Source: Burkholderiaceae bacterium (GTDB lineage Bacteria; Pseudomonadota; Gammaproteobacteria; Burkholderiales; Burkholderiaceae_C). From it: a DNA stretch of 50,968 bases. Positions 1 to 50,968 of this stretch are shown here, piece after piece. The notes beneath the pieces are model-generated. The model did no database searches. It saw only the letters and a list, made by a program, of their open reading frames with translations, and was not told the DNA's origin. A program made the translations under genes and the position numbers. Where the stretch lies: assembly GCA_016790515.1 (NCBI GenBank), contig JAEUOY010000057.1, forward strand, positions 1-50,968, in the 5' to 3' direction. The first letter of the stretch is position 1. Every line of letters starts with the position of its first letter.

Positions 1-738
1 CCGTTCTGCCCCAACCTGATCATGCGCTCGCCGCGCCGCGACGAGGACCTGGCCTGCCTGCTGGCGCACCGCGTCGAGATCGTGATCACCAGCGTCGGCT
101 CGCCGGCGCCGGTGGTCGATGCGCTGCACGGCATCGGCTGCCTGGTGCTGGCCGACGTCGCGACGCTGGAGCACGCGCGCAAGGCGATCGCCGCCGGCGC
201 CGACGGCCTGGTGCTGCTGACCGCCGGCGCCGGCGGCCAGACCGGCTGGCTCAACCCGTTCGCCTTCGTGCGCGCGCTGCGCGCCGAGTACGACGGCCCG
301 CTGGTGCTGGCCGGCGGCATCGCCGACGGCGTCGCGCTGCGCGCCGCGCAGGTGCTGGGCTGCGACCTGGCCTACATGGGCACGCGCTTCATCGCGACCC
401 GCGAGAGCCTGGCCGCGGACGCCTACCGGCAGATGCTGGTCGAGGCCAGCCTCGACGACGTGCTGCTGACCCGCGCCTTCACCGGCCTGCCCACCAGCAT
501 GCTGCAGCCAGCGATCCGCCGCGCCGGGCTGGACCCGGCGACGCTGGACGAGACGGTGACCCCGGGCACCGCGGCGCAGCTGTGGGGCGGTGCCTCGCAC
601 GGCAACGCGGTCGAAGGCCCGAAGCGCTGGCGCGACATCTGGAGCGCCGGCCACAGCGTGTCGGGCGTCCGCGCCGTACAGTCGGTCGACACCCTGGTGG
701 CCGAGGTCGAGCAGGAATTCCACCGCACGATCGCCTGA
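1..738 (+). CDS. nitronate monooxygenase family protein, 5' end outside window
   Basis: This is the C-terminal about 245 residues of an FMN-dependent nitronate monooxygenase (2-nitropropane dioxygenase family, TIM barrel). The frame is open from the first base, so an internal Met at position 22 is not taken as the start. The segments VLADVATLEHARKAIAAGAD, LVLAGGIADGV and LAYMGTRFIATRES are the typical phosphate- and flavin-binding strands of the barrel. The family oxidises alkyl nitronates, and several members are misannotated enoyl-ACP reductases, so the substrate is open. The stop lies 15 bases before the acyl-CoA synthetase start, which suggests co-transcription. Such pairs are common in fatty-acid and xenobiotic degradation loci. 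Confidence 0.85.
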   Translation, partial: PFCPNLIMRSPRRDEDLACLLAHRVEIVITSVGSPAPVVDALHGIGCLVLADVATLEHARKAIAAGADGLVLLTAGAGGQTGWLNPFAFVRALRAEYDGPLVLAGGIADGVALRAAQVLGCDLAYMGTRFIATRESLAADAYRQMLVEASLDDVLLTRAFTGLPTSMLQPAIRRAGLDPATLDETVTPGTAAQLWGGASHGNAVEGPKRWRDIWSAGHSVSGVRAVQSVDTLVAEVEQEFHRTIA

Positions 739-753
739 GATCCTGGAGAAGCG

Positions 754-2310
754 ATGAACCCCACCCAGACCGGCCCGGGCGTCAGCGCCCTGCTGCAGCG
801 CGCACTGGCGCGCCACCCCGGGCGCATCGCCTTCCGCTGGGACGCCGGCGAACTGAGCTACCGCGCCACCGCCGAGCTGATCGGCCGCATGCAGGCGGTG
901 TTCGCCGCCGCCGGGCTGGGCAAGGGCACGCGGGTGGCCGTGCTGGCGGCCAACCAGGTCGAGGCCTGGTGCGCCGGCCAGGCGGCGCTGGCCAGCGGCA
1001 TGGTGTCGACCGCGCTGCACCAGCTCGGCAGCCTGGACGACCACCTGTTCCAGCTGCAGGACTTCGGCGCCGAGGTGCTGGTGACCGACGCCGGCTACTT
1101 CGGCGCCCGCGCGGCCGAACTGGCGGCCAGGCACCCGCTGAAGCAGGTCTACACGCTGGCCGACGCGGACTTCGGCCGCTCGCTGGCTCGCGAGGTCGAC
1201 CGGGTCGGCAGCGCGACGCTGCGCGACCTGTCCGATCCCGGCGACCTGGCAGTCGTCAACTACACCGGCGGCACCACCGGCCGCAGCAAGGGCGCGATGC
1301 GCAGCCAGGCCGGCTGGGCGGCGATGGTGATCGACAAGCTGGCCAGCTTCGACTTCCCCGACACGCCGCATTACCTGGCCGCCGCGCCGATGACCCATGT
1401 CGCCGGCACCGTCGTCGTGCCCACGCTGCTGAAGGGCGGCACGGTGCGGCTGCTGTCGGGCTTCAGCCCGGGCCGGGTGCTGGACCTGATCGCGCGCGAG
1501 CGCATCAACGTCACGCTGCTGGTGCCGACGATGATCTACACGATCCTCGACGACCCGGCGCTGGCGCGCACCGACCTGTCCAGCCTGCACACGCTGCTGT
1601 ACGGCGCCAGCCCGATGTCGCCGACCCGGCTGGTCGAGGGGCTGGAGCGCATCGGGCCGGTGTTCGCGCAGCTGTACGGCCAGACCGAGGGCTATCCGAT
1701 CAGCTTCCTGCGCCGCGAGGACCACGACGCAACGCGGCCCGAGCTGTTCTCCAGCTGCGGCCTGCCCACCGTCGGCAGCCAGGTGATGCTGCTCGACGAC
1801 GACGAGCAGCCGGTGAAGCCCGGCGAGGTCGGCGAGCTGTGCGTGCGCAACCGCCAGGTGATGGACGGCTACCTGAACCAGCCCGAGCTGACCGCCGCCA
1901 CCTTGAAGGGCGGCTGGCTGCACACCGGCGACATGGCCCGCGCCGACGAGCGCGGCTACCTCTACATCGTCGACCGCAAGAAGGACATGATCGTCAGCGG
2001 CGGCTTCAACGTCTACCCGCGCGACGTCGAGGACGTGATCTCCAGCCACCCGGCGGTGGCGATGGTCGCGGTGATCGGCGTGCCCGATGCCAGGTGGGGC
2101 GAGGCGGTGACCGCGATGGTGCAGCTCAAGCCCGGCGCGACGGTGGCCGCCGAGGCGCTGGTCGAACTGGTGCGCCAGCGCAAGGGCAAGGTGCAGGCGC
2201 CCAAGCATGTCGAGTTCGTCGCCGAGATGCCGCGCACCGCCGTCGGCAAGATCGACAAGAAGGTGCTGCGCGCGCCGTTCTGGGCCGGGCAGGCGCGGCA
2301 GGTGGGCTAG
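754..2310 (+). CDS. AMP-dependent acyl-CoA synthetase
   Basis: This 518-residue adenylate-forming enzyme should activate a carboxylic acid to its acyl-CoA with ATP. The P-loop-like motif YTGGTTGRSKGAM lies near residue 170. The A5 motif YGQTEG, the A7/A8 region TGDMARADERGYLYIVDRKK and the C-terminal catalytic lysine in TAVGKIDKK are all present. The length fits the class I acyl-CoA synthetase family. The start follows a GGAG motif in the 15-base gap after the nitronate monooxygenase gene. The substrate cannot be read from sequence; medium-chain, aromatic and terpenoid acids are all possible. Confidence 0.9.
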   Translation: MNPTQTGPGVSALLQRALARHPGRIAFRWDAGELSYRATAELIGRMQAVFAAAGLGKGTRVAVLAANQVEAWCAGQAALASGMVSTALHQLGSLDDHLFQLQDFGAEVLVTDAGYFGARAAELAARHPLKQVYTLADADFGRSLAREVDRVGSATLRDLSDPGDLAVVNYTGGTTGRSKGAMRSQAGWAAMVIDKLASFDFPDTPHYLAAAPMTHVAGTVVVPTLLKGGTVRLLSGFSPGRVLDLIARERINVTLLVPTMIYTILDDPALARTDLSSLHTLLYGASPMSPTRLVEGLERIGPVFAQLYGQTEGYPISFLRREDHDATRPELFSSCGLPTVGSQVMLLDDDEQPVKPGEVGELCVRNRQVMDGYLNQPELTAATLKGGWLHTGDMARADERGYLYIVDRKKDMIVSGGFNVYPRDVEDVISSHPAVAMVAVIGVPDARWGEAVTAMVQLKPGATVAAEALVELVRQRKGKVQAPKHVEFVAEMPRTAVGKIDKKVLRAPFWAGQARQVG

Positions 2311-2559
2311 CACGGGGAGCAGGGTCCCTGGCACCGGCGCGTCACGTCGGTCCTCGATCCCGCCAGGCGCGCAACCGTGCCGCGTCGATGGCATGCGCAT
2401 GCTCGAGGGCCAGGGCCGGCCGCGCCGGCTTCTGCCCTATCACCTCCGGCGCAGGCGCGCAAGCAATGGCCTGCGGCGGGGACCCGGTCTCTGCATTGAC
2501 TTCGGACGCCCGGATCTGCATCGTCGTCGGCCTGTTGACGAGGTCGCGGAGCCGGCACC

Positions 2560-3198
2560 ATGAACGTCCCCCAGTTGCTCGAAGAAGTCCGCCAGCGCGT
2601 GCCGCCGGACGCCCCGCCCGGCGCACGATGGAAAGGCACGGCCGTGGTCGGCACGCCGCTGGGAGAAATCGAGGTCGCAGCGGCCGCCCGCATCGACTCG
2701 CAGGGTCGCCGGCGCGAGCAGTTCTGGTGCGACGGCTGGCGGGTCGAACGTGCGGTGCTGTTGCGCCTGACCTGCCCCGAAGAGGAGTGCCCTCATGCGA
2801 CGCAGGTCCGCGCGCGATGGGCGAGTGTCGTTCGCCCGGGGCGCGCGGCGACACGTCACGAGGCGCCCCGCCTGCAGCCCCTGATGACCGAAGTCGAGGT
2901 CACCGTGGGCCGGCAGAAGGTGACGGCAAGGCCTGCGCGCTTCCCCTGCTTCACGCCCTGCCCCCACGGCGCCCATCCGCCGATGACCCTCGAGAAGAAT
3001 GGATTCGACCTCTTCGAGGACAGCCACTGTCTCGGCGGTGGCGTCACCGAGTCCCTCGGCGTGCGGCGGCCGCGCATTCCGTCGCTGCTGGCCGCCGAAG
3101 CCTATCTGCGGGCCCGGCACCTGGAGACCCTGGTGCTGCTGGGCCAGGTCCGTGGCGGCGATCGCCTGCGCCCCGGCCCGGCAACCGATGGCGAGTGA
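2560..3198 (+). CDS. hypothetical protein, cysteine-containing
   Basis: This is a 212-residue protein of no family I recognise. The ATG follows GGAG at eight bases. The N-terminal third reads like a compact beta-rich domain (GTAVVGTPLGEIEV, then REQFWCDGWRVERAVLLRLTCP), and there are scattered Cys residues (WCDGW, TCPEEECP, PCFTPCP). No signal peptide or membrane helix is visible. It stands alone between the synthetase gene and the convergent alpha-subunit gene, with a symmetrical hairpin after its stop. The opposite strand also has a long open frame, but that one is Arg/Ala-rich and looks like a GC shadow. I favour the plus frame on composition and ribosome binding site only. Confidence 0.5.
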   Translation: MNVPQLLEEVRQRVPPDAPPGARWKGTAVVGTPLGEIEVAAAARIDSQGRRREQFWCDGWRVERAVLLRLTCPEEECPHATQVRARWASVVRPGRAATRHEAPRLQPLMTEVEVTVGRQKVTARPARFPCFTPCPHGAHPPMTLEKNGFDLFEDSHCLGGGVTESLGVRRPRIPSLLAAEAYLRARHLETLVLLGQVRGGDRLRPGPATDGE

Positions 3199-3204
3199 AG
3201 GCGC

Positions 3205-3235
3205 CGGTTCGATCGCCGGCCCGGTGATCGAACCG
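3205..3235. terminator. bidirectional hairpin between convergent genes
   Basis: A near-perfect inverted repeat sits between the stop at 3198 (plus) and the stop at 3255 (minus). The arms 3205-3219 and 3221-3235 pair over 15 bases with one G-U type mismatch. No T-run follows on either side, so intrinsic termination would be weak, but the position between convergent genes fits a shared terminator. Confidence 0.5.
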
Positions 3236-3254
3236 TCATCGCCCCCGTCACCGG

Positions 3255-4274
3255 CTAGTGCCCACGGCCGCCCCTGGCGGGCGGCCAGCCCGGCACGGCC
3301 ATCCCCAGCGTCAGGCCCCGCTCAGCCAGAGCCTCCCTGATTTCGTTGAGGCTTCTGCGTCCCAGGTTGGGCGTCCTGAGCAGTTCGGTCTCGGTGCGCT
3401 GCACCAGGTCGCCGACCCGGTTGACGTTCTGCGCCTTCAGGCAGTTGGACGACCGCACCGACAGCGCCAGTTCCTCGATGGACAGCATCAACCCGGCCCG
3501 TTCGTGTTCGCGCGCGAGAGACTCCCGAGCGCCGTCGGAGGGCACGCCGGGGGTGACTTCCGTCGCGCCGGCGAAGGGATTCAGCGGGTCCCGCAGCAGT
3601 TGCGCGCCTTCCCGAAGCGCGTCGGCGGGGCTGATCGATCCGTCGGTCTCGATATGCAGCACCAGCCGGTCGAGTTCGGACCGTTGGCCCTCGCGAGCGT
3701 GCTCGACCGCATAGTCCGCTCGGCGCACCGGCGAGAACGATGCGTCCAGCCGGACCGTGGGGCCCCAGACCAGGTCTTCGCCCGGATGCCGGCGCAGCCG
3801 GCCCGGCCGGTAGCCGCGGCCGGTCTCGACCCTGATCTGCAGGTCCAGCCGTCCACCCGGCGACAGCCGCGCGATGACGTGCTCCGGATTGACCACCTGC
3901 ACGCCGTTCGGCGCAAGGATGTCGCCCGCCAGCACGGGGCCGGCGCGTTCCATGTGCAATGTCGCCGTCGCTTCCTCGCGGTCCGGCATCCGGAAGACAA
4001 CGCCCTTCAGGTTGAGCATCAGCTGCAGGACGTCCACATCGACGCCGTCCAGAATGCCCTGCTCGTGCACCGCCTCGGGCAAGGTGACCTCGGTGGTCGC
4101 ACTTCCCCGCAGCGATGACAGCAGGACCCGTCTCAGGCTGGCGCCCAGGGTCGCTCCGAGGCCCCGCTCGAGGGGCTGGAAGGTCAGGCGGGCCCGGTGC
4201 CTCGCAAGCTCCTCGACCCTGGCGGGCTTCGGAAACAAGAGCCCGCAACGCCCATTCGTATCGCTGCCGATCAT
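3255..4274 (-). CDS. rpoA: divergent RNA polymerase alpha subunit paralogue
   Basis: This is a 339-residue homologue of RpoA that spans both domains. The N-terminal domain keeps FQPLERGLGATLGASLRRVL and LLNLKG, the assembly and dimerisation motifs, and FSPVRRADYAVE. The C-terminal domain keeps VRSSNCLKAQ, VQRTETELLRTPNLG and RSLNEI. The DNA-contact residues equivalent to E. coli R265, N268, C269, G296, S299 and E302 are present, with Arg for K298. I chose ATG 4274 over upstream Met codons (4286, 4334) because GGAG lies six bases before it and the length then matches E. coli (329). The canonical neighbours rpsD, rplQ, rpsK and rpsM are absent, so this is probably a second alpha gene. If it were the only one, its location would be exceptional. 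Confidence 0.9.
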   Translation of the reverse strand: MIGSDTNGRCGLLFPKPARVEELARHRARLTFQPLERGLGATLGASLRRVLLSSLRGSATTEVTLPEAVHEQGILDGVDVDVLQLMLNLKGVVFRMPDREEATATLHMERAGPVLAGDILAPNGVQVVNPEHVIARLSPGGRLDLQIRVETGRGYRPGRLRRHPGEDLVWGPTVRLDASFSPVRRADYAVEHAREGQRSELDRLVLHIETDGSISPADALREGAQLLRDPLNPFAGATEVTPGVPSDGARESLAREHERAGLMLSIEELALSVRSSNCLKAQNVNRVGDLVQRTETELLRTPNLGRRSLNEIREALAERGLTLGMAVPGWPPARGGRGH

Positions 4275-4366
4275 GCTGATCTCCATGCAGAGGTTGACCG
4301 AAAAGCCGATCGCACCAGCCGGCAACGGAGACACTCCGCGGCCGGGTGGTGCGATCGACGGTGGTG

Positions 4367-4395
4367 AAGATCTCAGCGCCGGGAAACGATGTCAA
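4367..4395 (-). promoter_or_regulatory. candidate sigma70-type promoter for the alpha paralogue
   Basis: On the minus strand a perfect TTGACA (4390-4395) is followed after 17 bases by GATCTT (4367-4372), a weak -10 matching three of six consensus positions. It lies about 93 bases upstream of the preferred start, inside a 268-base gap that holds no gene. This is prediction only. Confidence 0.35.
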
Positions 4396-4542
4396 CGACA
4401 GGTGTGGCCGGCATCCAACGAGCAGCCTTGACAGCAGCGCAAAGCAGCGAACCCGAACCGCATCCTCCCCGGTGCCGAGACGGCCGGCGGCGGGGCCGCT
4501 GCGGCATGTGGGCTGGATCGTCCGGCCCGAAGCGCCGGCGCT

Positions 4543-5607
4543 TCAGACCAGATCGGCGATGGCCTTGCCCATCTCGGTCGTGGACGCCTTGCCGCCCAGG
4601 TCACCGGTGCGTGGCCCCTCGGCCAGCACACGCTCGATCGCACGCACGATCGCGTCATGCGCGCCCCGCTCGCCGAGAAAGTCGAGCATCAAGGCCCCCG
4701 ACCAGATCATCGCCACCGGGTTGGCGATGTTCTTGCCGTAGATGTCCGGCGCCGAACCGTGGACCGGCTCGAACAGCGAGGGGAACCTGCGCTCGGGATT
4801 CAGGTTGGCCGAGGGCGCCAGCCCGATCGTGCCGGTGCATGCCGGACCGAGATCGGACAGGATGTCGCCGAACAGGTTGCTTGCCACGACGACGTCGAAC
4901 CTCTGCGGCTGCAGCACGAAACGGGCGCTGAGGATGTCGATGTGCTGCTTGTCGACCTGGACTTGCGGATAGGACTGGCCGACCGCGTCGGCGCGGCCGT
5001 CCCACCACGGCATGCTGATCGCGATGCCGTTGCTCTTGGTGGCCACCGTCAGCTGCTTGCGCGCGCGCGATGCGGCCAGCTCGTAGGCGTAGCGCAGCAC
5101 CCGGTCGGCGCCGTGGCGCGACATCACCGTCTCCTGGATGACGATCTCGCGCTCGGTGCCGGCGTACATCACGCCACCGAGGTTGGTGTACTCGCCCTCG
5201 GTGTTCTCGCGCACGACGTAGAAGTCGATGTCGCCGGCCTTGCGCCCGGCCAGCGGACAAGGCACGCCGTCGAACAGGCGCACCGGGCGCAGGTTGATGT
5301 ACTGGTCGAACTCGCGCCGGAACTTCAGCAGCGAGCCCCACAGCGAGACATGGTCCGGCACGGTCGCCGGCCACCCGACGGCGCCGAAGTACAGCGCGTC
5401 CATGCCGCCCAGCTGGGCCTTCCAGTCGTCCGGCATCATCTGGCCGGTCTTCGCGTAGTAGTCGCAGCTCGCCCATTCGATCGGCGCGACCTGCAGATCG
5501 AAGCCGAAGCGGCGTGATGCCGCCTCGAGGACGCGCAGGCCTTCGGGCATCACTTCCTGGCCGATGCCGTCGCCAGGGATGGCGGCGATTCGATAGGTCT
5601 TGCTCAT
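4543..5607 (-). CDS. ttuC: tartrate dehydrogenase/decarboxylase family enzyme
   Basis: This 354-residue beta-decarboxylating dehydrogenase belongs to the isocitrate/isopropylmalate/tartrate family. It has IPGDGIGQEVMPEG at the start, the substrate loop VVRENTEGEYTNLGG, the TKSNGI lysine region, and the metal-binding aspartates in ASNLFGDILSDLG. The FEPVHGSAPDI motif completes the fold. The spacing and the YTNLGG loop resemble TtuC, the NAD-dependent tartrate dehydrogenase that also acts on D-malate. It is the last gene of the minus-strand operon, 54 bases after the SDR gene. Its likely role is to oxidise a hydroxy-diacid produced by, or accompanying, the neighbouring sugar-acid enzymes. D-malate dehydrogenase is the main alternative. 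Confidence 0.85.
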   Translation of the reverse strand: MSKTYRIAAIPGDGIGQEVMPEGLRVLEAASRRFGFDLQVAPIEWASCDYYAKTGQMMPDDWKAQLGGMDALYFGAVGWPATVPDHVSLWGSLLKFRREFDQYINLRPVRLFDGVPCPLAGRKAGDIDFYVVRENTEGEYTNLGGVMYAGTEREIVIQETVMSRHGADRVLRYAYELAASRARKQLTVATKSNGIAISMPWWDGRADAVGQSYPQVQVDKQHIDILSARFVLQPQRFDVVVASNLFGDILSDLGPACTGTIGLAPSANLNPERRFPSLFEPVHGSAPDIYGKNIANPVAMIWSGALMLDFLGERGAHDAIVRAIERVLAEGPRTGDLGGKASTTEMGKAIADLV

Positions 5608-5661
5608 GGCGTATGTCTCCGTGGGGTCAGTGGTGGGTGGGGCGATGTCTTTGCGTCCAGC

Positions 5662-6372
5662 TCAGCGCGGCAGCGACGAGCCGCCGCAGATCTGGATGTC
5701 CTGCCCCGTGATGGCCGCGGCCGCGTCGGAAAGCAGGAATGCGACCAGGGCGGCGACCTCGTCCGGCCGGATCAGCCGGCCGATCGGCGGCAGCTTCGGC
5801 TGCGATGTCACGCGGCCCGGATCGCTCAGCATGGGCGTCTCGGTCGCCGCCGGCGAGACCAGATTGACGGTGACGCCGCGCTCCACGACCTCCGCGGCCC
5901 AGCTGCGGGCCAGCGCCGCCAGCGCGGCCTTGGTCGCGGCGTATTGACTGCGCCCCGGCATGCCGCCGGACACGCGGCTGCCGACGAGCACCACGCGGCC
6001 GTAGCCGGCGTCGGCCATGCGCGGCAACAGCGCATTGGCGAGCCGTGTCGCGGCATCGACGTGCAGCCGCCACATCGTCTCGCCATCCGCGGGCCGCAGG
6101 GCGCCCAGCGCACCGGTGCGCAGCAGGCCCGCCGCATGGACGAATGCCTGCGGCGCGACGAGGTCGGCGGCGATGCGCTCGGCTTCGGCTGGCTGGCCGA
6201 GATCGGCACCCAAGGCCGTGTACGCCGGGTGATCGATGTCGCCCTGGCCGCGCTGCACGCCGATGACCTGCCAGCCGTCGGCGAGCAGCCGCTGCGCGAC
6301 GGCGCGGCCGATGCCGGAGCTGCTGCCGGTGACGACGGCACGACGCGTGCCGCCTTGCAGTTCAGAAGTCAT
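5662..6372 (-). CDS. SDR family oxidoreductase
   Basis: This is a 236-residue classical short-chain dehydrogenase. The NAD(P) motif VTGSSSGIGRAVA lies at the N terminus. The catalytic Ser and the Tyr-x3-Lys appear in VLVGSRVSGGMPGRSQYAATKAAL, and the post-catalytic NLVSPAATETPM follows. The start overlaps the end of the sialidase-family gene by 11 bases, so translation is probably coupled. It likely oxidises or reduces a sugar or hydroxy acid in the pathway encoded by the operon. The specific substrate is not readable. Confidence 0.85.
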   Translation of the reverse strand: MTSELQGGTRRAVVTGSSSGIGRAVAQRLLADGWQVIGVQRGQGDIDHPAYTALGADLGQPAEAERIAADLVAPQAFVHAAGLLRTGALGALRPADGETMWRLHVDAATRLANALLPRMADAGYGRVVLVGSRVSGGMPGRSQYAATKAALAALARSWAAEVVERGVTVNLVSPAATETPMLSDPGRVTSQPKLPPIGRLIRPDEVAALVAFLLSDAAAAITGQDIQICGGSSLPR

Positions 6373-7597
6373 CGTTGCCTGACCTTCGGGTGGCGCGGCG
6401 CGCGGCTTCCTGCGTGACCCAATCGGGCGTGACGCGGACGTGGCGGATATGCTGGCGGAACACGGTGTAGGCCAGATGCAGCGCCCCGTCGGCGGTCTGC
6501 CGCAGCGACGGGTACGAGTACTCGCGGTTGCGCCGGCCGGCAGAGTCGTTGCTCATGCACCAACCGTCGCCGACCTCGAGGTTGCGCCGCCAGGGCCAGG
6601 TGCGGCCGTCGTCCGCAGACAGCGCCAGCGTCATCGGTGCGCGCGGCGCGCCCCAGAACGCGCGTCGCGCCGGCGCCTCGGCAGCCGACCCTTCCTTGGC
6701 ATCGGCCGCGGCGTCCTCGTCGAGTTCGTCGTACAGGGACGCGCGCCGTTCGGTCGCGTTCGCCGCGCTGCTCTCGTTGAAGATCATCGCGAGCCGGCCG
6801 TCGGCCAGCCGCAAGGCCTGGATCGACGAGTTGTTGTTCGGCAATTCCGTCGGAACCGGCTCGGCCCAGCTCAGGCCGCCGTCGTCGCTGTGCGTCATGT
6901 GGATCGAATCGGCCCAGCGGCTGCGGAAGAAGCCGAGCAGGCGATCGCCAGCAGCGGAGACGATGCTCATGTGCACGCAGCCCAGGCTGCCCGGCACCGC
7001 GATGCGCTGCCAGCTCCGGCCCTGGTCCGTCGAGCGCAGCACGGCGCTTTCGTCGAGGCTGCCGTCCCACTTCTCGCCGCCTGCGGTGCGGCAGCTGAAG
7101 ACCGGCAGCAGCCAGGCGCCGTCGCCGTGCACATGGATCGGCTGGCGCACGAAGGTGCCGACCGGCGCATCGCCGAGCGTCTCGACCGGTCCCCAGCTGC
7201 GACCGTTGTCGCGCGAGATGCGGCGGCGCACGACCGCCGTATCCTGGTTGCCCGAGTTCTGCGCCGTGTGCAGCAGCCAGAGGCTGCCGTCCGGTGACGG
7301 GAACAGGATCGGGTTCTGCTCGGAGCGCTCGGCATCGTGCGAGAGCTGCACCGGCGCGGTCCATCTGGACGATCCGGGTTCGAGCCGCGACAGGTAGACC
7401 GAAATGTCCGAGCGGCCTTCCATCGAGCCACCGAACCAGACGCAGGCGAGCGTGCCGTCGCGCAGTTCCATCAGGTTCGCCGCATGCGCCTGCACGCAGG
7501 GCGACGGCAGGTCAGCGACAACACGCGTGGCATCGTCGGGGTGGGCATGCAGGCAGCCGGGAGCCGCGGACAAGTCCTCGGTCAGGATCTGGGTCAT
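6362..7597 (-). CDS. cytoplasmic sialidase-fold (BNR repeat) protein
   Basis: This 411-residue protein has a six-bladed sialidase-type propeller. At least four Asp-box motifs are visible: SRDNGRSW, STDQGRSW, SDDGGLSW and SADDGRTW. No signal peptide is seen, so it should act inside the cell. No N-acetylneuraminate catabolic genes (nanA, nanE or nanK type) are nearby, and the neighbours are hydroxy-acid and sugar-acid enzymes. Members of this fold also include lyases, lactonases and other glycoside-processing enzymes. The true reaction may therefore be cleavage of an unusual glycoside or sugar-acid derivative rather than sialic acid release. It lies 67 bases after the hydroxyacid dehydrogenase gene. 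Confidence 0.75.
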   Translation of the reverse strand: MTQILTEDLSAAPGCLHAHPDDATRVVADLPSPCVQAHAANLMELRDGTLACVWFGGSMEGRSDISVYLSRLEPGSSRWTAPVQLSHDAERSEQNPILFPSPDGSLWLLHTAQNSGNQDTAVVRRRISRDNGRSWGPVETLGDAPVGTFVRQPIHVHGDGAWLLPVFSCRTAGGEKWDGSLDESAVLRSTDQGRSWQRIAVPGSLGCVHMSIVSAAGDRLLGFFRSRWADSIHMTHSDDGGLSWAEPVPTELPNNNSSIQALRLADGRLAMIFNESSAANATERRASLYDELDEDAAADAKEGSAAEAPARRAFWGAPRAPMTLALSADDGRTWPWRRNLEVGDGWCMSNDSAGRRNREYSYPSLRQTADGALHLAYTVFRQHIRHVRVTPDWVTQEAARRATRRSGNDDF

Positions 7598-7664
7598 GGG
7601 GTCTCCTTCGGCGCCGAAGCGTGGCCGGCGTCCATTGGTTGCGGATGGGGCAGGCTGTAGGTGC

Positions 7665-8630
7665 TCAGCGCGCCGCAGTGATCAGATGACCCGGCGGCAG
7701 GGGCCGGCCGGCCAGCGCGTCGACGATGTTCCGAGCAGTCCTGGTCGCCACCTGCAGCGCCGCATTGCGCGTGACGCCGGCTACATGGGGTGTCAGCAGC
7801 ACATTGTCCAGGGCCAGCAGCGGGTTGTCCGCTGCGATCGGTTCGAGTTCGAAGGTATCGAGGCCTGCACCGCCGAGGTGGCCGCTGCGCAGCGACTCGA
7901 CGAGCGCTGCCTCGTCGACGATGGGTCCGCGCGCGGTGTTGACGAGCAGCGCGCCCGGCTTCATCAGCGCGAACTCACGGCGCCCGAGCAGGCCGCGTGT
8001 CTGCTCGGTGAGCGGACAGTGCAGGCTGAGGACATCGACGCGACCGAGCAGGCGGTCGAAGTCGGTCTCGAGTTCGAACGTGTCCGCCTCGGTCCGCGCG
8101 GCCTTGTACACGACGACCTTGGCGCCGAGCGCGGCGGCGAGCCGGGCCGTGCTCCGACCGATGCTGCCGTAGCCGACGATCCCGACCGTCGATCCGCGGA
8201 AATCTCGGCCCTGGTAGGCCGTGCCCTCCCAAGCGCCGGTGCGGACCTTGCGGTCCAGGCCGGACAGATTGCGAACCAGCGACAGCATCATCGCGACCGA
8301 GTGCTCGGCGACCGCATCGGCGTTCGCGCCGGCGGCGACAGCCACCGCAATGCCCCGTTGCGCGGCCGCAGCGAGGTCCACGCTGTCGACGCCGGCGCCG
8401 TTCTTCGCGATGATCTTCAGGCCCCGGGCCGCGTCCAGCACGCGCGCCGTGAATGGCTTGGAGCCGCGCATCAAGACCGCCTCGACGGGTTCGGCGCCGA
8501 ATCGCTCGATCAGTGCGTCCTCGGTGATCGGTTCGGGCATGAACTCGATGCGGGCGCCGGCATCGCGCAGGATCTGCTGCGCTTCGGGCACGAGGTGCTG
8601 CGCCGTGACCAGGACCGTGTAGCGGCTCAA
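7665..8630 (-). CDS. D-2-hydroxyacid dehydrogenase family protein
   Basis: This 321-residue NAD-dependent dehydrogenase resembles the phosphoglycerate/glyoxylate-hydroxypyruvate reductase family. The Rossmann motif is GIVGYGSIGRSTARL. The catalytic Arg lies in NTARGPIVDE, the Glu in LDTFELEPI and the His in LTPHVAGVT. The start is a TTG codon at 8630 preceded by GGAG at six bases; no better in-frame ATG exists nearby. It is the first gene of the minus-strand operon, and its promoter shares sequence blocks with the plus-strand operon. It probably reduces a 2-oxo acid, for example tartronate semialdehyde or hydroxypyruvate, formed in the pathway. Confidence 0.85.
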   Translation of the reverse strand: MSRYTVLVTAQHLVPEAQQILRDAGARIEFMPEPITEDALIERFGAEPVEAVLMRGSKPFTARVLDAARGLKIIAKNGAGVDSVDLAAAAQRGIAVAVAAGANADAVAEHSVAMMLSLVRNLSGLDRKVRTGAWEGTAYQGRDFRGSTVGIVGYGSIGRSTARLAAALGAKVVVYKAARTEADTFELETDFDRLLGRVDVLSLHCPLTEQTRGLLGRREFALMKPGALLVNTARGPIVDEAALVESLRSGHLGGAGLDTFELEPIAADNPLLALDNVLLTPHVAGVTRNAALQVATRTARNIVDALAGRPLPPGHLITAAR

Positions 8631-8660
8631 GGTGGTCTCCGTGGGTTGGGGTCTGCCGGC

Positions 8661-8730
8661 AGTCTAGGCTTGGCGTTGATTGCAAACAAATGACAATGGA
8701 GACTCTCTTCATAACTGCGACTGCATGTAG
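8661..8730 (-). promoter_or_regulatory. predicted LysR-controlled promoter of the minus operon
   Basis: Read on the minus strand, this holds CTACATG (8724-8730), then 11 bases, ATGAAGAGAGTC (8701-8712), 11 bases, a -35 TTGTTT (8684-8689), 17 bases and a -10 TAGACT (8661-8666). The start codon at 8630 follows within about 30 bases. The same blocks at identical spacing precede the plus-strand operon. Confidence 0.65.
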
Positions 8731-8763
8731 TGCCTGGTTCGGCAGGGCCCTGGAGCAGGCAGA

Positions 8764-9711
8764 CTACAAAGTTGCGCCAGTGGACGCCGAAGCCGTTTGC
8801 CGCAGGGCTTCGATGATCTGCTGGGTTGCCGGCGTCCGCATTCGTCCGCGCATCGCGATGATGCCCACCGGCGGCAGTTCGATGGCCACCCTGACGTTCA
8901 GCGCCTTGGCGAGCTTCTCGCGCTCGAGATAGCCGGCCACCGAGCGGGCGACGAAACCCAGCGCGTTGCGATGCCGCAGAACACTCAGCGTGATCAGGAA
9001 GGAAGCCGATTCCACCAGGTCCACGGGCGGATCGAGCTTCTGCTTGTAGAACAACTGGTTGAGCTTGACCCGTGAAGACGCCCAGGGTGGAGGAACGATC
9101 CACGGCTGGCGTGCCAGATCGGCCCAACTCGGCTTCGGCTGCTGGGCGAGAGGATGGTCGGGCCGCGCGACGATGCTCATCGCTTCGTCGTACAACGCCT
9201 CGGTTTCGAGGTCGGGAGACGCGTACCCCGGCTCGAGGCGGCCAACGATCAGGTCCAGTTCGGCGACCCTGAGGCGCGGCAGCAAGCGGGTGAGATCCCC
9301 TTCTTCGACATACACGCTCGTCTGCGACGAGCGGGCCTTGAGCAATTCGATGGCACCCATCAGCAGCGAGGGCGTTGCCACGACCATCGCACCCACCCGG
9401 GTTCGGCCAGCCGAACCGCTCGAAACGGCATCGATCTCGTCGCGCGTGCGGTCGTAGTCCGCGAGGACGGACCGCGCAAATCGAACCACCGTGTGGCCGT
9501 AGGCCGTGGGCTCGGTGCCGCGCGTGGAACGGGCGAACAGGTTCAACCCGAACATGCGCTCGATCTCGGCGAGCATCTTCGACACCGCGGGCTGCGTGAG
9601 CGACAGGAACTCCGACGCACGTCCCAGATGTCGGAATTCATCGAGCGCGACCAGCAGTTGCAGGTGGCGGAGCTTGAGGTTCGAGCGGAGAACGCGGTCG
9701 ATGTCAGCCAT
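8764..9711 (-). CDS. LysR family transcriptional regulator
   Basis: This is a 315-residue LysR regulator. The winged helix-turn-helix spans residues about 8-66 (LKLRHLQLLVALDE, GRASEFLSLTQPAVSKMLAEIE), followed by the co-inducer domain. The frame is open further upstream, but ATG 9711 is preceded by GGAGG at eight bases and gives the usual family length. It lies between two operons: the minus-strand dehydrogenase operon downstream and the plus-strand Bug operon upstream. The blocks shared by both operon promoters make it the obvious regulator. It is similar in layout to GbpR/tartrate-type regulators of sugar-acid use. The inducer is unknown. Confidence 0.92.
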   Translation of the reverse strand: MADIDRVLRSNLKLRHLQLLVALDEFRHLGRASEFLSLTQPAVSKMLAEIERMFGLNLFARSTRGTEPTAYGHTVVRFARSVLADYDRTRDEIDAVSSGSAGRTRVGAMVVATPSLLMGAIELLKARSSQTSVYVEEGDLTRLLPRLRVAELDLIVGRLEPGYASPDLETEALYDEAMSIVARPDHPLAQQPKPSWADLARQPWIVPPPWASSRVKLNQLFYKQKLDPPVDLVESASFLITLSVLRHRNALGFVARSVAGYLEREKLAKALNVRVAIELPPVGIIAMRGRMRTPATQQIIEALRQTASASTGATL

Positions 9712-9893
9712 GGCGTGATCCTCCACGAATAGTCGTCCTGCAACGCCTGATTCTCGATCGACCTCGCCGCGCCGACGACGGCGCAAGCCGCGGCGGAGCT
9801 CCCGGACCCGGCCGCCAGGCACCTGGTCATCATCAGGGAACCGCGGACAGGCCCTGACCTCAGGCAACCCTGCACTTCGGCAGGACTCGGTGA

Positions 9894-9963
9894 CTACATG
9901 TCAGAAGTCTCATGAAGAGAGTCCGCAACTTCAATTGCTGGCAATCATGCGGATGCCTAGACT
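9894..9963 (+). promoter_or_regulatory. predicted LysR-controlled promoter of the plus operon
   Basis: It holds CTACATG (9894-9900), 11 bases, ATGAAGAGAGTC (9912-9923), 11 bases, -35 TTGCTG (9935-9940), 17 bases and -10 TAGACT (9958-9963). Within it TCTC-ATGAA-GAGA (9908-9920) is a dyad of the T-N11-A form typical of LysR boxes. The Bug gene starts 37 bases after the -10. Confidence 0.65.
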
Positions 9964-9999
9964 GCCTGCCATCGGAGAACCGAACCAAGGAGACGACAG

Positions 10000-10965
10000 A
10001 TGAAGGGACACCCGTTTCGCCGCGCGGCCATCGCCGCCGCTCTCGTGGCAGGCCTCGGCAGCGCATGGGCGCAGGCCTATCCGTCGAAGCCGGTGACGAT
10101 GATCATTCCGTTCCCGCCGGGCGGGACGCTCGACACGGTCGGGCGCATGCTGGCGGAACGGCTGGGCAAGCAGATGGGCCAGACGGTCATCGTGGACAAC
10201 CGGCCGGGTGGTGCCGGCACGATCGGCGCCATCGCGGTCAAGAACGCAGCGGCCGACGGCCACACATTGCTGTTTTCACCGTCGACGCACACGACGACGC
10301 CGATGACGATGAAGACGGCGCCCTACGATCCGACCAAGGACTTCGCGCCGATCGCACTGGTGGCCAAGGCACCGCTGGCAGTCGCCGTCAACAAGAACCT
10401 GCCGTTCAACGACGTCAAGGGTCTCCAGTCCTATGCGAAGGCCAACCCCGGCAAGCTGAGCTTCGCCATCGGCTCGACCGGCTCGGCCGGCCATCTGTCG
10501 ACCGAGCTGCTGCGCCGCTCGGGCAACGCCGATCTGTTGATCGTGCCCTACAAGGGGTCGGCACCTGCCTACCAGGATCTCGTCGGCGGGCAGATCGACG
10601 GCTTCATCGATCCGATCCTCGGCTCCTCGCAGTTCGTCAAGGGCGGTCAACTGAAGCTGCTGGCAGTCACCTCCAAGGCCCGGCTGCCCAGCCTGCCCAA
10701 CGTGCCTACCGTCGGCGAGACGGTGCCCGGCTACGAGTTCTACAGCTGGTACGGTCTGTGGGGGCCGGCCAGACTGCCCAGCGACATCGTCGCCAGGCTC
10801 AACGCCGAAGTGAACAAGGCGCTGGCGACCGACATGCGCGAGAAGCTGGAGAGCCAGGGCCTGGAGATCAGCGGCGGATCCGTCCAGGACTTCGTCAGCT
10901 TCGAACTGGCCGACATGGCCAAGGCGCAAAAGATCATCACCGACGGCAGGATCCGGGCGGAATGA
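10000..10965 (+). CDS. Bug-family (TctC-like) tripartite tricarboxylate transporter binding protein
   Basis: This is a 321-residue periplasmic solute receptor. The signal peptide has a basic start (MKGHPFRR), a hydrophobic core and cleavage after AWA. The mature N terminus YPSKPVTMIIPFPPGGTLDT is the Bug-family signature for ligand carboxylate binding. GSAPAYQDLVGGQIDG is the conserved second-lobe motif. Known Bug ligands include carboxylates, dicarboxylates, sugar acids and amino acids. It is the first gene of the LysR-flanked plus-strand operon, preceded by an AAGGAGA ribosome site. No TctA or TctB membrane subunit is encoded in the window, so it must use subunits encoded elsewhere or act as a sensor protein. 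Confidence 0.92.
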   Translation: MKGHPFRRAAIAAALVAGLGSAWAQAYPSKPVTMIIPFPPGGTLDTVGRMLAERLGKQMGQTVIVDNRPGGAGTIGAIAVKNAAADGHTLLFSPSTHTTTPMTMKTAPYDPTKDFAPIALVAKAPLAVAVNKNLPFNDVKGLQSYAKANPGKLSFAIGSTGSAGHLSTELLRRSGNADLLIVPYKGSAPAYQDLVGGQIDGFIDPILGSSQFVKGGQLKLLAVTSKARLPSLPNVPTVGETVPGYEFYSWYGLWGPARLPSDIVARLNAEVNKALATDMREKLESQGLEISGGSVQDFVSFELADMAKAQKIITDGRIRAE

Positions 10966-11047
10966 CCTGCCACGCGCCGCCGTTGCCCCGCATTGCCGAG
11001 CAGCGCCTCGCTGGCGCCAAGCCCATCGATCGAACACTGGAGACACC

Positions 11048-12028
11048 GTGCAAGTTCAACGTCGAGATTTCCTGATCGGCAGCCTCGGCCTCGCCACGCT
11101 GACCGCCGCGCCACGCGCCCTGGCCGCCATCTACCCGGAGCGGCCGATCACCTTCATCTGCCCCTGGCCGGCCGGCGGCACTGCCGACAGCACGATGCGG
11201 GCGCTCTGCGCATCGGCGGCCCGGCAGCTCGGCCAGACCATCGTCGTCGAAAACAAGACCGGCGGTTCGGGCATGCTGGGCCTGAAGGCAATGGCCAGCG
11301 CGAAGCCCGACGGCTACACGATCGGCCAGATCCCGATCTCGGTGACGCGCTTCTCGCAGCTCGGCACCGTCAAGCTCGACCCGTTGAAGGAGCTGACCTA
11401 CATCGCGCGCGTGTCCGGCCAGACCTTCGGCATCGCGGTGCAGTCCTCGTCGCCGTGGAAGACGCTGAAGGAGCTGGTCGCCGCTGCCAAGGCCAGGCCG
11501 GGCCAGCTCACCTATGCCAGTGCCGGCATCGGCGGCGCCACCCATGTCGGCATGGAGGAGTTCCTGCTGGCAGCCGGTGCGCAGATGAACCACATTCCCT
11601 TCAAGGGCGGCTCGGAGGCGCTGCAGGCGCTGATGGGCGGCCACGTCGATGCGCTGGCCGACTCCAGTTCCTGGGCGCCGCATGTGCAGTCGGGCAAGCT
11701 GCGCCTGCTCGCGACCTGGGGCGAGAAGCGCACCAGCGACTTCAAGGAGGTGCCGACGCTGCGCGAGTCGGGCTACGACCTGGTCGTCGATGCGCCGAAC
11801 GGCATCGGCGCACCGAAGGGACTGCCGCCCGCGATCGAGACCCGGCTGCGCGAAGCCTTCAAGGCCGCTGCCGCGAGCCCGGAGTTCGCCGCGGCCTGCG
11901 ACAAGATCGACGCGCCGCTGATGTACCTCGACGGGCCCGACTACGAGAAGTACGTCGAGCAGACCTACAAGAGGGAGACGGCGCTGATCGAACGGCTGAA
12001 GCTGAAGGATCTGATCGCCAAGGGTTGA
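11048..12028 (+). CDS. Bug-family (TctC-like) binding protein
   Basis: This is a second 326-residue Bug receptor in the same operon. The start is GTG 11048 with GGAG five bases ahead. The leader QVQRRDFLIGSLGLATL begins with Arg-Arg and has a Tat-like look, with cleavage probable after ALA. The mature start YPERPITFICPWPAGGTADST varies the usual PFPPGG signature. Two different receptors in tandem suggest either two ligands or a receptor plus a signalling partner. It is followed after 16 bases by the UxaA-type dehydratase gene. Confidence 0.9.
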   Translation: MQVQRRDFLIGSLGLATLTAAPRALAAIYPERPITFICPWPAGGTADSTMRALCASAARQLGQTIVVENKTGGSGMLGLKAMASAKPDGYTIGQIPISVTRFSQLGTVKLDPLKELTYIARVSGQTFGIAVQSSSPWKTLKELVAAAKARPGQLTYASAGIGGATHVGMEEFLLAAGAQMNHIPFKGGSEALQALMGGHVDALADSSSWAPHVQSGKLRLLATWGEKRTSDFKEVPTLRESGYDLVVDAPNGIGAPKGLPPAIETRLREAFKAAAASPEFAAACDKIDAPLMYLDGPDYEKYVEQTYKRETALIERLKLKDLIAKG

Positions 12029-12044
12029 CCCGCCAGGACACCTC

Positions 12045-13583
12045 ATGACCACGCCCAACACCGCCGCGCCGACACTGATCCGGCTGCACAGCAACGACAA
12101 CGTGCTGATCGCCCGCGAGGCCATCGGGCTCGGCCAGGAACTGCCCGAGTTCGGCCTGCGCATGCGCTCGCAGGTGCCCGCCGGGCACAAGATCGCCGCG
12201 CGCGCCATCGCCGCAGGCGAGCCGGTCAGGAAGTACGACACCGTGATCGGCGTCGCCATGCGCGACGTCGCCGCGGGCGAGCACGTCCACTCGCACAACA
12301 TCGAGCTGATCGATTTCGATCGCGACCCGGGCTTCTGCGAGGATGTGCGGCCGGTGGACTACGTGCCCGAGGCCGAGCGCGCCAGCTTCATGGGCATCGT
12401 TCGGCCGGATGGCCGTGTTGCGACGCGCAATTTCATCGGCATCCTGTCGTCGGTCAACTGTTCCTCGACGGCGATCAGGAAGATCGCCGACTACTTCACC
12501 CCAGAGCGCCTGGCCGACTATCCCAACGTCGATGGGGTGGTGGCCTTCGCGCAGACCAGCGGCTGCGGCATGTCCTCGCCGAGCTACCACTTCGACGTGC
12601 TGCGGCGGACCATCGCCGGCTACGCGACCCATGCGAACCTGGCCGGCGCACTGATCGTCGGCTTGGGCTGCGAGCGCAACCAGGTCGCGGGGCTGGTCGA
12701 ATCGCAAGGCCTGAAGCTCACTGACAACATGCGCACGCTGGTGATGCAGGACACCGGCGGCACGCGGGCCACGATCGAAGCCGGCATTGCGGCGGTCAAG
12801 GAGATGCTGCCGGTGGCGAATGCCGTCAAGCGCGTGCCCGTCAGTGCCGCGCACCTGAAGATCGGCCTGGAATGCGGCGGCTCCGACGGTTTCTCAGGCA
12901 TCACGGCCAACCCGGCGCTGGGCGCGGCCATGGACATCCTGGTGCGCCACGGCGGCACGGCCATTCTTTCCGAGACGCCGGAGATCCACGGCGTCGAGTT
13001 CATGCTGACGCGGCGTGCCGTCACGCCAGAGGTCGGCAAGAAGCTGCTCGACCGCCTTGCCTGGTGGGAGGAGTACACGCGCGGCCAGAACGGCCAGTTC
13101 AACGGCGTCGTTGGTCCCGGCAACCAGGCCGGCGGCCTGGCCAACATCTTCGAGAAGTCGCTGGGCTCGGCGATGAAAGGCGGTACCACGCCGCTGCAGG
13201 CGGTGTACGAGTATGCCGAACGCATCGACAAGTCCGGCTTCGTGTTCATGGATTCACCGGGATACGACCCGGTGGCCTCGACCGGCCAGATCGCCAGCGG
13301 GGCGAACCTGATCTGCTTCACGACGGGGCGGGGTTCGATGTTCGGTTCCAAGCCGGCGCCGACGATCAAGCTGGCCAGCAACACGCCGATGTTCCGCCGC
13401 CTCGAGGAAGACATGGACATCAACTGCGGGCTCGTGCTCGACGGTGAGCTGACGGTGCCGCAGATGGGCGAGCGCATCTTCGAGCAGATCCTTCGCCATG
13501 CGTCGGGCGAGTCGACCAAGAGTGAACTGCTCGGCCTGGGCGACAACGAGTTCGTGCCCTGGCACCTGGGCATCGTGAGCTGA
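12045..13583 (+). CDS. UxaA-family altronate/galactarate dehydratase
   Basis: This 512-residue protein combines an N-terminal SAF domain (residues about 10-90) with the catalytic UxaA region. MGIVRPDGRVATRNFIGIL begins the catalytic domain. Conserved cysteine motifs include VNCSSTA, TSGCGM and GLGCERN, then LECGGSDGFSG. UxaA family enzymes are iron-dependent and dehydrate sugar acids (altronate, galactarate) to 2-keto-3-deoxy acids; a related branch is sulfolactate sulfo-lyase. The downstream semialdehyde dehydrogenase and HpaI-type aldolase fit sugar-acid breakdown. Which sugar acid is used cannot be decided from the sequence. Confidence 0.88.
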   Translation: MTTPNTAAPTLIRLHSNDNVLIAREAIGLGQELPEFGLRMRSQVPAGHKIAARAIAAGEPVRKYDTVIGVAMRDVAAGEHVHSHNIELIDFDRDPGFCEDVRPVDYVPEAERASFMGIVRPDGRVATRNFIGILSSVNCSSTAIRKIADYFTPERLADYPNVDGVVAFAQTSGCGMSSPSYHFDVLRRTIAGYATHANLAGALIVGLGCERNQVAGLVESQGLKLTDNMRTLVMQDTGGTRATIEAGIAAVKEMLPVANAVKRVPVSAAHLKIGLECGGSDGFSGITANPALGAAMDILVRHGGTAILSETPEIHGVEFMLTRRAVTPEVGKKLLDRLAWWEEYTRGQNGQFNGVVGPGNQAGGLANIFEKSLGSAMKGGTTPLQAVYEYAERIDKSGFVFMDSPGYDPVASTGQIASGANLICFTTGRGSMFGSKPAPTIKLASNTPMFRRLEEDMDINCGLVLDGELTVPQMGERIFEQILRHASGESTKSELLGLGDNEFVPWHLGIVS

Positions 13584-13615
13584 GCGATCGAACGATCCGA
13601 ACCGAGGGTAGAGAC

Positions 13616-15097
13616 ATGAACCTGAACCTGACACGAGACGAACTGGTCCGCAGCCAGAACTTCATCGGCGGCCGCTGGTGCGACGCCGGGTCGGGAGCGC
13701 TGCTGGCGGTGACCGACCCGGCCGACGAGTCGCTGATCACGCAGGTACCGGACAGCGACGCGATCGACGCGCGCGCGGCCGTGGATGCAGCGCACAAGGC
13801 CTTCGCGTCCTGGCGCGCCACGCCGGCCAAGGAGCGCGCACGGCTGATCAAGCGCTGGAACGACCTCATCGTCGAACACCAGGAGGACCTGGGGCGCCTG
13901 ATCTCCCGTGAGCAGGGCAAGCCGCTGGCCGAGGGCCGCGGCGAAGTGCTCTACGCCGCGAGCTACGTGGAATGGTTCGGCGAGGAAGCCGCGCGGGCCT
14001 ATGGCGACATCATCCCGGCCCCGGTCACGGGCCGCCGCATGATGGCGCTGAAGGAGCCGGTGGGCGTCGTCGCCGCCATCACACCGTGGAACTTCCCTGC
14101 GGCGATGATCGCCCGCAAGATCGCGCCGGCGCTGGCAGCGGGGTGCACCGTCGTCTGCAAGCCGGCCGAGGACACGCCGCTCACGTCGCTGGCGCTGGTC
14201 CGGCTCGCCGAGGAAGCCGGGCTGCCTGCGGGCACGCTGAACATCGTCACGGCCTCGCGGGCGCAGACCCCCGTGGTGGTCGACGCATGGCTTGCGGACA
14301 GCCGCGTGCGCAAGATCACCTTCACCGGCTCGACGCCGGTCGGCAAGCATCTGGCCCGCGCCTCGGCCGATACCTTGAAGAAGTGCTCGCTCGAACTCGG
14401 CGGCAATGCTCCTTTCATCGTGTTCGACGATGCCGATCTGGACGCCGCCGTCGATGGCCTCATGGCCTCGAAGTTTCGCAACGGCGGCCAGACCTGCGTC
14501 TGCCCGAACCGCATCTACGTGCAGTCCGGCGTCCACGACGCCTTCGTCGAGAGGCTGGGCCAGCGCGTCGGCGCGCTGAAGGTCGGCCCGGCCAGCCATC
14601 CGGACTCTCAGATCGGCCCGATGATCAATGCCCGCGCAGTCGACAAGATCGCTCGCCACGTGGCCGATGCGGTGGCGCAGGGGGCCAGGGTCGTTGTCGG
14701 GGGACAACGCGTGCGCAATGCGGTGGCCAACGGTCCTCATTACTACGCCCCGACCGTCCTGATCGGGGCCACCAAGGACATGGAACTGTCGTGCGAGGAG
14801 ACCTTCGGGCCCGTCGCGCCGGTGTTCCGCTTCGTGGACGAGGCCGAGGTCGTGGCGCTCGCCAACGACACGCCGTTCGGGCTGGCGGCCTACTTCTACA
14901 CCCAGGACATCGCGCGCGCCTCGCGCGTCGCAGACGCACTGGAGAGTGGCATCGTCGGCGTCAACGAGGGCGCGCTGGCCGCCGAAGCCGCGCCGTTCGG
15001 CGGCGTCAAGGAATCCGGCTACGGCCGCGAAGGCTCGCGTTACGGGCTCGAAGACTACCTGCACATCAAGTATGTGTGCCAGGGCGGCCTTCGTTGA
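13616..15097 (+). CDS. NAD(P)-dependent succinate-semialdehyde dehydrogenase family protein
   Basis: This is a 493-residue aldehyde dehydrogenase. The catalytic Cys lies in [10 protein letters not shown] and the general-base Glu in [18 protein letters not shown]. The cofactor motif [13 protein letters not shown] and the proton-relay [15 protein letters not shown] are intact. The sequence is closest in style to GabD-type succinate-semialdehyde dehydrogenases. In a sugar-acid operon the likelier substrates are alpha-ketoglutarate semialdehyde, tartronate semialdehyde or another small semialdehyde. It starts 32 bases after the dehydratase stop with a purine-rich ribosome site. Confidence 0.9.
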
Positions 15098-15117
15098 GCC
15101 CCAGGGTGCAAGACATC

Positions 15118-15918
15118 ATGCGCAATCCATTCAAGGCCGCGCTCGGGCGTGGCGAGAAGGTCATCGGCCTGTGGCTCTCGATGGCGAACCCCTATACGGC
15201 CGAGATCTGCGCAACCGCCGGATTCCAGTGGCTGCTGATCGACGGCGAGCATGCCCCGAACGACCTGCGGTCGACGCTGGCACAGCTGCAGGCCGTCGCG
15301 CCGCATCCCGGGCATCCGGTGGTGCGCGCGGTGGAAGGTGCCCCGGCGCTGATCAAGCAGCTGCTCGACATCGGTGCCCAGACCCTGCTCGTCCCGATGG
15401 TGGACACGCCGGAACAGGCGCAGGCGCTGGTGGCCGCGACCCGCTATCCGCCGGACGGTGTGCGCGGCGTCGGATCGGCCGCGGCACGTGCATCGCACTG
15501 GGGCGCCCGGCGCGACTACGTGAACACCGCCAACGACGATGTCTGCCTGCTGGTGCAGGCCGAGTCGCGGACCGCACTTCAGAACCTGGAGCAGATCTGC
15601 GCTGTCGACGGCGTCGACGGCGTCTTCATCGGGCCGGCCGACCTGGCCGCGTCGATGGGCCATCGCGGACGCCCGGACCATCCGCAAGTGCAGGCCGCCA
15701 TCGAAGGCGCCATCCGCACGATCGTCGCGAGCGGCAAGGCGGCGGGCATCCTGGCGCTCGACCCGAAGTTCGCCCGCCGCTGTCTGGACCTGGGTGCGAC
15801 CTTCGTCGCGGTCGGGATCGACGTGACGGTGCTGGCGCAAGGCGTGCGGCGGCTCGCCGGTGACTTCGGGCTCGGGACCCTGACGTCGATGGCGACGGCC
15901 GGGAGCCTGGCCTACTGA
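15118..15918 (+). CDS. HpaI/HpcH-family class II aldolase
   Basis: This 266-residue protein is homologous to 2-keto-3-deoxy-L-rhamnonate/glucarate and 4-hydroxy-2-ketoheptanedioate aldolases. Motifs include [25 protein letters not shown] with the catalytic His, [27 protein letters not shown], and [12 protein letters not shown] with the metal ligand region. It should cleave a 2-keto-3-deoxy sugar acid to pyruvate and an aldehyde using a divalent metal. ATG 15118 was chosen because [13 protein letters not shown] matches the family N terminus; a GTG at 15106 is an alternative. It is the last gene of the plus-strand operon. Confidence 0.9.
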
Positions 15919-15983
15919 TCGCGCGCCGAGGCTGCGAGCCCGAACTGGCTCGATGTCGATCGTCCGGGGTCGCGTCGTGCCGG

Positions 15984-16012
15984 GTCTGCGGGCTCCGCGC
16001 CTCGCCGCAGAC
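15984..16012. terminator. hairpin between convergent genes
   Basis: An eight-base perfect stem (GTCTGCGG 15984-15991, CCGCAGAC 16005-16012) with a 13-base loop lies between the aldolase stop and the stop of the minus-strand gene. There is no T-run. It is a candidate shared terminator. Confidence 0.3.
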
Positions 16013-16019
16013 GCGGCGT

Positions 16020-16583
16020 TCAGCCGCCCGGCGCCGGCTGGGCCGTGCAGGCGCCGCGCCGCATCGGGAAGTCGACGCCGCGCAGTTCGCCGTTGCGCAG
16101 GCCTTCGGCCCGTGCGGCCAGCCGGCCGTCGGGCTGCAGCCGGTAGATCACGCGCTGCGGAAAGTCCGGCCCCGGGTTCTCGAACACCGCGACGGTCGCG
16201 CCGATCTCGGTGGCGACGAACGAACGGCCCGGCTGCCCCGGCGGATGGGTGCTGTAGACCAGCGTTCCGGTCGCGGTTTCGCGCACCTGCAGGAACTCGG
16301 CCTGCACCACGCGGCCGCCCTTGAGCATGCGCGCCGCGCCCAGCATCGTGCCGCCGGCCGGCGCCATCCACTGCTCGCCCGAACCGGGCTCGTCGATCTC
16401 GCTGTGCCAGCAGCCGGCCAGCCAGTGCAGGGTGCGCACGCTGTGCAGGCCCCGCGCCTGCGGTGCCGAGGCCGCCTGGGCCGCAGCCGCACCGTGCAGC
16501 ACCAGACCCGCCATGACGGCCAGTGCGGCGGCGGCGCAGCGCCGGCCCGTCGCCGGGCCGGGTAGGAACGTGCATTCGGGCAT
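16020..16583 (-). CDS. exported DUF6265-like protein
   Basis: This 187-residue protein has a signal peptide (AAAALAVMAGLVLHGAAAAQA). The mature part starts with a motif common in this family, LHWLAGCWHSEI, then SGEQWMAPAGGTMLGAARM. The pattern is of a small beta-barrel (lipocalin-like) periplasmic protein that may bind a hydrophobic ligand; function is unknown. ATG 16583 is chosen because earlier in-frame residues are Arg-rich and unlike a coding N terminus. A shorter start at the internal Met of MAGLVL would give a shorter signal peptide. It diverges from the Bug gene at 16662, sharing a 78-base gap. Confidence 0.7.
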   Translation of the reverse strand: MPECTFLPGPATGRRCAAAALAVMAGLVLHGAAAAQAASAPQARGLHSVRTLHWLAGCWHSEIDEPGSGEQWMAPAGGTMLGAARMLKGGRVVQAEFLQVRETATGTLVYSTHPPGQPGRSFVATEIGATVAVFENPGPDFPQRVIYRLQPDGRLAARAEGLRNGELRGVDFPMRRGACTAQPAPGG

Positions 16584-16661
16584 GGCGGGATTCTGTGCTG
16601 CCGGGCCGCCGCGTCGATCCGGTATCCTGCACCGGGCCCTGGCACCGATTCCGGAGACACG

Positions 16662-17621
16662 ATGCACCGATTCAAGCCACTGCTTCTCGCCATCCTGCTG
16701 GCCGGCCTGTCGGCCAGCGCGCTCGCGCAGGGCTACCCGACCAAGCCGATCCGCCTGGTCGTCACCTTCCCGGCCGGCGGCGCGCCCGACATCCTGGCCC
16801 GGCTGTTCGCCGACAAGGCGCAGCTGGGCCAGCCGGTGGTGGTCGACAACGTGCCGGGGGCCGGCGGCAACATCGGCGCCGACAAGGTGGCCAAGTCGCC
16901 GCCCGACGGCCACACGCTGGTGATGGGCACGGTGGGCACGCACTCGATCAACGGCTCGCTCTATCAAAAAATGCCCTATGACATGGTCAGGGACTTCACG
17001 CCAGTGGCCCATGTCGCCAGCGCGCCGAACCTGCTGGTCGTCACCAACGACCTGCCGGTGAAGACGGTGGCCGAGCTGATCGCCTACCTGAAGGCCAACC
17101 CGAACCGCTTAAGCTTCGGCTCGCCGGGCATCGGTACCTCGGTGCATGTCTCGGGCGAGCTGTTCAAGAGCATGACCGGCACGACGATGCAGCATGTGCC
17201 CTACAAGGGCCGGCAGTTCGCGATCCCCGACCTGGTCGGCGGGCAGATCCAGGTGATGTTCGACAACATGCCCTCGGCGCTGCCGATGGCCCGGGAAGGC
17301 AAGATCCGCGCGCTGGCGCAGACCACCGCGAAGCGCTCGGCTGCCGCGCCCGACGTGCCCACCGTCGCCGAGACAGTGCCCGGCTTCGAGGCCACCACCT
17401 GGTTCGCGGTGTTCGCGCCCGCCGGCACGCCCAAGGAGGTGGTGGCCAAGGTCAATGCCGAGATGCAGCGCGTCTACAAGCTGCCCGATGTCGCCGGCAA
17501 GCTCGAGACCCTGGGCCTGGAGCCGTGGATCTCGACGCCCGAGGAACTGGCCAGGTTCCAGGCCGCCGAGATCGTCAAGTGGGCCAGGGTGGTGAAGGAA
17601 TCGGGCGCGAAGGCCGATTGA
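16662..17621 (+). CDS. Bug-family (TctC-like) binding protein
   Basis: This is a third periplasmic Bug receptor, 319 residues. The signal peptide MHRFKPLLLAILLAGLSASALA is followed by the signature YPTKPIRLVVTFPAGGAPDI. YKGRQFAIPDLVGGQIQVMF is the conserved lobe motif. It is separate from the LysR-flanked operon and lies beside an Omp85-like gene. It too lacks TctA/TctB partners in the window. The ligand is unknown. Confidence 0.9.
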   Translation: MHRFKPLLLAILLAGLSASALAQGYPTKPIRLVVTFPAGGAPDILARLFADKAQLGQPVVVDNVPGAGGNIGADKVAKSPPDGHTLVMGTVGTHSINGSLYQKMPYDMVRDFTPVAHVASAPNLLVVTNDLPVKTVAELIAYLKANPNRLSFGSPGIGTSVHVSGELFKSMTGTTMQHVPYKGRQFAIPDLVGGQIQVMFDNMPSALPMAREGKIRALAQTTAKRSAAAPDVPTVAETVPGFEATTWFAVFAPAGTPKEVVAKVNAEMQRVYKLPDVAGKLETLGLEPWISTPEELARFQAAEIVKWARVVKESGAKAD

Positions 17622-17631
17622 GCGCGTCTCG

Positions 17632-19446
17632 ATGCCTGGCCGGGGCGAGGCGCCGGCCCCCGTTAAGCTGCACTTCAGCCTGCCATGGATACTCGGCGCG
17701 GAGCTTGCTGTCACCTCGGCCGGCACCCAACGAGCCTCTGCGCCATTGACCTTGCGCCTGCACGAGATCCTCGCTCCCTTCTTCCACCGCACGCTGTGCG
17801 CCGGCGCCGCCCTCGGCGTCGCAGTGGCAGCCGCGCTGGCCTGCGGCGGCGCGGCATGGGCCCAGGCGCAGTCTCAGCCTGCGGCCTCCGGGCATCGCCT
17901 GCCGTCGTTTGCCGAACTCGAGGCCGCCGGCGCCGTGATCGGCCAGATCCGCGTCGACACCCGGCAGATCTTCGATCCCGGCGACCCCAAGGAAGACCAC
18001 TGGCTGTTCCGTGCCGCCAACGCGCTGCACATCAAGACCCGGCCCGGCGTGATCGAACACGCGCTGCTGTTCAAGTCCGGCGAGCGGGTGTCGGCGCGGC
18101 TGATCGAGGAGACCGAGCGTCTGCTGCGAAGCTACGAGTACCTCTACGACGTCGTGCTGCGCCCGGCCGCCGTCCACGACGGCGTGGTCGACATCGAGGT
18201 GGTGACGCGCGACACCTGGTCGCTGAACCTGGGCGTCGTCGCCAGCCGCGCCGGCGGCGCGAACCGCAGCGGCCTGAGCCTGAAGGAATACAACCTGCTG
18301 GGCACCGGCACCGCGCTGACCTACGCCAAGACCAACGACATCGACCGCACCACCGACGAGTTCTCGCTGGCCAACAGCCATCTCTTCGGCAGCCGCGCCG
18401 AACTGGCGCTGGGCCACAGCGCCAACAGCGACGGCAGCGGCGACAACATCTCGCTGGTGCGGCCGTTCTACGAGCTGGACGCGCGCTGGGCCGCCGGCCT
18501 CAGCTGGTCGCGCTTCGACCGGCTCGACCCGGTCTACAACGCCGGCGAGGTGGCCAGCCAGTACCGCCACCGCGGCTCGCTGGCCGAGGTCTTCGGCGGA
18601 CGCTCGCAGGGCCTGATCGACGGCTGGACGCAGCGCTGGTCGCTGGGCGTCAACCTGCAGGACGACGCCTATGCGTTCGAGCCCGGCGTGACCGCCCCGG
18701 CGCGGCTGCCGACCGACCAGAAGCGGGTCGGCCCCTTTCTGCGTTACCAGGTCATCGAGGAGCGCTATGACCGCCAGCAGAACCGCAACCTGATCGGGCG
18801 GCCGGAGTTCTTCGCGCTGGGCCTGGCGTCGACGCTGCAGCTGGGGCTGGCGTCCACCGCGCTGGGGTCGAGCCGGAATGCCCTGCTCTACACCGGCTCG
18901 GTCAGCCGCGGCTTCAAGTCGGTCGACGACCAGACGGTGATGGCGTCGGCCACGCTGAGCGGGCAGTTCACCGACGCCCGGGTGCAGCAGCAGCAGCTGG
19001 GCGGCAAGATCGAGTACTACCGGCCGCAGAGCCGGCGCTGGCTGTTCTACGGCATGGCCTCGGGCGACCTGCTGACCCGGCCCGACGCGAACCAGACGCT
19101 GATGCTGGGCGGCGACAACGGCCTGCACGGCTACCCGCTGCGCTACCAGAGCGGCACCCGGCGCATGCTGTTCACCGCCGAGCAGCGCTACTACACCGAC
19201 CTGTTCGTCTGGCAGCTGTTCCACGTCGGCGGCGCCGGCTTCGTCGACGTAGGCCGCGCCTGGGGCGGCGACAACGTCAACACCGCCAACCCCGGCTGGC
19301 TGGCCGACGTCGGCTTCGGCCTGCGCATCGTCAGCGCGCGATCGGCCTTCGGCAACGTGCTGCACGTGGACGTGGCGTTCCCGCTGAACCGCACGCCCGA
19401 CATCCAGCGCGTGCAGTTCGAGGTCACGACGCAGACCAGCTTCTGA
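17632..19446 (+). CDS. Omp85-like outer-membrane beta-barrel protein
   Basis: This exported protein of up to 604 residues has a POTRA-like N-terminal region: IGQIRVDTRQIFDPGDP, ALHIKTRPGVIEHALLFKSG, then a paired helix and YEYLYDVVLRPA. A barrel rich in alternating aromatic strands follows and ends in TTQTSF, a C-terminal Phe recognised by the BAM machinery. The signal peptide (AGAALGVAVAAALACGGAAWAQA) is far from the first ATG. The true start may be TTG 17752, giving 564 residues. It resembles the surface-antigen/BamA superfamily but has too short an N-terminal part to be BamA. Its cargo is unknown. Confidence 0.75.
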   Translation: MPGRGEAPAPVKLHFSLPWILGAELAVTSAGTQRASAPLTLRLHEILAPFFHRTLCAGAALGVAVAAALACGGAAWAQAQSQPAASGHRLPSFAELEAAGAVIGQIRVDTRQIFDPGDPKEDHWLFRAANALHIKTRPGVIEHALLFKSGERVSARLIEETERLLRSYEYLYDVVLRPAAVHDGVVDIEVVTRDTWSLNLGVVASRAGGANRSGLSLKEYNLLGTGTALTYAKTNDIDRTTDEFSLANSHLFGSRAELALGHSANSDGSGDNISLVRPFYELDARWAAGLSWSRFDRLDPVYNAGEVASQYRHRGSLAEVFGGRSQGLIDGWTQRWSLGVNLQDDAYAFEPGVTAPARLPTDQKRVGPFLRYQVIEERYDRQQNRNLIGRPEFFALGLASTLQLGLASTALGSSRNALLYTGSVSRGFKSVDDQTVMASATLSGQFTDARVQQQQLGGKIEYYRPQSRRWLFYGMASGDLLTRPDANQTLMLGGDNGLHGYPLRYQSGTRRMLFTAEQRYYTDLFVWQLFHVGGAGFVDVGRAWGGDNVNTANPGWLADVGFGLRIVSARSAFGNVLHVDVAFPLNRTPDIQRVQFEVTTQTSF

Positions 19447-19567
19447 GTGCCCCAGGGCCGGCCTCGCTGCAGCCGGTGCGGCAGCGTTCGCGCGACCACC
19501 GTCGTCGCCCGCCGAAGGTGGTCGAGCGCGAGGTTGGTGTTGGTGCCGCCCTCGATGCGGCCGGCGG

Positions 19568-21379
19568 TCAAGCCGTGTCGGCGCTCAGTTGCTCGAGCAG
19601 GTGCAGGAAGGCGCGCACGCTCAGCTCGATGTCGTGGTTGGTGCACGATTCGAGCGGGTTGTGGCTGATGCCGGCGTTCAGCCCGCGAACGAACAGCATC
19701 GCCTGCGGCATCACTTCGTGCAGCTTCATCGCGTCGTGGCCGGCGCCGCTGGGCAGGCGGAACACCGGCAGGCCCTGCGCGGCGACCGCCTGTTCCCAGC
19801 GCCGCTGCCAGCCCGAATCGCAGGGCGCGGCGGCGGCGCGCAGGGTCTGCTCGACGCGGTGCGCCAGGCCGCGGCGATCGCAGATCGATTGCAGCTCGTG
19901 CAGCACGTCGGCGACGCAGGCGTCGCGCGCCTCGTCGGTGGGGGCGCGGATGTCCAGGCTGAAGCGCACCCGGCCCGGCACCACGTTGATCGAGCCGCCG
20001 GGCACCTCGAGCAGGCCCATCGTCGCGACGACGTCGGGCACCGCGGACGCCCGCTTCTCGAGGCAGAGCGCCAGCTCGGCGGCGCCCAGCGCGGCGTCGC
20101 GGCGGCGGCCCATCGGCGTGGTGCCGGCGTGGCTGGCCATGCCGGTGATCTCGCCGAGGAAGCGCACGCTGCCGTTGATCGAGGTGACGATGCCCAGCGG
20201 CAGGTCGAACTCGGCCAGCACCGGGCCCTGCTCGATGTGCACCTCGACGAAGCCGAGGTAGTGCGCGGGGTCGCGCCGCAGCGCCTGGATCGCCGCCAGC
20301 TCGGCGGGCAGGCCGGCGGCGCGCATCGCGTCGCGCATCGTCACGCCGTCGGCATCCTGCTGGTCCAGCCAGGCCGGGTCGAACTGGCCGACCAGCGCAC
20401 CCGAGCCGAGAAGGGTGGCCTTGTAGCGCTGGCCTTCCTCCTCGGCGAAACCGACGACCTCGAGGCCGAACGGCAGCCGCCGCCCTCGGGCCGCCAGTTC
20501 GCGCACGCAGGCCATCGGCACCAGGATGCCCAGCCGGCCGTCGTACTTGCCGGCGTTTCGCACGGTGTCGTAGTGGCTGCCGGTCAGCAGCCTCCTTGCG
20601 CCGGCTCCAGCGCCCGGGCCGGCGCCGTGGCAGGTGCCGTGGCAGGTGCCGTGATAGGTGCCGACGACGTTGCCCACCGCGTCGATCGCCACCTCGTCGA
20701 AGCCGCCCTCCCGCATCCAGCCGGCGAGTTGGCGGGCGCAGGCCTGGTGCGCCGCGGTCAGGTAGGTCACCGTCAGCTGGCCCTGTTCGGCATGGCCGGG
20801 GTCGCTGTGCGCGGACAGCGCCTCGGCCCAGTCCCACACCCGGTTGCCGCGCTCGGGTTGCTCGCCGAACTTGTCGGCCAGGCGGATCTCGGCGATGCGG
20901 TGGATGTTGCGCAAGGCCTCGTCGCGCTCGAAATCGACCGGGTTCGCCAGCCGCCGCGCAAAGCTCGCGATGATCTCGGCCTTGCCCAGGCCCAGGCCGC
21001 GCGGCCCGCGCACCGCCAGGATGAACGGGAAGCCGAAGCGGGCGTTGTAGTCGGCGTTGAGCTGCTGGATGCGGGCGAACTCCCCGGGCGTGCAGTCGGT
21101 CAGCCCGGCCTTGCCCTGCTCGTTCGTGCTTTCGGTGGTCAGCGTCCTGCTGACCATCGCCTTGCCGGCGAGTTCGGGGTGGGCGCGGATCAGCGCCCCT
21201 TGTGCGTCGACGCCGGCCTCGCGAACCACCTTCACCATCGCCTGCTTCAGCTGGGCCAGCGAGGCAAAGGGCCGGGCGGCGGCACGCTCGGCAATCCACG
21301 GCGAGTGTTCGTAGGTGCCGTCCAGCAGGGCGACGAAATCGGCCGCGGTGGCGGCATTGAGTTGGTGCAGCGTCAGCAT
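19568..21379 (-). CDS. OHCU decarboxylase / allantoate amidohydrolase fusion
   Basis: This 603-residue bifunctional enzyme of urate breakdown has two parts. Residues 1-165 are UraD (2-oxo-4-hydroxy-4-carboxy-5-ureidoimidazoline decarboxylase), with the catalytic His67 in RAHPEL and Glu87 in STNEQGKAGL. Residues about 185-600 are a zinc M20-family allantoate amidohydrolase (AllC). Its metal ligands lie in LTGSHYDTV (His269, Asp271), FAEEEGQRY and EVHIEQGP, with a distal His in GAGHDAM. The first half makes S-allantoin and the second hydrolyses allantoate, so the intermediate allantoinase step must come from another gene. Residues 241-262 contain an insertion with tandem repeats. It diverges from puuD. 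Confidence 0.9.
   Translation of the reverse strand: MLTLHQLNAATAADFVALLDGTYEHSPWIAERAAARPFASLAQLKQAMVKVVREAGVDAQGALIRAHPELAGKAMVSRTLTTESTNEQGKAGLTDCTPGEFARIQQLNADYNARFGFPFILAVRGPRGLGLGKAEIIASFARRLANPVDFERDEALRNIHRIAEIRLADKFGEQPERGNRVWDWAEALSAHSDPGHAEQGQLTVTYLTAAHQACARQLAGWMREGGFDEVAIDAVGNVVGTYHGTCHGTCHGAGPGAGAGARRLLTGSHYDTVRNAGKYDGRLGILVPMACVRELAARGRRLPFGLEVVGFAEEEGQRYKATLLGSGALVGQFDPAWLDQQDADGVTMRDAMRAAGLPAELAAIQALRRDPAHYLGFVEVHIEQGPVLAEFDLPLGIVTSINGSVRFLGEITGMASHAGTTPMGRRRDAALGAAELALCLEKRASAVPDVVATMGLLEVPGGSINVVPGRVRFSLDIRAPTDEARDACVADVLHELQSICDRRGLAHRVEQTLRAAAAPCDSGWQRRWEQAVAAQGLPVFRLPSGAGHDAMKLHEVMPQAMLFVRGLNAGISHNPLESCTNHDIELSVRAFLHLLEQLSADTA
20627..20662. repeat. three tandem 12-base repeats inside the allantoate amidohydrolase
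   Basis: Two identical units GTGGCAGGTGCC (20627-20638, 20639-20650) and a third with two changes, GTGATAGGTGCC, sit in phase with the reading frame. They encode GTYH-GTCH-GTCH on the minus strand, followed by a Gly/Ala stretch, just before the metal-binding GSHYDTV segment. Confidence 0.85.
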
Positions 21380-21390
21380 GATGGGGTCTT

Positions 21391-21531
21391 TCAGGACCGG
21401 ACGAAGGCGGTGGCGCGATCAAAGGGGTGCTGCGGCTTCCAGTGCCCCGAGATGTCGATGCAGCGCGCGACCGACACCGTGTCGTGGGTCTCGACGGGCT
21501 CCGCGAAGCGCGGCAGGCCGGTGAATCCGGC
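21391..21531 (-). pseudogene. puuE: relic 3' end of allantoinase (puuE) gene
   Basis: About 46 codons in one frame resemble the C terminus of PuuE, the polysaccharide-deacetylase-type allantoinase. The segment RFAEPVETHDTVSVARCIDI followed by SGHWKPQHPFDRATAF lines up with the family ending of the form FLDHVQ-HDRVWVCRRIDIARHW--HPF. The stop is 11 bases before the UraD start, the normal puuE-uraD order. Upstream of it no frame continues the family; the remaining 300 or so residues are gone and the divergent puuD promoter region takes their place. The resemblance is from memory of the family, not an alignment. Confidence 0.6.
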
Positions 21532-21557
21532 GCGGGTCGGTCGACGGCACGAGCGAA

Positions 21558-21568
21558 GTGTATGCACC
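21558..21568 (+). promoter_or_regulatory. candidate operator, copy 1
   Basis: GTGTATGCACC. Its first ten bases form an imperfect palindrome (eight of ten positions symmetrical), the shape bound by GntR- or similar dimeric regulators. An identical 11-mer occurs at 22011. This copy lies about 180 bases upstream of the UraD-AllC start. Confidence 0.4.
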
Positions 21569-22010
21569 CTTGCCAGCCAGCAAGCCACCCGGGCGGGGCC
21601 CCGCGCCTGCCGAGAAAGCAATCCGGTGGCCCACCTCAGCACCCATGCTCGCCACGATGAACGGCTGCCCGACAGCAGGCATGCCGTTGACGCTGCAGCG
21701 CCTGGACGGCCGCGGCGACGGCGGCCCGCTGCCCGACACGGCGGCGATGGCGGTCGGCCGCTACCGCCTGCTGCACGAAGCGGCGCCCTGTTTCCGTGCG
21801 CTGGGCGTCACGCTGCCCGAGCCGCCGTTCATCGACACGGTGCAACTCGATTCCGGCATCGCAGCCGCGCCCGGCCACTGCCACGTGCCGCCGCGCGTCG
21901 GCCCCTGGAACTGCAGCACCTGCCGCGGCAGCCGATTGCCTGCCCGGGCCGCCGGGCACGCGGCTTGCGTGCGCCTGACCCGGGTCTTCAGGGTACCCCG
22001 GAGCAGATCG

Positions 22011-22021
22011 GTGTATGCACC
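22011..22021 (+). promoter_or_regulatory. candidate operator, copy 2
   Basis: GTGTATGCACC, identical to copy 1, about 150 bases upstream of the puuD start. The two copies sit near the two outward-reading promoters expected in this divergent gap. Confidence 0.4.
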
Positions 22022-22172
22022 TTCTTCCTGTCGCCACGGAGCCTCCATGGCCCCGGCCGGACCGCCGGGCCCCGGGGTTGCGACATCCACGCCTCACAGA
22101 GCCCGCTGTGGTGAAGGCCGGCCGGCCCGGCATCGGTGCCGCCTGCCGCCGGGCTGAACTGTCGAGGACCCG

Positions 22173-23375
22173 ATGGACACCTACCTGCTCGACTGGGCCA
22201 GCCTGTTGTTGCGCTGGGCCCATGTCATCACCGCGATCGCCTGGATCGGCTCGTCGTTCTACTTCGTCTTTCTCGACAGCAGCCTGACCCGGCCGACGGC
22301 GCCCGACCTCAAGGCCAAGGGCGTCGACGGCGAGCTGTGGGCGGTGCACGGCGGCGGCTTCTACCACCCGCAGAAGTACCTGGTGGCGCCGAAGTCGCTG
22401 CCGCCCGACCTGCACTGGTTCTACTGGGAGAGCTACAGCACCTGGCTGACCGGCTTCGGCCTGTTCACCGTGCTGTACCTGTTCAACGCCGGCAGCTTCC
22501 TGGTCGACAAGACAGTGCACGACGGGTCGCCCGGCATGGCGATCGCGGCGTCGCTGGGCTTCCTGGCCGCGTTCTGGTTCGTCTACGACACGATCTGCCG
22601 CGCCTTCGGCCAGAACAAGAACGGCGACCTGATCGTCGCCGCCGGCGTGCTGGTGTGCGTGGTCTTCTCGTCGTGGCTGTCGTGCCAGCTGTTCGCCGGC
22701 CGCGCCGCCTTCCTGATGACCGGCGCGATGATCGCCACCGCGATGAGCGCCAACGTGTTCGTCTGGATCATCCCCGGCCAGCGCACCGTGATCGCGCAGA
22801 TGAAGGCCGGCCAACCGGTGGACCCGATCCACGGCCGGCGCGCCAAGCAGCGCAGCGTGCACAACACCTACTTCACGCTGCCGGTGCTGATCGCGATGCT
22901 GTCCAACCACTACGGCTGGCTGTACCAGGGCCCGCACAACTGGGCGGTGCTGGTGCTGCTGATGGCCGCCGGCGCGCTGATCCGCCACAGCTTCGTCGCC
23001 CGCCACAAGGCCCATGTGAACGGCAGCCGCGCACCCTGGGAGCACGCGGTGGTCGGCACCGCGCTGCTGATGGGGCTGGCAGTCTGGCTGGCGCCGGCGT
23101 CGCCGTCGGCCGCCGCCGCCGCGGCCGCCAGGCCGGTGGGCTTCGCCGAGCTGCGCGCGGTGATCGAGCAGCGCTGCGCGGTCTGCCACAACGCCCAGGT
23201 GCAGAACAAGAACGTCGCGCTGCACACGCCGGCGCTGATCGCCCGGCATGCCCCGGCCGTCTACCAGCAGGCGGTGGTGCTGAAGCTGATGCCGATGAAC
23301 AACGCGACCCGGATCACCGACGACGAGCGTGCGCTGATCAGGCGCTGGTTCGAGGCCGGCCACCCGGTCGAGTAG
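22173..23375 (+). CDS. puuD: membrane urate hydroxylase PuuD with cytochrome c domain
   Basis: This 400-residue protein oxidises urate to 5-hydroxyisourate in the cytoplasmic membrane. Residues 1-320 carry about eight membrane helices of the urate-oxidase N-terminal (DUF989) type, including SLLLRWAHVITAIAWIGSSF, IWIIPGQRT and the HNTYFTLPVLIAMLSNHY segment. A cytochrome c domain follows, with CAVCH at 335-339 and a likely Met ligand in LKLMPMNN. Electrons would pass to the respiratory chain rather than directly to oxygen. GAGG lies five bases before the ATG. The NCS2 permease gene follows after 34 bases, so uptake and first oxidation are linked. Confidence 0.92.
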   Translation: MDTYLLDWASLLLRWAHVITAIAWIGSSFYFVFLDSSLTRPTAPDLKAKGVDGELWAVHGGGFYHPQKYLVAPKSLPPDLHWFYWESYSTWLTGFGLFTVLYLFNAGSFLVDKTVHDGSPGMAIAASLGFLAAFWFVYDTICRAFGQNKNGDLIVAAGVLVCVVFSSWLSCQLFAGRAAFLMTGAMIATAMSANVFVWIIPGQRTVIAQMKAGQPVDPIHGRRAKQRSVHNTYFTLPVLIAMLSNHYGWLYQGPHNWAVLVLLMAAGALIRHSFVARHKAHVNGSRAPWEHAVVGTALLMGLAVWLAPASPSAAAAAAARPVGFAELRAVIEQRCAVCHNAQVQNKNVALHTPALIARHAPAVYQQAVVLKLMPMNNATRITDDERALIRRWFEAGHPVE

Positions 23376-23409
23376 CCGCAGCGACATTTCTTCAGAAGGA
23401 GGACGCCCG

Positions 23410-24993
23410 ATGACGACACCGACAACCGTGCACCCGGTGGACGAGCGCCTGGGCGCCGGCCGCCTGACCACGCTGGGCCTGCAGCATGTGCTGGTGATGT
23501 ATGCCGGCGCGGTGGCGGTGCCGCTGATCGTCGGCCGCGCGCTGAAGCTCTCGCCCGAGCAGGTGGCGCTGCTGATCTCGGCCGACCTGTTCTGCTGCGG
23601 CATCGCGACGCTGATCCAGTCCTTCGGCATGACGCGCTGGTTCGGCGTCAGGTTGCCGGTGATGATGGGCGTCACCTTCGCCGCGGTCGGGCCGATGGTG
23701 GCGATGGCCAGCGCCAACCCGGGTGTCGCCGGGGCGCAGGCGATCTTCGGCGCGATCATCGGCGCCGGCGTGGTCTCGATCGCGATCGCGCCGATCATCG
23801 GCCGGCTGCTGCGCTTCTTCCCGCCGGTGGTCACCGGCACGATCATCGCGGTGATCGGCATCAGCCTGATGCGCGTGGGCATCGGCTGGGCACTGGGCGG
23901 CCCGGCCAACCTGGCGCAGTTCACCGACGTGCCCAAGCTGGTGGCGGTGGTCGAGCAGGCCAGGCTCGAGGCCGCGGCGGCGGCCGGTGCCGGCGCCGCG
24001 GCGGGCGGGGCGTCGTCGCCGGCCGCGGCGATGGCACCGCAGGCCGCGGCGGCCGTCACCGCGGCAGCGGCGGCCCAGACGCCGGGGCCGGCGGTCACCA
24101 GGCTGCCGGGCCCGATCCCGCAGGCCGACAACCCCGACTACGGCGCGCTCGACAATCTGGCCATCGCCGCCTTCGTGCTGGGCACGATCCTGCTGATCGC
24201 CAAGTTCGGCCGCGGCTTCGTCGCCAACATCTCGGTGCTGCTGGGCATCGTCGCCGGCTGCGTCGTCGCGGTGGCGATGGGCAAGATGGGCTTCGACAAG
24301 GTCGCCAAGGCGCACTGGTTCGACGTCGTCACGCCGTTCGCCTTCGGGCCGCCGGTGTTCGATCCGACGCTGATCCTGACGATGGTGCTGGTGATGATCG
24401 TCGTGATGATCGAGTCGACCGGCATGTTCCTGGCGCTGTCGGACATCACCGGCAAGCCGATCAGCCCCGCCGAACTGACCGCCGGGCTGCGCACCGACGG
24501 CCTGGGCACGCTGATCGGCGGCATCTTCAACACCTTCCCGTACACCAGCTTCTCGCAGAACGTCGGACTGGTCGGCGTCACCGGGGTGCGCAGCCGCTTC
24601 GTCTGCGTCGCCGCCGGGCTGATCATGGTCGTGCTGGGGCTGCTGCCGAAGATGGCGGCGCTGGTCGAGAGCGTGCCGCAGTTCGTGCTGGGCGGGGCCG
24701 GGCTGGTGATGTTCGGCATGGTCGCGGCCACCGGCATCCGCATCCTGGCCGGCGTGGACTACCAGAAGAACCGCCACAACCTGTACATCGTCGCGGTGTC
24801 GATCGGCTTCGGCATGGTGCCGCTGGTCGCCCCGCGCTGGACCCAGCACATGCCGCACGGCCTGCACCCGCTGCTGGAAAGCGGCATCCTGCTGGCCGCG
24901 CTGAGCGCGGTGCTGCTGAACCTGTTCTTCAACGGCGCGCGCGGCAGCCTGGCCGATGCGGTGCAGGCAGCCAAGGTGGCCGAGGCGCACTGA
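23410..24993 (+). CDS. NCS2-family purine/urate permease
   Basis: This 527-residue nucleobase:cation symporter has about 14 helices. It has the family N terminus LTTLGLQHVLVMYAGAVAVP, the substrate-site segment MMGVTFAAVGPM, and the FNTFPYTSFSQNVGLVGVTGV motif. Residues about 184-237 form an Ala/Gly-rich, low-complexity loop (AAAAAGAGAAAGGASSPAAA and more) that is longer than in typical members. A strong AAGGAGG ribosome site precedes the ATG. The position directly after puuD argues for urate or xanthine uptake. Confidence 0.92.
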   Translation: MTTPTTVHPVDERLGAGRLTTLGLQHVLVMYAGAVAVPLIVGRALKLSPEQVALLISADLFCCGIATLIQSFGMTRWFGVRLPVMMGVTFAAVGPMVAMASANPGVAGAQAIFGAIIGAGVVSIAIAPIIGRLLRFFPPVVTGTIIAVIGISLMRVGIGWALGGPANLAQFTDVPKLVAVVEQARLEAAAAAGAGAAAGGASSPAAAMAPQAAAAVTAAAAAQTPGPAVTRLPGPIPQADNPDYGALDNLAIAAFVLGTILLIAKFGRGFVANISVLLGIVAGCVVAVAMGKMGFDKVAKAHWFDVVTPFAFGPPVFDPTLILTMVLVMIVVMIESTGMFLALSDITGKPISPAELTAGLRTDGLGTLIGGIFNTFPYTSFSQNVGLVGVTGVRSRFVCVAAGLIMVVLGLLPKMAALVESVPQFVLGGAGLVMFGMVAATGIRILAGVDYQKNRHNLYIVAVSIGFGMVPLVAPRWTQHMPHGLHPLLESGILLAALSAVLLNLFFNGARGSLADAVQAAKVAEAH

Positions 24994-25018
24994 CGAAGGC
25001 GCCGCGGCCGCCGCCACC

Positions 25019-25480
25019 TCAGCGATCGAGCAGCTTGTCCATCTGCCGCCGCGCCAGGCGGCCGACGACGGCCCGCCCCAGCGCAGAGGCCTCGGCGAGC
25101 AGATTCGAGGCCTCATCGGCGCAGAGCGCCTGGCGCTGGGCCAGTTCGGCGGCCGACAGCGCGGTCTGACGCTCGCGCGCAGCGTCGAGCAGTGCCCGCG
25201 AGCGGGCCTCGTCGCGCTCGCCGTTCAGGTAGGCGGCGCCGATGAACGCGGCGCCCTGCTCGAGGTGCGACAGCAGCTGTGGCCGCAGGTCGCCCTGCCC
25301 GGCCTTGATGCGCAGCGCCAGCGCCTCGGACAGGGCCTCGAGCGCGGCGACACATTCGGCCGAATGCCGATCGCCCGGGCTGGGCGGCGCCTCGTCGACG
25401 GCCGATGCCGCACCCAGCCAGAGGCCCAGCACCAGGCCGACAGCGGCCTGCGCCGCCGGCGCAGCTCGCCAGCTCACCAC
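25019..25480 (-). CDS. small exported protein of unknown function
   Basis: This 153-residue protein has a signal peptide (AAPAAQAAVGLVLGLWLGAASA). The mature part is almost all alpha-helical, with two Cys residues (SAECVAAL and ALCADEASNL) that could form a disulfide. No family was recognised. It is separated by seven bases from the next exported protein gene upstream and is probably co-transcribed with it. It converges on the permease gene with a 25-base gap. Confidence 0.6.
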   Translation of the reverse strand: MVSWRAAPAAQAAVGLVLGLWLGAASAVDEAPPSPGDRHSAECVAALEALSEALALRIKAGQGDLRPQLLSHLEQGAAFIGAAYLNGERDEARSRALLDAARERQTALSAAELAQRQALCADEASNLLAEASALGRAVVGRLARRQMDKLLDR

Positions 25481-25487
25481 GGCCGGA

Positions 25488-25793
25488 TCAGGCCTTGGGG
25501 CTCTTGGCGTGCTTGCTCGTCGCGGCGGTGGTCTTGTGGCCGGCCTTCTGAGTCGACTTGTGGCTGGCCTTGGGGGTGGTCTTCTGGCTCGACGGGTGGT
25601 GCGCGGCCGACTTCGCCGCCGACTTGGCCGCAGCCTGCGACGCCTGCTGCGACTTCAGGTCCTGGGCATGGCGTTCGACCGCCGCCGCGCGGGCCGGGTC
25701 GGTGCTCACGCTGATGCCGTCGGTGGGCGTCTTGGCGAACGCGGTCGAGGCCAGGGCCAGCGACAGCAGGGTGAACCGGGCAGTCTTGCGCAT
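25488..25793 (-). CDS. small exported Ala/Lys/His-rich protein
   Basis: This 101-residue protein has a clear signal peptide (MRKTARFTLLSLALASTAFA). The mature region is low-complexity, with repeated AAKSAAKSAA and lysine-, histidine- and threonine-rich stretches such as KASHKSTQKAGHKTTAATSK. It resembles histone-H1-like or cell-envelope-associated basic tails seen in betaproteobacteria. It may bind DNA, nucleotides or anionic envelope polymers, but no function can be assigned. It is transcribed with the neighbouring small exported protein. Confidence 0.65.
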   Translation of the reverse strand: MRKTARFTLLSLALASTAFAKTPTDGISVSTDPARAAAVERHAQDLKSQQASQAAAKSAAKSAAHHPSSQKTTPKASHKSTQKAGHKTTAATSKHAKSPKA

Positions 25794-25871
25794 GGGGCGC
25801 CTTTCGGGTTGTGGAGGGTTGGCCGTACAACGTCGCGCAGCGGGCGGTGGATGACCGCGCCGCAGCGATCG

Positions 25872-27506
25872 TCAGCGCTCGGCAATGTAATGTTGTGTGA
25901 TCACCGCCTCGCCCGGCATCACCAGCGCCCTGACCCGGGCCTCCTGCGCCTGGTCGGCGACGGTGGCGCGGGCGCGCTGGTGCAGGTAGTCGGCCCAGCG
26001 GGTGACGATGAAGCGCTCGGCATAGCGCGTCGGGTCGTCGAGATCGCGGTAGATGCGCCAGAAGGTCGCGCCATCGCGCCGGCGCGGTGCCTTCAGCAGC
26101 GTCAGCTCGGCGACGAAGGCCTCGGCGTCCTCGGGCCGCACGCGGTAGATCAGCTCGACCGCCACCGGACCGGCCTCGGGGTCGGGCGTGTCGGCGACCA
26201 GCAGGTCCTCGAACGGCGCCTGCGTCACCTCGTGCAGTTCACCCATGCGCAGCGGAAAGCGCCGCGCCAGCAACAGGTTGGCCAGCATCAGCGCCGCCGC
26301 GGCGCACAGCGCGGCCGGCAGCCCCAGCAGGCCCGCCGCGGCACCCCAGAAGGCCGAGCCGAGCGCGAACGCGCCCAGCGCCGACAGCACGTGCATCGCA
26401 GTGGCGCGCGAGCGCACCCAGGGCGGTGCGCTGGTCTGGGTGGCGGTGTTGAAGGTGCTCATCACGCTCATCCAGGCCGCACCGCCGGCGACCAGGCCGA
26501 GGTAGACCGGCAGCGCCCAGCGAGACAGCGCGGCCACCGTCATCACCGCGGCGAACACCCAGCAGCAGATTGCCACCAGCCGCTCCAGCCCCAGCCGCTG
26601 GCTCACCCGGCCGAGCACCAGCCCGGCGCCCACCGCGCCGGTGCCCAGGCAGCCCATCAGGAAGCCGAAACCCGCCGCGCCCAGCCCCAGCCGCTGCTGG
26701 CCGATCGCCGGCAGCAGTGCCCACAGCGCCGAGCCGGCGGCGCTGTAGGCCGCCGTGCGCACCAGTTGCGCGAGGATGGTCTCGGAATGCCAGGCATAAC
26801 GCAGACCGGCCAGCGTGCCACCCCACAGCCGCTCGGGCGGCAGCCGGCTCGGCGGGTGCGGCCGCGGCGGGCGGCGGTGGATGTTCCAGGCCAGCACGCC
26901 GGTACCGGCCAGGGCCAGCGCGAACACCGTGCCGCCGCCGGCCAGCGGCCCGCCCCAGCCGCTGCCCAGCCCGTAGACCGCACCGGCCAGGGCCGGGCCC
27001 AGCGCTCGCGCGCTGTTGTAGGCGATGCTCATCGCGACGATGGCCTGCGGCAGCTCGTCGCGCGGCACGATCTCGCCGACCGCCGAGTTCCAGGCCGGCG
27101 TCAGCGTCGCGGTGCAGCAACCGGTGATCGCGGTGAACAGCAGCAGCGTCGCCGGCCCGCCCCAGCCGGCCAGCAGCAGCGCGGCCAGCACCAGCACGGC
27201 GGCCGCCTGCACCCCCAGCGCGATCAGCATCAGCCGGGCCCGGTCGGTGGTGTCGGCGAGCACGCCGGCCGGCAGCGCCAGCACGAACATCGGCAGGAAC
27301 ACCGCCGTCTGCACCAGCGCGGCGAGGAACGACGAACCGGTCAGCTCGACCATCAGCCACGACGCGGCCATGCCATGCATCGCATTGGCGATGAAGTACA
27401 GCACGCTGGCGATCCACAGGCTGCGGAAGGCCGGCAGGCGCAGCGGCACCCAGATCGCGGCCGAAGGCTGCGCGGGGGCGGGGCTGGGCGGGGGCGGTGC
27501 GACCAT
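25872..27506 (-). CDS. MFS exporter of the EntS/MFS_3 type with C-terminal soluble domain
   Basis: This 544-residue transporter has twelve helices in residues about 15-410, beginning PLRLPAFRSLWIASVLYFIAN. LPAGVLADTTDRARLMLIA is the MFS motif A loop. The last 120 residues form a soluble domain (VELIYRVRPEDAEAFVAELT to VITQHYIAER) of the dimeric alpha-beta barrel type, found in many MFS_3 proteins related to enterobactin exporter EntS. The frame is open upstream, but residues before Met 27506 are Arg-rich; the start lacks a clear ribosome site, so it is uncertain. The substrate is unknown. It diverges from the SLATT-TIR-STAND operon. Confidence 0.82.
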   Translation of the reverse strand: MVAPPPPSPAPAQPSAAIWVPLRLPAFRSLWIASVLYFIANAMHGMAASWLMVELTGSSFLAALVQTAVFLPMFVLALPAGVLADTTDRARLMLIALGVQAAAVLVLAALLLAGWGGPATLLLFTAITGCCTATLTPAWNSAVGEIVPRDELPQAIVAMSIAYNSARALGPALAGAVYGLGSGWGGPLAGGGTVFALALAGTGVLAWNIHRRPPRPHPPSRLPPERLWGGTLAGLRYAWHSETILAQLVRTAAYSAAGSALWALLPAIGQQRLGLGAAGFGFLMGCLGTGAVGAGLVLGRVSQRLGLERLVAICCWVFAAVMTVAALSRWALPVYLGLVAGGAAWMSVMSTFNTATQTSAPPWVRSRATAMHVLSALGAFALGSAFWGAAAGLLGLPAALCAAAALMLANLLLARRFPLRMGELHEVTQAPFEDLLVADTPDPEAGPVAVELIYRVRPEDAEAFVAELTLLKAPRRRDGATFWRIYRDLDDPTRYAERFIVTRWADYLHQRARATVADQAQEARVRALVMPGEAVITQHYIAER

Positions 27507-27570
27507 CGTCGGCGCATTGTCGGGCCCCTGCCGGCGCACCTGCCGATGCCCTTGCCTCGGCGATCGGCGC

Positions 27571-27598
27571 TTGCCCTGCCGCCCCTGGGTTCTATGCA
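27571..27598 (+). promoter_or_regulatory. candidate promoter of the SLATT-TIR-STAND operon
   Basis: TTGCCC (27571-27576) and TATGCA (27593-27598) are 16 bases apart, in the only AT-richer patch of the 208-base divergent gap. The match to consensus is poor, so this is a weak prediction. Confidence 0.22.
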
Positions 27599-27714
27599 AT
27601 ACTGATTTTCGGCCGGGCCGCAGCAGCCTTGCAGGCATCGTCGGGCGGGACGCGGGCGGGCGGTGGCCCCGGCACCGATCCGCAGCATGACGCAGATGTC
27701 GGAGGAGACACCGC

Positions 27715-28731
27715 ATGGGCAACAACCCCGAACCCGAGCCGGCCACGGACGATGCGGCCGACCCGTCGCAGGTCGTCGCCTCGGCCTGGCAGGACCAGGC
27801 GCTGTGGTCGGAGGTGGCCACCCGGATCGGCGATTCGATCCGCCGCTGGCGCGTGGTCGCGGCGGCCGCCGGGCTGGCCGGCCTGTTCCTGACGATCTTC
27901 GCCGGCACGCTGACCGGCGCCGGGCAGAGCACCAGGCGGATGGCGCTGACGACGCTGGGCGTGCTGCTGCTGGCGCTGGTGCCTTACCTGCGCCAGCGCC
28001 TGGTGTCGGCCGAGCGGGTGCTGAGCTGGACCACCGCGCGCAACGTGTCCGAACAGCTGAAGGAGGCAATCTACCGCCACCTGATGGGCGTGCTGCCGCC
28101 CGAACCGCTGGCCGACGGCAGCGCGCCGGCCGACCCCGACGGCCCGGCCAACCTGGTGCGCCGCTGCCGCAGCATCAAGCAGGCCGCCGCCGACCTGGCC
28201 GGCGTGGCCGCCGCGGCCCGGCCGGCGGAGCGCAGGCGCAAGACGCAGCTGAGCCTGGACGACTACCTGGCCGACCGGGTCGAGGGCCAGATGAACTTCT
28301 ACCGCACCAAGGGCGAGGCCGCCGGCCTGAGGGCGCGGCGGCTGCAGATGCTGGAGTTCACGCTCGGCATCGCCGCGGTGCTGCTGGGCACGCTCACCGG
28401 CAGGGAGCCGGTGCCCGACGCCGCCGGGGTGGCCGCCGGCACGGTCTTCACCACCGGCACGCTGCTGCCGCTGCTGGCGGTGGTGGCCGCCGCCACCGCC
28501 GCGGTGACCGGCCACATCGCCGGTGCGCGCGACGCCGAGACCGCCGCCAAGTACTTCGCCACCTACGACCTGCTGAAGACCTTGCGCGACGAATGGCGCG
28601 TCTCGCCCGATCCCCGGGACCCGGCCAACGTGCGGCGCTTCGCCGACGCGGTCGAGCGCGCGATCGCCAGCGAGTACGGCGGCTGGGTGGCCGACTGGAA
28701 CAAGGCGCAGCAGAAGGCGCCGCAAGCCTGA
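27715..28731 (+). CDS. SLATT-like (DUF4231) four-helix membrane protein
   Basis: This 338-residue protein has two pairs of membrane helices: about 46-66 and 76-95, then about 213-231 and 241-268. Between them YLADRVEGQMNFYRTKGEAA matches the Y-x3-R-x2-Q-x3-Y-x2-K pattern before the helix pair of DUF4231/SLATT domains. SLATT proteins are described as membrane effectors, proposed to form pores, coupled to nucleotide-signal conflict systems. Two helix pairs suggest a tandem SLATT arrangement. GGAGGAG lies just before the ATG. It is the first gene of the operon, with the TIR gene 13 bases on. It has no nucleotide-binding domain of its own, so it would need a partner to be triggered. Confidence 0.75.
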   Translation: MGNNPEPEPATDDAADPSQVVASAWQDQALWSEVATRIGDSIRRWRVVAAAAGLAGLFLTIFAGTLTGAGQSTRRMALTTLGVLLLALVPYLRQRLVSAERVLSWTTARNVSEQLKEAIYRHLMGVLPPEPLADGSAPADPDGPANLVRRCRSIKQAAADLAGVAAAARPAERRRKTQLSLDDYLADRVEGQMNFYRTKGEAAGLRARRLQMLEFTLGIAAVLLGTLTGREPVPDAAGVAAGTVFTTGTLLPLLAVVAAATAAVTGHIAGARDAETAAKYFATYDLLKTLRDEWRVSPDPRDPANVRRFADAVERAIASEYGGWVADWNKAQQKAPQA

Positions 28732-28744
28732 GGGGGTGTTGACG

Positions 28745-30151
28745 ATGGGCTACCTGCCGCAGTTCAAGAACGATCTGTTCATCAGCTACCGCCGCGCGTC
28801 CAACGAGGGCCAGGACCCCTGGGTCGACAAGTTCTGCGACAGCGTGCGCACCTCGCTGCGCGACCTGGTCGGCGACGTGCAGATGTGGCGCGACACCGCC
28901 GAACTGCGCGCCGGCGACGCCTGGCGGCCCGAGATCGCCGAGGCAGTCGATTCGGCGGCGATCTTCCTCGCCGTGATCTCGCGCACCTATTTCGACAGCG
29001 ACGAATGCCGCAAGGAGCTCGACCGCTTCCTCGGCCGGCTGAAGAGCGGCGACAGCGGCGCCGGCCGCAAGCTGGTGCCGATCTACAAGCACCCGCCCAA
29101 GCCCGACCAGGAACTGCCGCGCGAGCTGGCCGAGATCGGCCACCACGAGTTCTTCAACCTCGAGCCCAGGCCCTGGCGCGAGCTCGACCCCCGGCGCGAC
29201 TACGACGACTACCACGAGCGGCTGGGCCGGGTCGTCTTCGACCTGATGGAGGCGCTCGAATTCCTGCAGGGCCAGCAGAAGAAGGCCGCGCTGGGCAAGG
29301 TGTTCATCGCCAACACCGGGCCCGAACTGCAGCAGGAGCGCGAACGTCTGCGCACCGACCTGCGCCAGCGCGGCTTCCTGGTCGTGCCCGAGCGCGAGTA
29401 CCTGTGGAACGCCGACGACCACCGCGAGCGCATCGTGCGCGACCTGTCGGAGTCGCTGCTGTGCATCCACCTGGTCGCACGCACCGCGTCGATCGAGCCG
29501 CTGACGCCGGCGCGGGCCCGGGTCCAGCTGGAACTCGCCCACGCCGAGATGAAGCAGCGCGGCCGGCCGGCGCCGCTGGTGTGGATCCAGCCCGCCGCCG
29601 AGACCGATGGCGGCACGCGCGGCCTGATCGACTACATCGAGAACGAGCTCGCCAACGAAGGCGTCGACTACCTGCAGGGCAGCCTGGAGGACCTGAAGAC
29701 GCTGATGCTCGACAAGCTGCCCAAGCCGGCACCGAAGACGCCGCCGAAGCCGCGCGAAATCGCGCTGCTGGTCGAGGACGGCGACCTGGCCGACCTCGGG
29801 CCGCTGAAGTCGCTGCTGGCCGACCGGCTGGGCGTCGAGCCGCGGCCGCTCAAGTTCAGCAAGGCCACGCCGAAAGACGAGGAGCGGCTGGCCCGCACGC
29901 TGGCATCGTGCCAGCAGGCGATCATTTTCTGGTCGCGCCAGTCCGAAGACTGGGTATTCGACCTGATGGATCTCGACGCGCTCGCGCAACGGCTGGGCCC
30001 CGACCGGCTGTGCATCTACGCCACCGGCGAAGACTCGCCGGAGAAGAGCACTTTCGCCACCAAGAAGGCGCGGGTGGTGCAGGCCGTCGTCAGCCAGGGC
30101 GAGGCCGAGCTGCGCGCCTTCCTCGACGCGCTGCCGGGTGCCGGCCGATGA
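28745..30151 (+). CDS. TIR-domain protein with two further TIR/SLOG-like modules
   Basis: This is a 468-residue soluble protein. Residues 8-160 are a TIR domain: DLFISYRRASNEG, DVQMWRDTAELRAGDAW, and ISRTYFDSDECRKE with Glu91 at the NADase catalytic position. Residues 184-325 form a second Rossmann-like module (KVFIANTGPELQQERERLRT) resembling DUF4062. Residues 336-463 form a third (REIALLVEDGDLADLG, then CQQAIIFWSRQSEDW) that looks like a degenerate TIR. ATG 28745 was chosen over GTG 28736 because GAGGGGG then lies nine bases ahead. The stop overlaps the start of the nSTAND gene (ATGA). TIR domains of this kind cleave or cyclise NAD; here the trigger would be the neighbouring NTPase. Confidence 0.82.
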   Translation: MGYLPQFKNDLFISYRRASNEGQDPWVDKFCDSVRTSLRDLVGDVQMWRDTAELRAGDAWRPEIAEAVDSAAIFLAVISRTYFDSDECRKELDRFLGRLKSGDSGAGRKLVPIYKHPPKPDQELPRELAEIGHHEFFNLEPRPWRELDPRRDYDDYHERLGRVVFDLMEALEFLQGQQKKAALGKVFIANTGPELQQERERLRTDLRQRGFLVVPEREYLWNADDHRERIVRDLSESLLCIHLVARTASIEPLTPARARVQLELAHAEMKQRGRPAPLVWIQPAAETDGGTRGLIDYIENELANEGVDYLQGSLEDLKTLMLDKLPKPAPKTPPKPREIALLVEDGDLADLGPLKSLLADRLGVEPRPLKFSKATPKDEERLARTLASCQQAIIFWSRQSEDWVFDLMDLDALAQRLGPDRLCIYATGEDSPEKSTFATKKARVVQAVVSQGEAELRAFLDALPGAGR

Positions 30152-33100
30152 CGGTGGCTGTCGCCGGCATGGACCGCTTCGCGCTGATCGCGGCCAATCC
30201 GTTTCCCGGCCTGCGCTCGTTCAAGCCCGGCGAGGCCGACCGCTTCTTCGGCCGCCGCCAGCAGGTCGACGAGCTGGCGGCCCGGCTGGCCGGGCTGCCG
30301 CTGGTCGCGGTGTCGGGCGCGTCGGGCTGCGGCAAGTCGTCGCTGGTGCTGGCCGGCCTGCTGAACGAGCTGAAGCGCCGCCACGACGAGGACTTCGGCA
30401 TCGACTGGCGGCCGGTGGTGATGCGCCCGGGCAACCGGCCGATCGCCAACCTGGCCGCGCCGCTGGCCGCGGCGATGCTGGGCCGCAGCGACGCCGTCGC
30501 GGGGCCCGACGAAGACGACGAAGCGCTGGCCCAGCGCACCGCGTCGCTGGTCGGCCAGCTGCGGCTGGGCGGGCTGGGGCTGGTCGAGGCGGTGCGCCAG
30601 TCGCGCCTGCCCGAGGGCGCGCGGGTGCTGGTGGTGGTCGACCAGTTCGAGGAGGTCTTCCGCTTCAAGCGCATGGCCGACCCCGACGAGGCCGCCGCCT
30701 TCGTCAAGCTGCTGCTGCAGGCCGCCGGCGACCCCGATTCGCGGGTCAGCGTGGTGCTGACGCTGCGCTCGGACACGCTGGGCTCGTGTGCCGATTTTCG
30801 CGACCTGCCCGAGGCGGTGAGCCGCGGCAGCTACCTGGTGCCGCGGCTCAAGCGCGAGCAGCGCAAGGAAGCCATCGTCAAGCCGGTCGAACTGCGCGGC
30901 GCGAAGATCGCGCCGCGGCTGGTGCAGCGCCTGCTCAACGACGTCAGCGACGATTTCGACGACCTGCCGGTGATGCAGCACGCGCTGGCCCGCACCTGGC
31001 AGCGCTGGGCCGAGACCAGCGGCGGCACGCGCCCGATTGACCTCGAGGACTACGAGGCCACCGGCGGCGCCGCCAGCGCCTTGAGCGACCATGCCGACGA
31101 GGCCTGCCACTCGCTGGGCGCGCTGGGCGAGCCCGGCGGCACCGTCGAGCGGGTGTTCCGCGCGCTGACCGAGCGCGTCGCCGAAGGCACCGAGGTGCGG
31201 CGGCCGCTGGATTTCACCCAGCTCTGCGCCGTCTGCGGCGACGGCACCGAGCAGGGCAACGCCGACGTGACGCAGGTCGTCGAGCGCTACCGCCGTCCCG
31301 ACACCGCCTTCCTGGTGCCGGGCGCGGAGTGGCCGTTGTCGGCCAACCCGGTGATCGACATCTCGCACGAGAGCCTGATCCGCCAGTGGGCAAGGCTGCG
31401 CGGCTGGGTCGCCGCCGAGGCCGACGCCGAGGCCGAACTCGGCCGGCTGGTCGAGGACACCCGCCGCCACCAGCAGGAAGGCGGCGAACTGCTGCGCGGC
31501 CGCAGCCTGGAGCGGGCCCGCGAATGGCAGCGCGCCAACCGGCCGAACGCGGCCTGGCTGCGGCTGTGCAGCGGCGGCAGTGCCGACGACAGCCGCGCCA
31601 GCTTCCAGGCCCTGCAGGCCTATGTCGAGCAGAGCGCGGCCGCCGAGGCGCTCTCGCGCAAGCGCGAACGGCGGCGCAAGCAGGCACTGGCCGGCCTGGT
31701 GGCCACGGTGGTGGCGGCGTCGGTCGGCGCCGCGGTGGTCGGCCGCACGCTGCAGCGCCAGGCCCAGTCGCGCGAGATGGTCAGCCGCGCGGTGCTGGCA
31801 ATGGCGCAGGACCCGGTGCGCAGCGCGCAGTACGCGCTGGCCGCGCTCGACCAGGACAGCGGCAACGACCGCGCCGAATACGCGCTGCGCCAGGCCATGG
31901 CCTCGCTGGAGACCGCCCGCACCGAACAGATCAAGACCTTCGACGCGCCGATCACCGAGGCCCGCTACAACGACGACGGCAGCCGCCTGGTGGTGGCCGG
32001 CGGCCGCAGCGTGTGGCTGCTGGACTCGGCCAGCCTGAACACGGTCGCCCAGGTGACCACCGCCGCCAACGTCGTCAAGGCCTGGCAGCTGGGCACGCAG
32101 ATCATCAGCTACACCGAGGACGCCAAGGTCCAGCTGCAGGGGCTGGACGGCAAGCTGCGCGCCAGCCTGTCGTGCAGCGGCAGCGGCAACAGCGCGGCCA
32201 GCGTGGCCTACAGCGGTGCCAAGGGCGCCGCCGACGGCGGCCTGCCGGCGCAGCTGGCGGTGGGCTGCTACAACGGCGAACTGCTGCTGTGGGACCTGGG
32301 CCCCGAGGGCGTGCTGGCGCGCACCGCGCTGCGCCCGGGCGACGACCGCTCGGGCACCGTGCTGGCGCTGGGCTTTTCCGGCGATGGCCGCTACCTGGCC
32401 TCGGCCGACGCCGAAGGCCTGGCGCTGGTGTGGAAGCGCGGCACGACCGACCGCCCCTGGATCGGCCAGCCCGGCAACACGCCGCTGCGCCACAAGCTGG
32501 CGATCCGCGACATCGGCTTCCACCCGACCGAGACCACGCTGCTGGCCACCGCGTCGGACGACCGCAGCGCCAAGGTCTGGACACTGGACCTCGAAGGCCG
32601 CCGGCTGATGCCCGACCAGGGCGACCAGAAGGGCATGTACCGGCTGCAGCACGACCGCGCGGTGCTCGGCCTGCGCTTCGTGCGCCGCGCCGACGACCCG
32701 ACCGCGCTGATGACGCGCTCGGACAAGCGGGTGTTTTTCTGGTCCAGCGAGACCTCGTTCGATGCGCGCAGCCACGACGACTGGGTCACCGACGTCAATT
32801 CGTCGGCCGATGGCGAGCTGATCGCCTCGGCCAGCGGCGACGGCACCGCGCACCTGTGGTCGTCGCGCGCGGCCACCGAGATCGTGGTGCTGCGCGGCCA
32901 CCGCAACGAGGTGACGAAGGCCTTCTTCAGCCCCAAGGGCGACCAGCTCATCACCGCCAGCCGCGACCGCACGCTGCGCCAGTGGCGGCTGACCCGGCCG
33001 GTGCTGCTGGCCGCCAGCCGGCAGTGGCAGCTCAGCGCGGCGATCGACCCGCAGGGCCAGCGCGCGCTGATGTGCGGCGAGGCCGCCGGCGAAGCGGCGC

Positions 33101-34098
33101 GGCAATGCCGCATCGCGCCGCTGGCGGACCTGGCCAGCCGCAAGTCGATCGACGACGACTGGCTGCAGCCGGTGCCCGGCGACAGGGTGACCAATGCCAG
33201 CTTCTCCAGCGACGGCACGCTGGCGATGGGACTCGGCCAGGGCTACGACGTCTACCAGACCGGCGGGCCGCGGCTGTGGAGCGCCGCCACCCGCCGATCG
33301 CTGGACCTGCCCTGGCTGAACCAGTGGGACTGGGCCCGCTTCGTGCCCGGCCGCCCCGAGCTGCTGACGCGGCGCCAGACCGGCCCCGGCCACGACAAGG
33401 CCGAGCTGGCGGTCTGGCCGCAGGCGGCCTTGGCCACCGGCGCTGCCGACGCCGCGGCGCCGAAGCCGCTGTGGACCACCCAGCTCGACCAGACCACCCT
33501 CGGGGCGGCCGCGGCCAGTGCCGACGGCCGCTGGCTGGCCGCCGCTGCCGGGGCCCGGGTGCTGCTGTGGAACCGCCAGGCGGCGGGCTCGGCGCCGCGC
33601 GAGCTGCCGGGCCATCTCGGCGACGTGCGCCAGCTGGCCTTCAGCAGCGACAGCAAGGCCCTGGTCAGCGCCAGCGCAGACCGCACCGCGCGGGTCTGGC
33701 CGCTGGGCGATGCCGCCGCCGCCCCGCAGGTGCTGAAGGGCGGCCACAGCGCGGCGCTGACCTCGGCGGCCTTCAGCGCCGACGGCCGGCGCGTCGTCAC
33801 CGCCAGCACCGACAACAGCCTGCGCTTGTGGGATGCCGCCAGCGGCAAGGAGCTGTCGGCGATCCACCGCCATGCCGACGCCGTCAACACGGTGCTGTTC
33901 GGCCCCGGCGACAAGACCTTGCTGTCGGCCAGCGACGACGGCACCGTGCGGCTCGACGGTTGCGAGTACTGTGCGCTGCCGATCGACCAGTTGCAGGCCC
34001 GGGCGCGCGAGGCGATGCGGCTGATCGACCCGCTGGAGGACGGCGCCCCGGCAACCACGGCGGGGCTCGGCCTGCCGCGCTGGCTGGGCGGCCGCTGA
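30148..34098 (+). CDS. membrane-anchored nSTAND NTPase with WD40 propeller
   Basis: This 1316-residue protein starts with ANPFPGLRSFKPGEADRFFG, the lead-in of nSTAND ATPases. Walker A is GASGCGKSS (57-65) and Walker B LVVVDQFEE (161-169). A helical/winged-helix region ends in ISHESLIRQWARLRGW. A membrane helix at about 512-532 (ALAGLVATVVAASVGAAVVG) and the linker SRAVLAMAQDPVRSAQYALAAL follow. About 590-1290 is a WD40 propeller with blades such as SADGELIASASGDGTAHLWS, FSSDSKALVSASADRTARVW and FSADGRRVVTASTDNSLRLW. Such proteins act as ligand-triggered switches; here it probably senses a signal and activates the TIR and SLATT partners. The start overlaps the TIR stop by four bases. Confidence 0.88.
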   Translation: MTVAVAGMDRFALIAANPFPGLRSFKPGEADRFFGRRQQVDELAARLAGLPLVAVSGASGCGKSSLVLAGLLNELKRRHDEDFGIDWRPVVMRPGNRPIANLAAPLAAAMLGRSDAVAGPDEDDEALAQRTASLVGQLRLGGLGLVEAVRQSRLPEGARVLVVVDQFEEVFRFKRMADPDEAAAFVKLLLQAAGDPDSRVSVVLTLRSDTLGSCADFRDLPEAVSRGSYLVPRLKREQRKEAIVKPVELRGAKIAPRLVQRLLNDVSDDFDDLPVMQHALARTWQRWAETSGGTRPIDLEDYEATGGAASALSDHADEACHSLGALGEPGGTVERVFRALTERVAEGTEVRRPLDFTQLCAVCGDGTEQGNADVTQVVERYRRPDTAFLVPGAEWPLSANPVIDISHESLIRQWARLRGWVAAEADAEAELGRLVEDTRRHQQEGGELLRGRSLERAREWQRANRPNAAWLRLCSGGSADDSRASFQALQAYVEQSAAAEALSRKRERRRKQALAGLVATVVAASVGAAVVGRTLQRQAQSREMVSRAVLAMAQDPVRSAQYALAALDQDSGNDRAEYALRQAMASLETARTEQIKTFDAPITEARYNDDGSRLVVAGGRSVWLLDSASLNTVAQVTTAANVVKAWQLGTQIISYTEDAKVQLQGLDGKLRASLSCSGSGNSAASVAYSGAKGAADGGLPAQLAVGCYNGELLLWDLGPEGVLARTALRPGDDRSGTVLALGFSGDGRYLASADAEGLALVWKRGTTDRPWIGQPGNTPLRHKLAIRDIGFHPTETTLLATASDDRSAKVWTLDLEGRRLMPDQGDQKGMYRLQHDRAVLGLRFVRRADDPTALMTRSDKRVFFWSSETSFDARSHDDWVTDVNSSADGELIASASGDGTAHLWSSRAATEIVVLRGHRNEVTKAFFSPKGDQLITASRDRTLRQWRLTRPVLLAASRQWQLSAAIDPQGQRALMCGEAAGEAARQCRIAPLADLASRKSIDDDWLQPVPGDRVTNASFSSDGTLAMGLGQGYDVYQTGGPRLWSAATRRSLDLPWLNQWDWARFVPGRPELLTRRQTGPGHDKAELAVWPQAALATGAADAAAPKPLWTTQLDQTTLGAAAASADGRWLAAAAGARVLLWNRQAAGSAPRELPGHLGDVRQLAFSSDSKALVSASADRTARVWPLGDAAAAPQVLKGGHSAALTSAAFSADGRRVVTASTDNSLRLWDAASGKELSAIHRHADAVNTVLFGPGDKTLLSASDDGTVRLDGCEYCALPIDQLQARAREAMRLIDPLEDGAPATTAGLGLPRWLGGR

Positions 34099-34139
34099 AC
34101 CGCCGCCGACCTGCCGGGCGGGCTGCACGGTGCCTTGTC

Positions 34140-34175
34140 CGCCGCTGCATTGAGGATCGTCAATGCCTGGCGGCG
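34140..34175 (+). terminator. stem-loop after the nSTAND gene
   Basis: Two-part stem: CGCCGC (34140-34145) with GCGGCG (34170-34175), and GCATTGA (34147-34153) with TCAATGC (34160-34166), loop GGATCG. It lies 42 bases after the stop and has no T-run. It may end the operon. Confidence 0.4.
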
Positions 34176-34258
34176 TCGAACCACGCCGGCGGCATCCATC
34201 GCACCAGAATAGGCCCGTCGAGTGGCTGCACACCCGACGATCGATGCCAGGAGCTGCG

Positions 34259-35947
34259 ATGGGCGACAGGAAGCTGATCCTCGACCATGTGTTCGACCAC
34301 GAGACCCGGCGCGCCGGGCAGGTCTTCCTGACGCAGCCGGTCGGCAACAACCAGGTGGTCGACTACACCTGGGGCCAGGTGCTGGCCCAGGCCCGCCGCA
34401 TGGCAGCCCACCTGCAGGGCCGCGGCCTGCCGCGCGGCACCAAGGTGGCGATCCTGTCGAAGAACTGCGCCCACTTCATCATCGCCGAGCTGGCCAACTG
34501 GCTCGCCGGCTGCACCACGGTGGCGATCTTCCCGACCGAGACCGCCGAGACGATCCGCTACGTGCTGCAGCACAGCGACGCCAGCCTGCTGTTCGTCGGC
34601 AAGCTCGATGCCTGGGCGCAGCAGAAGGCCGGCGTACCGGCCGGGCTGCCCTGCATCGCCCTGCCGCTGGCGCCCGACAGCGCGCTGGCCGACCACGACC
34701 GCTGGGACGACATCATCGGCCGCACCGAGCCGCTGGCCGGCCGGCCGCAGCGCCGGGCCGACGAGCTGGCGATGCTGATCTACACCTCGGGCTCGACCGG
34801 CACGCCCAAGGGCGTGATGGTCAGCTTCGAGGCCTTCAGCAACGCCGCCGAGGGCATTGCCGCCGACGTCCGCCGGCGCGTCGGCGAAGGCACCGAGAGC
34901 CGCGTGCTGTCGTACCTGCCGCTGGCGCACAGCTTCGAGCGCTCGTGGATCGAAGGCTCGGCGCTGGTCGACGGCGGCACCCGGATCTATTTCGCCGAGA
35001 CGCTCGACACCTTCCTGCAGGACCTGCAGCGCGCCCGGCCGACGCTGTTCATCTCGGTGCCGCGGCTGTGGCTGAAGTTCCAGCAGGGCGTGTTCGCGAA
35101 GATGCCGCCGGCCAGGCTGGACCGGCTGCTGGGGATTCCGATCCTCGGCCGCATCGTCGCCAGGAAGGTGCTGAAGGGCCTGGGGCTGGACTGCGTGCTG
35201 CAGGCCGGCAGCGGCTCGGCGCCGCTGCCGGCCGGGCTGATCCGCTGGTACCGGCGCCTGGGGCTGCGGCTGTTCGAAGGCTACGGCATGACCGAGGACA
35301 ACTCGTACTCGCACACCTCGAACGAGCAGTTCAGCGAGCCCGGCTACGTCGGCGTGCCGATGCCGGGCGTCGAGGTCAGGCTCGGCGAATCGGGCGAGAT
35401 CCTGATCAAGTCGCCGGCGCAGTTCAGCGGCTACTACAAGGACCCCGAGCTGACCGCGCAGTCGTTCACGGCGGACGGGTTCTTCCACACCGGCGACCTG
35501 GGCGAACGCCTGCCCAGCGGCCTGCTGAAGATCACCGGCCGCGCCAAGGAGCTGTTCAAGACCGCCAAGGGCAAGTACGTCGCGCCCTCGCCGATCGAGA
35601 ACCTGCTCAACGCCCACCCGCTGGTCGAGATGTCGCTGGTCTCCGGCGTCGGCCAGAGCGCGGCCTACGCGATGGTGGTGCTGGCCGAGGCGCTGCGTCC
35701 GCGACTTGTTGATCCTGCGCTGCGCGCCGACGCCCAGTCGCAGCTCGAGCAACTGCTGGCGAGCGTGAACCAGGCGCTGGCCGACTACGAGCAGCTGAAG
35801 ATGATCGTGGTGCTGCGCGAGCCCTGGTCGATCGAGGCCGGCACGCTGACGCCGACGCTGAAGATCCGGCGCGGCCGCATCGAGGCGGCGGTCGAACGCC
35901 GGGTCGACGGCTGGTACGCTGCCGGTGACCGGATCCTCTGGGCCTGA
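34259..35947 (+). CDS. long-chain acyl-CoA synthetase (AMP-binding)
   Basis: This 562-residue adenylate-forming enzyme belongs to the FAA1/ACSL type. The motif [15 protein letters not shown] is near residue 180. [12 protein letters not shown] is the ACSL-type gate region, and FEGYGMTED is the A5 motif. [22 protein letters not shown] and the C-terminal [10 protein letters not shown] are also present. ATG 34259 is preceded by AGGAG at six bases; an upstream in-frame ATG lacks homology. It should make long-chain acyl-CoA. The next gene encodes a 2-hydroxyacyl-CoA lyase-like enzyme, so 2-hydroxy or branched fatty acids are plausible substrates. Confidence 0.9.
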
Positions 35948-35966
35948 GTCCGAGCCTGTTGCGCAC

Positions 35967-37724
35967 ATGACGAACGACACCCGCGGCATCCACCCCGGCG
36001 CCCGCCACGGCGGCGACCGCATCGCCGAGGCGCTGCAGGCGCAGGGCGTGCCGGTGCTGTTCACGCTGTGCGGCGGCCACATCTCGCCGATCCTCAGCGC
36101 GGCCAAGGCGCGCGGCATCCGCGTCGTCGACGTGCGCGACGAGGCCACCGCGGTGTTCGCCGCCGATGCCACGGCGCGCCTGTCGGGGCGGCCCGGGGTC
36201 GCCGCGGTCACCGCCGGACCGGGCATCACCAACACGATCACCGCGCTGAAGAACGCCCAGCTCGCACAGTCGCCGCTGATCCTGTTCGGCGGCGCGGCGC
36301 CGACCGCGCTGCAGGGCCGCGGCGCGCTGCAGGACATCGATCAGCGCCCGCTGGTCGAGCCGCATGTCAAGCGCTTCCTGAAGATGCGGCGCGTGCGCGA
36401 CCTCGCCCCGGCGGTGGCCGAGGCCTTCGCGCTGGCGCAGGGCGGCGTGCCGGGGCCGGTGTTCATCGAATGCCCGGTCGACCTGCTGTACGACGAGGCC
36501 TCGATCCGGCAGTGGTACGCCGATGCGGCCGGCAAGGGCAGCACGCTGCCCGAACGGGCGCTGCGCTGGTACCTGAACCGCCATGCCGAGCGCATGTTCG
36601 CGGGCAGCCACGAAACCAGCGCGCCGGCGCTGCGCGCGGTGGCGACACCGCTGGCGCCGGAGCGCGCGCGCGAGGCCGCGCTGGCCGCGCTGCGCAAGGC
36701 GCAGCGGCCGCTGATCGTGATCGGCAGCCAGGCGCTGGTGCAGGCCGCCGGGGCCGGGCCGCTGGCGCAGGCGGTCGAACGCCTGGGCGTGCCGGTCTAC
36801 CTGTCGGGCATGGCGCGCGGCCTGCTCGGGCGCGACCACCCGCTGCAGATGCGGCACGCGCGCCGCCAGGCGCTGCGCGAGGCCGATTGCGTGCTGCTGG
36901 CCGGCGTGCCCTGCGACTTCCGCCTCGATTACGGGCGCCATGTGCGGCGCAGCGCGACGCTGATCGCCGCCAACCGCAGCCCGCGCGACGCCCGGCTCAA
37001 CCGCCGGCCCGACATCGCCGCGATCGGCGACGCCGGGCAGTTCATCCAGTCGCTGGCAGAGGCCGGCGCCGAACCGCGGGCGGCCTGGGTCGGCACGCTG
37101 CGCGAGCGCGACCGCGAACGCGAGCGCGAGATCGACCAGCAGGCCGCTGCGCGCGGCGAGTTCGTCAACCCGCTCGCACTGCTGCGCACGCTCGAGACCG
37201 AAGCCGGCGAGAACGCGGTCTTCGTCGCCGACGGCGGCGATTTCGTCGCCACCGCGAGCTACGTGCTGCACCCGCGCGGTGCGCTGACCTGGCTCGACCC
37301 GGGCGCCTTCGGCACGCTGGGCGTCGGCGCGGGCTTCGCGCTCGGCGCGGCGCTGGCGCGGCCCGACCGCGAGGTCTGGATCGTCTTCGGCGACGGCGCC
37401 TGCGGCTGGGGCCTGGCCGAGTTCGACAGCTTCGTGCGCCAGCGCATCCCGGTGATCGCGCTGGTCGGCAACGACGCCGGCTGGACGCAGATCGCGCGCG
37501 AGCAGGTCAAGATGCTGCACGACGACGTCGCCACCGTGCTGGCGCGCAGCGCCTACCACGAGGTGGCGGCGGGCTTCGGCGCCAAGGGCCTGCGGGTGCA
37601 GCGCGCGGACGAACTGCAGCCGGCGCTGGCCCAGGCCCGTGCCTGGGCACGGCAGGGTCACGCGGTGCTGGTCAACGTCTGGCTCGACAAGACCGAGTTC
37701 CGCGAGGGATCGCTGTCGATGTAG
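35967..37724 (+). CDS. thiamine-diphosphate enzyme, ILVBL/HACL2-like 2-hydroxyacyl-CoA lyase
   Basis: This 585-residue ThDP enzyme has the acetolactate-synthase fold. From memory, long stretches match the animal protein ILVBL (HACL2): [52 protein letters not shown], and the C-terminal [10 protein letters not shown]. The ThDP glutamate is in [12 protein letters not shown], and the cofactor motif is [18 protein letters not shown], then [16 protein letters not shown] cleaves 2-hydroxyacyl-CoA to formyl-CoA and a shortened aldehyde in fatty-acid alpha-oxidation. The upstream acyl-CoA synthetase fits that role. Oxalyl-CoA decarboxylase or acetolactate synthase activity is less likely. It converges on the hydratase gene with a six-base gap. 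Confidence 0.88.
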
Positions 37725-37730
37725 ACGAAC

Positions 37731-38543
37731 CTAGCGCGGCGCGAACTTCGGCGCTCGCTTCCCGAGGAAGGCCTCGACGCCCTCGCCGAATTCGGGTCGG
37801 TCGAGCAGTTCGCGCTGGCGCTCGGCCTCGTAGGCCAGTTGCGCGTCCAGCGTGTTGCCGGCCGCGGCCTCGAAGGCGCGGCGGGTCTCGATCGCGGCAT
37901 GCGCCGGCAGCGCGGCCAGCCGGCGGGCGATGGCCATCGCCTCGTCCATCAGCACCGCGTCGTCGACGCAGTCCCACACCAGGCCCCAGGCGGCGGCCTT
38001 CTCGGCCGGCAGCCGGTCGGCCAGCAGGGTCAGCGCGGCGGCGCGACCGCTGCCGAGCAGGCGCTGGTAGAACCAGCTGCTGCCGACATCGGGCACGATG
38101 CCCAGCTTGGCCATGAACGGCAGGTAGAAGAAGGCCGAGCGCGCGGCGAGCACCACGTCGCCGGCCAGCGCCAGGCCCAGCCCGCCGCCGGCCGCCGGGC
38201 CGTTGACCGCGCAGACCACCGGCATCGGCATTGCGCGCAGGCCGCTGACCATGCGGTTGGTCAGCGCCTGCATCGTGTCGGCGGCCTGCTGGCCGCGGCT
38301 GCGGCCCGAGCCGTCGGGCGTGAAGCCGGCGCTCAGGTCGGCGCCGGCGCAGAAGCCGCGGCCGGCGCCGGTCAGCACCAGCGCGCGCACGCTGCGGTCC
38401 TCGGCCAGGTCGGCCAGCGCCCGGCACAGGCTGGTCTGCAGCGCGTGGGTCAGCGGGTTCAGGCGCTCGGGCACGTTCAGCGTGATCACCGCGACCTCGC
38501 CGTCGCGGCGCAGCAGCAGGTCGGGGTAGGCGGTGTCGGTCAT
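37731..38543 (-). CDS. enoyl-CoA hydratase/isomerase, PaaG-like
   Basis: This 270-residue crotonase-fold protein has the oxyanion-hole segment GAGRGFCAGADLSAGF and the active-site region MAKLGIVPDVGSSWFYQRLLG. An Asp occupies the place of the usual second catalytic Glu. That Asp pattern is typical of PaaG (epoxyphenylacetyl-CoA/ring-opened isomerase) and related isomerases rather than ordinary hydratases. The role is probably isomerisation or hydration of an unsaturated acyl-CoA. It is the last gene of a four-gene minus-strand operon after the DUF6285 gene. Confidence 0.87.
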   Translation of the reverse strand: MTDTAYPDLLLRRDGEVAVITLNVPERLNPLTHALQTSLCRALADLAEDRSVRALVLTGAGRGFCAGADLSAGFTPDGSGRSRGQQAADTMQALTNRMVSGLRAMPMPVVCAVNGPAAGGGLGLALAGDVVLAARSAFFYLPFMAKLGIVPDVGSSWFYQRLLGSGRAAALTLLADRLPAEKAAAWGLVWDCVDDAVLMDEAMAIARRLAALPAHAAIETRRAFEAAAGNTLDAQLAYEAERQRELLDRPEFGEGVEAFLGKRAPKFAPR

Positions 38544-38552
38544 GGAGGTTCC

Positions 38553-38957
38553 TCAACGGGTTTCGGCAGGCGCGAAGCGCAGGTAGGTCGAGTAGCCGGG
38601 CTGGTCGACCGCCAGCTTGTCCAGCGTGGTGTGCCACAGGTGCTCGGCCAGGCCGGGCGTTTCCGGCCCCAGCGTGGCGTCGGCGATGCGCTCGGCCAGC
38701 CGGCGATTCAGCGTGGCCAGGTCGCCGCCTTCGCCCAGCAGCGCCTGCAGCCGGCGCAGTTCGGCGGCGTCGGCGGCCGGCGCCAGCGCCACCTGGCGGC
38801 GCACGATGTCGAGCATGTTGGCCGCGACACGCGAGTGGTAGGCCAGCGCCGTGCCGTCGGCCAGCGGCGCGGCGCGGGCCAGCGCGGGGCCGGCCTCGTC
38901 GCGCAGGAAGCGCGACACCGCGGCCAGCAGTTCGTCGGGGGTCGGCAGGTCGTGCAT
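38553..38957 (-). CDS. DUF6285 family protein
   Basis: This 134-residue all-helical protein begins with MHDLPTPDELLAAVSRFL. The segments YHSRVAANMLDIVRRQVAL and LWHTTLDKLAVDQPGYSTY are typical of the DUF6285 family. This family is repeatedly found directly after an aminoglycoside-phosphotransferase-fold gene in acyl-CoA clusters, as here. The start and the upstream stop overlap (TGATG), so translation is coupled. It probably assists the kinase; biochemical function is unknown. Confidence 0.75.
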   Translation of the reverse strand: MHDLPTPDELLAAVSRFLRDEAGPALARAAPLADGTALAYHSRVAANMLDIVRRQVALAPAADAAELRRLQALLGEGGDLATLNRRLAERIADATLGPETPGLAEHLWHTTLDKLAVDQPGYSTYLRFAPAETR

Positions 38958-39964
38958 CAGGCAGTCTCGGGGCGCGGCAGCAGCAGTTCGAGCAGGTCGA
39001 TCTCGGCCTCGGACGCGCGGCGGCCGATCGCCGCCTTCTCGATCACCGGCTCGGCCCCGCTGCGCCAGGCCTCGCCCATGCTCTCGCAGATCACGCCCCA
39101 GCGCAGCGTGCCCAGCACCTGCCACCAGTGGATGCGCTCGCGGTCGGCCCGGCCGCCGGCGGCGGTGTAGCCCTCGAGCAGGTCGTCCAGCGTGCCGAAG
39201 CCGCCGACCGTGCGCTGCCATTGCCCGTAGCGCCAGGCGTTGACGCAGATCCAGCCCAGGTCGGCGCAGGGGTCGCCGAGGCAGGCCAGCTCCCAGTCGA
39301 GCACGCCGACGAGTGTGCCGCCGGGTGCACCACCGGGTGCCGCCAGGTCGACCATCAGGTTGCCGTTGCGGAAGTCGCCGTGCACCAGCGCCAGCGGCCC
39401 GTCGGCCGGCGCATGGTCGGCCAGCCAGCGCAGCGCCAGCTGGAACACCGGCCGCGCCGCACCATGGCGCGCATGCCATTGGCGCAGGTGCTCGACCTCG
39501 GCGCGCGGCTGGCTGGTGCGCAGCGGCGGCAGTGCGTCGACCGGCACCGCGTGGATGCGTGCCAGCGCCTCGCCGCACTGGCGCGCCAGCTGCGGCCGCT
39601 GCGCCGCGGCGATGCGCCGGCCCAGGGTCTCGCCGGGCAGCCGCTGCATCACGAAGCCGCTGCCCAGCCCGTCCGCGGGCTGCAGCACCCGCAGCACCTC
39701 GGGCACCGGCGCGCCGGCGGCGCCGGCCAGGCCGATCAGTTCGGCCTCGGCCGCCAGCCCGGCGTTGCCGCTGCCGCGCTCGGCGGCGCCGGGTGGCGCG
39801 CGGCGCAGGATCAGCGCACGGTGCCCGGCGGCCGAGACGGCGTCGAAGGCCCAGGTCTCCTGGCTGGCGCCGCCCGACAGGCGGCGCAGGCCCTGCACCG
39901 CCGTGCCGGGGCCTAGCACCGGCGACAGCGCCGCCGCCAGGCCGGCCGACAGCTCGGCGGACAT
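38957..39964 (-). CDS. aminoglycoside-phosphotransferase-fold kinase
   Basis: This 335-residue APH-family protein is likely not a resistance gene. LSGGASQETWAFD is the nucleotide loop, LVHGDFRNGNLMV the catalytic Brenner motif and LDWELACLGDPCADLGW the metal-binding segment. The same fold forms the N-terminal part of animal ACAD10/11, which phosphorylate 4-hydroxyacyl-CoA before its conversion to enoyl-CoA. The setting among thiolase, hydratase and DUF6285 genes supports a hydroxyacyl-CoA kinase role. It starts 11 bases after the thiolase stop. Confidence 0.82.
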   Translation of the reverse strand: MSAELSAGLAAALSPVLGPGTAVQGLRRLSGGASQETWAFDAVSAAGHRALILRRAPPGAAERGSGNAGLAAEAELIGLAGAAGAPVPEVLRVLQPADGLGSGFVMQRLPGETLGRRIAAAQRPQLARQCGEALARIHAVPVDALPPLRTSQPRAEVEHLRQWHARHGAARPVFQLALRWLADHAPADGPLALVHGDFRNGNLMVDLAAPGGAPGGTLVGVLDWELACLGDPCADLGWICVNAWRYGQWQRTVGGFGTLDDLLEGYTAAGGRADRERIHWWQVLGTLRWGVICESMGEAWRSGAEPVIEKAAIGRRASEAEIDLLELLLPRPETA

Positions 39965-39975
39965 GCCGCAGGCGT

Positions 39976-41154
39976 TCAGAGCCGTTCGACGATCGTCACG
40001 TTGGCCAGGCCGCCGCCCTCGCACATCGTCTGCAGGCCGTAGCGCTTGCCGCGCGCGCCCAGCGCATGGACCAGCGTGGTCATCAGCTTGGCGCCGCTGC
40101 CGCCCAACGGGTGGCCGAGCGCGATCGCGCCGCCGTTGACGTTGAGCCGGTCCGGGTCGGCGCCCAGCACCTGCAGCCAGGCCAGCGGCACCGGCGCGAA
40201 GGCCTCGTTGACCTCGTACAGGTCGATGTCCTCGATGCGCATGCCGGCCTTCTGCAGCGCCCGCTGGGTTGCCGGGACCGGGGTCTCGAGCATCACCACC
40301 GGGTCGCCGCCGATCACCGACATGTGGTGCACGCGGGCCAGTGGCTTGACGCCCAGCGTCTTCAGGCCGCGCTCGTTGACGACCATCAGGCCGGCCGCGC
40401 CGTCGCAGATCTGGCTGGCCGACGCCGCGGTGCAGACGCCGCCTTCCTGGATCAGCTTGACGCCCTTGATGCCGTCGAGCGTGACGTCGAAGCGGATGCC
40501 TTCGTCGGCGGTGTGCAGCTCGCCGGTCTCGGTGCCGTCGGCCATGCGCACCGCCACCGGCACGATCTCGCCCTTGAACGCGCCACTCTTCGTGGCGGCG
40601 ATCGCGTTCCGGTGGCTGCGGTAGGCGAACTCGTCGAGCCGGTCGCGCGGCATGCTGTACTTCCTGGCGATCATCTCGGCGCCGGTGAACTGGCTGAACT
40701 GCACGCCGGGATAGCGCCGGGCCATGTTCGGGCTGACATAGAAGCCGTGGCCATGCTTGAACGGCAGCGAGGCCGGCAGCCCCATCGGCACGCGCGACAT
40801 GCTCTCGACGCCGGCGGCGATCACGATGTCCATCGTGCCCGACATCACCGCCTGCGCGGCGAAATGCAGCGCCTGCTGCGACGAGCCGCACTGCCGGTCG
40901 ACCGAGGTGCCGGGCACCGATTCGGGCAGCTTCGACGCCAGGATCGCGTTGCGCGCGATGTTGGTCGCCTGCTCGCCGGCCTGGCCGACGCAGCCCATGA
41001 TCACGTCGTCGACCAGCGCCGGGTCGCAGCCGCTGCGCTCGACCAGCGCGTCCAGCACCTGGGCCGCCAGGTCGGCCGGGTGCCAGCCCGAGATCTTGCC
41101 GTTGCGGCGCCCGCCGGCGGTGCGTGCGGCGGCCACGATGAAGGCTTCAGCCAT
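39976..41154 (-). CDS. acetyl-CoA acetyltransferase (thiolase)
   Basis: This is a 392-residue thiolase. The nucleophilic Cys lies in DRQCGSSQQALHFAA, the His in NVNGGAIALGHPLG and the second Cys in TMCEGGGLANVTIV. Its CEGGG variant and the motif MSRVPMGLPASLPFKHGHGF place it with degradative-type acetyl-CoA acetyltransferases. ATG 41154 gives the standard length, though the frame is open upstream. It cleaves 3-ketoacyl-CoA, or condenses acetyl-CoA, and should end a beta-oxidation spiral with its neighbours. It is the first gene of its operon, 116 bases after the CHAT-like gene. Confidence 0.92.
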   Translation of the reverse strand: MAEAFIVAAARTAGGRRNGKISGWHPADLAAQVLDALVERSGCDPALVDDVIMGCVGQAGEQATNIARNAILASKLPESVPGTSVDRQCGSSQQALHFAAQAVMSGTMDIVIAAGVESMSRVPMGLPASLPFKHGHGFYVSPNMARRYPGVQFSQFTGAEMIARKYSMPRDRLDEFAYRSHRNAIAATKSGAFKGEIVPVAVRMADGTETGELHTADEGIRFDVTLDGIKGVKLIQEGGVCTAASASQICDGAAGLMVVNERGLKTLGVKPLARVHHMSVIGGDPVVMLETPVPATQRALQKAGMRIEDIDLYEVNEAFAPVPLAWLQVLGADPDRLNVNGGAIALGHPLGGSGAKLMTTLVHALGARGKRYGLQTMCEGGGLANVTIVERL

Positions 41155-41270
41155 GGGGGATCCTGTGTTCGTTGAAGGGATGACCCGGCATTGTTCGCCG
41201 CGCGGCGGCGGGCCGACGTCGTCGGAACCGATGAATTTTCTCGTCGTCGACGGCACCGCGCCGCCGCGAC

Positions 41271-44200
41271 TCAGCGCGCCGATCGCCGATGGCCCGTCGG
41301 CAGCAGCGTCAGCCCCGGGTTGCCCCAGCACTGGAAGGCAGCCCAGCTCGTGCCCTTCGGGTCGAGCTTCCAGGCCTCGCCGCGCGCGAACAACACACAG
41401 TCGCCGAAGCTTCGCCCCTGGGCCAGCGCTTCGTAGAACGCCACCGTGAAGCCCGCGGCCTCGGCCGGTCCGACCGGCCAGCCGGGGACGACCACCGCAC
41501 GCACACCGGCGTGCAGCAGATCCTGGGCAAAGGCAGCGGCGAAGCTCGGCCAGTCCTGCAGCGGGCGGCCGTCGTCGTGCGCCGTCGGGCTGCAGAACAC
41601 CAGTTGCGGCAGCGCGCGCAGCTGGCGGATGTCGTTCACGCCCAGCACCAGGTCAGGGCCGAACCGAAAGCCCGCGAACAGGCCAGGGCCGGAGCCCGGC
41701 CAGGCGATCGGCGCGGCCAGGTGCAGCAGGTGCAGCGGCTCGCCATGCAGCCGGACCATCAGTTCGGTGGCGGGGCGGTTGACGACCGCCTCGGGCTTCG
41801 AACCTGCCCGTTGCAGGACCCGCTCCAGCGCCCGTGCGATGTCCTTGGCGTAGGGCGGCTGCGCGGTCTTCGCGGCCGGGTCGGCGGCGAAGATGCCGGC
41901 CTGCAGGCCGGCGTCGATCGGGCTGGCCGGCGTGCGCGTGGGCGCGGCGGACTGGCGCACCAGGCCCATCAGCGCCGCCAGCGGCGGCACCCTGCCGGGC
42001 TGCGAGCCGCGGTCCAGCAGCTCCCAGGGATAGCGCGCGGCGGCGGCGTCGAGCACCAGCGCCAGACGGTCGACCATCAGCAGGGGGCTCAGCAGGCCCG
42101 CCGGCAGCAGCAGCTCGGTCAAGGTGCGCCGCAACGCCGGGTCGGCGTCGGCGCGGCCGTCGGTCGATGCCAGCAGGTTGTCGACCAATGAGCGGCTTTC
42201 GGCGCCCACCGTGTGGCTGCCGCGGCCGCCAGCGGTCAGCCTGTAGTCGAAGGCGCCCCGGTCGTCGACCCGCAGCAGCAGCCGGTGCCACCAGTCGCCG
42301 CGCGGGATCTCCTTCGGTGGGCGACGAACTTCGATCGCCGAAACGAGTTCCACGGCTGCAGCGGATTCCGACGCCTTGGCCCAGCGAAGCAGAGCCGCTT
42401 GGGCCAGCGAGGCGCGCTCGCGAACGGCCTCGATGATCTCGATGCGCTCGTAGCGGGCCATGCCGGGATTGGAGAGCAGGTGCACGTTGGCCTGCAGCGT
42501 CGCCTCGACGATCGCGATCGCGCTGTCGCCGACACTGACGCCGCCCTCGCCCGAGCCCACCAGCAGGCAGCTGGCGCGCAACGCCGGCGTCCGGTGGCCC
42601 GCCTCGGACTGGTGCTCGACCGCTCGACCGAGCAGGGCCGCACGAAGCGACTCGGACAGCAGCGACGGCGACAGCTCACCGATCGTGCCGAGGCCAACGG
42701 CCAGCACCTCCGGCGCCGCGCTGCCTTCGCCGCTGCCGCGCACCAGCGCCGATGTTCCGACCGGGCCAGGATAGAGGCCGAGCGCAAGCCGCCGCGACAG
42801 TGCACCCTGCACCAGCTCGTCGAGCTGTCTCTCGACGCCGCAGATGCCGTCACCGTCGTAGTGCCCGACCAGCAGCGGCGCACCGGCCTCGCGGATGTCG
42901 CCGTGCACGACGCGCAGATCCAGCGTTTCGGCCGGCGCAGCGCCGCGCTCGGGCAGTTGCTCGACGGCCCGGACGATGCGCGATGCCAGTTCGTCCGAAT
43001 CATCGAACTCGATCACCGGCATCTCGAGCTTCAGCTGTTCGCGAAAGGCCGCCATGCCCATGCGATCGTCGCTGGCCTTGCCACGCGTCCTCAGGACTTC
43101 GCGGCGCGACAGTGCCATCAGGCAGGGCAGGCTGCGCTCGCGGGCATGCTCGAATGCCAGTTGCAGAAGGGGTTTGTGCGCCGGATTCGACGCGTCACCG
43201 GGCACGAAGCCGCTGCGCCAACCCACCAGCCCGACGAAGAGCTCGCTGTCGTCGACGGCCGCCAGCGTGTCGCGCACCGACTGGAACCGATCGGGCGTCC
43301 TGACCGCATGGCCGGCAGCCCGCAGCGCCTGCGCCACGGCGTCCAAATGGAGGCTGAGCTCCTCTACAACCGCGACGACCACCACGCGCCGCCCGGCGCC
43401 GGGCCAGGGCTGCCTGGCGCGTTGCAGCCGCAGGCGCAGCCCGTCTACCTCCACCAGCCGCAGGCGCACGCCCGAGCTGCCGTCGCTCAGTGCATCGGCC
43501 GCGACGACGGCGCCGACAACACCGCTGGCATCGACCACCGGCGCGCCGAGCAGGGCCTCGTCGAACGGAGTGTCGCCGAGCCCGGCGGCTGTCGGCATCA
43601 GCGCCTGTCGACGCGCGCCGGCACGCGGCTGCAGCACGACGTCGAGCCAGCGCACGACGCCGTCGCCGCCGATCGCTGCGACTTTCGCCGCCACGTCCTC
43701 CTGTGGCAGCATGTTGCCTAGCGGTGGCGACGGCCACACCGGCACATCGTCGGCGACCGGCTTCAGCACTACCAGCTCAGCGACGCCGTCGGCTTCCTCA
43801 TCGTCGGTCGACGAACGCGTCAGCTCGAACCGGCGCCCGCTACGCGGATCGACGACGCGATCGACGCCCGCGAACGCTGCCGCCACCGTCAACCCGAAGG
43901 AATTCTCGACAATGAAGCCGACGCGTGTCGCACCCTCGCCCTGCAGCGGCCGCAGTTGCAGGCAGTTGCCGCGCCAGCGATCGTCGATCCGGGCGGCATC
44001 TGCATCGGGGGGAGACTGAGCGGCCAGCGCTGCACTGCCGAGACGGTAGCGGTCCCCCGCCATCGTCGTGAGGGTGAGTTCCGACGGCTCGCCGTCCAGG
44101 TGCACGACCGCCAGCGGAGCCGCCTCGACGGTGCGCTCCTGCGTCACGCCTCCCGCCTGCCATGCCAGCCCGACCAGCAGCGGGTCGGTCGCCGGTGCCT

Positions 44201-44924
44201 CGAAGCTGGCGATGCCGCCGTCGGGTTCGCGGAACTGCAGGCCGCCGGCGACCCGCACGACACCGATGCTGCGACGCGCCCCCCCAGCCGGCAGCGCGTT
44301 CGCCAGCAGCTCCAGCGGCAGGTCGGCGCGCAGCGGCTCGGCCAGCGCGCGCCGCATGCCCAGCCGCAGCGATGCTGCGAGCAGCAGCGTCTGCGCGGCA
44401 CGCGTGCGGCGCACCCGATCGTCCAGCCGGTCGGCCGCTCGCATCGCCCAGCGCGCCACGTCGAGCGCCGCGTCGCCACCCTGGGCCAGCGTGCGCAGTG
44501 CCGGTTCGAGCATGGCCGCGGCCGCGCCGTCGAGCCGCGGCCGCCCGGACCGGGCACCGGCCAGCGCCACCATGTTCAAGGCTTCCTCGAGCCGGATCGC
44601 GGCGGCGGCCTCGACATGGGCCTGGCGGGTGATCCGGGCCGCCCGCCGCCGCCGCCCCGGGTCGGCCACCAGGCGCTGGCGCAACAGCGGCAGCACGCTG
44701 CCGGCGAGCTGGAAGCCGGTGCTGCCGCGCCATTCGACGACCGCACTGAACCAGAGGTCGGATTCGACGCCGGGATCGGCCTCGGGCAGCAGGGCCTGGC
44801 GCAGGCGGCGCAGCAACCCGGCGTCGACGCGCACCGCCAGGCTGGCCAGCTCGGCCAGCCCGGCGGCCAGCGGCGACTCCTGGTCGAGTGCCGCCAGCCG
44901 CGCCGCGGCGCTCAGGCTTTCCAT
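41271..44924 (-). CDS. pseudo-trypsin / DUF4062 / pseudo-CHAT protein
   Basis: This is a 1217-residue multidomain protein. Residues 1-310 are helical then beta-rich, with no family recognised. Residues about 320-500 fold like a trypsin protease (VGFIVENSFGLT, ALLGAPVVDASGVVGAVVAA), but the His, Asp and Ser positions are replaced. Residues 512-660 are DUF4062 (VVVVAVVEELSLHLDAVAQA, LFVGLVGWRSGFVPG). Residues 668-850 hold a conserved CHAT-companion region (VVHGDIREAGAPLLVGHYDG, GLYPGPVGTSALV). Residues 930-1210 are a CHAT domain ending GWPVGPAEAAGFTVAFYEAL. In LHLAAPIAW a Pro replaces the catalytic His, and LVFCSPTAHD lacks the Cys of LNCCH. The start overlaps the vWA-like gene by 13 bases. Confidence 0.75.
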   Translation of the reverse strand: MESLSAAARLAALDQESPLAAGLAELASLAVRVDAGLLRRLRQALLPEADPGVESDLWFSAVVEWRGSTGFQLAGSVLPLLRQRLVADPGRRRRAARITRQAHVEAAAAIRLEEALNMVALAGARSGRPRLDGAAAAMLEPALRTLAQGGDAALDVARWAMRAADRLDDRVRRTRAAQTLLLAASLRLGMRRALAEPLRADLPLELLANALPAGGARRSIGVVRVAGGLQFREPDGGIASFEAPATDPLLVGLAWQAGGVTQERTVEAAPLAVVHLDGEPSELTLTTMAGDRYRLGSAALAAQSPPDADAARIDDRWRGNCLQLRPLQGEGATRVGFIVENSFGLTVAAAFAGVDRVVDPRSGRRFELTRSSTDDEEADGVAELVVLKPVADDVPVWPSPPLGNMLPQEDVAAKVAAIGGDGVVRWLDVVLQPRAGARRQALMPTAAGLGDTPFDEALLGAPVVDASGVVGAVVAADALSDGSSGVRLRLVEVDGLRLRLQRARQPWPGAGRRVVVVAVVEELSLHLDAVAQALRAAGHAVRTPDRFQSVRDTLAAVDDSELFVGLVGWRSGFVPGDASNPAHKPLLQLAFEHARERSLPCLMALSRREVLRTRGKASDDRMGMAAFREQLKLEMPVIEFDDSDELASRIVRAVEQLPERGAAPAETLDLRVVHGDIREAGAPLLVGHYDGDGICGVERQLDELVQGALSRRLALGLYPGPVGTSALVRGSGEGSAAPEVLAVGLGTIGELSPSLLSESLRAALLGRAVEHQSEAGHRTPALRASCLLVGSGEGGVSVGDSAIAIVEATLQANVHLLSNPGMARYERIEIIEAVRERASLAQAALLRWAKASESAAAVELVSAIEVRRPPKEIPRGDWWHRLLLRVDDRGAFDYRLTAGGRGSHTVGAESRSLVDNLLASTDGRADADPALRRTLTELLLPAGLLSPLLMVDRLALVLDAAAARYPWELLDRGSQPGRVPPLAALMGLVRQSAAPTRTPASPIDAGLQAGIFAADPAAKTAQPPYAKDIARALERVLQRAGSKPEAVVNRPATELMVRLHGEPLHLLHLAAPIAWPGSGPGLFAGFRFGPDLVLGVNDIRQLRALPQLVFCSPTAHDDGRPLQDWPSFAAAFAQDLLHAGVRAVVVPGWPVGPAEAAGFTVAFYEALAQGRSFGDCVLFARGEAWKLDPKGTSWAAFQCWGNPGLTLLPTGHRRSAR

Positions 44925-45910
44925 CGCCGGTCCGTGGTCTCGCGCAGCGCGCGCACGACCTGGCGCGCGGTCGTGCGCTCGCCCCAGTGCATCAGGCCGA
45001 GTTCGCGGGTCAGCGCCGGCGGCCAGCGCGCCGGCGCGAACGGCACCCAGGCGATCGCCCGGCACCCGGCGCCGCGCACCTGCTCGGCGAAGCCCTGCCA
45101 CTCCGCGCTGTCGGCGGCGGCATCGTCGTCGATCGGCGCGCCGATGCCGAGGTCGCTGACGATGACGACCGGCGTTCCCGGCGGCGGTGGCCGCCAGGCA
45201 CTGCGGCCACCGCGCCCCGGCATGCGCACGCCGCGCGCGGGGCAATGGCGAAACTCCTGCACCGCCAGGCGGCCGGGCCCGAGCAGCTTCTGAACATCGT
45301 CGAGCAGCCGCGCCACGTCATGCGCGAACGGCACCATCGCCGGCGCACGGTCGACCAGCACCTGCGCACCGTGGGCCAGGGTGCGCACGGTGCGCCGAGG
45401 CAGTCGCTCGATGCGCCGGCCGCGCGACAGCAGCGCGATCGTGCGCTCGACGTCGAGCTCGGCGCCTTCCTGCCAACCGGCCAGCGCGGCGCCCAGGATG
45501 GCGCGCGACTGGCGCTCGGCGATCAGCGGCGGGGGTGGCAGGCTGTCGGCATGCCCGTCGGCGGCGCGCCAGGCCGTTGCCGATTCGTCGGCCGCGAACG
45601 CCATCACGCCCTGGGCGATGCGTTCGAGCGTGGCCACGCGCTGGCGGGGCAGCGGCTGCGGGGAAGACGGCGGCGGGGGCGGTGGCGGAATGCCGGCATC
45701 GGTGTCCGGCGGCCGCGGCACGATCCGCTCGGGCTCGACCCAGGGGCCGATGCGCGGCGGCGGCGCCACGCTCGCCGGCACCGGTTCGACACCGAGCAGC
45801 GCGAGAACCTGGCTGCGGGTCTGGGCATCGCGCGGACCGAGGCGCTGCAGCGCCAGCAGCGCATCGGCCAGCGAGATCGCCTTGCCGCGCGGCGGTTCAG
45901 GCGCGGCCAT
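44912..45910 (-). CDS. vWA-like protein of a MoxR system
   Basis: This 332-residue protein has a helical N terminus (ISLADALLALQRLG), a proline-rich linker with a run of Pro at 75-81, and a Rossmann-like vWA domain from about residue 170. The metal-site position reads VLVDRAPAM (187-192), so the DxSxS MIDAS is degenerate. VVIVSDLGIG (248-257) is the later Asp loop. It resembles the SAV_2336-type partner proteins of MoxR ATPases. It overlaps the MoxR gene by 14 bases and the pseudo-CHAT gene by 13, which implies translational coupling. It probably links the AAA+ motor to the large protein. Confidence 0.65.
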   Translation of the reverse strand: MAAPEPPRGKAISLADALLALQRLGPRDAQTRSQVLALLGVEPVPASVAPPPRIGPWVEPERIVPRPPDTDAGIPPPPPPPSSPQPLPRQRVATLERIAQGVMAFAADESATAWRAADGHADSLPPPPLIAERQSRAILGAALAGWQEGAELDVERTIALLSRGRRIERLPRRTVRTLAHGAQVLVDRAPAMVPFAHDVARLLDDVQKLLGPGRLAVQEFRHCPARGVRMPGRGGRSAWRPPPPGTPVVIVSDLGIGAPIDDDAAADSAEWQGFAEQVRGAGCRAIAWVPFAPARWPPALTRELGLMHWGERTTARQVVRALRETTDRRWKA

Positions 45911-46874
45911 CGCCCGCCCCGGGAGCGCGCGGCCGGTCGCTCTTCAGCAGCACGCTGCCGACGACGTCAGGCCAGTGCGGCGATGTCTGGTCGATGCCCA
46001 GTTGTTCGCAGACCCGCACCGCGTCGAGAAACTCGGCGGTCGACGGCTTGCGCCGCTGCAGCGCCGGCGCCTGGCCGCGCAGGCGCATCACCGCGGCGGC
46101 CAGCTGCTGGTGGCGCGTTCGATCACCCTTCGGGAAATGGCGCGCCGCGAGCTGTTCGAACCAGGCCGCGTCGGGCTCGTCGAGCGCCAGCGTGACACAG
46201 CGGCGCAGGAAGGCCGGCGGGAGTTCGCGTTCGGTGTTGGTGGTCAGCACCAGCAGCACGTCGCGACGCGCGACGATGCGCTCGTTGGTTTCGCGCACCG
46301 TGAACTCGCGCGTGTCGAACGGCTCGAGCAGGTCGTTGGGCACGTCCGGGTCGGCCTTGTCGATCTCGTCGACCAGCACCACCGCGCTGTCGCCGCCGGC
46401 CGCTGCGGCCGGGTCGCGGGCACGCGCCGACGCGGGGTCGATCGGCTCGAGGCCGCGCTGCGCCGCGGTTTCCGGATCGAAGCCCCACCACACGGCACCC
46501 GGCTCGACGTAATGCGGCATCGGCTGCAGCGTCTCACCGGGGGTGGTGGCATGGTTCAGCCGGCGCAGCGCGTCGAAGCTCCACAGCAGGTCGGTGGCCT
46601 GGCTGCGCGAGGTCACGGTGTGGCGGTAATACGGCCAGCCCAGCGCGCTGGCCACCGCCCGGGCCAGCAGCGTCTTGCCCGAGCCGGGCTCGCCGGCCAC
46701 CAGCAACGGACGGCGCGTGGCGAGCGCGACATTGACGGCCAGTTGCACCGAAGGCGTGAAGACGTAGACCTGCGGCTTGCCGCCTTCACGCCAGCGCCAG
46801 GCCAGGTTGGCGGTCTTCGGCACCCGGGTGCCGCCGAGCTTGCCGAGATCGAAGTATTTCGGGTCGTAGTCCAT
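45897..46874 (-). CDS. MoxR-family AAA+ ATPase
   Basis: This is a 325-residue MoxR ATPase. Walker A is GEPGSGKT (61-68), Walker B AVVLVDEIDKADPDVPNDLL (164-183), and the sensor region VLTTNTERELPPAFLRRC follows. A 30-residue insert (residues about 118-160, GAVWWGFDPETAAQRGLEPI) lies between them. ATG 46874 follows GGAG at six bases; an upstream Met is unlikely. MoxR proteins act as chaperones that remodel vWA-containing complexes. It follows the TIR gene by 22 bases and overlaps the vWA-like gene. Confidence 0.9.
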   Translation of the reverse strand: MDYDPKYFDLGKLGGTRVPKTANLAWRWREGGKPQVYVFTPSVQLAVNVALATRRPLLVAGEPGSGKTLLARAVASALGWPYYRHTVTSRSQATDLLWSFDALRRLNHATTPGETLQPMPHYVEPGAVWWGFDPETAAQRGLEPIDPASARARDPAAAAGGDSAVVLVDEIDKADPDVPNDLLEPFDTREFTVRETNERIVARRDVLLVLTTNTERELPPAFLRRCVTLALDEPDAAWFEQLAARHFPKGDRTRHQQLAAAVMRLRGQAPALQRRKPSTAEFLDAVRVCEQLGIDQTSPHWPDVVGSVLLKSDRPRAPGAGDGRA

Positions 46875-46896
46875 GCCCTGCTCCGTTGCGTGACGA

Positions 46897-48171
46897 TCAT
46901 CGACGCAGCGCGCGGCGCGCACTGCCGTAGTCCTTGTAGGCCTCGTACTCGTCCTTCACCGGCACCGCCGGGCGCAGCGCGACGGCGGGCAGTGCATCGT
47001 CGCGCTCGGGCAGTTGCTCGCCGGTCCACAGCAGGAACACGACCTTCGGCAGGCGCTGGCGCAAGGTGCGCAGCGTCGCGGCGTCGGGCAGTGGCAGCGG
47101 CACGAACAGGAACGGGTCGCCGGCGGCCAGCGCAGCGACGATCTGCGCATCCGACCGGCCGCGGAATTCCTCCTCCTCATGCTCGCGCAGCCAGGCACAG
47201 ACCTGGCTCTCGTAGTACGCGGCATCGGCACGGTGCACGCCGCCTTCGATGCTGGCCACGCGCAGGTCGAAGCGGAACGGGTGGGCCTTGTCGACCAGCC
47301 GCTCGGCGGTGTAATCGATCAGATGGCCGCCATTGACGCAGGCAATGCCGCCCTGGCCGCCGGCCCACAGCTCGTGCGCGACGGCTGCCAGCTGGCCGCT
47401 GATCACCGGGTCCAGCCAGTGCGGGGCCAGCCAGCGCAGCACGTTCTTCAGCGCGTCGGACGACAGCGACAGGCTCTTGAGCTCGTTGATCAGCTCGACG
47501 AGCTTGGCGTAGTCGCCGAAATGCCCGCCCAGCATGCGGGCCGCGAGGCCTTCGACCGGCAGGTTGCGGTCGCCCGGCCACCAGGGCAGCGGCGGCGCGT
47601 GCAGCCGCGTGGCCAGCTGCCGGATCAGCGCCGGCTTCACGTCCTGCAGGATGTTGGCCAGCTTGGACGCCAGTTCCTCGAAGGGTGTGCTCGCCCCGAT
47701 CGTGTGCGGGCCGTGCTGGCGCAGCACGCTTGCGATGGCCTGCGCGTCGCCGGTGGGCACGCGCTGCAGCAGCGACAGCTGGGCCGGACCGAAGCCCTGT
47801 GCGTCCAGGGCCTCCGGCTCGACGCCGAGCAGCACGTGGAAGACCTTGAACGATGGGTCCAGCGAGCGCCGCCAGCCCAGGATGTGCGTTTCCTTGCGCA
47901 CCCAATCCGGTCGCGACAGCGCGGCCGGCGTCAGCAGGATCAGGCCGGCCTGTGCGTAGGCCATCATCGCGTGCAACTGGATCGGCCATTCCTCGCCGGG
48001 CTTCAGGCAGTCGCGGTCGACCAGCACTTCGTAGCCCGGATGGCCATCACCCGACGCAGCCAGCGCGGCGCTGACGGCGTCGGTCAGCACGGCGTCCTTC
48101 GAGCTGTGGCTGAGGAAGATGCGCGGGCGCGGCGCCGCGGCGCTGGCCGCAGCGCGACGGCGGGTCGGCAT
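46897..48171 (-). CDS. TIR-domain protein with long helical C-terminal part
   Basis: This is a 424-residue protein. The TIR domain (residues 17-150) has RIFLSHSSKDAVLTDAV, YEVLVDRDCLKPGEEW and LTPAALSRPDWVRKE, with the NADase glutamate at 94 intact. The middle part (about 160-300) resembles effector-associated helical domains (TPFEELASKLANILQD, YAKLVELINELKSLSLSSDA). The last 120 residues (VFLLWTGEQLPERDDAL) are of unknown fold. It is the first gene of the four-gene operon and the only member with a complete predicted active site, so it is the likely effector. It diverges from the SNF2 helicase gene. Confidence 0.82.
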   Translation of the reverse strand: MPTRRRAAASAAAPRPRIFLSHSSKDAVLTDAVSAALAASGDGHPGYEVLVDRDCLKPGEEWPIQLHAMMAYAQAGLILLTPAALSRPDWVRKETHILGWRRSLDPSFKVFHVLLGVEPEALDAQGFGPAQLSLLQRVPTGDAQAIASVLRQHGPHTIGASTPFEELASKLANILQDVKPALIRQLATRLHAPPLPWWPGDRNLPVEGLAARMLGGHFGDYAKLVELINELKSLSLSSDALKNVLRWLAPHWLDPVISGQLAAVAHELWAGGQGGIACVNGGHLIDYTAERLVDKAHPFRFDLRVASIEGGVHRADAAYYESQVCAWLREHEEEEFRGRSDAQIVAALAAGDPFLFVPLPLPDAATLRTLRQRLPKVVFLLWTGEQLPERDDALPAVALRPAVPVKDEYEAYKDYGSARRALRR

Positions 48172-48363
48172 GGCCTCAGGCCGCGGCGCGTGCCGTCGTC
48201 ACGACGGATCGCGCCTCGCCTGCCCGTTGTCCCTTCCGCACTCCGTCCATGCCGCCCGCCTCGCTTCGGTGCGAAAGATCATATGTGCGCCACGCTGGCC
48301 GCCCCATCGGTGCCGGCGCACCGGCCGGGCGAGCCGGCGGCGACATGACGGCCCCGCCCGACA

Positions 48364-50709
48364 ATGCCGCCCATGCCGGACCCCGCCCCCGACGAGCGCC
48401 CGCGCGGCCCGCGGCTGCGGCTGCAGACGCTCGACCGCGGCGACGGGCTGCTCGGCCTGCGGCCCTGCGGGCCAGTGCGGCCGCGGTCGCGCTCGCCGCT
48501 GTTCGGCGCCCGCGGGCCGCAGGTCACGGTCGCGCGCTTGACCGATGCCGGCGCGGCCGACGTCGCCCGGCTGCACGCGCTGGGCCTGCAGCCGCTGCCG
48601 GCGGCCGCGCTGCAGTGGCGCGGCGGCGTCTCGCCGTTGCCCGACGAAGCGCTGTACAGCCTGGTGCGCGAAGCCGACTTCGGCGAGTTCTGCGAAACCG
48701 CCCTGCCCGCACTGCAGGCCGAGGGCTGGACCGTCGAGCTGGCGCCGGGCTTCGCCCACGCCGCCGAACCGGTGGCCGGCTGGCAGATCCGGCTGCAGCC
48801 GCTGACCCAGCCGCGCGGCATGGGTTCGTGGCTGCTGAGCCTGAAGATCGAGCTGGCGACCCGCCACGGCCCCGAGACGCTGGACCTGGTGCCGCTGCTG
48901 GCGCGGCTGATCGGCCACGACCGGCGCTGGACGAATGCCGAGGCGCTGGCGGCGATCCCCGACGACGAGCCGGTGCGCCTGCATGCGCCGGGCGGACGCC
49001 GCATCGACGCGCCGGCGGCGCCGCTGAAGGCGATCGTCGGCGCGATGATCGACCTGCTGACGCGGCCGCGGCGAAGGGCCGACGAGCCGCTGGCGATCTC
49101 GTCCTGGGACGCGCAGCGGCTGGCGCTGCTGCGCGCCGGCCTGAAGGACGCGATCGCCAGCCATCCCAGCGCCCGGCGAGACTGGGTGCTGCAGGGCGAG
49201 ACCGCGCCCGAGGGGCTGGCCGCGCCGCCTGCAGCCGTCGAGCCGCCCGCCGGCCTGGGCATCACGCTGCGGCCCTACCAGCGCGACGGCCTGGCCTGGC
49301 TGCAGCAGTTGCGCCGCCACGGCGCGGCCGGCATCCTGGCCGACGACATGGGGCTGGGCAAGACGGCACAGGCGCTGGCCCACCTGCTGGTCGAGCAGCA
49401 GGCCGGCCGGCTCGACCGGCCGGCGCTGGTGGTGGCGCCGGCCTCGCTGATCTTCAACTGGCAGGCTGAAAGCCAGCGCGTCGCGCCGGCGCTGAAGCTG
49501 CTGACGCTGCAGGGCCCGCGCCGCAGCGCCGCTTTCGCCCGCATCGCCCAGTCCGACCTGGTGCTGACCAGCTACCCGCTGCTGTGGCGCGATGCGATGG
49601 CGTTCGAGCGCCAGCCCTGGCACCTGGTGGTGCTGGACGAGGCGCAGATGGTCAAGAACGCCGGCAGCCGCACCGCCACCACGGCACGCCGGCTGAACGC
49701 CCGCCACCGCCTGAGCCTCACCGGCACGCCGATCGAGAACCATCTCGGCGAGCTGTGGGCGCAGTTCCACTTCCTGCTGCCTGGCTTCCTGGGCGATGCG
49801 CGCAGCTTCCAGCGCGACTGGCGCACGCCGATCGAGAAGAACGGCGAGACGCAGCGCGCGAAGCTGCTGGCGCAGCGGGTGCGGCCCTTCATCCTGCGCC
49901 GGCGCAAGGACCAGGTGGCCGCCGAGCTGCCGCCGCTGACCGAGCAGCTGCACCGCGTGGTGCTGGCCGGACGCCAGCGCGCGCTGTACGAGAGCGTGCG
50001 CCTGGCCGCCGACGAGCGGATGCGCCGGCTGCTGGCCGCGCAGCGTTTCGAAGGCTCGATGATCAGCGTGCTCGATGCGCTGCTGAAGCTGCGCCAGGTC
50101 TGCGACGACCCGCGGCTGCTCGACGATGCGCCGGCGGCGGGCCCGGCCGGCGACTCGAGCGCCAAGCTGGCCTGGTTGGCGCAGACGCTGCCGGTGCTGC
50201 TGGCCGAGGGCCGGCGGGTGCTGCTGTTCTCGCAGTTCACCCGCATGCTGGCGCTGGTGGCCGCCGAGCTCGACGCGCTGGGCCTGCCCTGGCTGCGGCT
50301 GACCGGCGACACGCCCGGCGCCGAGCGCGGCGCGGTGGTGGCGCGCTTCCAGCGCGGCGAAGCGCCGCTGTTCCTGGTCAGCCTGAAGGCCGGCGGCGTC
50401 GGCCTGAACCTGACCGCCGCCGACACGGTGATCCACCTCGACCCCTGGTGGAACCCGGCGGTCGAGCAGCAGGCCAGCGCCCGCGCCCACCGCATCGGCC
50501 AGCACAAGCCGGTGCTGGTCTACCGGCTGGTGGCCGCCGGCAGCATCGAGGAACGGCTGCTGGCGCTGCAGGCGCGCAAGGGCGCGCTGGCCGAAGTGGT
50601 GCTGGGGCCGGCCGGAGCGTCGGTCGATGCCGGGCTGCAGGTGGCCGACGTGCAGGCCTTGCTGGCGCCGCTGGACAGCGCGGATGGCGAATCGGAAGTC
50701 TTCGCCTGA
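48364..50709 (+). CDS. SNF2-family helicase/ATPase
   Basis: This is a 781-residue DEAD/DEAH-superfamily 2 protein. The first 300 residues are of unknown fold. The motor then begins with LRPYQRDGLAWLQQLRRHGA, Walker A ILADDMGLGKTAQALA, DEAQ-type Walker B (VVLDEAQMVKNAGS) and SLTGTPIENHLGELWAQFHF. The C-terminal lobe has LFSQFTRML, VSLKAGGVGLNLTAAD and RAHRIGQHKPVLVYRL. It is a chromatin-remodeller-like DNA translocase of the HepA/RapA-related type, with no nuclease or SWIM finger. The start could also be ATG 48373. It diverges from the TIR operon. Whether it belongs to the conflict system or is a housekeeping factor cannot be told. Confidence 0.9.
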   Translation: MPPMPDPAPDERPRGPRLRLQTLDRGDGLLGLRPCGPVRPRSRSPLFGARGPQVTVARLTDAGAADVARLHALGLQPLPAAALQWRGGVSPLPDEALYSLVREADFGEFCETALPALQAEGWTVELAPGFAHAAEPVAGWQIRLQPLTQPRGMGSWLLSLKIELATRHGPETLDLVPLLARLIGHDRRWTNAEALAAIPDDEPVRLHAPGGRRIDAPAAPLKAIVGAMIDLLTRPRRRADEPLAISSWDAQRLALLRAGLKDAIASHPSARRDWVLQGETAPEGLAAPPAAVEPPAGLGITLRPYQRDGLAWLQQLRRHGAAGILADDMGLGKTAQALAHLLVEQQAGRLDRPALVVAPASLIFNWQAESQRVAPALKLLTLQGPRRSAAFARIAQSDLVLTSYPLLWRDAMAFERQPWHLVVLDEAQMVKNAGSRTATTARRLNARHRLSLTGTPIENHLGELWAQFHFLLPGFLGDARSFQRDWRTPIEKNGETQRAKLLAQRVRPFILRRRKDQVAAELPPLTEQLHRVVLAGRQRALYESVRLAADERMRRLLAAQRFEGSMISVLDALLKLRQVCDDPRLLDDAPAAGPAGDSSAKLAWLAQTLPVLLAEGRRVLLFSQFTRMLALVAAELDALGLPWLRLTGDTPGAERGAVVARFQRGEAPLFLVSLKAGGVGLNLTAADTVIHLDPWWNPAVEQQASARAHRIGQHKPVLVYRLVAAGSIEERLLALQARKGALAEVVLGPAGASVDAGLQVADVQALLAPLDSADGESEVFA

Positions 50710-50894
50710 GCGGCATGGCCTGGTCCGGTGACAAGCCGCGACCGAGTTTCTCGTCCGAATGTCGAGAAGCGGCTCGGAGCGGAAATCGCCGCGCGCCTGC
50801 GGAGCAGGCATTCGAAGATCGGGATGTGAGCGCCAGGCCGGGCTGCCGTGTTCTGCTCCGTGCCAGCGGCCAGCGGCCGCTGGCGTTCGCCAGG

Positions 50895-50921
50895 CACAAA
50901 CAGTCCACTGGACTGTTTGTG
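50895..50921. repeat. perfect 27-base inverted repeat
   Basis: The arms CACAAACAGTCCA (50895-50907) and TGGACTGTTTGTG (50909-50921) are exact reverse complements around a single C. It sits 186 bases after the helicase stop in a non-coding stretch. No T-run follows. It is markedly AT-richer than the surroundings, suggesting an attachment site, a regulator target or a dispersed intergenic repeat. Confidence 0.8.
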
Positions 50922-50968
50922 TCCGGGCTCACTCCCCCGCCGTCGCCCTTACGGACGCCGGCTCCTCC

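Follow-up and report, generated by a model that had tools for sequence, protein, structure and literature searches.

A probable TIR-bearing MoxR-vWA ternary conflict system, with inactive-looking cargo, inserted as four genes in a Burkholderiaceae genome

Four consecutive genes in a 50,968-nucleotide stretch of a Burkholderiaceae genome (contig JAEUOY010000057.1; the whole stretch is called the window here) are probably a MoxR-vWA ternary conflict system, of the sort that includes a TIR, and together make up a single unit of 7.1 kb. We put the probability of this reading, which comes from sequence comparison, at about 0.6, and the relatives of the unit are themselves only predicted conflict systems. 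The class has already been described from sequence; new here are a cargo of DUF4062-like, macro-fold and CHAT parts and the exact insertion of the unit.

Gene order and insertion site

The genes for a TIR protein, a MoxR ATPase, a vWA-like protein and a protein of 1217 residues follow one another on the minus strand, and all four frames are open at the positions listed below. A preliminary description of this DNA had proposed a compact operon with two overlaps of 13-14 bases, and this is borne out by measured overlaps of 14 bases between the MoxR and vWA-like genes (45897-45910) and of 13 bases between the vWA-like gene and that of the 1217-residue protein (44912-44924). A further 22 bases lie between the TIR stop codon and the MoxR ATG. 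The Pfam matches listed for the TIR and MoxR proteins, together with that to CHAT (E 3.6e-16), are all above cut-off.

46897..48171, minus strand: TIR protein, 424 residues, candidate output enzyme (TIR_2, E 1.1e-7; Glu94 in 10/10 family members)
47695..48129, minus strand: TIR domain, residues about 15-159
46960..47427, minus strand: predicted AAA+/STAND-like C-terminal domain without GK[ST], residues about 249-404
45897..46874, minus strand: MoxR-type AAA+ ATPase, ATG start (AAA_5, E 2e-16; Walker A GEPGSGKT, Walker B VVLVDEIDK)
44912..45910, minus strand: divergent vWA-like protein, 332 residues (homology to the vWA genes of the family)
41271..44924, minus strand: linker-plus-cargo protein, 1217 residues (open frame, ATG start)
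44025..44924, minus strand: constant N-terminal module, residues about 1-300 (aligned with L032, L031, L033 and L027)
43425..43961, minus strand: possible trypsin-like region, weak, residues about 322-500 (hhalign P 0.0068, probability 5.6%)
42945..43400, minus strand: DUF4062-like region, conserved Glu replaced by Ala, residues about 509-660 (BLASTP E 2e-11 to L030)
42360..42929, minus strand: macro-fold domain of the M17 N-terminal type, residues about 666-855
41319..42128, minus strand: CHAT domain, catalytic His lost, Cys position disturbed
41235..48348, no strand: inserted unit of exactly four genes (alignment to the empty sites of G005, G007 and G013)

Alignment of the flanks with the empty sites of three congeners (G005, G007 and G013) shows that homology ends at 41234 and restarts between 48349 (G005) and 48358 (G007), so that the extra DNA contains the four genes and no other sizeable element. 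In the empty sites themselves, 100-109 bp separate the aligned ends of the thiolase gene and the SNF2 gene. Relative to these three congeners, the four genes are a discrete insert. Upstream flanks of the SNF2 gene were fetched from 12 genomes in all: besides the three empty sites, three genomes (G002, G006 and G008) carry about 3.4 kb of other genes between the SNF2 helicase and the thiolase, four (G003, G015, G016 and G018) have the SNF2 gene with no thiolase match within the fetched 7-8 kb, and in two (G011 and G020) the flanks end at the contig edge. Because of the four genomes with no thiolase match, the empty-site picture covers only part of the genus. GC3 is 0.87-0.90 in the four genes as against 0.95-0.97 in three neighbours, namely the SNF2 gene, the thiolase gene and a gene read by eye as encoding an enoyl-CoA hydratase.

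The SNF2-helicase gene has a match in 17 of the 21 genus genomes (in 14 of them with at least 65% identity, its own genome included). It was considered as a fifth member of the unit and rejected, since three of those 17 genomes lack the unit, and its matches to DpdE and ZorD were put down to the shared helicase. No promoter-like site was found in 41000-48500, a tRNA search found none, Rfam gave no match, and PDB sequence searches returned nothing useful.

Components of the unit

Walker A and Walker B motifs are present in all 11 MoxR proteins compared, that of the window included, and the window thus has the MoxR-type AAA+ protein with intact ATPase motifs that belongs to ternary systems. The preliminary description had held that only the TIR keeps its catalytic residue, a statement that must be corrected in view of the intact MoxR motifs. 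The 332-residue protein has no Pfam match, and its vWA identity is drawn from relatives, not from a match of its own. Even in the family the VWA_CoxE matches are weak and below cut-off (E 0.0019 for L093 and 0.0052 for L074), and four other scanned members with separate genes and one fused member have no VWA_CoxE match. The DxSxS motif is intact in three of 12 aligned members (L093, L095 and L096); at this position the window protein reads D-R-A-P-A, with both serines replaced by alanine. The vWA assignment is accordingly a tentative one, which rests on weak matches.

TIR Glu94 is kept in all ten family members, in agreement with the earlier claim of an intact catalytic residue, and the third component with a signalling enzyme that is expected of a ternary system is present as a TIR with conserved Glu. 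The C-terminal part of the TIR protein has a predicted AAA+/STAND-like fold, and beyond the TIR domain this protein has no Pfam match above chance. Pfam includes a VMAP-C model, which is absent from the matches of the window proteins at E ≤1. PF19995 (iSTAND) likewise has no match at E ≤1 in the window proteins, gives 0/40 in relatives in a scan that held no positive-control match, and matches below cut-off in two of 19 distant genomes; PF19995 gives no support to an iSTAND identity in the window, in relatives or, above cut-off, in distant genomes, yet the predicted fold is AAA+/STAND-like. A C-terminal domain shared by near and distant third components was also considered, and the weak likeness between them (hhalign E 0.011, probability 3.9%) is not enough for it. 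PADLOC/NCBIfam matches are partial or below cut-off (SAVED_TIR at E 9.7e-5, spanning the TIR; MadB ATPase at 78.8 bits against a cut-off of 475), and no system identity was adopted from them.

In two relatives (L031 and L033) the vWA part and the N-terminal module of the large protein are fused in one protein, and the two lie in one frame in 16 of 20 wider loci. As these two fusions show, the 1217-residue protein reads as the split-off half of a vWA component, and its constant module is, by position, the equivalent of the published vWA-L. Ternary systems have a constant linker that ties a variable cargo to the vWA component, and this feature is present here, with C-termini that vary. We rejected a stand-alone pseudo-protease identity because the first ~300 residues are the module that is fused to vWA in relatives. 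Of the earlier view of the large protein as a pseudo-protease, one part stands, in that it is very probably no protease given the loss of the CHAT His, and the other falls, in that the protein is the half of a vWA component and not a free-standing entity.

The cargo, as judged from its sequence, is made up of DUF4062-like, macro-fold and CHAT parts. The catalytic His of CHAT is kept in 9/9 relatives and absent in the window, where the alignment of the Cys is ambiguous, so that the His and Cys pair of an active CHAT protease is not found (His absent). The DUF4062-like region is recognised through its BLASTP match to L030, whose own region matches PF13271; the window protein itself has no PF13271 match. 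At the conserved Glu expected of an active NADase the window has Ala, and the Glu is present in 11 of 18 aligned rows (18 of 19 matches were aligned; L210, L215, L216 and L218 are wrong-strand translations, and L220, L221 and L222 lack the Glu). Because the model of the large protein has pLDDT <50 at residues 69-364, the trypsin-like and DUF4062-like parts depend on sequence alone. Neither the DUF4062-like nor the macro-fold part had been named in the preliminary description. No close orthologues of the window cargo were found.

Relatives and known systems

The large protein has matches in 12 of 60 near genomes, and these are of two kinds. Matches of one kind share the N-terminal part and lie beside TIR, MoxR and vWA genes (L031 in G015; L032 in G025; L033, a second locus in the window's own genome; and L027, a contig-end locus). 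With the vWA-part profile, matches were obtained in at least 3/21 genus, 6/399 family, 3/300 order and 20/299 phylum genomes, own genome included; these counts are lower bounds, as 8 to 11 candidates were scored per genome in the large searches, and the window and the four loci from which profile A4 was built (L027, L031, L032 and L033) match by construction. An FGE-sulfatase domain occurs in all seven scanned proteins in which vWA and module are fused, and the parts recognised in the 5' neighbours of fused-form loci are TIR, trypsin-like ones below cut-off and cyclase-like ones with very weak matches.

When named genomes were scanned with the MoxR alignment, 80 loci were kept; 72 of them have a MoxR with no vWA or linker, and eight have vWA and linker genes adjoining MoxR, as separate genes in 8/8. 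A TIR gene lies 5' of MoxR in six of the eight, and in these (L093-L098) the order is TIR, MoxR, vWA and linker; they come from a Methylococcaceae MAG, a Pirellulaceae MAG, Streptomyces sp. GQFP, Candidatus Accumulibacter contiguus, Lentzea kentuckyensis and Methylibium sp. NZG (the L032 locus). In the Rhodocyclaceae MAG (L099) a contig edge cuts the locus, and in Streptomyces melanogenes (L100) the TIR gene is 3', after the module gene. The cargo of these eight loci is varied: FGE in two, NACHT with FGE in one, TIR and TPR with a below-cut-off NTPase in one, DUF7379 in one, the sheath proteins TssB and TssC in Methylibium sp. NZG, weak matches only in S. melanogenes, and no match at E ≤0.05 in L. 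kentuckyensis. Other proteobacteria, a planctomycete and some actinomycetes thus also have the gene set, and these eight loci, taken with an insert of four genes only, argue that the co-location is more than chance. The preliminary description had called the genes a conflict-type unit and suggested a neighbourhood survey; the recurrence beyond the genus agrees with that description. Viral contigs searched with MoxR (3 stretches) and the first contig scan with the large protein (49 stretches) contained no relatives.

Burroughs et al. 2021 described MoxR-vWA ternary systems in which different genes encode the vWA and the vWA-L plus cargo, and in which the 5' gene is often a TIR fused to a novel alpha+beta domain, TERNS3, with TIR the commonest partner (PMC8195603; the only relevant paper found in a literature search for TERNS3). 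The window unit has the MoxR-vWA ternary layout and is closest to this class, sharing its 5' TIR-fusion gene, MoxR gene, separate vWA gene and separate vWA-L-plus-cargo gene, an arrangement also seen in L093-L098. The likeness is one of gene layout. TERNS3 was published as a novel alpha+beta domain, whereas the C-terminal fold of the window TIR protein is predicted to be AAA+/STAND-like. Moreover, no CHAT, macro or DUF4062 cargo is named for the TERNS3 class (PMC8195603, section 6).

Other systems are less similar. The ternary systems of Kaur et al. 2020 share with the window a MoxR, a vWA and a third component with a TIR or peptidase, and likewise FGS and caspase-like cargo, as far as the available text goes (PMC7159879); the predicted AAA+/STAND-like C-terminal fold of the window TIR protein is a further point of likeness, but the window has no PF19995 match. 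The DGR-diversified systems of Thiohalocapsa, in the accessible part of their description (PMC10907252), resemble the window in having MoxR and a vWA protein with a variable C-terminal part, which is read there as sensor, with the third-component enzyme as effector; their lectin-type variable domain is diversified by a retroelement, and the window protein has none. Type IV Thoeris, in the portion of the source available (PMC12847820), also has a TIR encoded in the same operon as a caspase-related fold, but the window differs in its inactive-looking CHAT (the His of a catalytically able caspase-like effector is lost), in its MoxR and vWA, and in showing no sign of a stand-alone protease effector. 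Finally, the window shares a DUF4062-like stretch with the Swarozyc/DUF4062 TIR-like NADases, as described in the available text (PMC13174449), although the stretch has Glu replaced by Ala and is embedded in a cargo protein.

Direction of signalling and alternative readings

Published proposals differ on which end of these systems acts. Kaur et al. 2020 proposed the cargo as effector, and Dore et al. 2024 proposed that the variable part senses and the third-component enzyme acts, in the parts of these papers available (PMC7159879 and PMC10907252, respectively). Of the parts by which the window unit could harm a cell, the TIR alone retains its catalytic residue; none of the cargo enzymes looks live, which makes the TIR the likely output. 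The evidence, drawn from sequence motifs, favours the direction of Dore et al. over that of Kaur et al. The cargo would recognise, or be bound by, something of an invader; the vWA-like protein and linker would relay this event to the MoxR motor; and MoxR would remodel the complex, allowing the TIR-STAND-like protein to assemble and to cleave NAD, with cell death by NAD loss or an ADP-ribose-type signal as the result. The preliminary description had regarded the inactive domains as unusual, a view not upheld by Kaur et al., for whom inactive peptidase-like cargo is the rule (at the cargo position, ~70% of the domains of caspase type and almost all of those of trypsin type, in the text available; PMC7159879). 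Counted against our main reading is the possibility that the macro fold binds what the TIR produces, in which case the cargo would be a receiver.

The same possibility underlies a reverse direction, which we regard as unlikely, in which the TIR protein is both sensor and signal maker, the macro fold binds an ADP-ribose-type product and the cargo responds, its inactive CHAT part binding peptides or acting as a dominant-negative module. That one operon encodes both a TIR and a macro fold is consistent with it, as are, in the available portions of the sources, the macro effectors of type II Thoeris that respond to His-ADPR, the coupling of TIR to a caspase-like protease in type IV Thoeris (PMC12847820) and the roles of this kind that Kaur et al. 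suggest for inactive caspase domains (PMC7159879). The cargo, however, has no live effector left, ligand binding by the M17-type macro fold is putative, and a profile of the window TIR family, which may miss distant TIRs, detected no TIR gene in the loci fetched for nine related macro-CHAT proteins.

Rather less probable is the idea that the cargo consists of integrated decoys. It would then be a catalytically dead copy of other defence enzymes: in the window, of a DUF4062 NADase and a macro-CHAT protease, and at other loci, of a DUF7379 hydrolase or a contractile sheath. Invader proteins able to bind or modify the active forms would be trapped by this copy, and MoxR-vWA would in turn fire the TIR fused to a dead STAND-like domain. 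In its favour, the own-genome paralogue L033 has a DUF7379 cargo with no nucleophile (LGAGG) where 7/7 aligned stand-alone DUF7379 proteins read HSRGG, and the genome encodes two further DUF4062 proteins, with the Glu seen in L219 and the other translated from the wrong strand. On the other side, the Ser is present in L031, the GHSTGG of L099 is intact, and the window's own genome (82% complete) offers no good live macro-CHAT protein, its one weak CHAT match (E 3.5e-4) having an internal stop.

We find it more doubtful still that an acquired system is decaying, with a cargo losing function and a unit no longer at work. Several active sites have been lost in one protein and the GC3 difference is newcomer-like, but the four frames are open, 1217 codons included, the overlaps are tight, the TIR and MoxR motifs are kept, and cargo inactivation is common in working classes as published, in the text available (PMC7159879). 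That the genes are a chaperone pair assembling a host complex with no conflict role is highly improbable: RavA-ViaA and NorQ-NorD, as the available sources describe them, are MoxR-vWA pairs that assemble or load protein complexes, but the TIR partner, the variable cargo and the insertion at a variable site speak against such a role here.

If the TIR protein truly ends in a dead STAND-like domain, an NLR-like architecture would be added to the MoxR-vWA ternary class, and if the cargo did consist of decoys, the unit would be a bacterial counterpart of those plant NLR proteins that carry integrated decoys. An immune role is predicted for MoxR-vWA ternary systems, and no experimental test of one is reported in the titles and abstracts of the literature searched. 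The published proposals, in the parts available, disagree on which end senses and which acts; in a compact member that keeps its TIR and ATPase motifs and has lost those of its cargo, a few point mutants could decide the direction.

Cargo proteins of the linker module

In Methylibium sp. NZG, the locus L032 (also listed as L098) encodes at 9284-12079 a protein in which the type VI sheath proteins TssB (VipA; E = 1.6e-36) and TssC (VipB; E = 1.4e-123) are fused to the linker module, the constant N-terminal region of the large protein. Six surrounding frames were scanned and gave matches to UvrA, a VWA protein, an amidohydrolase and an FMN dehydrogenase, with two frames remaining unmatched; no T6SS gene was present among these six. 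Elsewhere, a second TIR domain, accompanied by TPRs, lies inside the cargo of Streptomyces sp. GQFP (L095:10183-14820), and the cargo of a Pirellulaceae MAG (L094:10643-15988) contains a NACHT NTPase and FGE.

A second TIR-MoxR-vWA locus (L033) is located on contig C13 of the window's own genome, G000, where vWA, linker and a DUF7379 cargo form a single protein; the Ser nucleophile of this cargo is gone.

Genes preceding MoxR

Reading by eye, we observe that the gene 5' of MoxR at L074:4692-6767 and L076:4097-6301 begins with an alpha/beta hydrolase-like sequence rather than TIR, with the motifs FVHG and FIHGLGGG.

Insertion site in congeners

In three congeners (L194, L196 and L200), the interval between the thiolase and SNF2 helicase genes holds ~3.4 kb of different genes, read by eye as a cyclase-like protein of >900 residues and a small lipoprotein-like protein. 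The thiolase-SNF2 helicase site looks variable.

Macro-CHAT relatives

Nine proteins of ~1,800-2,100 residues (L020-L026, L028 and L029) are related to the macro-CHAT part of the window protein. Their CHAT motifs are intact, and DUF7379, CHAT and TPR-S were found in the single protein scanned. These nine relatives may be stand-alone defence proteins.
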